From assembly GCA_020060545.1 (NCBI GenBank), contig JAGUZX010000055.1, positions 1-36,696 of the forward strand: a stretch of 36,696 nt of DNA, read 5' to 3'. Below, piece by piece: positions 1 through 36,696 of the stretch. The notes under the pieces were generated by a model. That model did no database searches. It had not been told where the DNA came from and saw nothing but the letters and a program-made list of their open reading frames with translations. Within the stretch, counting starts at the first letter, position 1; each line of letters begins with the position of its first letter. Made by a program: the position numbers and the translations under genes. Source of the stretch: Desulfovibrio sp. Lineage in GTDB: Bacteria > Bacillota > Dethiobacteria > DTU022.

Positions 1-85
1 ATGCTGTTATGAAGAGCCGTGTGCGTGAATAGCGCAAGCACGGTTCTGTGAGGGGTTATGCCCGCGAGGGCATAACCTACTCGAC
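1..85 (+). mobile_element. 3' end of a group II intron (domains V and VI)
   Basis: Bases 14-46 fold as a group II domain V. GAGCCGTG (14-21) pairs with CACGGTTC (39-46), leaving a two-base AG bulge before the distal TGCG/CGCA helix. The AGC of the catalytic triad is in the expected place. Bases 54-77 form a perfect 10-bp hairpin with a GCGA loop, as expected for domain VI, followed by CTACTCGAC, a typical bacterial intron 3' end. The intron probably ends near base 85. Its body and any reverse transcriptase would lie left of the window. It is inserted just beyond the 3' end of pdxT, on the opposite strand. Whether it is complete cannot be seen. Confidence 0.82.
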
Positions 86-92
86 CCTTGAT

Positions 93-668
93 CTATTTTG
101 CTTCGCACATCCGGATGAAGTAGAGGTGCAGGCGCAGGTCGCCGGTGAGTTCCGGGTGGAAGGAGGTGGTGAGCAGCCTGCCCTGGCGGGCGGCGACGAT
201 GCCTTCCTCCCGGGCGGCCAGCACCTCTACCCCGGAGCCCGCTGCGGTGATGATCGGGGCGCGGATGAAGACCCCCTCCACGGGCGAGTCGAATCCTTTC
301 AGCGCCACGGGCGCCTCGAAGCTTTCCTTCTGGCGGCCGAAAGCGTTGCGCCGCACCTTGATATCCATCAACCCCAGGCGGGCCTGGTCCTTGACCCCGT
401 CCAGGATCTCCCGGGCCAGCAGCACCATCCCGGCGCAGGTGCCGAAGACGGCCATACCGGCCCGGCAACGCTCCCTGATCACTTCATTCAAGCCGAAATG
501 CTCCATCAAGCTGCCGATGGTCGTACTTTCACCGCCGGGGATGATTAAACCGGCGATGCCCTCCAGGTCTCCGGGACGCTTTACCGCCGCCGGCTCAACC
601 CCGCAGCGCTTCAGCTGGTCCAGGTGCTCCGATACCGCTCCCTGCAGGGAGAGGACGCCGATTTTCAT
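93..668 (-). CDS. pdxT: pyridoxal 5'-phosphate synthase glutaminase subunit PdxT
   Basis: This is the glutaminase of the DXP-independent vitamin B6 pathway. It hydrolyses glutamine and passes ammonia to PdxS in the cytoplasmic PdxS/PdxT complex. The 191 residues match the family length. The class I amidotransferase features are in place: PGGEST at 44-49, the nucleophile C78 in GTCAGM, and the H171/E173 pair in HPEL. A GGGGG ribosome site lies about nine bases before the ATG. It starts three bases after the pdxS stop, so translational coupling is likely. It is the last gene of the aminotransferase-hisH-hisF-pdxS-pdxT series, and an intron end abuts its 3' side. Confidence 0.97.
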   Translation of the reverse strand: MKIGVLSLQGAVSEHLDQLKRCGVEPAAVKRPGDLEGIAGLIIPGGESTTIGSLMEHFGLNEVIRERCRAGMAVFGTCAGMVLLAREILDGVKDQARLGLMDIKVRRNAFGRQKESFEAPVALKGFDSPVEGVFIRAPIITAAGSGVEVLAAREEGIVAARQGRLLTTSFHPELTGDLRLHLYFIRMCEAK

Positions 669-671
669 CTA

Positions 672-1556
672 TCAAATCCCCCGTTCCTGCATGCGGTCCG
701 CCTGGGTCAGGCTGGATATTTCCAGGCCCCGCATCGCTTCGCCCAGGCCCTTTGAGACTTCGGCCAGGACCGCCGGGTCGTTGTAATGCAGGGTGGCCTT
801 GACGATCGCTCCGGCCATCACCTGCGGGTTTTGAGACTTGAAGATGCCGGAACCGACAAAGATGCCGTCGGAGCCAAGCTGCATCATCAGGGAGGCGTCG
901 GCGGGGGAGGCGATGCCTCCCGCGGCGAAATTGACCACCGGCAGGCGCCCTTCCCGCTTGACCTCTTTCACCAGTTCCAGGGATACGCCCATCTCCTTGG
1001 CCAGGACTACCAGTTCGTCGTCGGGAGTGTGGACGACCTGCCGGATCTGTTCCATCACCCGGCGCATGTGGCGCACCGCTTCGACCACGTTGCCGGTGCC
1101 GGGCTCCCCTTTGGTCCGGATCATCGCCGCCCCTTCGGAAATCCGGCGCAGCGCTTCGCCCAGGTCCCTGGCCCCGCAGACGAAGGGGACCTTGAACGGG
1201 TGCTTGTTGATGTGGAACTGCTCGTCGGCGGGGGTGAGCACTTCGCTTTCGTCGATATAATCCACGCCCAGCTCCTCAAGGATTTGGGCTTCGGCGAAAT
1301 GGCCGATCCGCACCTTGGCCATCACCGGGATCGTCACCGCGTCCATGATTTTCAAGATTATTTCCGGGTCCGCCATGCGCGCCACCCCGCCGGCGGCACG
1401 GATGTCCGCCGGGACCCTTTCCAGGGCCATCACCGCGACCGCCCCGGCCTGTTCGGCGATGCGGGCCTGCTCCGGCGTGGTCACGTCCATAATCACGCCG
1501 CCTTTTTGCATCTGGGCCATCCCTTTTTTCACGCGGAACGTGCCTTGTTCTTTCAT
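672..1556 (-). CDS. pdxS: pyridoxal 5'-phosphate synthase lyase subunit PdxS
   Basis: PdxS builds PLP from ribose 5-phosphate, glyceraldehyde 3-phosphate and ammonia supplied by PdxT. The 294-residue TIM barrel keeps the known catalytic residues at family positions: D24 in MDV, K81 in MAKVRIGHF, and K149 in IRTKG. A GGAGGG site stands nine bases before the ATG. It lies 22 bases after the hisF stop and three bases before pdxT, consistent with a single transcript. PLP is the cofactor of the aminotransferase encoded first in the operon and of HisC at 6417-7517. Identification is essentially certain; co-transcription with hisHF is inferred from spacing. Confidence 0.98.
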
Positions 1557-1578
1557 CTCACAGTTCCCTCCTGCTGGT

Positions 1579-2370
1579 TTAGGTAATATAATTGCTCACC
1601 GGCCGAACCGGCAGCCCTTTTTCCGCTAAAAAATTTTTGATTTCGGCTATGGAGTAGAGGCCGTAATGCAGGATCGAGGCGACCAGGACGGCGTGGGCCT
1701 TGCCGATGGTAAGAGCTTGGGAGAGGTGTTCCAGCGTGCCGGCCCCGCCCGAGGCGATTACCGGGATCGGTACCGCTCCGGCGACAGCGGCCAAAAGCGC
1801 GATGTCGTAGCCGTCCCGGGTCCCATCAGCGTCCATCGAGGTCAGCAATATTTCACCGGCGCCAAGTTTTTCAACTTCCACGGCCCACGCGATAGCGTCG
1901 CGGCCGGTAGGACGGCGCCCGCCGTGGCTGTATACTTCCCAGCGGGGAGGGGAGCCGGGCCGCTCCTCTACCCTGCGCGCGTCGATCGCCGTGACGATGC
2001 ACTGGCTGCCGAAACGCGCCGCCCCGTCCCGGATCAGCGCCGGGTTGGCCAGGGCGGCAGTATTGACGGAGATTTTATCCGCCCCGCTCTGCAGCAGCTC
2101 ACCCATGAAATCCACCGAGTCGATGCCGCCTCCCACGGCCAGCGGGATAAAAATTGACGCCGCGGTTTTGCGCACCACCTCGATCATGGTGCGCCGCCCC
2201 TCCGCGGAAGCGGTAATATCGAGGAAGACGAGTTCGTCCGCGCCCTCCCGGTCGTAGAACGCCGCTCTTTCCACTGGATCCCCGGCATCCTGCAGGTTTA
2301 CAAACCGGGTCCCTTTAACGACCCGGCCGCCCAAGACGTCCAGGCAGGGGATAATTCTTTTCGCCAGCAT
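1579..2370 (-). CDS. hisF: imidazole glycerol phosphate synthase subunit HisF
   Basis: HisF is the cyclase of histidine biosynthesis. It uses ammonia from HisH and PRFAR to make imidazole glycerol phosphate and AICAR. The 263-residue barrel begins with the family signature [10 protein letters not shown] and keeps the catalytic acids D11 and D130 (AIDARR). It also has the phosphate-binding glycines AVGGGI near 78-83 and ASGGAG near 205. It follows hisH by 24 bases. The other his genes are absent from the window except hisC, which lies on the other strand at 6417, so the pathway genes are dispersed. Confidence 0.97.
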
Positions 2371-2394
2371 GACAGGCCTCGCTCCCGGGTTTAA

Positions 2395-3045
2395 CTAGGC
2401 GGGCAATAAAGTGGGATCGGCTATAATATTACCAAAATTGCTTAAAAGGCGCAAGCCTGCCGGCCCGCTTTTTTCCGGGTGGAACTGGACGCCGAGCAAA
2501 TTACGCACGCCAATGGCGGAGGTAAAAGGGGCGCCGTAGTCCGTGACGGCCAAGCGATGGCCCGGATCTGACGGCTGCACATAATATGAATGCGTGAAAT
2601 AAAAATAAGTCCCGCCGTTTAAACCGGCGAAGAGGGGATGGGACCGCGCCGGCGAGACCCTGTTCCAGCCGACGTGGGGAACCGGCAGGCCAGCCGGAAA
2701 ACGTCTCACCTGCCCGGCGACGGCGCCCAAGCCTTGCGGGAGCGGCCCGCCGGGGTTGCTTCGCTCCTCGCTCGATAAAAAAAGAAGCTGCAGCCCCAGG
2801 CAGATACCGAGAAAGGGTTTACCCTTCGCGATGCATTCCAGCAGCACGCTTGCCAGTCCTTTTTGCCTGATCAGCCCCATGGCATGCTCAAATGCGCCGA
2901 CCCCGGGGAAAACCACCCCGGCGGCGCCGGCAATGACTGCGGCGTCGTCGGTGATTACCGCCGGCAGGGAAACCTTCACCAGCGCCTTGTAAATACTGTT
3001 CAAGTTGGCGCAGCCGCTGTCGACGACGGCAACCGATTTCGGCAT
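2395..3045 (-). CDS. hisH: imidazole glycerol phosphate synthase subunit HisH
   Basis: HisH is the glutaminase partner of HisF. The chosen ATG at 3045 has GGAGG ten bases upstream and gives 216 residues, the usual size. The longer open frame to 3417 runs inside the aminotransferase gene and has no family similarity. The triad is visible: C82 in GICLGLQ, H189 and E191 in FHPEKS. The N-terminus reads DSGCANLNS, where many Firmicutes HisH have a GMGNL-type motif; E. coli HisH has a similar CANLNS sequence. It starts 22 bases after the aminotransferase stop. HisH and PdxT are homologous glutaminases encoded two genes apart. Confidence 0.96.
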   Translation of the reverse strand: MPKSVAVVDSGCANLNSIYKALVKVSLPAVITDDAAVIAGAAGVVFPGVGAFEHAMGLIRQKGLASVLLECIAKGKPFLGICLGLQLLFLSSEERSNPGGPLPQGLGAVAGQVRRFPAGLPVPHVGWNRVSPARSHPLFAGLNGGTYFYFTHSYYVQPSDPGHRLAVTDYGAPFTSAIGVRNLLGVQFHPEKSGPAGLRLLSNFGNIIADPTLLPA

Positions 3046-3067
3046 CGTGGACCAACCTCCGCTATAA

Positions 3068-4303
3068 TCAGCCTGCCGCTCTACGGAGCGTCTTTTGACC
3101 GACCTGCTCAAAAAGTTCGCCCAGGCGGTCGATTCCTTTGACGATATCTTCAAGTCCCGGCTGGCTGAAGGAGAAGCGGGCGGTATGGGTCCCGCCGCCG
3201 TTGCTGAAAAATCCTTCGCCGTGGACAAAAGCAACCTTGCGCTCCAGCGCCAGCATGAGCAGGTCATTGGCCGGCGGGTAATGCGCCGGGAAAGAGACCC
3301 AGACAAAGAAACCGCCTTTCGGCCGGCTGAAGCCGATTTCCGGCGGGAAATATTGGTCCATCGCCCCCAGCATGGCGTCTCTCTTCTGGCGGTACTGCCC
3401 GACCAGCCGCTTGACATGGGCGTCGACGTAACCTTTCTGGGAGAGGGCGTAAGCCAGGCGCTGGCCCAGTGAACTGGAGCAGAGGTCGGTAGTTTGTTTG
3501 GCCAGGACCACCTTTTCCAGGAGCGGGGCTGCGCCGGCGATCCAGCCGATGCGGATGCCGGGAATAAACGTTTTGGAGTAAGAGCCGAGGTAAATTACCC
3601 GCCCCGACCGGTCCAGCGACTTGTAGGTGGGAGGGACCTCTCCTTCATAGACCAGTTCGCCGTAGGGGTTATCCTCGATTATCAGCAGGTTATACCGGTT
3701 GGCCAGCTCCAGCACGGCCCGGCGCCGGGCCAGGCTGGTGGTGTAGCCAGTGGGATTTTGAAAATTGCTGACGGTGTAGAACAGCTTCGGGTTTTTTCCC
3801 TGGAGGGCCAGCTGCTGCAAAGTTCTTTCCATAACGTCGGGGAGGGGGCCGTCCGGATCCATAGTTATGCCCGCGGGCGCGCCGCCGTAAGACTGGATCG
3901 CGCCCATGGCACCGATATAGGCCGGCTCCTCCACCAGGACGGGATCGCCCGGGTCGACCAGGATCCGGCACAACAGGTCCAGGGCCTGCTGGGAGCCGTC
4001 CGTGATGATGATGTTTTCCAACTCGCAGGGCGATCCTTCGCGGCGCATTTTTCCGGCCAGGTAAGCGCGCAGCTCGTAGTTTCCTTCCGTGGGGCCGTAT
4101 TGCAGCGCATAGCGGCCTTCTTCCCTGACCAGCTCGGCCAGGGTGCGGGCGATGTCCTCCCGCGGAAAAAACTCGCTGCCGGGAAAACCACCGGCAAATG
4201 AGATCACCTCCGGCCGTTCCGTAAGCCTGAAAAAGTTCCTGATCTGCGATCCGGTGATCCGTTTGACCCGCCCGGCGTAAAACTCCTGCCATTCGATCGT
4301 CAT
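3068..4303 (-). CDS. PLP-dependent aminotransferase, class I/II (LysN/MocR-like)
   Basis: This is a 411-residue fold-type I aminotransferase. The PLP-binding lysine is K244 in SYSKTF, followed by PGIRIGW. D211 in IEDNPYGEL should contact the pyridine nitrogen, and NPTG lies at 183-186. The FAGGFPG and ALQYGPTEG segments are typical of the 2-aminoadipate/aromatic group that includes LysN and the catalytic part of MocR regulators. There is no N-terminal GntR domain. The substrate cannot be read from sequence. It is the first gene after a T-box leader, with GGGAGGAG eight bases before the ATG. The T-box specifier is read, weakly, as a serine codon, so a role tied to amino-acid supply is likely but undefined. 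Confidence 0.93.
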   Translation of the reverse strand: MTIEWQEFYAGRVKRITGSQIRNFFRLTERPEVISFAGGFPGSEFFPREDIARTLAELVREEGRYALQYGPTEGNYELRAYLAGKMRREGSPCELENIIITDGSQQALDLLCRILVDPGDPVLVEEPAYIGAMGAIQSYGGAPAGITMDPDGPLPDVMERTLQQLALQGKNPKLFYTVSNFQNPTGYTTSLARRRAVLELANRYNLLIIEDNPYGELVYEGEVPPTYKSLDRSGRVIYLGSYSKTFIPGIRIGWIAGAAPLLEKVVLAKQTTDLCSSSLGQRLAYALSQKGYVDAHVKRLVGQYRQKRDAMLGAMDQYFPPEIGFSRPKGGFFVWVSFPAHYPPANDLLMLALERKVAFVHGEGFFSNGGGTHTARFSFSQPGLEDIVKGIDRLGELFEQVGQKTLRRAAG

Positions 4304-4361
4304 TCTGGCTGCTCCTCCCTGTGCTGAAGTAAGAATAGCGATGCGGCTCCCGGCAATGATA

Positions 4362-4606
4362 AGCCCGCCTCTCCTGATCTAGGAAGAGACGGGCCTTTTC
4401 CCGCGGTACCACTCTTGTTGCCCCCTTGCAGGGGACCTCTCGTTATGGATAACGGCATTTTCAGCCGGCCGCGCTTAGTGGCCTTTTCGGCTTTAGGCGG
4501 GCTACTCCGGGGCGGCTTATCGCTTTGCTCCGCCGGGACCCTTGCAGCCTCGGGAGTCCCTCTCTGGATGGCGGGTTAAAGTTTTTTTCCCCATCTTCGT
4601 GTTTGG
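4362..4606 (-). promoter_or_regulatory. T-box leader upstream of the aminotransferase-hisHF-pdxST operon
   Basis: Read on the minus strand, the leader contains the T-box core AGAGTGGTACCGCGG (4401-4415), which pairs with the acceptor end of uncharged tRNA. An AGAGAGGGAC stem I element lies near 4555 and a GGAG K-turn-like strand near 4510. A terminator lies just after the T-box. Folding by eye puts the 3' side of the specifier loop between an AAAG helix strand and CCCC, reading CGATAAGCCG. Aligned with the B. subtilis glyQS leader, the specifier would be AGC (serine) at 4515-4517. The T-box call is strong. The specifier call is tentative because the expected AGTA on the opposite loop strand is not obvious. 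Confidence 0.92.
4363..4394 (-). terminator. T-box attenuator hairpin
   Basis: GCCCG followed by a CT-rich arm pairs with AGGAGAGGCGGGC across a short AGATC loop, immediately downstream of the T-box core on the minus strand. The arm that pairs with the T-box side would instead form the antiterminator when uncharged tRNA binds. The T-tract after the stem (TTATCATT) is weak for a Rho-independent terminator, so termination efficiency is uncertain. Confidence 0.75.
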
Positions 4607-4626
4607 TTGTTTAAATAATTATATGC

Positions 4627-4655
4627 AGTATAGCAGATCCGGGAACCCTTTGCAA
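4627..4655 (-). promoter_or_regulatory. sigma-A promoter of the T-box operon
   Basis: On the minus strand TTGCAA (4650-4655) and TATACT (4627-4632) are separated by exactly 17 bases. This places the start of transcription near 4620, about 15 to 20 bases before the T-box stem I. Spacing and position agree with a promoter that makes the T-box RNA. Confidence 0.75.
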
Positions 4656-4847
4656 GAGGAAAAGAAATGAGGAAAAGAAATGGAGCCATTTGCGTTGCAC
4701 CCGTTTTTACAAAGAAAAGCGATATTTTAAGTTAACAATCCGCTCAGTTAAGGCAGTTTGCCTTTCAAGGACGCCGATCAGGGTGCTTTAACCCGGTGAA
4801 TTTAGCGTATTTACTGAGTAACAGCTGATTTTGCGCAGATCCCTACC

Positions 4848-5440
4848 TTGGGCCTGCCTTTTTCTTTAAAATACTATGATGACAGCAAATTAGTATGCAG
4901 GCTGTGGGATAAATATAGCATCAAGCCGATCATTGACCTCCGCAACATGTGGAAAGATGGGGAAGAAACGCGCCTGGTAGAGGGCAAAGATAATGTAGTT
5001 TACAACTACCGCGGCTGTGTTTACTGCTATTGCCCGGCGACAGGAATCAAAAGAGAGATGGCTTATGCCGGTTTTGAGCAGGATCGAGAAACGTTAAAAT
5101 ATCGTTGTCCCGCAGAGCACTACGAGATTAACTGTGCCGGTAAAGAGAGTTGTCCGCTGGGCAAAGCGGGACGGATACCGTTAAAAGAAGACCGCCGGGT
5201 TTTCACTCCCGTGGCCCGTTCCAGCACCAGTGGGAAAATCTTTACAACATGCGTTCGGCGGTGGAGCGAGTCAATAGCAGGATTGATGATCCCTTCGGCT
5301 TTAAGAAGCACTATATCCGTGGATTTAAGAAAATGCAGTTGCGCGTCGGTCTGGCTCTTTGCGTGATGCTGGCCATGGCACTGGGGAAGATCAAAGAAAA
5401 CAAGGCGGAGCAGATGCGCAGCCTTGTAAAGGCGGCCTAA
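4848..5440 (+). pseudogene. 5'-truncated, frameshifted DDE transposase (IS4/IS1182-like)
   Basis: The C-terminal half of a transposase is split between two frames. The first frame, from about 4848, encodes a segment with IIDLRNMWKDGEE and a cysteine pattern CVYCYCP. The second frame carries ENLYNMRSAVERVNSR, whose E fits the last DDE acid, then a RVGLALCVMLAMALG tail ending at 5440. The join near 5225 fits loss of one base: ARSS then QWENLYN needs a TAC codon where only AC is left. There is no N-terminal half in the 190 bases upstream, where the frame closes at 4815. No inverted repeats were recognised. The family assignment is approximate; that it is an inactive transposase remnant is likely. 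Confidence 0.82.
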
Positions 5441-5445
5441 ATAAC

Positions 5446-6228
5446 TCAAGGTTTATTTTTGATCTGGGCGCCGCTGTGGGGATCGATATGATAGTCCGAT
5501 TCATAAATCAGCCCGGAAATGGGGACGATCGTATAGCCGTGCTTCAGGTAGTAGTCGATTATTGCCGGCAGGGCGTCGGCGGTATAGAGACCGTTGTTGT
5601 GAAAGAGGATAATCGCCCCCTTGTGCGCCCGGTTGGTCACCCGTTGCACGATCTCTTCCGTCGAAAGGTTTTGCCAGTCAAGCGAATCGATGCTCCACTG
5701 GATGGTTTTATAGCCGAGTTCCCCGGCCACAGTAATGACCTGGTTATTGTATTCACCGAAAGGCGGCCTGAAGAGGACCGGTTTTTGCCCGGTCAGCTCT
5801 TCAATCATCCGCCCCACTTTGGTCAGCTCCTCCCGGATCTGGTCCGCGGTGAGGCTGCCCAGGTGGGGGTGGCTGAAAGTGTGGCTGCCGATTTCGTGCC
5901 CTTCGGCGGCGATCAGCCTTACGTAATCGGGATACTCCTCCACCCAGAACCCGGTCAGGAAAAAAGTGGTCTTGATCCCGTTGTCGCGTAATGTATCCAA
6001 AATTTGCCTGGTTCGCTCCGCTCCCCAGCTGGCGTCAAAAGAGAAGGCCACTTTTTTCTCCGGTGTGTCCACATAGTAGATCGGCACCAAGCGCTCGCCC
6101 GGGTTGACCACCGCCGCCAGGCGCTCAGGGATGTTTAGCAGTGGAGTCAGGAGAAGCAGGATCGCTACCAGGCTTAAGCCCAGGATCAGCTTGAGCCGGC
6201 TTTTCTTAATCATGATGGTCACAAACAA
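5446..6228 (-). CDS. polysaccharide deacetylase, PdaB-like sporulation protein
   Basis: This is a membrane-anchored NodB-fold deacetylase of about 260 residues. A transmembrane helix lies near residues 12-31. The first motif is FSFDASWG, with a single aspartate as in PdaB proteins. The zinc motif SHTFSHPH has H116 and H120, followed by RPPFGEYNN, DSLDWQN and ILFHNN. PdaB proteins act on the spore or cell-wall glycan outside the membrane. The start is set at TTG 6228, which has GGGGG eight bases upstream. The GTG at 6237 sits directly on that ribosome site and is unlikely. The gene stands alone between the transposase remnant and hisC. Confidence 0.9.
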   Translation of the reverse strand: MFVTIMIKKSRLKLILGLSLVAILLLLTPLLNIPERLAAVVNPGERLVPIYYVDTPEKKVAFSFDASWGAERTRQILDTLRDNGIKTTFFLTGFWVEEYPDYVRLIAAEGHEIGSHTFSHPHLGSLTADQIREELTKVGRMIEELTGQKPVLFRPPFGEYNNQVITVAGELGYKTIQWSIDSLDWQNLSTEEIVQRVTNRAHKGAIILFHNNGLYTADALPAIIDYYLKHGYTIVPISGLIYESDYHIDPHSGAQIKNKP

Positions 6229-6354
6229 GTTATTCACCCCCTTAAACGTTATGCGTGTTTGTCTCAGTTTATGACTGCGGGCGCGGCAGTAGCAAGGGCG
6301 GCCTCCCTGCCTCCCGCCGGTAACGGCCCGGGACGCGGCACGCTAAAATAGAGC

Positions 6355-6384
6355 TTCCAATGCGCGGCGATCTTTGTGTATAAT
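6355..6384 (+). promoter_or_regulatory. candidate promoter of hisC
   Basis: TATAAT at 6379-6384 is preceded by TTCCAA at 6355-6360 with an 18-base spacer. It lies about 33 bases before the chosen hisC start. The -10 box is perfect and the -35 box is moderate. Confidence 0.55.
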
Positions 6385-6416
6385 GAGAAAAAGATAGCCG
6401 GATGGAGGAGAGCGAT

Positions 6417-7517
6417 GTGACTGGACCGAAGAGACGGGACTGCCTGGATTTGATCAAGCCCTATGTGCCGGGCAAGCCGGTGGAAGAAGTGGAGCGGGAG
6501 TTGGGGCTGTCGGATGTAATCAAGCTGGCTTCAAACGAGAACGCGCTGGGGCCGTCCCCCCTGGCCGTGCAGGCCCTCAAAGGCTTCCTGGAGCGGTTGC
6601 ACTTTTACCCCGACGGCAACTGCTTCTACCTCAAGCGGGCTTTGGCCGCAAAACTGGCGGTCGAGTCGGAGCAGCTGATCGTCGGGAACGGTTCCGACGA
6701 ACTGCTGATTCTTCTGGCGGCGGCCTACGCCGGGCCCGGCGACGAGGCGGTCGCCCCCTACCCGACTTTCTCCGAATACGAATTCGCGATGCGCATGATG
6801 GGCGGGGCGCCCTGTTACATCCCGCTCGCCGGAGCTGATTTTACATACGACCTGGAGGCCATGGCCGCAGCCGTTAATGAACGGACCCGCCTGGTCTTTA
6901 TCTGCAGCCCGAACAACCCGACCGGGACGATCGTGAAGCGGGCCGCCCTGGAGCGTTTCCTGGACCGCCTGCCTCCCGGCATCCTGGTCGTTCTCGACCA
7001 GGCCTACCTGGAGTACGCCACCGATCCGGAGCACCCGTCGGGCCTGGACTGGATCCGGCAGGGGCGCCCGGTCATCGCCCTCCGCACCTTTTCGAAAATT
7101 TACGGGCTGGCCGGGCTGCGCATCGGCTACGGCATTGCGCCTGCCGGGGTGATTGAGGATTTGAACCGGGTCCGGCAGCCGTTTAATGTCAACGCCGCGG
7201 CCCAGGCGGCGGCGCTCGCCGCCCTGGGGGACGAGGCGCACCTTCGCGCGAGCCGCAAACTGGCCGAAGAGAGCAGGATGCAGCTTGCGGCCGGGCTGGC
7301 GGAGCTGGGATTTCGGATGGTGCCCTCGCAGACAAATTTCTGTTTTGTCGACTTGAGGACCGACTCGAAGCAGGTGTTCCAGGCGCTGTTGCGCCGAGGC
7401 GTGATCGTGCGGACCGGGGACATCTTCGGCTACCCGACCCACATCCGGGTCACCTTCGGCACCGCCGCGCAAAACGAACGTTTCCTGGAAGCGCTCAAGG
7501 AAGTCCTCTCCGAATAA
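6417..7517 (+). CDS. hisC: histidinol-phosphate aminotransferase HisC
   Basis: HisC converts imidazole acetol phosphate to histidinol phosphate using glutamate and PLP. The 366-residue protein has SNENALG near 39, NNPTG at 166-170, D194 in VLDQAYLEY, and the PLP lysine K227 in TFSKIYGLAGLRIGYG. The start is placed at GTG 6417 because GGAGGAG stands six bases upstream; the ATG at 6402 would overlap that site's upstream end and has no ribosome site. It is separated from hisHF by the deacetylase and transcribed the other way. Paralogous specificity for aromatic substrates is possible in this family, but HisC is the best reading. Confidence 0.93.
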   Translation: MTGPKRRDCLDLIKPYVPGKPVEEVERELGLSDVIKLASNENALGPSPLAVQALKGFLERLHFYPDGNCFYLKRALAAKLAVESEQLIVGNGSDELLILLAAAYAGPGDEAVAPYPTFSEYEFAMRMMGGAPCYIPLAGADFTYDLEAMAAAVNERTRLVFICSPNNPTGTIVKRAALERFLDRLPPGILVVLDQAYLEYATDPEHPSGLDWIRQGRPVIALRTFSKIYGLAGLRIGYGIAPAGVIEDLNRVRQPFNVNAAAQAAALAALGDEAHLRASRKLAEESRMQLAAGLAELGFRMVPSQTNFCFVDLRTDSKQVFQALLRRGVIVRTGDIFGYPTHIRVTFGTAAQNERFLEALKEVLSE

Positions 7518-7531
7518 GCCTCTCTTCTGCA

Positions 7532-7562
7532 AGGAAGCGGAGGGACGGTTCTTTTGCTTCCT
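7532..7562. repeat. short dispersed-type element with GGGACGGTTC core
   Basis: AGGAAGC (7532-7538) and GCTTCCT (7556-7562) form a 7-bp inverted repeat around GGAGGGACGGTTCTTT, just after hisC. GGGACGG-type cores recur at 16.8 kb in this window. A similar G-rich intergenic core is common in spore-forming Clostridia, as I recall. It could also act as a weak terminator for hisC. Confidence 0.45.
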
Positions 7563-7639
7563 CAAGCTTGGTGCAAAAATTAGGGGGACAATCCCGGCCA
7601 GAGTGCATCACACTGACCCGTCGGCATGCCCCCTTTTTG

Positions 7640-7861
7640 CTAGCCGGTGACCCTGTAGCCGGCGTTTTGAATGGCTTTGGCCAGCTCTTCTTTGCTGGCG
7701 CCGCCGGGATTATACGTGATCTCCACTTTATTTTCCTCCAGGAAGACCCTGGCGCCGGTAACGCCGTCCAGGGCCCGCACCGCGTTTTCAACACTGGCCT
7801 TGCAGTGGTTGCAGCTCATTCCTTCAACCTTGAATACCAGGGTCTCCGATTTTCTGGACAA
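7640..7861 (-). CDS. heavy-metal-associated (CopZ-like) metallochaperone
   Basis: This 73-residue single HMA domain protein carries the metal-binding GMSCNHC motif at residues 14-20 and ends with the usual AIQNAGYRV segment. Such proteins carry Cu(I) between ATPases and other targets in the cytoplasm. The TTG start has GGAGGAG seven bases upstream. No copper ATPase or CsoR-type repressor gene is adjacent, so its partner must be elsewhere. It is convergent with hisC. Confidence 0.9.
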   Translation of the reverse strand: MSRKSETLVFKVEGMSCNHCKASVENAVRALDGVTGARVFLEENKVEITYNPGGASKEELAKAIQNAGYRVTG

Positions 7862-8015
7862 GGCGAATCTCCTCCTCGATTAATCTTGCCGGACTTTAGC
7901 TTGCCCCGCTTTTGCGTTCCTACTCCCGTGAAGGGCAAGCACGGCGCGGGCAACAAAGTGCGGCGCCCGAGCAAAAAGATGGTCTACCACCCTTTTCCTC
8001 TTATTATAATTAGTA

Positions 8016-9380
8016 ATGCCAGGAGCACAAGCGTTAAAAAAACGGGGGAAGAAACTTTTGCCGTATCTTTTCTCTTCGGCGGTCATCGTGTTTTTTTTCT
8101 ACCTTCTTTACCGGCAGCGCCGGGCTTTGCCCGGACAGAAGAAGCACTTGGTCACGTACCTGATCGCTTTCGGCGCGATTTTCCTCACGCTTTCCATGGT
8201 CCGCTACCCCAAGGAAGCGTTTGACGCCGCGGTCGCCGGCCTGGAGGTCTGGTGGCGGATCGTCTTCCCGGCCTTGCTCCCCTTTTTCGTCTTCGCCCAG
8301 ATCCTGATCGGCCTCGGGGTGGTGCACATGATGGGCGTTTTCCTGGAACCGGTGATGCGTCCGGTGTTCAATGTTCCCGGGACCGGTTCTTTCGTCATGG
8401 CGATGGGGCTGGCCTCGGGCTTCCCCATCGGCGCGGTCCTGACCGCCGAACTGCGGACCCGGGGCTTATGCAACCGGGTGGAGGCCGAAAGGCTGCTCAG
8501 CTTTACCAATACGGCGGACCCGTTATTTATGTTCGGAGCGGTCGCCGTCGGGATGCTCGGCTACCAGCAGGCCGGCCTCGCCATCGCCGTAGCCCACTAC
8601 CTTTCCAGCCTCTCCCTGGGGCTGGTGCTCCGGTTTTACCGCCGGAAAGAGCCGGCTTCCGGGGAACCGGCGGGACGGCGGGGCAGGATTATCGCGCGGG
8701 CCCTAGGCGCCCTGGTCGAAGCGCGTGCTAAAGACGGCCGGCCCCTGGGGCAGATCATGGGGGACGCGATCCGGAAATCCGTCGATACGCTTTTTCTGAT
8801 CGGCGGCTTTATTATTCTTTTTTCGGTGATCATCCGCATCTTGGACCTGGTTGGCCTGGTCGGTTTCCTGGGGCGGGGGCTGGCGCCCGTTTTGACTGCC
8901 GCCGGCCTGGATCCGGCGCTCTCCCCGGCCCTGGTCAGCGGCATTTTCGAGATCGACCTGGGCTGCCAGGCGGCGGCCTCCCTCGGCGGTGTCACCTACG
9001 CTGAAAAAATAATCGCGGTGGGGATGATTATCGCCTGGAGCGGCCTTTCCGTGCATGCCCAGGTGGCCAGCATCATCTCCAGGTCGGATATCCGGATTAC
9101 CCCGTACCTCTTCGCCCGGCTGCTTCACGCTGTTCTGGCGGGCGCTTGCACGGCCCTGCTGCTGGGCCCGGGCGCCCCGCTGTTCAGCCGCCTGGCGGCG
9201 CCCGTTTTCCTCTACACGGTCCCGTCAGGGCAGTTTTCTTTCTGGTGGGCCCGGACGGTGTTCATGCTCAACCAGCTCTTGATTTTTACGGGGACGCTCC
9301 TGGCGGCGGCGGCGGTAATCTACCTGGCGCGCCTGGTCCGGTTCGCCTTTTTCTACAGCCGGCCGCAATATCTTAAATAA
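8016..9380 (+). CDS. ylbJ: sporulation integral membrane protein YlbJ
   Basis: This is a polytopic membrane protein of about 454 residues with two Gate-type halves, the first marked by FPALLPFFVFAQ and MGLASGFPIGA, the second by the IFEIDLG segment. These match YlbJ, required for efficient sporulation in B. subtilis and made in the mother cell. In many Firmicutes the order is rsmD-coaD-ylbJ; here rsmD lies immediately downstream but in the opposite direction and coaD is missing. The ATG at 8016 has no ribosome site and a TATAAT lies only a few bases before it. TTG 8058, behind GGGGG, is a serious alternative start that would remove 14 basic residues. Confidence 0.92.
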   Translation: MPGAQALKKRGKKLLPYLFSSAVIVFFFYLLYRQRRALPGQKKHLVTYLIAFGAIFLTLSMVRYPKEAFDAAVAGLEVWWRIVFPALLPFFVFAQILIGLGVVHMMGVFLEPVMRPVFNVPGTGSFVMAMGLASGFPIGAVLTAELRTRGLCNRVEAERLLSFTNTADPLFMFGAVAVGMLGYQQAGLAIAVAHYLSSLSLGLVLRFYRRKEPASGEPAGRRGRIIARALGALVEARAKDGRPLGQIMGDAIRKSVDTLFLIGGFIILFSVIIRILDLVGLVGFLGRGLAPVLTAAGLDPALSPALVSGIFEIDLGCQAAASLGGVTYAEKIIAVGMIIAWSGLSVHAQVASIISRSDIRITPYLFARLLHAVLAGACTALLLGPGAPLFSRLAAPVFLYTVPSGQFSFWWARTVFMLNQLLIFTGTLLAAAAVIYLARLVRFAFFYSRPQYLK

Positions 9381-9400
9381 TCCATCCAAGCGGAAAAGAA

Positions 9401-9420
9401 CTCCGGTAATCATACCGGAG
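9401..9420 (-). terminator. Rho-independent terminator of rsmD
   Basis: CTCCGGTA pairs perfectly with TACCGGAG across an ATCA loop. On the minus strand the stem is followed by TTCTTTTCC. The stem overlaps the last codons and stop of rsmD. The stretch between the convergent rsmD and ylbJ is only 29 bases. Confidence 0.65.
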
Positions 9421-9973
9421 ACGCCAGGCTCCCGTGCGCAATGAACGTCAGGAAGGTGTCGCCATATTTTTTTTGTTTCGCGTCCGGGTAAGCTTCGGCC
9501 CAGAAGCGGTTCCGGGACGAATGCTCCACCACCACCAGGCCGCCGGCCTTCAGCAGGGCGCCGCGGCCGACCGTTTCCAGGACAGCCGGGATGTCGTCGC
9601 TGCTGTAAGGGGGATCCAGGAACACAAAATCCGCCTGAAACCGCTCCCGGCACAGGAGAGACAGGGCCTGCCGCACCTCCAGCCTGAGCAAGCGCGCTTT
9701 ATCCGCCAGCCCCGTCTTGACCAGGTTTGCTTTAATGACCGCCAGGTGCGCGCCGTTGTTTTCCACGAAGATGCAGCTTTCCGCTCCCCGGCTCAAGGCC
9801 TCGATGCCGACCGCCCCGCTTCCCGCAAACAGATCCAGCACCGCCGCCCCGGTTACGCGGCCGCCAAGCACGCTGAAGAGAGCTTCCCTGACCCGATCCG
9901 CCGTCGGCCTCACGCCGCGGCCCCGGGGAGCTTTTAATGGAACACCCCCGGCCCGGCCGGCAATCACCCGCAT
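9410..9973 (-). CDS. rsmD: 16S rRNA (guanine966-N2)-methyltransferase RsmD
   Basis: This SAM-dependent methyltransferase modifies G966 of 16S rRNA. The 187-residue protein has the SAM-binding LFAGSGAVG motif at 48-56 and the catalytic DPPY at 120-123. The N-terminal RVIAGRAGG and RPTADRVREALF segments are characteristic. The start at ATG 9973 has GGGAGG eight bases upstream; the in-frame GTG at 9982 lies within that site. It converges with ylbJ. Confidence 0.95.
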   Translation of the reverse strand: MRVIAGRAGGVPLKAPRGRGVRPTADRVREALFSVLGGRVTGAAVLDLFAGSGAVGIEALSRGAESCIFVENNGAHLAVIKANLVKTGLADKARLLRLEVRQALSLLCRERFQADFVFLDPPYSSDDIPAVLETVGRGALLKAGGLVVVEHSSRNRFWAEAYPDAKQKKYGDTFLTFIAHGSLASPV

Positions 9974-10265
9974 CAGCCTCACCTCCCGCGGTTTTCTTGA
10001 TTTTAACAGGGAGGCGATCCAAAAGCAAACTTTATATTCCCGGCGGTAAACTGCGCCCTTAAAATGGTTAAGAATAGCTCCCGGCGTGAATAGAAAGGTT
10101 CTCCGCGCCGGCTTCGTAAACCGTTTTGCCTTTCACAAGCTTTTTTAAAAAGGATTTATACGACCAGCCAAGAAGTATTCTGTACTATTGGGCGGTTGTT
10201 TTGCGCTTCCGGGGGTTTGGGATCCAACGAGGGTCAAATAAGGCAGGAAGAAGGAGGTTTGGAGG
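9974..10265. other. intergenic region between rsmD and the M20 peptidase
   Basis: These 292 bases hold divergent upstream regions. Only the AAGGAGG ribosome site at 10251-10257, which sets the peptidase start, is clear. No convincing promoter or structured RNA was recognised. Confidence 0.5.
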
Positions 10266-11798
10266 GTGGCTATCTTTAAAGCGGGAGCAGCCGCGGCGGC
10301 GGCGCTGATTGTGCTGGTAGTCCTTTTCCGGGCGCTCACATTCAAGTCCAAAAGATATCCCGCCGAACGGGCGGCTTTGGATGGTATCGATTTTACCGGG
10401 GCCGCCGGGCGCCTGGCAGGGGCGATCAAGTTTAAAACGATCAGCGATCCGGAACACCCGGCCTTCAGCTCAGGCGAGTTTCTCCGCCTTGCCGCTTATC
10501 TGGAAACGTCCTATCCCCTGGTGCACGCGAACCTGGAAAAAGAGAGCGTCGGCGAGTACAGCGTTTTATACCGCTGGAAAGGGAGCAATGAAGAGGCGCA
10601 GCCCGTGCTCTTTTCCGCCCACCTGGACGTGGTTGCGGTGGAGGAGGGGACGGAGCGGGACTGGCTTCACCCGCCTTTCGGCGGCGACCTGGCTGACGGT
10701 TACGTTTGGGGACGGGGCGCCATGGACATGAAGTTCCAGGTGATCGCCCTCCTGGAGGCCGCGGAGCATCTCTTGCGTGAAGGCTACCGCCCCGCACGGG
10801 ATATCTACCTGGCCTTCGGCCATGATGAAGAGATCGGCGGCGGGGAGGGGGCCCGGCGCATCGCCGAACTGCTCCGGTCCAGGGGTGTCAAGCCGGCTTA
10901 TGTCCTGGATGAAGGAGGCAGCGTTACCGAGGGGGTTGTGGCCGGGGTTTCTTCCCCCGTGGCGGTTGTGGGCATCGGCGAGAAAGGTTTCGCCAGCATC
11001 CGCCTGACTGCCGAAAGCGAGGGGGGACATTCTTCGATGCCGCCGCGGCATACCGCGGCAGGGATGATCGGCCGGGCCGTGGCCGCCCTGGAGAAGCACC
11101 CGCGTCCGGCCCGGCTCAGCGGCCACGTGCGCCTGATGCTTTCGTTTATCGGGCCGGAAATGAGCTTCGCCTTCCGCCTGATCCTGGCCAACCTGTGGCT
11201 TTTTGCCCCTCTTTTTAAAGCGGTTTTTACCTCTTTTCCGGCGGGTAACGCGATCCTGCGCACCACCACCGCCGTAACCATGCTCGAGGGAGGGACCGCC
11301 CCCAACGTCCTGCCGCAGAAAGCTTCCGCCGTGGTCAATTTCCGCATCGCGCCGGGTGAAACAGGCGCGGTGCTGCTGGCGCACGTAAAAAAGGTGATCC
11401 GCAATGACAAGATTAAAATCGAGATGATGCAGCTAAGCGAACCCTCCCGGATCTCCCCCGTGGACAGCGCGGCCTTTAAGCTGATCGAAAATGTTATTTA
11501 CAGCGTTTTTCCGGCGGCGGTTGTCGCGCCCTACGTCGTGATCGCCGCCACCGACGCGGTCAAGTATGAGCCGGTTTGCGGCAACATCTACCGGTTCTCC
11601 CCGTTCCAGATCGCCGCCGCGGACCTGGAGCGGATCCACGGCACCAATGAACGGATTTCGTTTGAAAATATCGGGCGCAGCATCGCTTTTTTCATCAAAC
11701 TGTTTAAAAGTTCATTTCGGTGCCAGGCACCAAATGAACTTTTTCTGACAAGGAGGGCTACGGTAAATGCAGGACTCCCCCGAATTAAAAATCGGTAA
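10266..11798 (+). CDS. membrane-anchored M20 family metallopeptidase (carboxypeptidase S/PM20D1-like)
   Basis: This is a 510-residue M20 di-zinc peptidase. Residues 7-23 form an N-terminal membrane helix. Metal and catalytic positions are visible: H119 and D121 in SAHLDVV, D154 in GRGAMDMK, E188/E189 in HDEEIGG, a GGHSSMPP motif in the dimer-domain region, and H458 in IHGTNE. This sub-group includes yeast carboxypeptidase S and PM20D1, which act on dipeptides or N-acyl amino acids. GTG 10266 has GGAGG eight bases upstream. The catalytic domain should end near residue 480. Residues from about 481 on are encoded by a palindromic repeat and then the start of the next gene, which it overlaps by 32 bases. 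A function with the following transporter is likely. Confidence 0.93.
   Translation: MAIFKAGAAAAAALIVLVVLFRALTFKSKRYPAERAALDGIDFTGAAGRLAGAIKFKTISDPEHPAFSSGEFLRLAAYLETSYPLVHANLEKESVGEYSVLYRWKGSNEEAQPVLFSAHLDVVAVEEGTERDWLHPPFGGDLADGYVWGRGAMDMKFQVIALLEAAEHLLREGYRPARDIYLAFGHDEEIGGGEGARRIAELLRSRGVKPAYVLDEGGSVTEGVVAGVSSPVAVVGIGEKGFASIRLTAESEGGHSSMPPRHTAAGMIGRAVAALEKHPRPARLSGHVRLMLSFIGPEMSFAFRLILANLWLFAPLFKAVFTSFPAGNAILRTTTAVTMLEGGTAPNVLPQKASAVVNFRIAPGETGAVLLAHVKKVIRNDKIKIEMMQLSEPSRISPVDSAAFKLIENVIYSVFPAAVVAPYVVIAATDAVKYEPVCGNIYRFSPFQIAAADLERIHGTNERISFENIGRSIAFFIKLFKSSFRCQAPNELFLTRRATVNAGLPRIKNR
11706..11744. repeat. long palindrome with GGTGCC/GGCACC core
   Basis: AAAAGTTCATTT (11706-11717) pairs with AAATGAACTTTT (11732-11743) and GGTGCC pairs with GGCACC, giving 18 bp with one bulged C and a single central A. 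A T-run follows. The structure resembles a terminator but lies inside the 3' end of the M20 reading frame and just before the yfcC ribosome site. A degenerate copy of the core (TGCCTGGCA) lies at 35676-35684. Confidence 0.85.
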
Positions 11799-13245
11799 AC
11801 GGGCGTTTATCACCACCGCGGGCATTACCTTCAGTCTGATGGTTTTGTCCGGCATCCTGACCCGGATTATCCCTTCCGGCAGTTATGAGCGGCTGACGAC
11901 AGGCGCCGGCACCGCAATCGTGCCCGGTTCATTCACTTATACCGAGAAAGTGTTCCTGCCGGTCTACAAATGGTTTACCGCTCCGATCGAAGTTCTTTTC
12001 TCCGCGAGCGGCCCGATCGTCATCGTCCTGACCCTTTTAATTATCTTCATCGGGGGCGGCTATGCCATCCTGAACCGGGTCGGCGTCTTTGAAAATATCA
12101 TTGCCAAAATCGTGGGCCGCTTCGGCGGCAAGAGGTACCTCCTGGTCGGCGCGGTATCCCTGGTTTTCATGTTTTTCGGGTCTTTTCTCGGCATGTTCGA
12201 GGAGATTGTGCCCCTGGTCCCGCTTGTCGTGATCCTTTCCTACACCATGGGCTGGGATGCGCTGCTGGGCCTCGGAATGAGCCTTCTGGCGATCTGTTTC
12301 GGCTTTTCCGTCGCCGTATCCAACCCTTATTCGGTCGGCGTGGCCCAGGGCCTGGCCGGGCTGCCCGTGTTTTCCGGGCTGCCGTTCCGGGCCGCCGTTT
12401 TTATCTTCCTTTACGCGGTGCTCTGTCTATTCCTGGTGGCGTATGCCAGGCGCATTGAGCGCAATCCCCGCCGATCGCCCGTTTACGAAGAAGACAGGGC
12501 GATGCAGTCCAAGTATAGTCGAACGGTTTCACCCGCCGGCAGCCCCGGTAAAACGGCGCCGGGCTCAGGAAAAGGGGGGAAAGCGGTAGAGAAGGCTACC
12601 GCCTGGTTCCTCGCCTGTGTCGGCGCCATCCTGGCCGTGATCATCACCGCCTCCCTCTACCGGCCGTTTTCCGACTTCTCCATGCCCGCCATCGCCCTGA
12701 TTTACCTGGCGGCCGGTATCGGCGCCGGCTTCCGGGGCGGCCTTTCGCGCCAGGAGATCGGCTCTACTTTTGCCCGGGGTGTGGCCGGGATCGCCCCCGG
12801 GATCGCCCTCATCCTCATGGCGATGAGCGTTTCGTTTATCATCAGCCAGGGCGGGGTCATGGACACCGTGGTTTACCGGGCTTCCGGCATGATTTCCGGG
12901 GAGACTCCTTACCTGTCCGCGTACGTTATTTACGGGCTCGTACTGATGATGAATTTCTTCATCGGCTCCGCTTCGGCCAAGGCGGCGCTGCTGATCCCGA
13001 TCATCACCCCTCTGGCCGACCTCGTCGGGCTGACCAGGCAGACTATGGTCCTGGCTTACTGTTTCGGAGACGGTTTCTCCAACGTGTTATATCCCACCAA
13101 CGCGATTTTGTTGATCTCCCTGGGCCTTACCACTGTCAGCTATGTGAAGTGGGTCAAGTGGATCTTCGCCCTGCAGCTGATCGTTCTGGCCGTCACCGGC
13201 CTCTTTCTCGCCGCGGCGGTTTTGATCGGGTACGGCCCTTTCTGA
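11767..13245 (+). CDS. YfcC family transporter (DcuC/AbgT-like)
   Basis: This is a 492-residue membrane protein with about 12 helices in two halves joined by a charged, low-complexity linker near 235-275. Segments such as RIIPSGSY, FGSFLGMFEE, SNPYSVGVAQ and NFFIGSASAKA match the YfcC group of the ion-transporter superfamily. Its members are annotated as carboxylate, amino-acid or short-peptide carriers. AAGGAGGG stands before the ATG. The overlap with the M20 peptidase recalls E. coli AbgB/AbgT, where the carrier imports a conjugate that the peptidase cleaves. Here the peptidase appears membrane-anchored. The substrate is unknown. Confidence 0.88.
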   Translation: MQDSPELKIGKRAFITTAGITFSLMVLSGILTRIIPSGSYERLTTGAGTAIVPGSFTYTEKVFLPVYKWFTAPIEVLFSASGPIVIVLTLLIIFIGGGYAILNRVGVFENIIAKIVGRFGGKRYLLVGAVSLVFMFFGSFLGMFEEIVPLVPLVVILSYTMGWDALLGLGMSLLAICFGFSVAVSNPYSVGVAQGLAGLPVFSGLPFRAAVFIFLYAVLCLFLVAYARRIERNPRRSPVYEEDRAMQSKYSRTVSPAGSPGKTAPGSGKGGKAVEKATAWFLACVGAILAVIITASLYRPFSDFSMPAIALIYLAAGIGAGFRGGLSRQEIGSTFARGVAGIAPGIALILMAMSVSFIISQGGVMDTVVYRASGMISGETPYLSAYVIYGLVLMMNFFIGSASAKAALLIPIITPLADLVGLTRQTMVLAYCFGDGFSNVLYPTNAILLISLGLTTVSYVKWVKWIFALQLIVLAVTGLFLAAAVLIGYGPF

Positions 13246-13724
13246 TAAATAACGGCGGTTTGCAAAATCCCGGCGCCATGCCGGGCCTGGAACGGTTTTA
13301 ACCTCTTTTGGGATAAGGAAAAACTAGGCAAGGGGAACCGGACCCGTTGCAAGGAAATATTTCGCAAAAAATTGGCAAAACCCGGGGGAAAAAGAAGGAA
13401 TTTGTAAGCGAATGGCGAAACAGGCAAGTACTTATCGCCGGCTGTGCCGGGCCGTAAAACTGCAGATTTAATTAATCTTGCGGCCGGGGTCCGCCTGTTC
13501 GCCGGATCAAACATAAATATAAACTTTTCATTTAGATGCGCCGCCCAGTTTTTTAGTTTGTAACAACAAATGTATTCAGTTTTAAATAACTCTATCTTGC
13601 CGGTTGCTGGAGGTAGGGTTTTTTCTTTAGAGGAAGGAGGGCTAAGTTGTGATGCGGGAATAAGGTGCGTTTGTTCACTGGCGATCCCCGGTCGATCAAG
13701 AAACCGGTATGCGGAGGTGCAGAG
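13246..13724. other. 479-base intergenic region before the NHL protein
   Basis: There is no credible gene here. A CCCGGC/GCCGGG hairpin without a T-run (13269-13285) follows yfcC. An A+T-rich patch at 13500-13600 with TTGTAA and TTAAAT could hold a promoter but the boxes are poor. CCGGT/ACCGG near 13690-13706 can form a small hairpin just before the GGAGGTG ribosome site. No known riboswitch class was recognised. Confidence 0.5.
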
Positions 13725-16655
13725 ATGAAAAGAGCGGTTTTGGCGGGAGCGCTTCTGACTCTCCTTGCCTTGGTCTACGGCATCACGGCGGAGACCGGTG
13801 AGCCGGCCATTTACGATTTTGCGGCACACCCGTACGCTTTTAATTCTGAAAATGGAAACACAACCTTCAGCTATACCCTTTCCAGGGCGGGTGAAGGGAG
13901 GATCACCCTGGAGATCCTCGATCCGGACGGCACGGTCGTCCGGACCATCGCTGCCGGATTGCAGGAAAGCGGAACCCACACCGTCTGTTGGGACGGCCGG
14001 GATGACGGCGGGGCGCCGCTCCCGGAAGGGCTTTACGAGGCGGTGCTAACGGCCGTTCCCGCCGGAGAAAACGGATATCAACTTGAACTGGTATGGGGAG
14101 GCCCCTTCGACGGCCAGTTTGATTGTCCAGTAGGCATCGCGGTGGACGCCGCGCTCAACATCTACGTGGTTGATCGCAATAACCACCGGATCCAGAAATT
14201 CGATCCGGGCGGGAACTTCCTGGCGAAATGGGGCGGTTACGGCGGCAGGGAGGGGAGGTTCATTGAACCGTATGCTGTCGCGGTGGACGCCGCGGGCAAC
14301 ACCTACGTCACTGAACATGATACCCACCGCATCCAGAAGTTTGCTCCTGACGGGACTTTTATCACCTGGTGGGGCGGTTACGGAAGCGAAGCAGGGCAGT
14401 TGAAATTTCCAGCCGGCATCGCGGTGGGCCCTTGCGGGAGCGTTTTCGTTGCCGACACTCTCAATCACCGGATCCAAAAGTTCAGCCCTGACGGAAACTT
14501 CCTGGGCGTCATCGGCGGCCACGGTACCGGCAGCGGGCAGTTTAGAAGCCCGTCCGGCATCGTGGTGGATATAGACGGCTACCTTTACGTGGCGGACCGG
14601 GATAACCACCGCATCCAGAAGTTCGATTCCAGCGGGAGATATATAACCAGGTGGGGTAGTGAGGGCACCGGTGACTTACGGTTCAAATACCCGTTTGCCG
14701 TCGCCTTGGACGGCCTGGGCCATATTTATATCGCTGACCGGGTTAATCACCGCATTGTGTATTACAGCACCAGCGGTATCTACAAGGGCAAATGGGGCGG
14801 TTTGGGCAGCGGCAACGGCGAGTTCAATTATCCCAGCGGTGTTGCGGTGGGCGCCTCGGGCCATATTTACGTGTCAGATTCCGACAACCACCGCATTCAA
14901 GTATTTACCCCCGGCGGAAGCTATCTGGGCCAGTGGGGCAGCCATTATAATCGAAAAGGGCACGGCCAGCTAAGCTTGCCGTTCGATGTCGCGCTCGATG
15001 CCGGCGGAAATATCTTTGTAGCCGACCACGACAACTGCTGTATTCAGAAGTTCGGCCCCGACGGCGCCCTTATTCTGAAATGGGGCAGTTACGGGTCGCA
15101 GGATGGGCAGTTCAGTTATCCCCGCGCCATCGCCGCGGACGGCGCCGGTAATGTTTACGTGGCCGACAGCGTCAATCACCGCATCCAGAAGTTTAACTCC
15201 GAGGGCGTCTTTTTGCTTAAATGGGGCGGTCCCGGCACCAAGGACGGGAGTTTCAATAGCCCGCGCGGGATTGCGGTGGACAGCGCGGGAAACGTGTATG
15301 TGACCGACTACGATAATCACCGCATCCAGAAGTTCAAACCCGACGGGACATTCATCACCAAATGGGGGAGCCGGGGCGCCGGGGACGGGCAATTCGAATT
15401 TCCGCTTCACATTGCGGCCGCTTCTTCCGGCTCCATCTACGTGGTTGATAGCAAAAATTTCCGGATCCAAAAATTCGGCCCGAACGGCACCTTCCAGGGC
15501 AAATGGGGGCAGCAGGGCGTTGAAAACGGACAATTTAGCATCCCGCGCGGTATCGCGGTGGATTTAGCCGGCCATGTATACGTGTCAGATTCTTACCGTA
15601 TTCAAAAGTTCGATGCAAACGGCCTTTTTTTAACCCGCTGGGGTGATTTTGGCGGCGGGGAAGGGGATTTCCGCAGTCCGTTTGGCCTGGCGGTGGACAG
15701 GGAGGGCTGTATCTTTATAGCCGATCCGAACAACCATCGCATTCAAAAATATAAACCCGCCAGGCAAGCGAGCAGCGCTGGCGCTGCTATCCTGGTCGAC
15801 AATACCGCTCCCTCGACCGCGGCAATAATTACCGGCACGGAGGGTGAAGCCGGCTGGTTTACATCGGCGGTAACCGTAACCTTGAGCGCTGAAGACGGTT
15901 TATCGGGAGTGGTGCGGACGGAGTACAGCTTTGACGCAGAGACCTGGGCCTGCTTCGGCGGCGCTTTGAGGCTGGAAGAAGACGGGGTTTACACGCTTTA
16001 CTATCGCAGCGTTGACGGTGCCGGCAACATCGAGGAGACAAGGAGAGAAACGATCAAGATTGATCGAACCGCTCCCAAAATCTCGATCATCGTGCCCGGG
16101 CAGGGAGCAATTTACCTGCTCAACGAGGCGGTCCGGGCGTCCTGGGTTGCAGACGGGGGGGTATCCGGCATCGCCCTCGATGCTGTTGCCGCCGCGCATG
16201 CCCCATACATTGATACGGCGACAGCAGGGGTAAACAACTTCGCCGTTACCGTCAAGGATAATGCCGGCAATACGGCAACCGCTGTCGTCAGCTACCGGGT
16301 CTGCTACCGCTTCGGCGGCCTCCTCCCGCCGTTAAGGAGCGACGGGGCCGGTGTCTTCCGGTTGCGGAGCGCCGTGCCGGTGAAGTTCCAGCTGCAGGAC
16401 GCCGCAGGGTCTGCGGTCGCCCGGGCGCAAGCAAGGCTCTACCTGGCCCCGCTTAACGGGAACGGCGTTCCCGGCGCCGAAATGGAGGCGGATGCCGCCG
16501 GCAGTGCGGCCGCCGGCAACCTCTTCCGCTACGATGCCGCCGGCAGCCAGTATATTTTTAACCTTAACACGCAGCACTTAACTGCAGGAACCTGGCGGCT
16601 GCGGATCGAGCTTGACGACGGAAGCGCATATTACGCCTTTTTGACGCTTCGCTAG
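13725..16655 (+). CDS. secreted NHL-repeat protein with Ig-like and PxKF-type domains
   Basis: The start at ATG 13725 has GGAGGTG upstream and gives 976 residues; an open frame from 13665 lacks a ribosome site. Residues 1-22 are a signal peptide (MKRAVLAGALL...). A FlgD-type Ig domain spans about 31-110. Then come twelve NHL repeats of about 47 residues (118-680), each with a WGG start and an NHRIQKF end, enough for two six-bladed propellers. Ig-like segments (about 690-855) carry DNTAPS and DRTAPK. The last 115 residues fit a PxKF-type domain with VPVKFQL and LRIELDDGS. Repeat 11 has lost the DNH before RIQKF. It is likely a cell-surface or secreted binding protein; the ligand is unknown. 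It appears to be a single-gene unit. Confidence 0.9.
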   Translation: MKRAVLAGALLTLLALVYGITAETGEPAIYDFAAHPYAFNSENGNTTFSYTLSRAGEGRITLEILDPDGTVVRTIAAGLQESGTHTVCWDGRDDGGAPLPEGLYEAVLTAVPAGENGYQLELVWGGPFDGQFDCPVGIAVDAALNIYVVDRNNHRIQKFDPGGNFLAKWGGYGGREGRFIEPYAVAVDAAGNTYVTEHDTHRIQKFAPDGTFITWWGGYGSEAGQLKFPAGIAVGPCGSVFVADTLNHRIQKFSPDGNFLGVIGGHGTGSGQFRSPSGIVVDIDGYLYVADRDNHRIQKFDSSGRYITRWGSEGTGDLRFKYPFAVALDGLGHIYIADRVNHRIVYYSTSGIYKGKWGGLGSGNGEFNYPSGVAVGASGHIYVSDSDNHRIQVFTPGGSYLGQWGSHYNRKGHGQLSLPFDVALDAGGNIFVADHDNCCIQKFGPDGALILKWGSYGSQDGQFSYPRAIAADGAGNVYVADSVNHRIQKFNSEGVFLLKWGGPGTKDGSFNSPRGIAVDSAGNVYVTDYDNHRIQKFKPDGTFITKWGSRGAGDGQFEFPLHIAAASSGSIYVVDSKNFRIQKFGPNGTFQGKWGQQGVENGQFSIPRGIAVDLAGHVYVSDSYRIQKFDANGLFLTRWGDFGGGEGDFRSPFGLAVDREGCIFIADPNNHRIQKYKPARQASSAGAAILVDNTAPSTAAIITGTEGEAGWFTSAVTVTLSAEDGLSGVVRTEYSFDAETWACFGGALRLEEDGVYTLYYRSVDGAGNIEETRRETIKIDRTAPKISIIVPGQGAIYLLNEAVRASWVADGGVSGIALDAVAAAHAPYIDTATAGVNNFAVTVKDNAGNTATAVVSYRVCYRFGGLLPPLRSDGAGVFRLRSAVPVKFQLQDAAGSAVARAQARLYLAPLNGNGVPGAEMEADAAGSAAAGNLFRYDAAGSQYIFNLNTQHLTAGTWRLRIELDDGSAYYAFLTLR
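14079..15765 (+). repeat. twelve ~141-bp coding repeats (NHL units)
   Basis: A unit of about 141 bp recurs twelve times within the NHL gene. The most conserved part is AACCACCGCATCCAGAAGTT and close variants. Units differ at many silent positions, so they are old protein repeats rather than recent tandem duplications. Confidence 0.85.
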
Positions 16656-16868
16656 CGCTGCCCGGGGGGAGGGGGGACAGGGTTATTCGCAATAGGTTGG
16701 GCGCGTGATAGGGGGGGGCGGAGTTATTGCCGGCTGACTTGGCCCAGGCTGGGATGATCGGTGCTACCCGGGAAAGATTGGCCGCAATCTTGCTCCGTCC
16801 CCGTTGTATAAAATGTGACAAAATTGCCCCGTCCCCACTGTCACATTGCCCCGTCCCCCCGGGGAAGG
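16656..16868. repeat. G-rich tract and CCCCGTCCCC repeats
   Basis: This 213-base gap holds no gene. Near 16664-16682 are two runs of six G and one of three, and a run of eight G follows at 16711-16718. TTGCCCCGTCCCC occurs at 16824-16836 and again at 16847-16859. TGTGACA (16814-16820) and TGTCACA (16839-16845) form an inverted repeat around the first copy. It looks like an accumulation of dispersed intergenic elements between the convergent NHL and GH3 genes. Confidence 0.6.
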
Positions 16869-19139
16869 CTACCCGGCGCTGTTGATCCGGGTGATGACTT
16901 GCTCCAAGGTTTCTGCCGTCACCGATCCGGCGGTGTAACCCAGCAGTTTGATGACGGGCATGTTGCTCAGCAGAGCCGTCAGCGTGCCGTCCAGGGTGCC
17001 TGACAGCAGGACGGCAAACAGAGGGGTATCCCCAAGCTCCTGCTCGATTACCGCTCTTGCCGCGGGATCTTCCAGGAAGTATTTGAATGGCACCAGCTTG
17101 TGATAGCGCTTTCGCTGGCGCTGGGTTGAATTCAGATAAACTTTTCCCGTCAATTTAATGTCGGCGCTGGAACTGCCGATTAATACCTCAAACCACCCTG
17201 TTTCGGCGAACCAGGCGCCCGTGCCGCTGTCGTAGTAGGCAAAATCTTTTGCCTCGAGCGTGAACTCGACTGTTTTAACCTCGCCGGGTTCAAGTTGAAC
17301 CTTGGTGAAAGCCTTGAGCTCTTTTTCCGGCCGGACCAGCCTGGACTCTTCATCGCGCAGGTAGAGCTGGACGATCTCCCGCCCCGCCATCCGGCCGCTG
17401 TTCAGCACCTTCAAGGCAACTTTCAGCGGCTCCCGGTCGGTGAACGTTTCACGGTTGAACGCCAGATCGCTGTAGGTAAAAGTGGTGTAGGAGAGCCCGA
17501 AACCGAATGGAAAGAGAGGGGCGATTTTTTTCTTTTCATAGTATTTGTAGCCGACAAAGAGGCCTTCACCATACCTGACTTGATCCGCTTCGCCGGGGTA
17601 ATTAAGGTAGGCCGGCGTATCTTCCAGGCGCAACGGGAAGGTTTCGGACAGCTTGCCGGAGGGGTTTACCGCTCCGAACAGCACGTCCGCGATCGCCCCG
17701 CCTGAAGCCTGGCCGCCGAGCCACCCTTCCAGGATCGCCCTCGGCCGTTCCACCCAGGGCATGGTTACAGCCGAGCCGTTGTGCAGCACCACCACGCAGT
17801 TTTGCTGCACCCGGCACACCGCTTCGATCAGCCTGTTGTGGGCTGGAGGAAGATCCAGGTGTTCCCGGTCGAAGCCTTCCGATTCATAACGGGGTGGGAG
17901 CCCGGCGAAGATAACCGCCGCCTCCGCCGCCCGGGCCGCTTTAACGGCTGCTTCAAGCTGGGCCTGGTCCACAGCGCCGGCATCGTCGGGATAACCGTCG
18001 GCGTAAACAAGCCGGTTGTTGCCGCCGAGCAATCTGGCGATTTCGTCGTAGGCGTTGTCCAGCCTAATCGGGTTGACCTGGGAGCTTCCGGCTCCCTGGT
18101 AGCGGGGATCCCGCGCAAAGCGGCCGATTACCGCCAGCGACCCGATCGTGTTCCGGTCCAAGGGCAGCAGGTCGCCCTCATTTTTCAACAGGACGATGCT
18201 CTCTCCGGCGGCCCTCCGGGCCAGGGCATGGTGCGCCTCCGGGTCAAAGGACGCGCCTTCGCGCCTGTGCTTCGCGGCTTTCCGGACTATTTTCAGGATC
18301 CGGCGGACCGCTTCGTCCAGGGTTTCTTCGTCCAGCCGGCCGCTTCTGACCATCTGCGCGATAATTTCGTCACCCTCACCTCCTTTCCCCGGCATCTCCA
18401 GGTCCAGGCCCGCCCGCAGCGACTTGTGCTTGCAGTTGACCGCGGTCCAGTCGGAAACGACAATACCCTCGAAACCCCATTCTCTCTTTAAAATAGCGGT
18501 GAGCAGGCGGCTGTTCTCGGTGGCGGCTACGCCGTTGACCCTGTTGTAAGAGGCCATTATTGCCCAGGGGCCAGCCTCTTGCACCACCCGCTCAAAGCCG
18601 GACAGGTAAAGTTCGCGCAGGGTCCTCTCGTCTACTTCGGCGCTGATCGTCATCCGCTCGAATTCCTGGTTGTTGCAGGCGTAGTGCTTGACGCAGGCTC
18701 CGATCCCCTCAGCCTGCAGCGCTTTGACGAAGGCAACCGCCATTTTTCCCGACAGTACCGGATCTTCGGAGAAGTATTCAAAATTTCTCCCGCACAAGGG
18801 GGTTCTTTTAATATTTATCCCCGGCCCGAGCAGAATTTGGACATCCAGGGCATGACACTCCCGGGCGAGCGCTTTCGCGACCTCCCCGATTAACCCCGTA
18901 TCCCAGGAGGAAGCCAGAGCGGCGGCGGTTGGAAAGCAGGTTGCTTTTTTGGCATCCCCGATCCCGATGTCGCCTCCCGAGCGCGGCCTCCTGACACCAT
19001 GGGGGCCGTCGTTCAGCCAGATTGACGGGATTCCCAGCCTTTCCACCGACGCCGTACTCCAAAAATCTTGGCCCGTAGTCAGGGCGATCTTCTCCTCCAG
19101 GGTCATCCGGCTCACCAGTTCGTCAATTCCCGCCTCCAC
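16869..19139 (-). CDS. glycoside hydrolase family 3 protein (beta-glucosidase type)
   Basis: This is a 756-residue GH3 enzyme without a signal peptide, so presumably cytoplasmic. The N-terminal barrel has NDGPHGVR, KHYACNNQE at 151-159, and the nucleophile D230 in VVSDWTAV. The (alpha/beta) sandwich has LLKNEGDLLPL and QGAGSSQV, and a fibronectin III-like domain follows (YSDLAFN to FAYYDSG). The last 80 residues form an extra tail. GTG 19139 has AAGGAGG eight bases upstream; the frame extends to 19292 but the added 51 residues look non-coding. Substrates in this subgroup include beta-glucosides and beta-xylosides. No sugar transporter or regulator is adjacent. Confidence 0.93.
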   Translation of the reverse strand: MEAGIDELVSRMTLEEKIALTTGQDFWSTASVERLGIPSIWLNDGPHGVRRPRSGGDIGIGDAKKATCFPTAAALASSWDTGLIGEVAKALARECHALDVQILLGPGINIKRTPLCGRNFEYFSEDPVLSGKMAVAFVKALQAEGIGACVKHYACNNQEFERMTISAEVDERTLRELYLSGFERVVQEAGPWAIMASYNRVNGVAATENSRLLTAILKREWGFEGIVVSDWTAVNCKHKSLRAGLDLEMPGKGGEGDEIIAQMVRSGRLDEETLDEAVRRILKIVRKAAKHRREGASFDPEAHHALARRAAGESIVLLKNEGDLLPLDRNTIGSLAVIGRFARDPRYQGAGSSQVNPIRLDNAYDEIARLLGGNNRLVYADGYPDDAGAVDQAQLEAAVKAARAAEAAVIFAGLPPRYESEGFDREHLDLPPAHNRLIEAVCRVQQNCVVVLHNGSAVTMPWVERPRAILEGWLGGQASGGAIADVLFGAVNPSGKLSETFPLRLEDTPAYLNYPGEADQVRYGEGLFVGYKYYEKKKIAPLFPFGFGLSYTTFTYSDLAFNRETFTDREPLKVALKVLNSGRMAGREIVQLYLRDEESRLVRPEKELKAFTKVQLEPGEVKTVEFTLEAKDFAYYDSGTGAWFAETGWFEVLIGSSSADIKLTGKVYLNSTQRQRKRYHKLVPFKYFLEDPAARAVIEQELGDTPLFAVLLSGTLDGTLTALLSNMPVIKLLGYTAGSVTAETLEQVITRINSAG

Positions 19140-19542
19140 AGCAAAAACCTCCTTTTTAAACCGGGACAGGCCGGGTTGTTTGTTTAAAAAATTCAACTGT
19201 TTGGTGCAAATTTCCTGCAGCGGGGGCCGGGCTTTTGCGCCGGCGGGAAGGTTTGCTCGAAAAGAGCAAGGCCGGCGGTTTCGGGGCAGCAATAGATGTT
19301 TATGCCGGCTGGAAAGCGCCAGTTAAATCAAAACGCGGGCAGGAGATCGGGGATGCAAAATCGAAAATACAATCAGTCTTGATTAAAGTTTGGTTAAAAT
19401 ATCTCCATTAAATAATTAAAGAACTCGCCGGCAGGCCCGGTTCTTGCGGTAGGATCCGACGGCCCGGCCCAAACCGGCCCGGCTGAAGGTGCAAACTGCC
19501 CGTCCTGCCGGTTAGCTGATAAACAAGGAGGCTGCCGATCAA
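19140..19542. other. 403-base divergent intergenic region between GH3 and pepF
   Basis: There is no gene. An A+T-rich patch around 19340-19425 could hold promoters for either side, but no pair of boxes is convincing. CCGGCAGG (near 19430) and CCTGCCGG (near 19505) bracket a GC-rich segment with an inner CGGCCCGG/CCGGCCCG pairing, so the pepF leader may be structured. It matches no riboswitch class known to me. Confidence 0.45.
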
Positions 19543-21348
19543 ATGAACGATAAAGGAAGTTTGCCCCTGCGTGAAGAAATCGCCGCCGCATACAAGTGGA
19601 GGCTGGAACTGATGTACGAAAACGATAACCTTTGGGAAGCTGATTTTGAGGAAGTACGCCGCCTTTTACCCCGCCTGGCCGATTTAAAGGGAACCCTCAG
19701 CAGTTCCCCCGACGCCCTGTACCAGACCTTGAACTCCAGGGACCGGATCAGGTTATTAACCGAAAAACTCTATGTTTACGCCAAGATGAGGAAGGATGAA
19801 GACAACACCAGGGACAACTACCAGGAACTGGCCGACAGGTCGCAGGCCCTGGTGGCGGAGGTAGACGCGGCGCTCTCATTTATCACCCCGGAAATACTGG
19901 CGATCGAAGAAGAAAAGCTTAGTCAATTTCTCTGCCACGAGGAGCTGTCTGTTTACCGCCACCATATCGACAATATCACCCGCCTGCGAAAACATGTCCT
20001 GTCGGAGAAGGAAGAAGAGATCCTGTCCCAGGCCGGGGAGATCATGCAGGCGCCTCAAAACATCATCACCATGCTCAGCAACGCCGATTTAACTTTCCCG
20101 GCCATCAAGGATGAAAAAGGGAACGAGGTAGCGCTCACCTACGGGCGTTTTTTACAGTTTCTGCAGTCTCCCGTTCAGCGCATACGCCGGGATGCGTTTA
20201 CCGGGATGTTTACCAGTTTCCACAATTTGAGAAACACCTTTAACGCCTCTCTAAGCGCCGAGGTGAAGAAGAATATCTTCATGTCCCGGGTGCGCCGCTA
20301 TCCTTCCGCCCTGGAATATTACCTGGACCAGGACAACATTCCGCCCCGTGTTTACCACAACATGGTGGAAACCGTCAACCGGAATCTCGCGCCGCTGCAT
20401 CGCTACCTGTCCGTAAAGAAAAAAGCCCTTGGCCTTGAGCAGATTCATTTTTACGACCTTTATGTCCCTCTGGTCCAGAAAGGAGCGGAAAAGAAATATA
20501 CTTTTGAGGAAGCCAAAGGGATAGTCCTTGAGGCCTTTCAACCGATGGGCGAAGAGTACGTGGCGAAAGTCGGCGATGCTTTTAGCAGCGGGTGGATCGA
20601 TGTCTATGAGAATAAAGGAAAAACTCCCGGAGGCTACTCTTTTGGTACTTACACCACGCCGCCGTATATCCTGATGAACTACACCGGAACAATTGACGAC
20701 TTGTTTACACTGGCCCATGAGATGGGACATTCGATGCACAGCTACTACTCTTGGCGAGAGCAGCCTTTTGTCTACTCGCACTATTCTTTATTTTCCGCGG
20801 AGGTTGCCTCCACCACCAGCGAAGCTTTGCTGGTGCAGCACCTTCTCAAGACTGTTCCCCCGGACAAAAAAGCCTACATCATCAACCAGTATCTCGAAGG
20901 AATCAGGGCTACCCTTTACCGCCAGACCCTGTTTGCGGAGTTTGAGCTGGAAATTCACAACCTCGTCGAGAAGGGCGAAGCGCTAACTGCCGATAAACTC
21001 AGCTCCCTGTGGCTGGAACTGAATAAACGCTATTACGGCCGCCATTTTGCGGCCGACCCGCTGTTGGGCATAGAATGGGCCCGTATCCCGCATTTTTATT
21101 ATAATTTTTATGTTTACAAATACGTTACGGGGTTGGCGGCGGGAACTTCCCTGAGTAAGGCCATCCTCGAAGCAGGGGAAAAAGCCCGCGAAAGGTATAT
21201 GCATTTTTTAAAAAAAGGGAGCTCCGATTATTCACTGGTTATTTTAAAAGAAACCGGCGTCGACCTGGAAACCCCCGCCCCGCTCGAGGATACCATTGCG
21301 GTTTTCGGCCGGCTGGTTGACGAACTGGATCGCTATCTTCAACTGTAG
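19543..21348 (+). CDS. pepF: oligoendopeptidase F (M3B family)
   Basis: This cytoplasmic zinc peptidase cleaves peptides of roughly 7 to 17 residues. At 601 residues it has the usual length. The HEMGHS zinc motif places H392, E393 and H396, and the third ligand should be in the following EVASTTSEALL helix. The N-terminal RDRIRLLTEKLYVYAKMRKDEDN helix region is typical. AAGGAGG lies before the ATG. It is a single-gene unit closed by a strong hairpin at 21382-21418. Confidence 0.96.
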   Translation: MNDKGSLPLREEIAAAYKWRLELMYENDNLWEADFEEVRRLLPRLADLKGTLSSSPDALYQTLNSRDRIRLLTEKLYVYAKMRKDEDNTRDNYQELADRSQALVAEVDAALSFITPEILAIEEEKLSQFLCHEELSVYRHHIDNITRLRKHVLSEKEEEILSQAGEIMQAPQNIITMLSNADLTFPAIKDEKGNEVALTYGRFLQFLQSPVQRIRRDAFTGMFTSFHNLRNTFNASLSAEVKKNIFMSRVRRYPSALEYYLDQDNIPPRVYHNMVETVNRNLAPLHRYLSVKKKALGLEQIHFYDLYVPLVQKGAEKKYTFEEAKGIVLEAFQPMGEEYVAKVGDAFSSGWIDVYENKGKTPGGYSFGTYTTPPYILMNYTGTIDDLFTLAHEMGHSMHSYYSWREQPFVYSHYSLFSAEVASTTSEALLVQHLLKTVPPDKKAYIINQYLEGIRATLYRQTLFAEFELEIHNLVEKGEALTADKLSSLWLELNKRYYGRHFAADPLLGIEWARIPHFYYNFYVYKYVTGLAAGTSLSKAILEAGEKARERYMHFLKKGSSDYSLVILKETGVDLETPAPLEDTIAVFGRLVDELDRYLQL

Positions 21349-21381
21349 TTTTTACGGGTTGGCGCAATCCTGGTTGATGAA

Positions 21382-21418
21382 AAAGTCCCCTTGCATCCTT
21401 TTCATTGCAGGGGACTTT
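21382..21418. terminator. bidirectional terminator between pepF and a small minus-strand gene
   Basis: AAAGTCCCCTTGCA pairs with TGCAGGGGACTTT with one bulged T. On the plus strand TTTGTATCATTT follows. On the minus strand the stem runs into five T. It can serve both pepF and the 49-residue gene at 21493-21642. Confidence 0.8.
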
Positions 21419-21492
21419 GTATCATTTAATTGTCAGTATATCTAACTTCCGCTGCTTGGACATTTCATCCGCCGGTTAAACGCAACGAGAAA

Positions 21493-21642
21493 TTAACCGC
21501 GTTTTTTTTCCAGCCAGCTCTCAATCATGCTTTTGTATTTGGCTTTCTGCTCATCGGTTAATTTGTTTTTCAGCGCCAGGAGCCTGGCTTTTTTACTTTT
21601 CGACAGGCCTTTCAGGTATTTCCTCGCTCTATCGTAGCTCAC
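21493..21642 (-). CDS. small basic protein of 49 residues, unknown function
   Basis: The GTG start has a GGGGG/GGAGAG ribosome site just upstream and the frame closes at TAA 21493. The product begins MSYDRARKYLKGLSKSKK and ends SWLEKKRG. It is rich in lysine and arginine, has no membrane segment or cysteines, and looks like two amphipathic helices. A promoter lies just upstream and a bidirectional terminator just downstream, so it forms a complete transcription unit. I do not recognise the family. It could bind nucleic acid or ribosomes, but only the charge supports that. Confidence 0.7.
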   Translation of the reverse strand: MSYDRARKYLKGLSKSKKARLLALKNKLTDEQKAKYKSMIESWLEKKRG

Positions 21643-21671
21643 CTCTCCACCCCCTTTTTTGCATATATAGT

Positions 21672-21699
21672 ATTATATGAGGCGTGGCTAGTTTTGCCA
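21672..21699 (-). promoter_or_regulatory. promoter of the 49-residue gene
   Basis: On the minus strand TGGCAA (21694-21699) and TATAAT (21672-21677) are 16 bases apart. The predicted start of transcription gives a leader of about 20 bases before the ribosome site. Confidence 0.6.
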
Positions 21700-21831
21700 G
21701 TATCGGGGTATAGATTTTTTTACAGCCTTGCTCCACTTGCGGATAAGAAAGCGGGCCGGCGCAAGCGGGTCTGCATGTTAAACAAATGACTATTCCACGC
21801 TGCCAATCAATATGAAATAATGGAGGAGCAG

Positions 21832-21903
21832 ATGTTTGCGCTAATTTTCATGGAAGGAGTTTTTCAGGTTGAGACAATACCGTTATCCCAAGCTTACGCC
21901 TGA
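21832..21903 (+). other. possible upstream ORF overlapping the CoA-transferase start
   Basis: ATG 21832 follows GGAGGAG by three bases and opens a 23-codon frame that ends at TGA 21903. It runs past the TTG start of the CoA-transferase in another frame. The spacing is short for good initiation, so this may be chance. Confidence 0.3.
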
Positions 21904-23386
21904 GGAAGCGGCCGCCTGGATTGAAAATGGTCAGATGGTGGCTTTCAGCGGTTTTACTCCGGCAGGCACAGCCAAGGCGATCCCCGCCGCCTTGGCCAGG
22001 CGGGCCCGTGAGCTCCACGCCCGGGGTGAAACGTTTCAGATTCGCGTCATCACCGGTGCTTCTTCCGGCAAGCTTGATGACGCACTGGCCGAAGCCGGGG
22101 CAATCTCCTGGCGGGCGCCCTACCAGTCCTCCCGTATTTTACGCGAGCAAATCAACGCCCAGGAAGTGCAATTCATCGACCTGCACCTGTCACACCTACC
22201 TCAGATGGTGCAATTCGGTTTTTTTGGCCACATCGATTACGCGGTAATCGAGGCCACTGACGTCCTTCCTGACGGGAGGGTTTACCTTTCCACCTCCATC
22301 GGGGCCTCACCGACATTTCTCCAGTACGCGGACCGGGTTTTGATCGAAATCAACCATTTTCATTCACCCCGGCTAAACGAGATGGCCGACATCTATCTTG
22401 TGCCTCCGCCCCCCCACCGGAGCCCGATCCCGATTTATCACCCGCTGGACAAAATCGGCCGGCCGTACATGGCCGTCGACCCGAAAAAAATCATCGCCGT
22501 GGTCGAAAGCAACGAACCGGACCATTGCGGCGGTTTCGAGCCCGCGGGCGAGATCAACCGCAAAATCGCCCGCCAGGTGGTCCAGTTTCTGCACGATGAA
22601 AGGGCTGCCGGGCGCATCCCGAAAGATTTCTTGCCCCTGCAGGCCGGGGTGGGGAATATCGCCAACGCCGTGATGTTCTGCCTGGGCGAGGATCCCGACA
22701 TCCCCCCGTTCACCATGTACAGCGAGGTTTTACAGGATTCGCTGGTAGAGTTAATGGAACGCGGCAAGCTTACCGGCGCCAGCGCCTGCAGCCTGACCGT
22801 GTCGAATGAAAAACTGGTGCAGATCTACGACAACATGGATTTTTTTGCTCCCCGGATTGTGCTCCGGCCGCAGGAGATTTCGAACAACCCGGGCGTTATC
22901 CGCCGGCTTGGCGTGATCGCCTTGAATACCGCCCTCGAGGTGGACCTTTCCGGCCAGGCCAATTCCACGCATATTTGCGGCCGGAACCTCGTTAACGGGA
23001 TCGGCGGGAGCGGCGATTTCACCCGGAACGCCTACCTTTCCATTTTCATGTGCCCCTCTTTCGCCCGGGGGGGGCGGGTCTCGACTGTCGTGCCGATGGT
23101 ATCGCATGCCGACCACAATGAGCACTCCGTGCAGGTACTGGTCACCGAACAAGGCCTGGCGGACTTGCGGGGTATCGGTCCAACAGAGAGGGCGATCAGG
23201 ATCATCAACAACTGCGCCCATCCCGCCTACCGGGATTACCTGCGCCGTTACCTCGAGGACTCTCCGGCCGGCCATATCCGCCAGGATCTGGACCGCTGCT
23301 TTGAACTGCACCGCAACCTGCAGCAGGCGGGACAGATGCTCCCGGACGTGGACCTGTCCCTGTTTGCCTGCGAAAGTGGCGCCTAA
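21869..23386 (+). CDS. acetyl-CoA hydrolase/CoA-transferase family protein (succinyl-CoA:acetate type)
   Basis: This is a 505-residue enzyme of CoA-transferase family I, the group that includes Cat1, AarC and Ach1. E286 in TMYSEVLQD fits the catalytic glutamate that forms the glutamyl-CoA thioester. The QAGVGNIANAV and GIGGSGDF loops bind CoA in related enzymes. It moves CoA between short acids such as acetate, succinate and propionate. The TTG start has GGAAGGAG nine bases upstream. It is convergent with the flavoprotein gene at 23474. In a fermentative anaerobe it could link acetate or propionate formation to energy conservation; the exact acid pair cannot be told. Confidence 0.93.
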   Translation: MRQYRYPKLTPEEAAAWIENGQMVAFSGFTPAGTAKAIPAALARRARELHARGETFQIRVITGASSGKLDDALAEAGAISWRAPYQSSRILREQINAQEVQFIDLHLSHLPQMVQFGFFGHIDYAVIEATDVLPDGRVYLSTSIGASPTFLQYADRVLIEINHFHSPRLNEMADIYLVPPPPHRSPIPIYHPLDKIGRPYMAVDPKKIIAVVESNEPDHCGGFEPAGEINRKIARQVVQFLHDERAAGRIPKDFLPLQAGVGNIANAVMFCLGEDPDIPPFTMYSEVLQDSLVELMERGKLTGASACSLTVSNEKLVQIYDNMDFFAPRIVLRPQEISNNPGVIRRLGVIALNTALEVDLSGQANSTHICGRNLVNGIGGSGDFTRNAYLSIFMCPSFARGGRVSTVVPMVSHADHNEHSVQVLVTEQGLADLRGIGPTERAIRIINNCAHPAYRDYLRRYLEDSPAGHIRQDLDRCFELHRNLQQAGQMLPDVDLSLFACESGA

Positions 23387-23473
23387 AAAAAACATACGGT
23401 TAATATATGAGGGGTGATCACAAGTTGGAAAAGTGCTGTGGAGCGGGATTAAGATCGGTGAAAGGAAGGGGTG

Positions 23474-24439
23474 TTAACGGTTAAAAGCCTGGACCAGGTT
23501 TGCGAAAATCTTCTTAACCGGCAAAATTTCTTTAATTTTATAAACATTTTTGCCGGAGAAGACGAGGCCTTTTTCCAGGTTCCCCCTGCAGCTGTTGTCC
23601 AGGGCTTCAAGGATGCAGTATTCCTTGGAACAATGTTTCAGGCAATCGTTGCAGTGGGTGATTTTGGGGACCTCGCCGCGGGATAAATTTTCCGAAAAAA
23701 TATTTCTAATGGCGCGGCCCGGCAGGCCGACCGGGCTTTTAACGATCACGACATCCTCTTCCCTGGCGTTGAGGTAATGCCGCTTGAAAGCGTCGTCCAC
23801 GGTGCATTCCGCACTCAGCACAAACCTGGTGGCAATCTGGACCCCATCCGCCCCCAGCGCCATCATTTCGGATATATCCTTGCTGTCGGTGATTCCACCG
23901 GCGGCAAAAACCGGCACATGCACCGCTCCCTTGATTTCAGGCAGGATCTCCCGGGTCGGGCGGTCTGTTCCCAGGTGACCCCCGGCTTCGACCCCCTCGG
24001 CTATAAGCGCGGAGGCACCGTATTTTTCCGCAATCTGCGCCAGGCGAGAGGAAGAGACGATCGTAAAGATGGGGATCCCCGCTTCCCTGCCCCAACTGAA
24101 GATATCCCTGGAGAAACCGGCGCCGGAGATGACCAGGTCGACCTTCTCCTGCAGGGCGGTTTTAACCAGCTCGGCGAAATTGCGCACGGCATACATCACA
24201 TTCACGCCGAGGATCCCGTTGCGGGCCAGGCGCCTTGCTTTGGCGATTTCACGGCGCAACTCGCCAATGGCCATACCTGTTGCTCCGATAATGCCGATAC
24301 CGCCGCAGCCTGCTACGGCGGCCGCCAGGGGAGCCGTGGAAACTCGTACCGCCATGCCACCCTGGATGATCGGATACTTCAAATTTTCCCTGCCGAATAG
24401 TTTCAAGTTAAAAGCCTCACTTTTAGTTGATGATCTCAT
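23474..24439 (-). CDS. nitronate monooxygenase/FabK-like flavoprotein
   Basis: This FMN-dependent TIM-barrel enzyme belongs to the 2-nitropropane dioxygenase family. Visible motifs are YPIIQGGMAV at the N-terminus, GVNVM, ISGAGF, the conserved histidine in EAGGHLG, FAAGGI and GADGVQIATRF. The C-terminal part has a cysteine cluster CNDCLKHCSKEYC, seen in clostridial members and possibly metal-binding. Function could be nitronate oxidation or an enoyl reductase-like step. ATG 24439 lacks a good ribosome site; TTG 24406 with AGTGAGG eight bases upstream is a real alternative. The gap to the upstream helicase gene is 52 bases, so they may share a transcript. Confidence 0.85.
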   Translation of the reverse strand: MRSSTKSEAFNLKLFGRENLKYPIIQGGMAVRVSTAPLAAAVAGCGGIGIIGATGMAIGELRREIAKARRLARNGILGVNVMYAVRNFAELVKTALQEKVDLVISGAGFSRDIFSWGREAGIPIFTIVSSSRLAQIAEKYGASALIAEGVEAGGHLGTDRPTREILPEIKGAVHVPVFAAGGITDSKDISEMMALGADGVQIATRFVLSAECTVDDAFKRHYLNAREEDVVIVKSPVGLPGRAIRNIFSENLSRGEVPKITHCNDCLKHCSKEYCILEALDNSCRGNLEKGLVFSGKNVYKIKEILPVKKIFANLVQAFNR

Positions 24440-24491
24440 TAAACCAGATCCCGGGCCTGAATACAAACAATACTTTCTCTTGCTGTAGCAG

Positions 24492-25919
24492 TTAATATGA
24501 TTTTTGCTTCTTTTTAAAACCACTCCGGCCTTTGCCGTTTCCCCGCTTGTGAAGGAAGTCTACCCGGCCCCGCTTATCGATGTATTTATCGTTTTTCTTT
24601 ACCCGGGACTCTGCTGCGGTAATTTCCACCGGAGTCAGATCGGGTTCTTTGATCAGCATTTTTAACGCCGCCGCCAGGAGGGATACCGCATCGGCACTTT
24701 CGAGCAGCTCACGCGCTATTTCCCGGTATGGCAGGTTCTCGCCTTCTTCAACAACCTGCATCAATTTTTCTACGGCAAGGCGCTGCTGCCCTTCAATTGC
24801 TTCACTGATTGTGGGAACCGGTTTACGGACAACTTTTCTTTTAATGGCCCGTTCAATCAGCTCAAGTTGGCCGAGTTCCCGGTGGGTGACAAAAGTGGCC
24901 GCAATGCCGGGTTTGCCCAACCGGCCGGTACGGCCGATGCGGTGGACATAACTGTCCGGATCTTGGGGTATATCGAAGTTATAGACGTGCGTTACCGCGC
25001 TGATGTCCAGGCCCCGCGCGGCGACATCGGTAGCGACCAGGATTTCGGTTACCCCGGCTTTGAATTTACGCATGACACTGTCCCGCCTGGCCTGGGTCAG
25101 ATCGCCGTGTATCGCCTCCGCCGAATAGCCGCGCTTGGTTAATGCGTCAAAAAGCTCGTCCGCCCGCCGTTTCGTTCTGGCAAATACGATCGCCGCGCCC
25201 GGTGATTGGAGATCCAGCAGCCGGCACAGCGCGTCGAATTTTTGCTTTTCGTGGACTTGGAAATAATATTGTTCGGTATTGGGAACGGTTACCTCTTTGG
25301 TCTTGATCCTGATTAATTCCGGCGCCTTCATGAACCGCCGGGCCAGATCTAGAATCGGCTGCGGTATCGTGGCCGAGAAAAGCATAGTCTGGCGTTCATC
25401 GGGAACACCGGAAAGAATGTTTTCAATATCCTCCCGGAAACCCATATTCAACATTTCATCCGCTTCATCAAGCACTGCCACCAGGATGTTTTGGAGCCGG
25501 ATTAGCTTCCGGCGCATGTGATCCATCAAACGGCCGGGGGTGGCTACAATAATCTGCGGTTTGTTCTTCAGCGCCCTGATTTGCCGTTCTATATCCTGTC
25601 CCCCGTAGATCGGCAGGGCCCGGACTCTTTTATATTGCCCGATAGAGTTAATTTCTTCAGCGACCTGGACCGCAAGTTCCCTGGTCGGGGTAATGACAAG
25701 ACCTTGAATCTCACCGTGATCCGGGCTGCATTTTTCGATCATCGGGATCGCAAAAGCGGCCGTTTTACCGGTGCCTGTCTGGGCCTGGCCGATAATATCC
25801 TTACCCGCCATGGCAAGTGGGATCGCCAGTTCCTGAATCGGGGTAGCCTCCTCAAAGCCCATGCCGGCGATCGCTTTGATGACCGCGTCACTAAGATTAA
25901 ACTGGTAAAAAGTAGACAT
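24492..25919 (-). CDS. DEAD-box ATP-dependent RNA helicase (CshA/DeaD type)
   Basis: This 475-residue helicase has the Q motif FEEATPIQ, Walker A AQTGTGKT at 46-53, [12 protein letters not shown] at 151-154, SAT, and HRIGRTGR in the second RecA domain. The C-terminal extension of about 100 residues is lysine-rich at the end ([14 protein letters not shown]). This matches CshA-type helicases involved in RNA decay, ribosome assembly and cold adaptation. AAAGGA lies ahead of the ATG. The cold-shock gene is directly upstream on the same strand, separated by a hairpin. Confidence 0.95.
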
Positions 25920-25997
25920 CGATTATTTTTTTCCTTTCAACTTTAAATAAAATATTTTTCTCACTGCCAACCTGAATGTTGTTCCAACCTCAGCAAT

Positions 25998-26030
25998 AAG
26001 GGCATTTCCATAACGACCAGAAATGCCCTT
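25998..26030. terminator. hairpin between the cold-shock gene and the helicase
   Basis: AAGGGCATTTC pairs with GAAATGCCCTT over an 11-base loop. On the minus strand, the direction of both flanking genes, TTATTGCTG follows, so termination may be partial. On the plus strand ACTTTTT follows. Confidence 0.65.
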
Positions 26031-26053
26031 ACTTTTTAACCTTCCATCCTCAT

Positions 26054-26251
26054 TTATAAGCTCACAACGTTGGCTGCTTGTGCACCCCGGTTTCCTTTGA
26101 CAATCTCGAATTCGACGGCTTGCCCTTCTGCCAAAGTTTTAAACCCTTCACCCTGGATCGCCGAGAAATGCACAAAAACGTCTTCACCTTCCTCCGTCTC
26201 GATAAACCCGTAACCCTTATCCGGATTAAACCATTTCACTTTTCCTTGCAT
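26054..26251 (-). CDS. cold-shock protein (CspA family)
   Basis: The 65-residue single cold-shock domain has the RNA-binding motifs KGYGFI (12-17) and DVFVHF (24-29), and starts with the usual MQGKVKWFN. Such proteins bind single-stranded RNA as chaperones. AAGGAG stands nine bases before the ATG. A promoter near 26364-26392 gives a leader of about 105 bases, long enough for structure-based cold control as in other csp genes. Its downstream neighbour is a DEAD-box helicase. Confidence 0.96.
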
Positions 26252-26363
26252 GTAAACATTCTCCTTCAGTTAAATTGAATCAAAAAGCGGGATTTGACGC
26301 CAAACCCTTTTTCTAACCGTAAAAATAGTTTGCGCTACTTTCCTCTTTTTCACACCAAGTAAA

Positions 26364-26392
26364 ACAATACCATATTTGAATAAAAACCGCAA
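26364..26392 (-). promoter_or_regulatory. promoter of the cold-shock gene (extended -10)
   Basis: On the minus strand TTGCGG (26387-26392) and TATTGT (26364-26369) are 17 bases apart, with TG one base before the -10 box. Transcription should start near 26357, leaving an A+T-rich leader of about 105 bases. Confidence 0.7.
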
Positions 26393-26415
26393 GCGGCCTT
26401 GGGTAAGGTTTTTGT

Positions 26416-26450
26416 GTGCGTTGACACGGCGGCGCGTCTGTGTCAAGCAC
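26416..26450. repeat. inverted repeat upstream of the cold-shock promoter
   Basis: GTGCGTTGACAC (26416-26427) and GTGTCAAGCAC (26440-26450) pair over 11 bp with one extra G and a 12-base GC-rich loop. It lies about 25 to 60 bases upstream of the csp -35 box. No T-run follows on either strand, so an operator or a relic is as likely as a terminator. Confidence 0.6.
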
Positions 26451-26464
26451 ATCAAACCACGTCC

Positions 26465-26600
26465 CTAATAATAAGTGGAAAGCAGGTGGTCCCGGCCGTA
26501 CCTTTCGTAAACAGCGGCTTTAACATCAGGCATGTATTTGGGCAGTTTCTTGGCGCGGCCTGCCGCCGCACCGTTTGGAGGCAACAGACTTGGAGGACGC
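26465..26600 (-). pseudogene. possible gene remnant after tupA
   Basis: In a frame different from tupA, the 136 bases after its stop encode a protein-like tail that includes RAKKLPKYMPDVKAAVYER and ends HLLSTYY. The composition looks like a real protein C-terminus, but there is no start signal and I do not recognise the family. It may be the end of a gene whose front was lost when tupA was placed here. Confidence 0.3.
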
Positions 26601-27443
26601 TTATTTGTCCAGGCCCATGCCGGGGAAAAAGAGAGTCTCCCCTTCAATTTTGAATCCGGCGATGAGCTCCCGCCCTTTTTCGGAGATCAGAAACTCGATG
26701 AATTGCAGAGCGAGCTCATACTGCACATGGGGATGCTTCTCCGGACTTACCGCCATGATCCCGTACTGGTTGACAAGAACCTTCTCTCCTTCCAGGAGGA
26801 CGACCAGATCCAGGTTCTTTTTCAGCGAAACGAAAGTGCCCCGGTCGGTAATGGTGTAGGCTTCCTTCTCGTCGGCTACCCGCAGGGTATCGCCCATGCC
26901 TTGCCCCACGGCAATGTACCAGCCTCCGGCAGGGGAAATCCCCGCCTGTTCCCAGAGCCGCCGTTCCAAGCGGTTGGTCCCCGAATCGTCGCCCCGGGAG
27001 ATAAAACTGAAACCGCCGGCGGCGATCGCCTGCAGGGCTTCTTCGATGCCCTTGATGCCGGACAAGCCCGCCGGGTCTGCGGCGGGACCGACCACGACAA
27101 AATCGTTATACATGACGTCGTAACGGTCGGTGAAAAAGCCTTCAGCAACCAGCTTGAGCTCAGCAGCCCGGTCGTGCACCAGGAGCACGTCGGCGTCCCC
27201 GCTCCGCCCCAGTTCCAACGCCTGTCCCGTACCCCGGGAAAGAACACGCACTTCGATTCCTGTCTCGTTGGTAAAAACAGGGATCAGGGCGCCCAGCAGC
27301 CCCGAATCGTAAGTGCTTGTCGTCGTCACCAGGAGAATGCTGCCGCCGTCTCCCTGATCCCCCGCGCATCCCGCAACCAACCGGCAGCACGAAAACATTA
27401 ATACCGGGATAAGCAGGCACAGTATAATTTTTCTGGCTTTCAC
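26601..27443 (-). CDS. tupA: tungstate ABC transporter substrate-binding lipoprotein TupA
   Basis: This is a 280-residue periplasmic-type binding protein anchored as a lipoprotein: a hydrophobic N-terminus ends in LVAGC with C26 as the lipid-carrying cysteine. The TTTSTYDSGLL segment, RGTGQALELGRSGDADVLLVH, and SRGDDSGTN are the oxyanion-binding hallmarks of TupA. It captures tungstate, cofactor metal for aldehyde oxidoreductases and some formate dehydrogenases of anaerobes. GTG 27443 has GGAG eight bases upstream and begins one base after the glucosidase stop. No tupB or tupC gene is present on either side, which is unusual. Confidence 0.92.
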   Translation of the reverse strand: MKARKIILCLLIPVLMFSCCRLVAGCAGDQGDGGSILLVTTTSTYDSGLLGALIPVFTNETGIEVRVLSRGTGQALELGRSGDADVLLVHDRAAELKLVAEGFFTDRYDVMYNDFVVVGPAADPAGLSGIKGIEEALQAIAAGGFSFISRGDDSGTNRLERRLWEQAGISPAGGWYIAVGQGMGDTLRVADEKEAYTITDRGTFVSLKKNLDLVVLLEGEKVLVNQYGIMAVSPEKHPHVQYELALQFIEFLISEKGRELIAGFKIEGETLFFPGMGLDK

Positions 27444-27444
27444 G

Positions 27445-29154
27445 TCAATTGCTCCTTTTGCCGGCTTCAAGCTGCAGCAGGCAGCCCTCAAGCGGTTCAA
27501 GGGAAAGCGGCCCGGTTACCGTTTCCGCCTTGCGCCGCGGATCAGTGGACAGCAGAACACGGTAACAAGCGGGCGCCGGGCCTAAATCGCACTTGCGCCT
27601 GCCCTTGGAAAAGTTTAGCGCAACGGCCAGCCTGACGCCGTGAAGCTCCCGCGCGTAGACGTAGCAATCCCTTGGCACTCCGGCGGTGACTACGGTGTAA
27701 GAGCCCTCTTGCAAGGCCGGCAGCGACCGGCGCAGGTGGATGGCGCGCTTGTAGAAGCTAAGCAGCGAAGCGGGATCTTTTTCCTGGACGGCCACGTTGC
27801 GCTTTTCAGCCTCAGGGCCAATTGGAAGCCAGGGTTCGCCTGTGGTAAAACCGGCATGCTTTCCGCCGTTCCACTGCATCGGGGTCCTCGCCCCGTCGCG
27901 GCCGCGGTGGAAGGGGAACCACTTGATCCCGACCGGATCCTTAAGCGCGCTCCGGGGCAGTTTCGCCTCTTTCATCCCGATTTCTTCCCCGTAATAGATG
28001 AAAGGTGTACCGCGCAGGGTCAGCAGCAGCAACGCCAGCAGGCGGGCCCGCGCGTCTTCCTGGCCTTTACGGCCGTAACGGCTGATGGCGCGTGTGATAT
28101 CGTGATTGCTTAAGGTATAAGCCGGCCAGGCTGATGCCGGAAAGCCGCTTTCACGCCTTGCCACACTGCGCCGGAATGCGCCGGCTTTCCAGCGGCACTG
28201 CGTGAGGGCGAAATAGAAATTCATGTGCAGTTCGTCGTCGCTGGCTCCATAGTAGGAGGCGACGACGGCCGGATTTTCGCTGATTACTTCGCCGATGCTG
28301 GTTGTGCCGGGATACTCGTTAAAGATGCGGCGAAACTCCTTCAGAATACGGTGCGTTTCCGGGTGGTGCTTGTTATATATTTTATCCTGCAATTCGGGAA
28401 GCTCCAGCAATTGAAAAATATTAACCGCCAGGGGGCGATCCCAGAAAGGCATCCGGTGGATCTGCTTTAACCGGTGAATGAAGGGGGGATTGTCCCGGAA
28501 CTGCTCATCTTTGCAATATAAATGGGCCACGTCAAGGCGGAAACCGTCAACCCCCCGCTCCAACCAGAAGCGGATCACTTTATGGACAGCTTCACGCACC
28601 GCCGGGTTAAACCAGTTCAGGTCGGGCTGCTCTTTCAGAAAAGAGTGCAGGTAATACTGGCCTGTGGCCTCGTCCCATGTCCAGGCCGGCCCGAAGAAGT
28701 TATTTTTCCAGTTGTTCGGAGGCTTATGGCGCGGCCCGCGCCCATCGCGCCAGATATACCAGTTTCGTTTCGGATTGTCGCGCGTGGATCGCGATTCCTT
28801 GAACCATGAATGCTCGTTCGAGGTGTGATTTACCACCAGGTCAAGCATGATCCGGATATTGCGCCGGTGCGCTTCTGCAAGGAGGCGGTCAAAGTCCTGC
28901 AGGCTGCCGTAACGGGAATCGATAGCGCAATAGTCGGCCACATCATAGCCGAAATCCAGGTCGGGGCTGACAAAAAAGGGGCTGAACCAGATTGCGTCAA
29001 TGCCAAGAGAGTTTGGGGTGCCGTCATTAAGGTAGTCCAATTTTTCGATAATACCCTGCAGATCGCCGATTCCATTTCCCGTTGTATCCAGAAAACTGCG
29101 GGGATAAATCTGGTAAAAAACTCCCTTTTTCCACCAGTCAGTATGGCCAGGCAT
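27445..29154 (-). CDS. GH13 alpha-glucosidase (oligo-1,6-glucosidase type)
   Basis: This is a 569-residue cytoplasmic GH13 enzyme with no signal peptide. The catalytic residues are visible: nucleophile D208 in GFRLDVAHL, acid/base E289 in IGEVI, and D352 in LSNHD. The front has FYQIYPRSF, GIGDLQGI and DLVVNHTS. These match alpha-glucosidases and trehalose-phosphate hydrolases; the substrate is not fixed. ATG 29154 has GGGGAGGG five bases upstream; the frame extends to 29181. It follows ytvI by 23 bases and precedes tupA by one base, so the three are likely one transcript. No sugar carrier is nearby. Confidence 0.93.
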   Translation of the reverse strand: MPGHTDWWKKGVFYQIYPRSFLDTTGNGIGDLQGIIEKLDYLNDGTPNSLGIDAIWFSPFFVSPDLDFGYDVADYCAIDSRYGSLQDFDRLLAEAHRRNIRIMLDLVVNHTSNEHSWFKESRSTRDNPKRNWYIWRDGRGPRHKPPNNWKNNFFGPAWTWDEATGQYYLHSFLKEQPDLNWFNPAVREAVHKVIRFWLERGVDGFRLDVAHLYCKDEQFRDNPPFIHRLKQIHRMPFWDRPLAVNIFQLLELPELQDKIYNKHHPETHRILKEFRRIFNEYPGTTSIGEVISENPAVVASYYGASDDELHMNFYFALTQCRWKAGAFRRSVARRESGFPASAWPAYTLSNHDITRAISRYGRKGQEDARARLLALLLLTLRGTPFIYYGEEIGMKEAKLPRSALKDPVGIKWFPFHRGRDGARTPMQWNGGKHAGFTTGEPWLPIGPEAEKRNVAVQEKDPASLLSFYKRAIHLRRSLPALQEGSYTVVTAGVPRDCYVYARELHGVRLAVALNFSKGRRKCDLGPAPACYRVLLSTDPRRKAETVTGPLSLEPLEGCLLQLEAGKRSN

Positions 29155-29177
29155 TTTTTCCCTCCCCTTGCTTCCTC

Positions 29178-30227
29178 TCATAATACATTTGCCGATTTTA
29201 AAACCTTATAAAAAACAACCAAAAAAGTAAGGTAGAGCATCCCGATAAAACCGTAGGCCTTTAAGCCGATAAAGAGTATGGCCAGGACCAAAACGGGGTG
29301 AATGCCCACCGAAGTGGAGACGATTTTGGGCTCCACTATTTGCCTTACCACGCTGATAATGATATATAACACTATCACCGCCGCTGCGGTAAAGTAGTGT
29401 CCCGCGATAAAATAAGAAACGGATAGCGGTATATAAACCAGCCCAATACCGAGGATGGGGAAAATATCGGCCACAGCGCAGACAAGGCTTAGCATCACCG
29501 CATACTTGATTCCGAGCGCGGAAAACCCGATCAAGGTCTGGATAAACGTCAAAAAATAGACGATCGAGTAGGCCTTGATAAAGCGGGTGAGCATTTTAAT
29601 CCCTTCGTAACAGACTTTAACAAACTTTTCCCGCCCCCGGTCAGAAAAAATTGAGAGAATTTTTTCTTTAATCGCACCCATATCCCTGGAGAAGAAATAG
29701 GTCGAAAGCATAATGACAATCATGCCTGTGATCCAGGCGGGGATGGATACCGCCATCCGGAGAAAAGCGGTAAGGCCTTCTTCCAGTATACCGAAAGCCT
29801 CGGAGAAAAAACGGGAGATCTGGGCGCTGTTTTTTTCGATAAACGCCGGGTCGATCTCATTGAAATAGCCCCCGATCTGCTCGATCAGCCTTCTCAACGG
29901 CTGCATGATCAGGTCGAGGTTTACAGCGGGGAGATGGGAGAGAAGCTGCTGGGCTTCGCGCACAATCGCGTAGAAAAATAAAGATAAAAGCGAGAAAAAA
30001 AGGAGGTAAACCAGGGAAGATGACAGCAGCGACGGCATACCCTTTGCCAGCTTCAACTTTTGCTGGAAAAACTTTGTCGCCGGCTGGATCAAGAAAGCGA
30101 TAGCAAACGCGGCGACAAACGGGAAAGTGTACGAAGCGGTGGTAAAAATAAACACGAAAAGAAGCGTGTAGAGCAAGAGAAACAACCCGAAACTTTTTAA
30201 ACTTTTTACAAAAGATGCGCTAAACAA
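29178..30227 (-). CDS. ytvI: sporulation integral membrane protein YtvI (AI-2E transporter family)
   Basis: This is a 349-residue membrane protein with about eight helices and the AI-2E/PerM family layout: paired N-terminal helices, an extramembrane segment near 100-150, and a C-terminal block with FPILGIGLVYIP and HPVLVLAILFIGLKAYG. These match YtvI of sporulating Firmicutes. The TTG start has GGAGGG nine bases upstream. It heads the series ytvI, alpha-glucosidase, tupA. A connection between sporulation and the next two genes is not obvious. Confidence 0.88.
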   Translation of the reverse strand: MFSASFVKSLKSFGLFLLLYTLLFVFIFTTASYTFPFVAAFAIAFLIQPATKFFQQKLKLAKGMPSLLSSSLVYLLFFSLLSLFFYAIVREAQQLLSHLPAVNLDLIMQPLRRLIEQIGGYFNEIDPAFIEKNSAQISRFFSEAFGILEEGLTAFLRMAVSIPAWITGMIVIMLSTYFFSRDMGAIKEKILSIFSDRGREKFVKVCYEGIKMLTRFIKAYSIVYFLTFIQTLIGFSALGIKYAVMLSLVCAVADIFPILGIGLVYIPLSVSYFIAGHYFTAAAVIVLYIIISVVRQIVEPKIVSTSVGIHPVLVLAILFIGLKAYGFIGMLYLTFLVVFYKVLKSANVL

Positions 30228-30639
30228 ATTTCTGCGCCCTCCGCTCCGCTTGTCTTCTAATCCAGCATTAACGCAATTTAATTTTACATTAACTGCACCG
30301 CGTTATGGAAGAAAACTTTTTTCCGCCGGACGAGCCTCCTGTGCAAAAAAAACCATTACCAGCCCGCCCCTTTGCTTCCAAAACCTCATCGGCGATCCTT
30401 CGGCCCCGCCTAAAAATAATCTTACTCCTTCATTAGCAGGAACTTCTATATCGACAGGAGAAAGCAATTAGTTAGAAATTATAATGAAAAAGATGGATTC
30501 ATTAAAAACGAAACCAGGTACGATTCAGTCAACATCCTCAAGGCTAGGCCGGTCCTCATTTTCCTTACCTTTGCGGCCTTTAACCGTCAGTCCTGACCTT
30601 CTGCAAGTATTTAGTTTTAAGGGAGACTGGCGGGGGAGA
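30228..30639. other. 412-base region upstream of ytvI, no gene seen
   Basis: Small open frames on both strands lack ribosome sites and family features. The ytvI promoter must lie here on the minus strand; TTCCAT and TAAAAT near 30270-30310, 18 bases apart, are a weak candidate. The segment is more A+T-rich at its left half than its surroundings. Confidence 0.4.
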
Positions 30640-31040
30640 AAGGGGCGCTGCAGCCGTTGGCCCCGGCGGCGGCGAAAGCCGGCAAGATCGTCGAAACGCT
30701 GATCAGGATCTACGAAGAGATGAACCGAATACCGCAACCTCGCTTTTCTCGCCGTGGGCCGGCCTGAAGAAGAGGGTTGCTTCTGCCAGGTGAACAGCTT
30801 CCTGCGGGAGGCGGTGGAGCTGCTGGCTGGGCAATTCGACCTCACCGTCATCGATGCCGAAGCCGGGGTGGAGCAGGTCAACCGGCGGGTGATGGGAAAG
30901 GTCTGGGTTGGCTCCCCGAAGATGAAACCGTCAGCGAGTTCGACGCCGCCGGCAGATCCTTTCTCGACCTCCCCGATTGTCCCTCCCTGCAGGCCGCCCG
31001 CCCCCTCCTCCTCCGGGGAACAGGTCCATCCGTTTCTTGA
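30640..31040 (+). pseudogene. decayed CooC-like (MinD/ParA family) ATPase
   Basis: Three frame-shifted pieces line up with a CooC-type carbon monoxide dehydrogenase maturation ATPase. The first (from about 30645) reads AGKIVETLIRIYEEMN. The second (about 30740-30900) reads FLAVGRPEEEGCFCQVNSF and FDLTVIDAEAGVEQVNRR, the CxC and switch II-like part. The third (about 30905-31020) reads LGWLPEDETVSEFDAAG and LPDCPSLQAARPLL. The N-terminal P-loop is missing. Roughly 50 residues between the second and third pieces are also missing, where the family has its nucleotide-base loop. No start or ribosome site remains. The gene is dead; the family call rests on remembered motifs. Confidence 0.7.
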
Positions 31041-31100
31041 CGAAATATCAAAGCCTGGTGAAAGAAAGTAAAGAGGAAATTTCCCTGCAGATACGTGCGC

Positions 31101-32321
31101 TCAGTGGACGATAACCCGGTGATGGACTTTTTTGCCCTTGCGCAAAGCTATTTTACCCTCCTCCAGCCAACTGCCGTCAAGTAAAATTTCGAAATTATGG
31201 ACCCGTTTGTCGTTAATATAGAGACCGCCCTGTTCGATTAAACGGCGCCCTTCACTTTTTGTTTCCACCAGGCCGCACTCCAGCAGCAGATCGAGGACGC
31301 TGATTCCTGCAGCCAGGCGCTCCTTCCCAATCTCGGTGCTGGGTACCGCCCCCTGCAGGGTTTCCCCCCCAAATAAGGCCCTGGCTGCCTGCCGCGCTTT
31401 GACGGCCTCTTCTTCGCCATGGACCAGCCTGGTAACTTCAAAGGCCAGAACCTCTTTTGCCGTATTGATTTCTTGTCCCGTGGCCGCCGTAATTTGATCG
31501 ATTTGCTCCAACGGTAAAAAAGTGTACAGTTTCAGGAAGCGGGCCACATCCCGGTCGTGGGTGTTGCGCCAGTACTGGAAGAAGTCATAGGGAGTGGTCA
31601 GTTTGGGACTGAGCCAAACTGCGCCGGACTCCGTCTTGCCCATTTTTTTGCCGTCTGCGGTTTCGAGCAGGGGCACGGTCAACCCATATACCTCCTGCTG
31701 CTCCATGCGCCGGATAAGGTCGGCGCCGGAAATAATGTTTGACCACTGGTCGTCGCCTCCCACCTGGAGGCGGCAGTTCCATTTCCGGAAGAGGGTCAGG
31801 TAATCATAGGACTGGAGCAGCATGTAGTTAAACTCAATGAAAGAGAGACCCCGTTCCAGCCTGGACTTGAAACAATCGTAGGTCAGCATCCGGTTTACTG
31901 AAAAATGAACCCCGATATCACGCAAGAACTCGATGTAATGTAACTTGAGCAGCCAGTCCGCATTGTTGGCCATCTTCACGTTGCTGCCACCCAAGATACG
32001 GTTGAGCTGGGCGCCGATAGCCCTGGCATTGGCCTCAATCGTACTGGCATTCAGCATTTTGCGCATTTCAGTCTTGCCGCTGGGATCGCCAACCATGGTG
32101 GTGCCGCCGCCTACCAGGGCAATGGGTTTATGGCCGTGCCGGCTGAGATGGGTCATGACCATTACCGGCAAAAGGTGCCCGATATGAAGGCTTTCGGCGG
32201 TGGCGTCAAAGCCAACATAAAAGGTGGTTGGCTCTTCCAGCTGTTTGGCCAGGGGTTCAGGATGGGTAACCTGTTTCACCAGCCCCCGCTCTTCCAAGGT
32301 ATCCAACACACTTTTCACCAT
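31101..32321 (-). CDS. tyrS: tyrosyl-tRNA synthetase
   Basis: This class I synthetase attaches tyrosine to tRNA-Tyr. The 406-residue protein has HIGH at 46-49, the KMSKS-type motif KMGKT at 226-230, GGDDQWSN, and a C-terminal S4-like RNA-binding domain (LIEQGGLYINDKRV). ATG 32321 has AAGGAGG eight bases upstream; the frame extends to 32363. Its promoter at 32396-32424 leaves a leader of roughly 70 bases with no T-box core, unlike many Firmicutes tyrS genes. It converges with the CooC remnant. Confidence 0.96.
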   Translation of the reverse strand: MVKSVLDTLEERGLVKQVTHPEPLAKQLEEPTTFYVGFDATAESLHIGHLLPVMVMTHLSRHGHKPIALVGGGTTMVGDPSGKTEMRKMLNASTIEANARAIGAQLNRILGGSNVKMANNADWLLKLHYIEFLRDIGVHFSVNRMLTYDCFKSRLERGLSFIEFNYMLLQSYDYLTLFRKWNCRLQVGGDDQWSNIISGADLIRRMEQQEVYGLTVPLLETADGKKMGKTESGAVWLSPKLTTPYDFFQYWRNTHDRDVARFLKLYTFLPLEQIDQITAATGQEINTAKEVLAFEVTRLVHGEEEAVKARQAARALFGGETLQGAVPSTEIGKERLAAGISVLDLLLECGLVETKSEGRRLIEQGGLYINDKRVHNFEILLDGSWLEEGKIALRKGKKVHHRVIVH

Positions 32322-32395
32322 CTGTAAAACCTCCTTGGTTACGGCAAATTCAACCGCTCGCAAAAAGGACGAGCTTGCTTGAGTAGTCTTTCATT

Positions 32396-32424
32396 ATTAT
32401 ACTACCCTGTATTCTGCGTGTCCA
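32396..32424 (-). promoter_or_regulatory. promoter of tyrS
   Basis: On the minus strand TGGACA (32419-32424) and TATAAT (32396-32401) are separated by 17 bases. The leader is too short for a T-box. Confidence 0.7.
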
Positions 32425-32704
32425 CAGACCGGACCGGCAGGGCAAACAGCGGGGAACAAATCAGGGCACGGCATGCCGCGCCCATACAACCTGCCTCATA
32501 TATTATTGCTGTGCAGTAAAGTCGCCGGAACTGCTCGCAAAGCAGAAGACGCGGCTCTTTAGCTGTGGTGAGCGTCTGCTTGCCTGTCCGCGGAACATAT
32601 AGGTCAGGCCGCGAAGCGAATGCCCCGCTCATGTGTCTCTGGCTTATCATTTACAAGTACGCGGCCCGGATCTGCCAGGTCAATAGCTATTGTAACAGAA
32701 CAAT
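32425..32704. other. unexplained region between tyrS and hicAB
   Basis: There is no complete gene. On the minus strand two open pieces look protein-like: DLADPGRVLVNDKPETHER at about 32610-32685 and, after a stop, PDLYVPRTGKQTLTTAKEP near 32550-32600. GCAGAAGACGC and GCGTCTGC near 32540-32582 form an imperfect hairpin. It may be the end of a lost mobile-element gene; the family is not recognised. Confidence 0.35.
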
Positions 32705-32738
32705 GCGTATTGACAATACGCGTTGGCTTTGCTATTAT
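32705..32738 (+). promoter_or_regulatory. hicAB promoter with palindromic operator
   Basis: TTGACA (32710-32715) and TATTAT (32733-32738) are 17 bases apart. The -35 box sits inside a perfect palindrome, GCGTATTG then A then CAATACGC (32705-32721). A dimeric repressor bound there would block the promoter. HicB, encoded downstream with a DNA-binding C-terminus, is the obvious candidate. Confidence 0.85.
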
Positions 32739-32767
32739 TAAACACAAAAGGATGGTGCCAGTTACAT

Positions 32768-32962
32768 ATGCGGAGCGAGGACTCAAAGGACATCATCAAA
32801 CGATTGGAAAGCGAAGGCTGGTATCTCGTCCGCACAAAAGAATCGCATCATCAATTTAAGCATAATGAAAAGCCTGGTACTGTAACCGTTCAGCATCCCA
32901 AAAAATCGATATATGGTCCTACTCTCAGAAGTATTTATCACCAGGCAGGCTGGGAGTGGTAG
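32768..32962 (+). CDS. hicA: type II toxin HicA (mRNA interferase)
   Basis: HicA is a small double-stranded-RNA-binding-fold ribonuclease that cleaves mRNA and is held inactive by HicB. The 64-residue product has the family pattern GWYLVR, then SHHQFKH with the catalytic histidine, then VTVQHPKKSI and SIYHQAGW. The ATG at 32768 agrees with homologue length; the longer frame from 32723 starts within the promoter. The ribosome site is weak, which is common where toxin output is kept low. hicB follows 39 bases later. Confidence 0.93.
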   Translation: MRSEDSKDIIKRLESEGWYLVRTKESHHQFKHNEKPGTVTVQHPKKSIYGPTLRSIYHQAGWEW

Positions 32963-33001
32963 AAATTCAAGCTAAGCCAAACTAAAAAGGAGTGCGCCAA
33001 A

Positions 33002-33436
33002 ATGGCAGACCGCTATATTTTCCCGGCGGTATTCTATCCACCTGAGCAGGAGGGCCTTGATTATTGCGTTGTTTTTCCCGACCTTGACGTGGCTACTCAA
33101 GGCGAGACCCTGCAGCAGGCGCTGGATATGGCGAAAGAGCTTTTAGAGCTGACTCTTTTCGGCCTGGAGGAGGACGGAGAAAAAATTCCGGCCGCAACAA
33201 ACCCGTCGAATATCGTACTGGATCGCCCCGGCGCATTTGTGACCCTGGTCTCGGTTTATATGCCAATTGTTCGTGCTGAAGCGGCCCAGCAGTTTGTCAG
33301 AAAAACTGTCACGTTGCCAAAATGGTTGAACGAACTTGCGGAGGAGGCCGGCATAAACTTTTCGCGGTCGCTGCAGACAGCGTTGCGGCTAAAGCTCGAC
33401 GTTTCCGATCCTCCGGCCGATTCCAGAACCAAATAG
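33002..33436 (+). CDS. hicB: type II antitoxin HicB
   Basis: HicB neutralises HicA and represses the operon. The 144-residue protein has the partly degraded RNase H-like N-terminal domain (FPDLDVATQGET, ALDMAKELLEL) and a C-terminal ribbon-helix-helix-type segment, KTVTLPKWLNELAEEAG then FSRSLQTALR. AAGGAG lies nine bases before the ATG, a much stronger site than that of hicA. The palindrome at 32705-32721 is its likely DNA target. Confidence 0.93.
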   Translation: MADRYIFPAVFYPPEQEGLDYCVVFPDLDVATQGETLQQALDMAKELLELTLFGLEEDGEKIPAATNPSNIVLDRPGAFVTLVSVYMPIVRAEAAQQFVRKTVTLPKWLNELAEEAGINFSRSLQTALRLKLDVSDPPADSRTK

Positions 33437-33468
33437 AAAAGGTTCCTGGGAGATGGGTAGAGAAAACG

Positions 33469-33678
33469 ATGGCCGACCTGGACCGCCTGCTTGAAGGGCG
33501 GGAATTTGATTCACCGGAAGAGGTCAATGCTTTTCTGCAGCAAGCGTTAGAAGAAAAAAGCCGTTCCCGGGTCGCAGACGATGGCGGGAAAACTCGACTG
33601 ATCCGGCCCGGGAGGATGGAGAGTTTTTTAAGCCTTAACGCTTATGAACACAGAAGTGCTTTGGGAAGAGCTGTTTGA
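33469..33678 (+). CDS. short protein, probably truncated, unknown function
   Basis: The 69-residue frame starts MADLDRLLEGREFDSPEEV and continues FLQQALEEK; this resembles a helical N-terminal segment found in front of larger proteins, but the rest is absent. Its last third (LIRPGRMESFLSLNAYEH) does not look structured. A second short frame after it (ATG at about 33643, 25 codons, DYCDEMCRKTGALY) may be another piece of the same lost gene. It begins 32 bases after hicB. The ribosome site is poor. Confidence 0.4.
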   Translation: MADLDRLLEGREFDSPEEVNAFLQQALEEKSRSRVADDGGKTRLIRPGRMESFLSLNAYEHRSALGRAV

Positions 33679-33751
33679 TTATTGCGATGAAATGTGCAGG
33701 AAAACAGGCGCCTTGTATTGAAATAAAGCTAAGCTACGAGGAGTGGTAGCT

Positions 33752-34450
33752 GTGGTTACCGTTACTGAACGCTGGAAGCAAGTCTACCCTGGCGCCCGGG
33801 TGGCCACCCTAATTATGCGGAACGTGCATAATATCAACTCTCACCCCGGGCTTGAAAAGCGCAAGCGCTCTCTGGAGAAAGAGCTGTGCCTGAAATTTGG
33901 GGACAAAGAGACGAGTGCGCTTAAATCCTTGCCGCCGATCCAGGTATACACCGCTTATTACAAGCGCTTCAAGAAGACCTACCCGTTGCTGCAGCAGCTA
34001 AAAACACTGGCCGGTAAGCAAAGCCCTTTGCCCACGGTATCGGGGTTAGTCGATGCCATGTTCCTGGCGGAGATGAAGAACCTTCTGCTTACGGCAGGAC
34101 ACGACCTGGAAAAAGTAGCAGCGCCGGTTATCATCGACACTTCCTTGGGAGGCGAGCGCTTTGTCAAGCTTAACCGAGAACCCCAAGTTCTCAAACCAAA
34201 CGATATGATCATGGCCGATAGGAAAGGAGTAATCTCCAGCGTGCTTTACGGCCCTGATCAGCGGACCAAGATAACACTTCAAACCCGTGAGGTGCTCTTT
34301 GTGGTGTACGCCCCTGATGGAATCGCAAAAGAAAATGTACACCAGCACCTCCAAGACATCAGGGAAAACGTATCTCTTTTTTCGCCCCAAGCCGAGTTTG
34401 CATCCGAAAAAATATATTCCTCATTAGGAGAAGAAACAGTTAATCCTTAG
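33752..34450 (+). CDS. solo B3/B4 tRNA-editing-domain protein
   Basis: This 232-residue protein matches the stand-alone B3/B4 domain family, related to the editing domain of phenylalanyl-tRNA synthetase beta subunits. Segments YPGARVATLIMRNV, QVYTAYYKRF, LPTVSGLVDAMF and VIIDTSLGGERF are typical. The synthetase domain clears mischarged Tyr-tRNA-Phe; the role of the solo proteins is poorly known. GTG 33752 has GAGGAG eight bases upstream; the GTG at 33743 overlaps that site. It sits between two toxin-antitoxin modules. Confidence 0.85.
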   Translation: MVTVTERWKQVYPGARVATLIMRNVHNINSHPGLEKRKRSLEKELCLKFGDKETSALKSLPPIQVYTAYYKRFKKTYPLLQQLKTLAGKQSPLPTVSGLVDAMFLAEMKNLLLTAGHDLEKVAAPVIIDTSLGGERFVKLNREPQVLKPNDMIMADRKGVISSVLYGPDQRTKITLQTREVLFVVYAPDGIAKENVHQHLQDIRENVSLFSPQAEFASEKIYSSLGEETVNP

Positions 34451-34537
34451 GGGGTTAATTACGCCTGTTATTATGGGCGATAGTTTGCCCCATGGAATGG
34501 CTATTTTTAAAGACAAGTCCATTTTTTACTCCGATCC

Positions 34538-34682
34538 TTACGGCCTTAATTTGCGCGTTGATTCTCCTTTCAGGGTTAGTTTGTGGGCGTTGTGAACCAG
34601 GCGGTCCAAGATGGCATCGGCCACGGTGGGGTCGGTGATTCTGTCGTACCAGTGTTCGACTGGGAGTTGGGCGGCGGCGAAG
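34538..34682 (-). pseudogene. istB: C-terminal remnant of IS21 helper ATPase IstB
   Basis: About 48 codons on the minus strand read [19 protein letters not shown], then [18 protein letters not shown], and stop at 34538. This is the conserved C-terminal end of IstB, the AAA+ partner of IS21-family transposases. The ATPase core, istA and the left end are gone; the right IS end should lie in 34451-34537. It marks a past IS21-type insertion. Confidence 0.85.
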
Positions 34683-34732
34683 CAAGCAAGCGGTGGATTT
34701 TTTCAATTCCCACTATTTTAATTTTAATGGGT

Positions 34733-35121
34733 TCACCAGATTACCTTGACTTCTTTATATTGGGCAATGAGGGCGTCGCTGGTAACAAGGTCCATAGAGT
34801 TTTGCAGTGCTGTGGCAATAATGAATCGATCGCAGGGATCGTTATGTAGCGGAGGTAAAGCGACAGAACGGACGGCAATTGAACTGTTGATGGTCAGTTC
34901 CTGAAGGCCATGATGATTCAAGACCTTTTCAAACCAGTTTCCGGGATTCATAGGCAATTCCAGTTTTCTGCTGCGTGCTTTCACCGCGATTTCAAAAGCG
35001 GAAATCGATGAAACAAACAGACTTCCTATATTTTCCCGAATGGCATTTTTAGCATTTTCAGAAAGCCTGCTTTGATCGGCTGCCAACCACAACAAGGTAC
35101 AAGTATCCAACAGAAGCATCA

Positions 35122-35122
<1 letters not shown>
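34733..35122 (-). CDS. vapC: type II toxin VapC (PIN-domain ribonuclease)
   Basis: This 129-residue PIN-domain RNase has D6 in LLLDTCTLLWL, E in SAFEIAVK, and the aspartates in LHNDPCDRFIIATA, which bind the metal ions. The pattern LSENAKNAI is typical of PIN proteins paired with Phd/YefM antitoxins. The start ATG 35122 shares a base with the vapB stop in TGATG, so the genes are translationally coupled. The longer frame from 35149 lies within vapB. Confidence 0.93.
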
Positions 35123-35419
<297 letters not shown>

Positions 35420-35428
<9 letters not shown>

Positions 35429-35623
35429 GATGATGTAAAATATTTCACTGAAAATCGACAGGTCGTTATCGTTAATGTTTACGGTTACGAGGAGCGAATA
35501 GATCTTGCGGTGCTTTTGAACCGCATGTCATATCGCCAAACAAGTAACTATCCCCTGATGCAGAGAATAAGGCTTAAACTGGGGCTTATAAACAATAATT
35601 CCGTTGTCCAACAGCTATATTAA
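35420..35623 (+). CDS. hypothetical protein or remnant, 67 residues
   Basis: An open frame divergent from vapBC encodes a plausible protein (VVIVNVYGYEERIDLAVLLN, then MQRIRLKLGLI). TTG 35420 lies inside the vapBC promoter and has no ribosome site, so the start is doubtful. It may be the end of a lost gene. No family recognised. Confidence 0.3.
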
Positions 35624-35673
35624 AGCCAGCTGTTTGTGTTGGAAGAAAATAAGTTAATGTAGTTTACATAAAT

Positions 35674-35687
35674 GATGCCTGGCACTG
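35674..35687. repeat. degenerate copy of the GGTGCC/GGCACC palindrome
   Basis: TGCCTGGCA within GATGCCTGGCACTG repeats the core of the palindrome at 11718-11731, with an A+T-rich flank and TTTTT downstream. It lies just after the 3' end of the ECF ATPase gene. Confidence 0.5.
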
Positions 35688-35694
35688 CGCATTT

Positions 35695-36495
35695 TTACTT
35701 CTTATAAGACGGTGGCCCGGCGGCGCTGCCGTTTCCGCCCGCCGCCTGTTCCGGTCCCCGGTGGCGGTGCCACTCGGCCAGCAGGGAATGGGGCACCTCC
35801 AGCCCGTGGTTGAGCATGAGCCCATGATCGGACATCACCGCCGCGGGCCGCCCGTCGGCCCGCAGGCCGCCGCCGTCCATGAGCACCACCCGGGTGCAGG
35901 TTTCCAGGATGAACTCCAGGTCGTGCGAGGCGATGAGCATCGTCTTGTCGGCCATCTCCTCCAGCAGGCGGATCAGGCGGCGCCGGTAGCGCAGGTCCAG
36001 GTCGGAGGTGGGCTCATCCAGGATCAGCAAGCGAGGCCGCATGGCCAAGATACCGGTAAGGGCCACCAGGCGCTGCTCGCCGCTGGACAGTTGATGGGGC
36101 GGCCGGTCCAGCAGGCCGGTGATGCCTGCTCCGGCAGCTGCTTCCGTGACACGCTGCCGGATTTCTTCCTCGGGCAGGCCCATGTTTTGCGGGCCGAAGG
36201 CGATGTCCTCCCGCACCGAGGGGCAGATCAGTTGATCGCCGGTATGCTGAAAGACCATGCCTACCTCGGGCATGAACCCCCCGTGTTTGACCGGCCGGCC
36301 GAAAATGGCCATGCTTCCCGCGGAAGGCTTGAGAATACCCGAGATTAATAGAAAAAAGGTGGTCTTACCGGCTCCGTTGGGTCCGATAATCCCCACCCTT
36401 TCGCCGGCGGCTACGCTGAAGTGGATCTCTTCCAGGATCGGGGGCTGCCCGGGGTAACCGAAGGTCAACCCCTGCACGGTTAGGATTGCGGTCAA
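35695..36495 (-). CDS. energy-coupling factor/cobalt-type ABC transporter ATPase
   Basis: This 266-residue ATPase has Walker A GPNGAGKT (38-45), the Q-loop in MVFQHTGDQL, signature LSSGEQ (136-141), Walker B LLILDEP (156-162) and a switch histidine in IASHDLEF. The FQHTGDQL pattern fits CbiO/EcfA proteins, which power uptake of cobalt, nickel or vitamins. TTG 36495 has AGGAG eight bases upstream; the frame extends to 36528. The preceding gene on this strand ends 110 bases upstream and looks like the transmembrane partner. A perfect TATAAT on the minus strand at 36554-36559 lacks a good -35 box. The substrate is not shown in the window. Confidence 0.9.
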   Translation of the reverse strand: MTAILTVQGLTFGYPGQPPILEEIHFSVAAGERVGIIGPNGAGKTTFFLLISGILKPSAGSMAIFGRPVKHGGFMPEVGMVFQHTGDQLICPSVREDIAFGPQNMGLPEEEIRQRVTEAAAGAGITGLLDRPPHQLSSGEQRLVALTGILAMRPRLLILDEPTSDLDLRYRRRLIRLLEEMADKTMLIASHDLEFILETCTRVVLMDGGGLRADGRPAAVMSDHGLMLNHGLEVPHSLLAEWHRHRGPEQAAGGNGSAAGPPSYKK

Positions 36496-36605
36496 GATAG
36501 CTTCTCCTCGCAAAAATTTCGTACTCAAGGGCAGATTTTCCGCTTCAGCTTTGATTATAACACAACTTGGGCCCGTAGTTGCACGGCTGCCGCCGGTGTA
36601 CTAAA

Positions 36606-36696
36606 TCAGGATAAAAGTAGCGCCTGGGTCAAGACAAGGGCCGCGGCAAGCAGCACGCCGGCTGCCAGGGCCAGGCGGTCTCCCGGGCCGGGCCGG
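36606..36696 (-). CDS. C-terminal end of a membrane protein, probably ECF T component (CbiQ type), partial
   Basis: The last 29 codons before the stop at 36606 encode DRLALAAGVLLAAALVLTQ and LLLS, a single hydrophobic helix after an arginine-containing turn. CbiQ/EcfT proteins end in this way, and their gene usually precedes the ATPase. The call depends mostly on the neighbour. Confidence 0.5.
   Translation of the reverse strand, partial: RPGPGDRLALAAGVLLAAALVLTQALLLS

Follow-up and report, generated by a model that had tools for sequence, protein, structure and literature searches.

The window, that is the whole stretch of 36,696 nucleotides that was analysed (contig JAGUZX010000055.1, from a genome assigned to the Dethiobacteria), carries near its start five closely spaced genes on the minus strand, preceded by a promoter and a T-box leader. 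The features are, in order of coordinates:

93-668, minus strand: pdxT (TIGR03800, 241 bits)
672-1556, minus strand: pdxS (NF003215, 517.1 bits)
1579-2370, minus strand: hisF (TIGR00735, 358.3 bits)
2395-3045, minus strand: hisH (TIGR01855, 201.5 bits)
3068-4303, minus strand: PLP-dependent class I/II aminotransferase of 411 aa (general Pfam family PF00155 only)
4312-4319, minus strand: ribosome binding site GGGAGGAG for the aminotransferase gene, not part of the terminator stem
4363-4394, minus strand: intrinsic terminator hairpin (-22.8 kcal/mol; covariation)
4380-4416, minus strand: antiterminator with a seven-base bulge (-9.4 kcal/mol; sequence conserved in relatives)
4408-4411, minus strand: T-box bulge UGGU, predicted to pair with the ACCA of tRNA-Ala
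4382-4606, minus strand: T-box leader (full-length RF00230, covariance fit)
4501-4604, minus strand: Stem I of the aminotransferase-linked T-box subclass (model R1, 88.9 bits; covariation)
4514-4516, minus strand: specifier GCC, alanine (covariance fit, register, Stem I alignment)
4627-4655, minus strand: promoter of the sigma-70/A type, TTGCAA-17-TATACT with a TG before the -10 element; relatives show a comparable element in this position

HisH, HisF, PdxS and PdxT exceed their NCBIfam cut-offs and the aminotransferase passes PF00155 alone, its nearest relatives of solved structure being the Thermococcus multiple-substrate enzyme, PH0207 and 2-aminoadipate transaminase. The LysN and multiple-substrate aminotransferases (PDB 2egy, 1wst), which come from Thermus and Thermococcus/Pyrococcus, are related in sequence to the first gene along almost all of it. 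The intergenic gaps in the order aminotransferase-hisH-hisF-pdxS-pdxT are 22, 24, 22 and 3 nt, and promoter-like matches inside the aminotransferase gene (3705-3678) and inside hisF (1874-1847) make internal promoters possible. In a preliminary description of this DNA, a promoter, a T-box core and an attenuator had been placed before a five-gene operon, with PLP synthase genes downstream of a tRNA sensor, and both points hold: the aminotransferase, hisHF and pdxST form a tight operon behind the T-box leader, the coordinates of which had also been given correctly. Around the operon, hisC lies divergently upstream (6402-7517, plus strand), a position conserved in many relatives, and hisC and hisHF are thus neighbours on opposite strands. 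Between the leader promoter and pdaB there is a frame-broken remnant of a DDE transposase (PF01609, just below the cut-off; 4848-5440, plus strand), and the end of pdxT is adjoined at the contig edge by the 3' end of a group II intron (RF00029, 51.4 bits; 12-85, plus strand).

The covariance model RF00230 fits the leader with its full length (1-219 of 219) at 4606-4382 on the minus strand with 78.3 bits and an E value of 2e-17, which bears out the T-box that had been recognised from the letters. The Rfam gathering score for this model is 93 bits, which is why the leader is overlooked by default annotation; it is one of 14 T-box matches in the genome. All parts are present, from the promoter and Stems I to III to the UGGU bulge, the antiterminator and the terminator, and Stem I has a specifier codon, an AG bulge and a distal loop. 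With class I T-boxes (RF00230; TBDB), the leader shares this Stem I with its AG bulge and distal loop, Stem II, Stem III, the UGGN bulge of the antiterminator, the terminator, and an amino-acid gene downstream, whereas it lacks the AGUA opposite GAA and remains below the gathering score. A plain fold of the leader is not more stable than that of shuffled sequences (z -0.34), and it is therefore the covariance fit together with the comparison of relatives that carries the case; by these the leader is confirmed to be a genuine T-box riboswitch that is conserved in relatives. The sequence GAGTGGTACC, with UGGN in the seven-base antiterminator bulge, is unchanged in 23 of 23 leaders, and terminator and antiterminator, both of which are found in the window leader, are mutually exclusive folds. 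As the terminator stem does not include the ribosome binding site, the control is likely transcriptional and not translational. In the open literature searched, which was that other than the two main older T-box surveys (PMC2271356, PMC2650889), no report of a T-box in front of this aminotransferase was found.

When RNAalifold was applied to the whole leader, the lower strands of Stem I were paired to the T-box region and not to each other, and for this reason the structure of Stem I was written by hand and tested separately. In this test 88.3% of the cells were paired, with 14 pairs showing two-sided change, none of 500 shuffles came as high, and the optimum lay clearly at slide 0, where it has to be considered that the structure was partly derived from the tested sequences and the slide control is therefore biased toward the structure as drawn. 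In the remaining T-boxes of the genome the specifier loop carries the S-turn motif, with AGUA facing GAA; in the Stem I alignment, AGUA is absent from the specifier loop of the aminotransferase subclass, and few members retain GAA beside the specifier. As the S-turn is found in most T-boxes but not in all of them (PMC4695836), the subclass is a variant and not a non-member, and as AGUA and GAA are missing from the loop, the usual geometry alone cannot fix the register of the specifier. In the alaS T-box of B. subtilis it is the loop E of Stem II that is missing, whereas here it is the S-turn of Stem I (PMC4695836). The motif has been linked in a review to the avoidance of clashes with tRNA modifications, and a conserved T-box subclass without it in Stem I is a natural test of its purpose.

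The register was calibrated with 12 other T-boxes of the genome that stand before genes of known specificity, the window leader being excluded. Their specifiers are CTC (leuA), GTC (ilvE), TAC and TTC (aroF), ATC (ileS), CTC (leuS), CGC (argC), TGC (cysE-cysS), TTC (pheS), TGG (trpE), GGC (glyQ) and TGG (trpB), and in these T-boxes the specifier is followed by one base and then by an 8-mer that ends with GAG. The window leader reads AUAA-GCC-G-CCCCGGAG, and the rule yields GCC at 4516-4514; the +0 frame of TBDB, by which the specifier lies 2-4 bases ahead of where the specifier bulge ends (PMC7778990), likewise gives GCC. In the Stem I alignment made with the covariance model, the specifier column is GCC in every inspected leader that is linked to the aminotransferase, and two matches on other T-boxes in the same alignment have UGC there. 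The distant relative L027 has two complete tandem T-boxes before its aminotransferase (1300-1850, plus strand; the enzyme is 49% identical to that of the window), the first being canonical with AGUA and GAA and the second of the variant type, and both have GCC. The tRNA-Ala(GGC) of the genome has A73, which matches UGGU. There is thus, as in alanine-specific T-boxes, a GCN specifier in register and a match to the tRNA-Ala discriminator, with the particular codon GCC being the specifier in only 9% of the alanine T-boxes in TBDB.

UGGU by itself fits alanine and proline alike and could by a G:U wobble admit serine, and it is therefore the register together with the conservation that has to decide the specificity. 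The specifier had been read by eye as AGC (4517-4515), which is in the same loop shifted one base early and would mean a serine T-box with uncharged tRNA-Ser(GCU) activating the operon. AGC is indeed present in the loop here and in most relatives, the genome encodes a tRNA-Ser(GCU), and TBDB permits a G:U pair at the discriminator, so that a G73 is not strictly barred. Nevertheless, AGC is off by one base from the register of all 12 calibration T-boxes, and neither with this calibration nor in the Stem I alignment is a serine codon found in the specifier register. The base 5' of GCC is A in most leaders, C in L022 (CGCC) and G in the second T-box of L027 (GGCC), so that AGC is lost in these two and GCC is retained. 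Furthermore, the UGGU of the inspected leaders would require a wobble with the G73 that is found in all four Ser tRNAs, and the serS gene of this genome has no T-box. The serine reading can hardly be correct; register, conservation and discriminator match favour GCC instead. Shifted by one base in the other direction, the specifier would be CCG or CCA for proline, and third-base changes would then be synonymous: CCG, CCA, CCC and CCT all occur, each of them a proline codon, and the A73 of tRNA-Pro matches UGGU. This is again one base off the register, and the base that varies, the one directly 3' of GCC, is at the site where a purine is preferred for stacking (PMC7583486); it is mostly G or A and in only a few leaders C or U. 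Also the canonical first T-box of L027 reads GAAA-GCC-G-TCCCGGAG, and a proline T-box is therefore highly improbable. That an alanine-specific, tRNA-Ala(GGC)-dependent transcriptional T-box acts on the operon has, by our estimate, a probability of about 0.85.

Leaders of this type, taken as those whose Stem I match scores 54.8 bits or more, are present in 47 of 98 genomes of the class, distributed over the families f1, f3, f4, f5, f6 and f143; GCC was found in all leaders examined, from 41 of the 47 genomes, and two matches just under the threshold are of the cysteine type. Of the first 30 loci, 27 have a full aminotransferase gene behind the leader, two are cut by contig ends and one has a partial aminotransferase. 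Members of f1 as a rule have the order aminotransferase-hisH-hisF, with pdxS-pdxT next among the loci whose contig sequence extended far enough, and deviations occur: one genome (G010) has aminotransferase-pdxST without hisHF, in another (G042) pdxS is located elsewhere, and some relatives have a wider spacing behind the aminotransferase. In f6 and f143 the leader precedes the aminotransferase alone, with no his or pdx genes behind, which indicates that the aminotransferase is the gene to which the T-box belongs; the his and pdx genes probably joined the transcription unit later, to judge from this gene order. Directly upstream of more distant aminotransferases (at most 46% identity), no T-box core was seen. 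In G001 the leader lies on one contig and the aminotransferase on another, and the 230 bases that precede the gene are different sequence, as would result from an insertion.

The leader had also been suspected to descend from a serS-pdxST neighbourhood, as it presumably exists in B. subtilis, where we take a serS T-box to adjoin pdxST. The two have in common a T-box near pdxST, whereas the amino acid and the target gene differ and the neighbourhood is not shared. The serS of this genome is on another contig than the operon (C63:44402-45646), and none of the 14 T-box matches is beside it. In four relatives whose contigs reach past pdxT (L015, L016, L019, L020), no serS was seen beyond it; there a convergent guaA-like gene, assigned by eye from the sequence, follows directly or after other genes. 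With a separate serS that has no T-box, the guaA neighbour, and leaders that precede the aminotransferase even where no his or pdx gene comes next, this descent is rejected.

If the alanine-specific T-box functions as its anatomy suggests, scarcity of alanine would leave tRNA-Ala(GGC) uncharged, its anticodon would bind the GCC of Stem I, its ACCA end would pair to the UGGU of the antiterminator, and the terminator would not form, so that RNA polymerase could proceed into the aminotransferase gene, hisH, hisF, pdxS and pdxT; with charged tRNA, transcription would halt before the aminotransferase gene. The anatomy, the register of the specifier, the conservation and the gene order are direct observations, from which we infer that the switching depends on the tRNA and that a single transcript covers the five genes. 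The aminotransferase is in this view the original target, to which hisHF and the PLP synthase genes were probably added later, PLP being the cofactor of the aminotransferase. A PLP supply beside a PLP enzyme is readily understandable, which the presence of hisHF is not. Going by the specifier only, the aminotransferase is somewhat likely to make alanine from pyruvate, and it need not be the sole source of alanine, as an alanine dehydrogenase is also encoded in the genome. In uncultured Bacillota, an alanine signal is hereby assigned to genes of PLP and histidine synthesis and to a so far uncharacterised aminotransferase, which thereby gains a testable function. The alaS T-boxes of Bacillus subtilis and Clostridium acetobutylicum share with this leader an alanine specifier and the pairing of UGGU with the ACCA of tRNA-Ala, but they use GCU in place of GCC and precede alaS and not an aminotransferase operon (PMC4695836).

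It is compatible with the alanine reading, and rather unlikely, that the T-box controls only the aminotransferase and that hisHF and pdxST have promoters of their own. The leaders of f6 and f143, with the aminotransferase alone downstream, would agree with this, as would the promoter-like matches within the aminotransferase and hisF genes and the longer gaps in some relatives, but the gaps in the window are too small for intergenic promoters, and the order aminotransferase-hisH-hisF has been retained in about 19 genomes. Very unlikely is also a decayed T-box that has lost its switching in this organism: the T tract 3' of the terminator (TTATCATT, 4362-4355) is weak and most relatives have a stronger one, the score is below the gathering cut-off and the S-turn of Stem II is degenerate, but the T-box core, the specifier, both hairpins and Stem I are all intact.

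The predicted ligand of the alanine switch is itself encoded at an unusual place. Among 41 tRNA matches in the genome, the only tRNA-Ala(GGC) sits within the T-box leader of leuS, between Stem III and the antiterminator:

L005:1548-1622 (G000:C101), minus strand: intact tRNA-Ala(GGC) with encoded CCA, in the leuS leader (CUC specifier)
L166-L195, L209-L221, L223 and L226-L228: the same arrangement of tRNA-Ala(GGC) in the leuS leader

This location is plainly observed, and no published description of it was found in the open literature. The embedded tRNA-Ala(GGC) is conserved in the family and present in all of the 30 best-matching loci (the own locus and 29 relatives), of which 28 have leuS downstream and the other two end at contig ends. 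In a sample of the phylum, the pattern of a tRNA plus a T-box was matched by 82 of 398 genomes (about a fifth) versus four for the reversed pattern, with about five of the 82 clearly not having a tRNA-Ala. Inspection of 20 loci of the phylum gave 17 intact tRNA-Ala(GGC), one that was cut by a contig end and two chance tRNA-Ser matches, and in most of these loci the specifier is CUC and the gene is leuS. Most simply, the embedded tRNA would use the always-transcribed leuS leader as its transcription unit. Two T-boxes could conceivably be connected in series, with the tRNA ligand of the alanine switch being made by transcription of the leucine T-box leader, which we regard as improbable; if true, this wiring would link leucine and alanine status. 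Both features, the alanine leader and the embedded tRNA, occur together in about 17 genomes, and they are not obligately linked, as in f6 the alanine leader is present and the pattern gave no match to an embedded tRNA.

Some loci have parts of this arrangement. At L207 and L219 a T-box core and leuS come after the tRNA-Ala(GGC), with no Stem I recognisable by eye upstream, and these are possibly half-lost T-boxes. At L197, L201 and L204, which are from other families, the tRNA-Ala(GGC) is followed by a terminator with a CTCGTCCCT-like sequence and no T-box core, and at L204 a leuS-like start lies downstream; also these may be remnants of a tRNA in a leuS leader. Tandem T-boxes of another kind stand before aroF at L003 and L014 (G000:C37), where a phenylalanine T-box (TTC) is followed by a tyrosine T-box (TAC).
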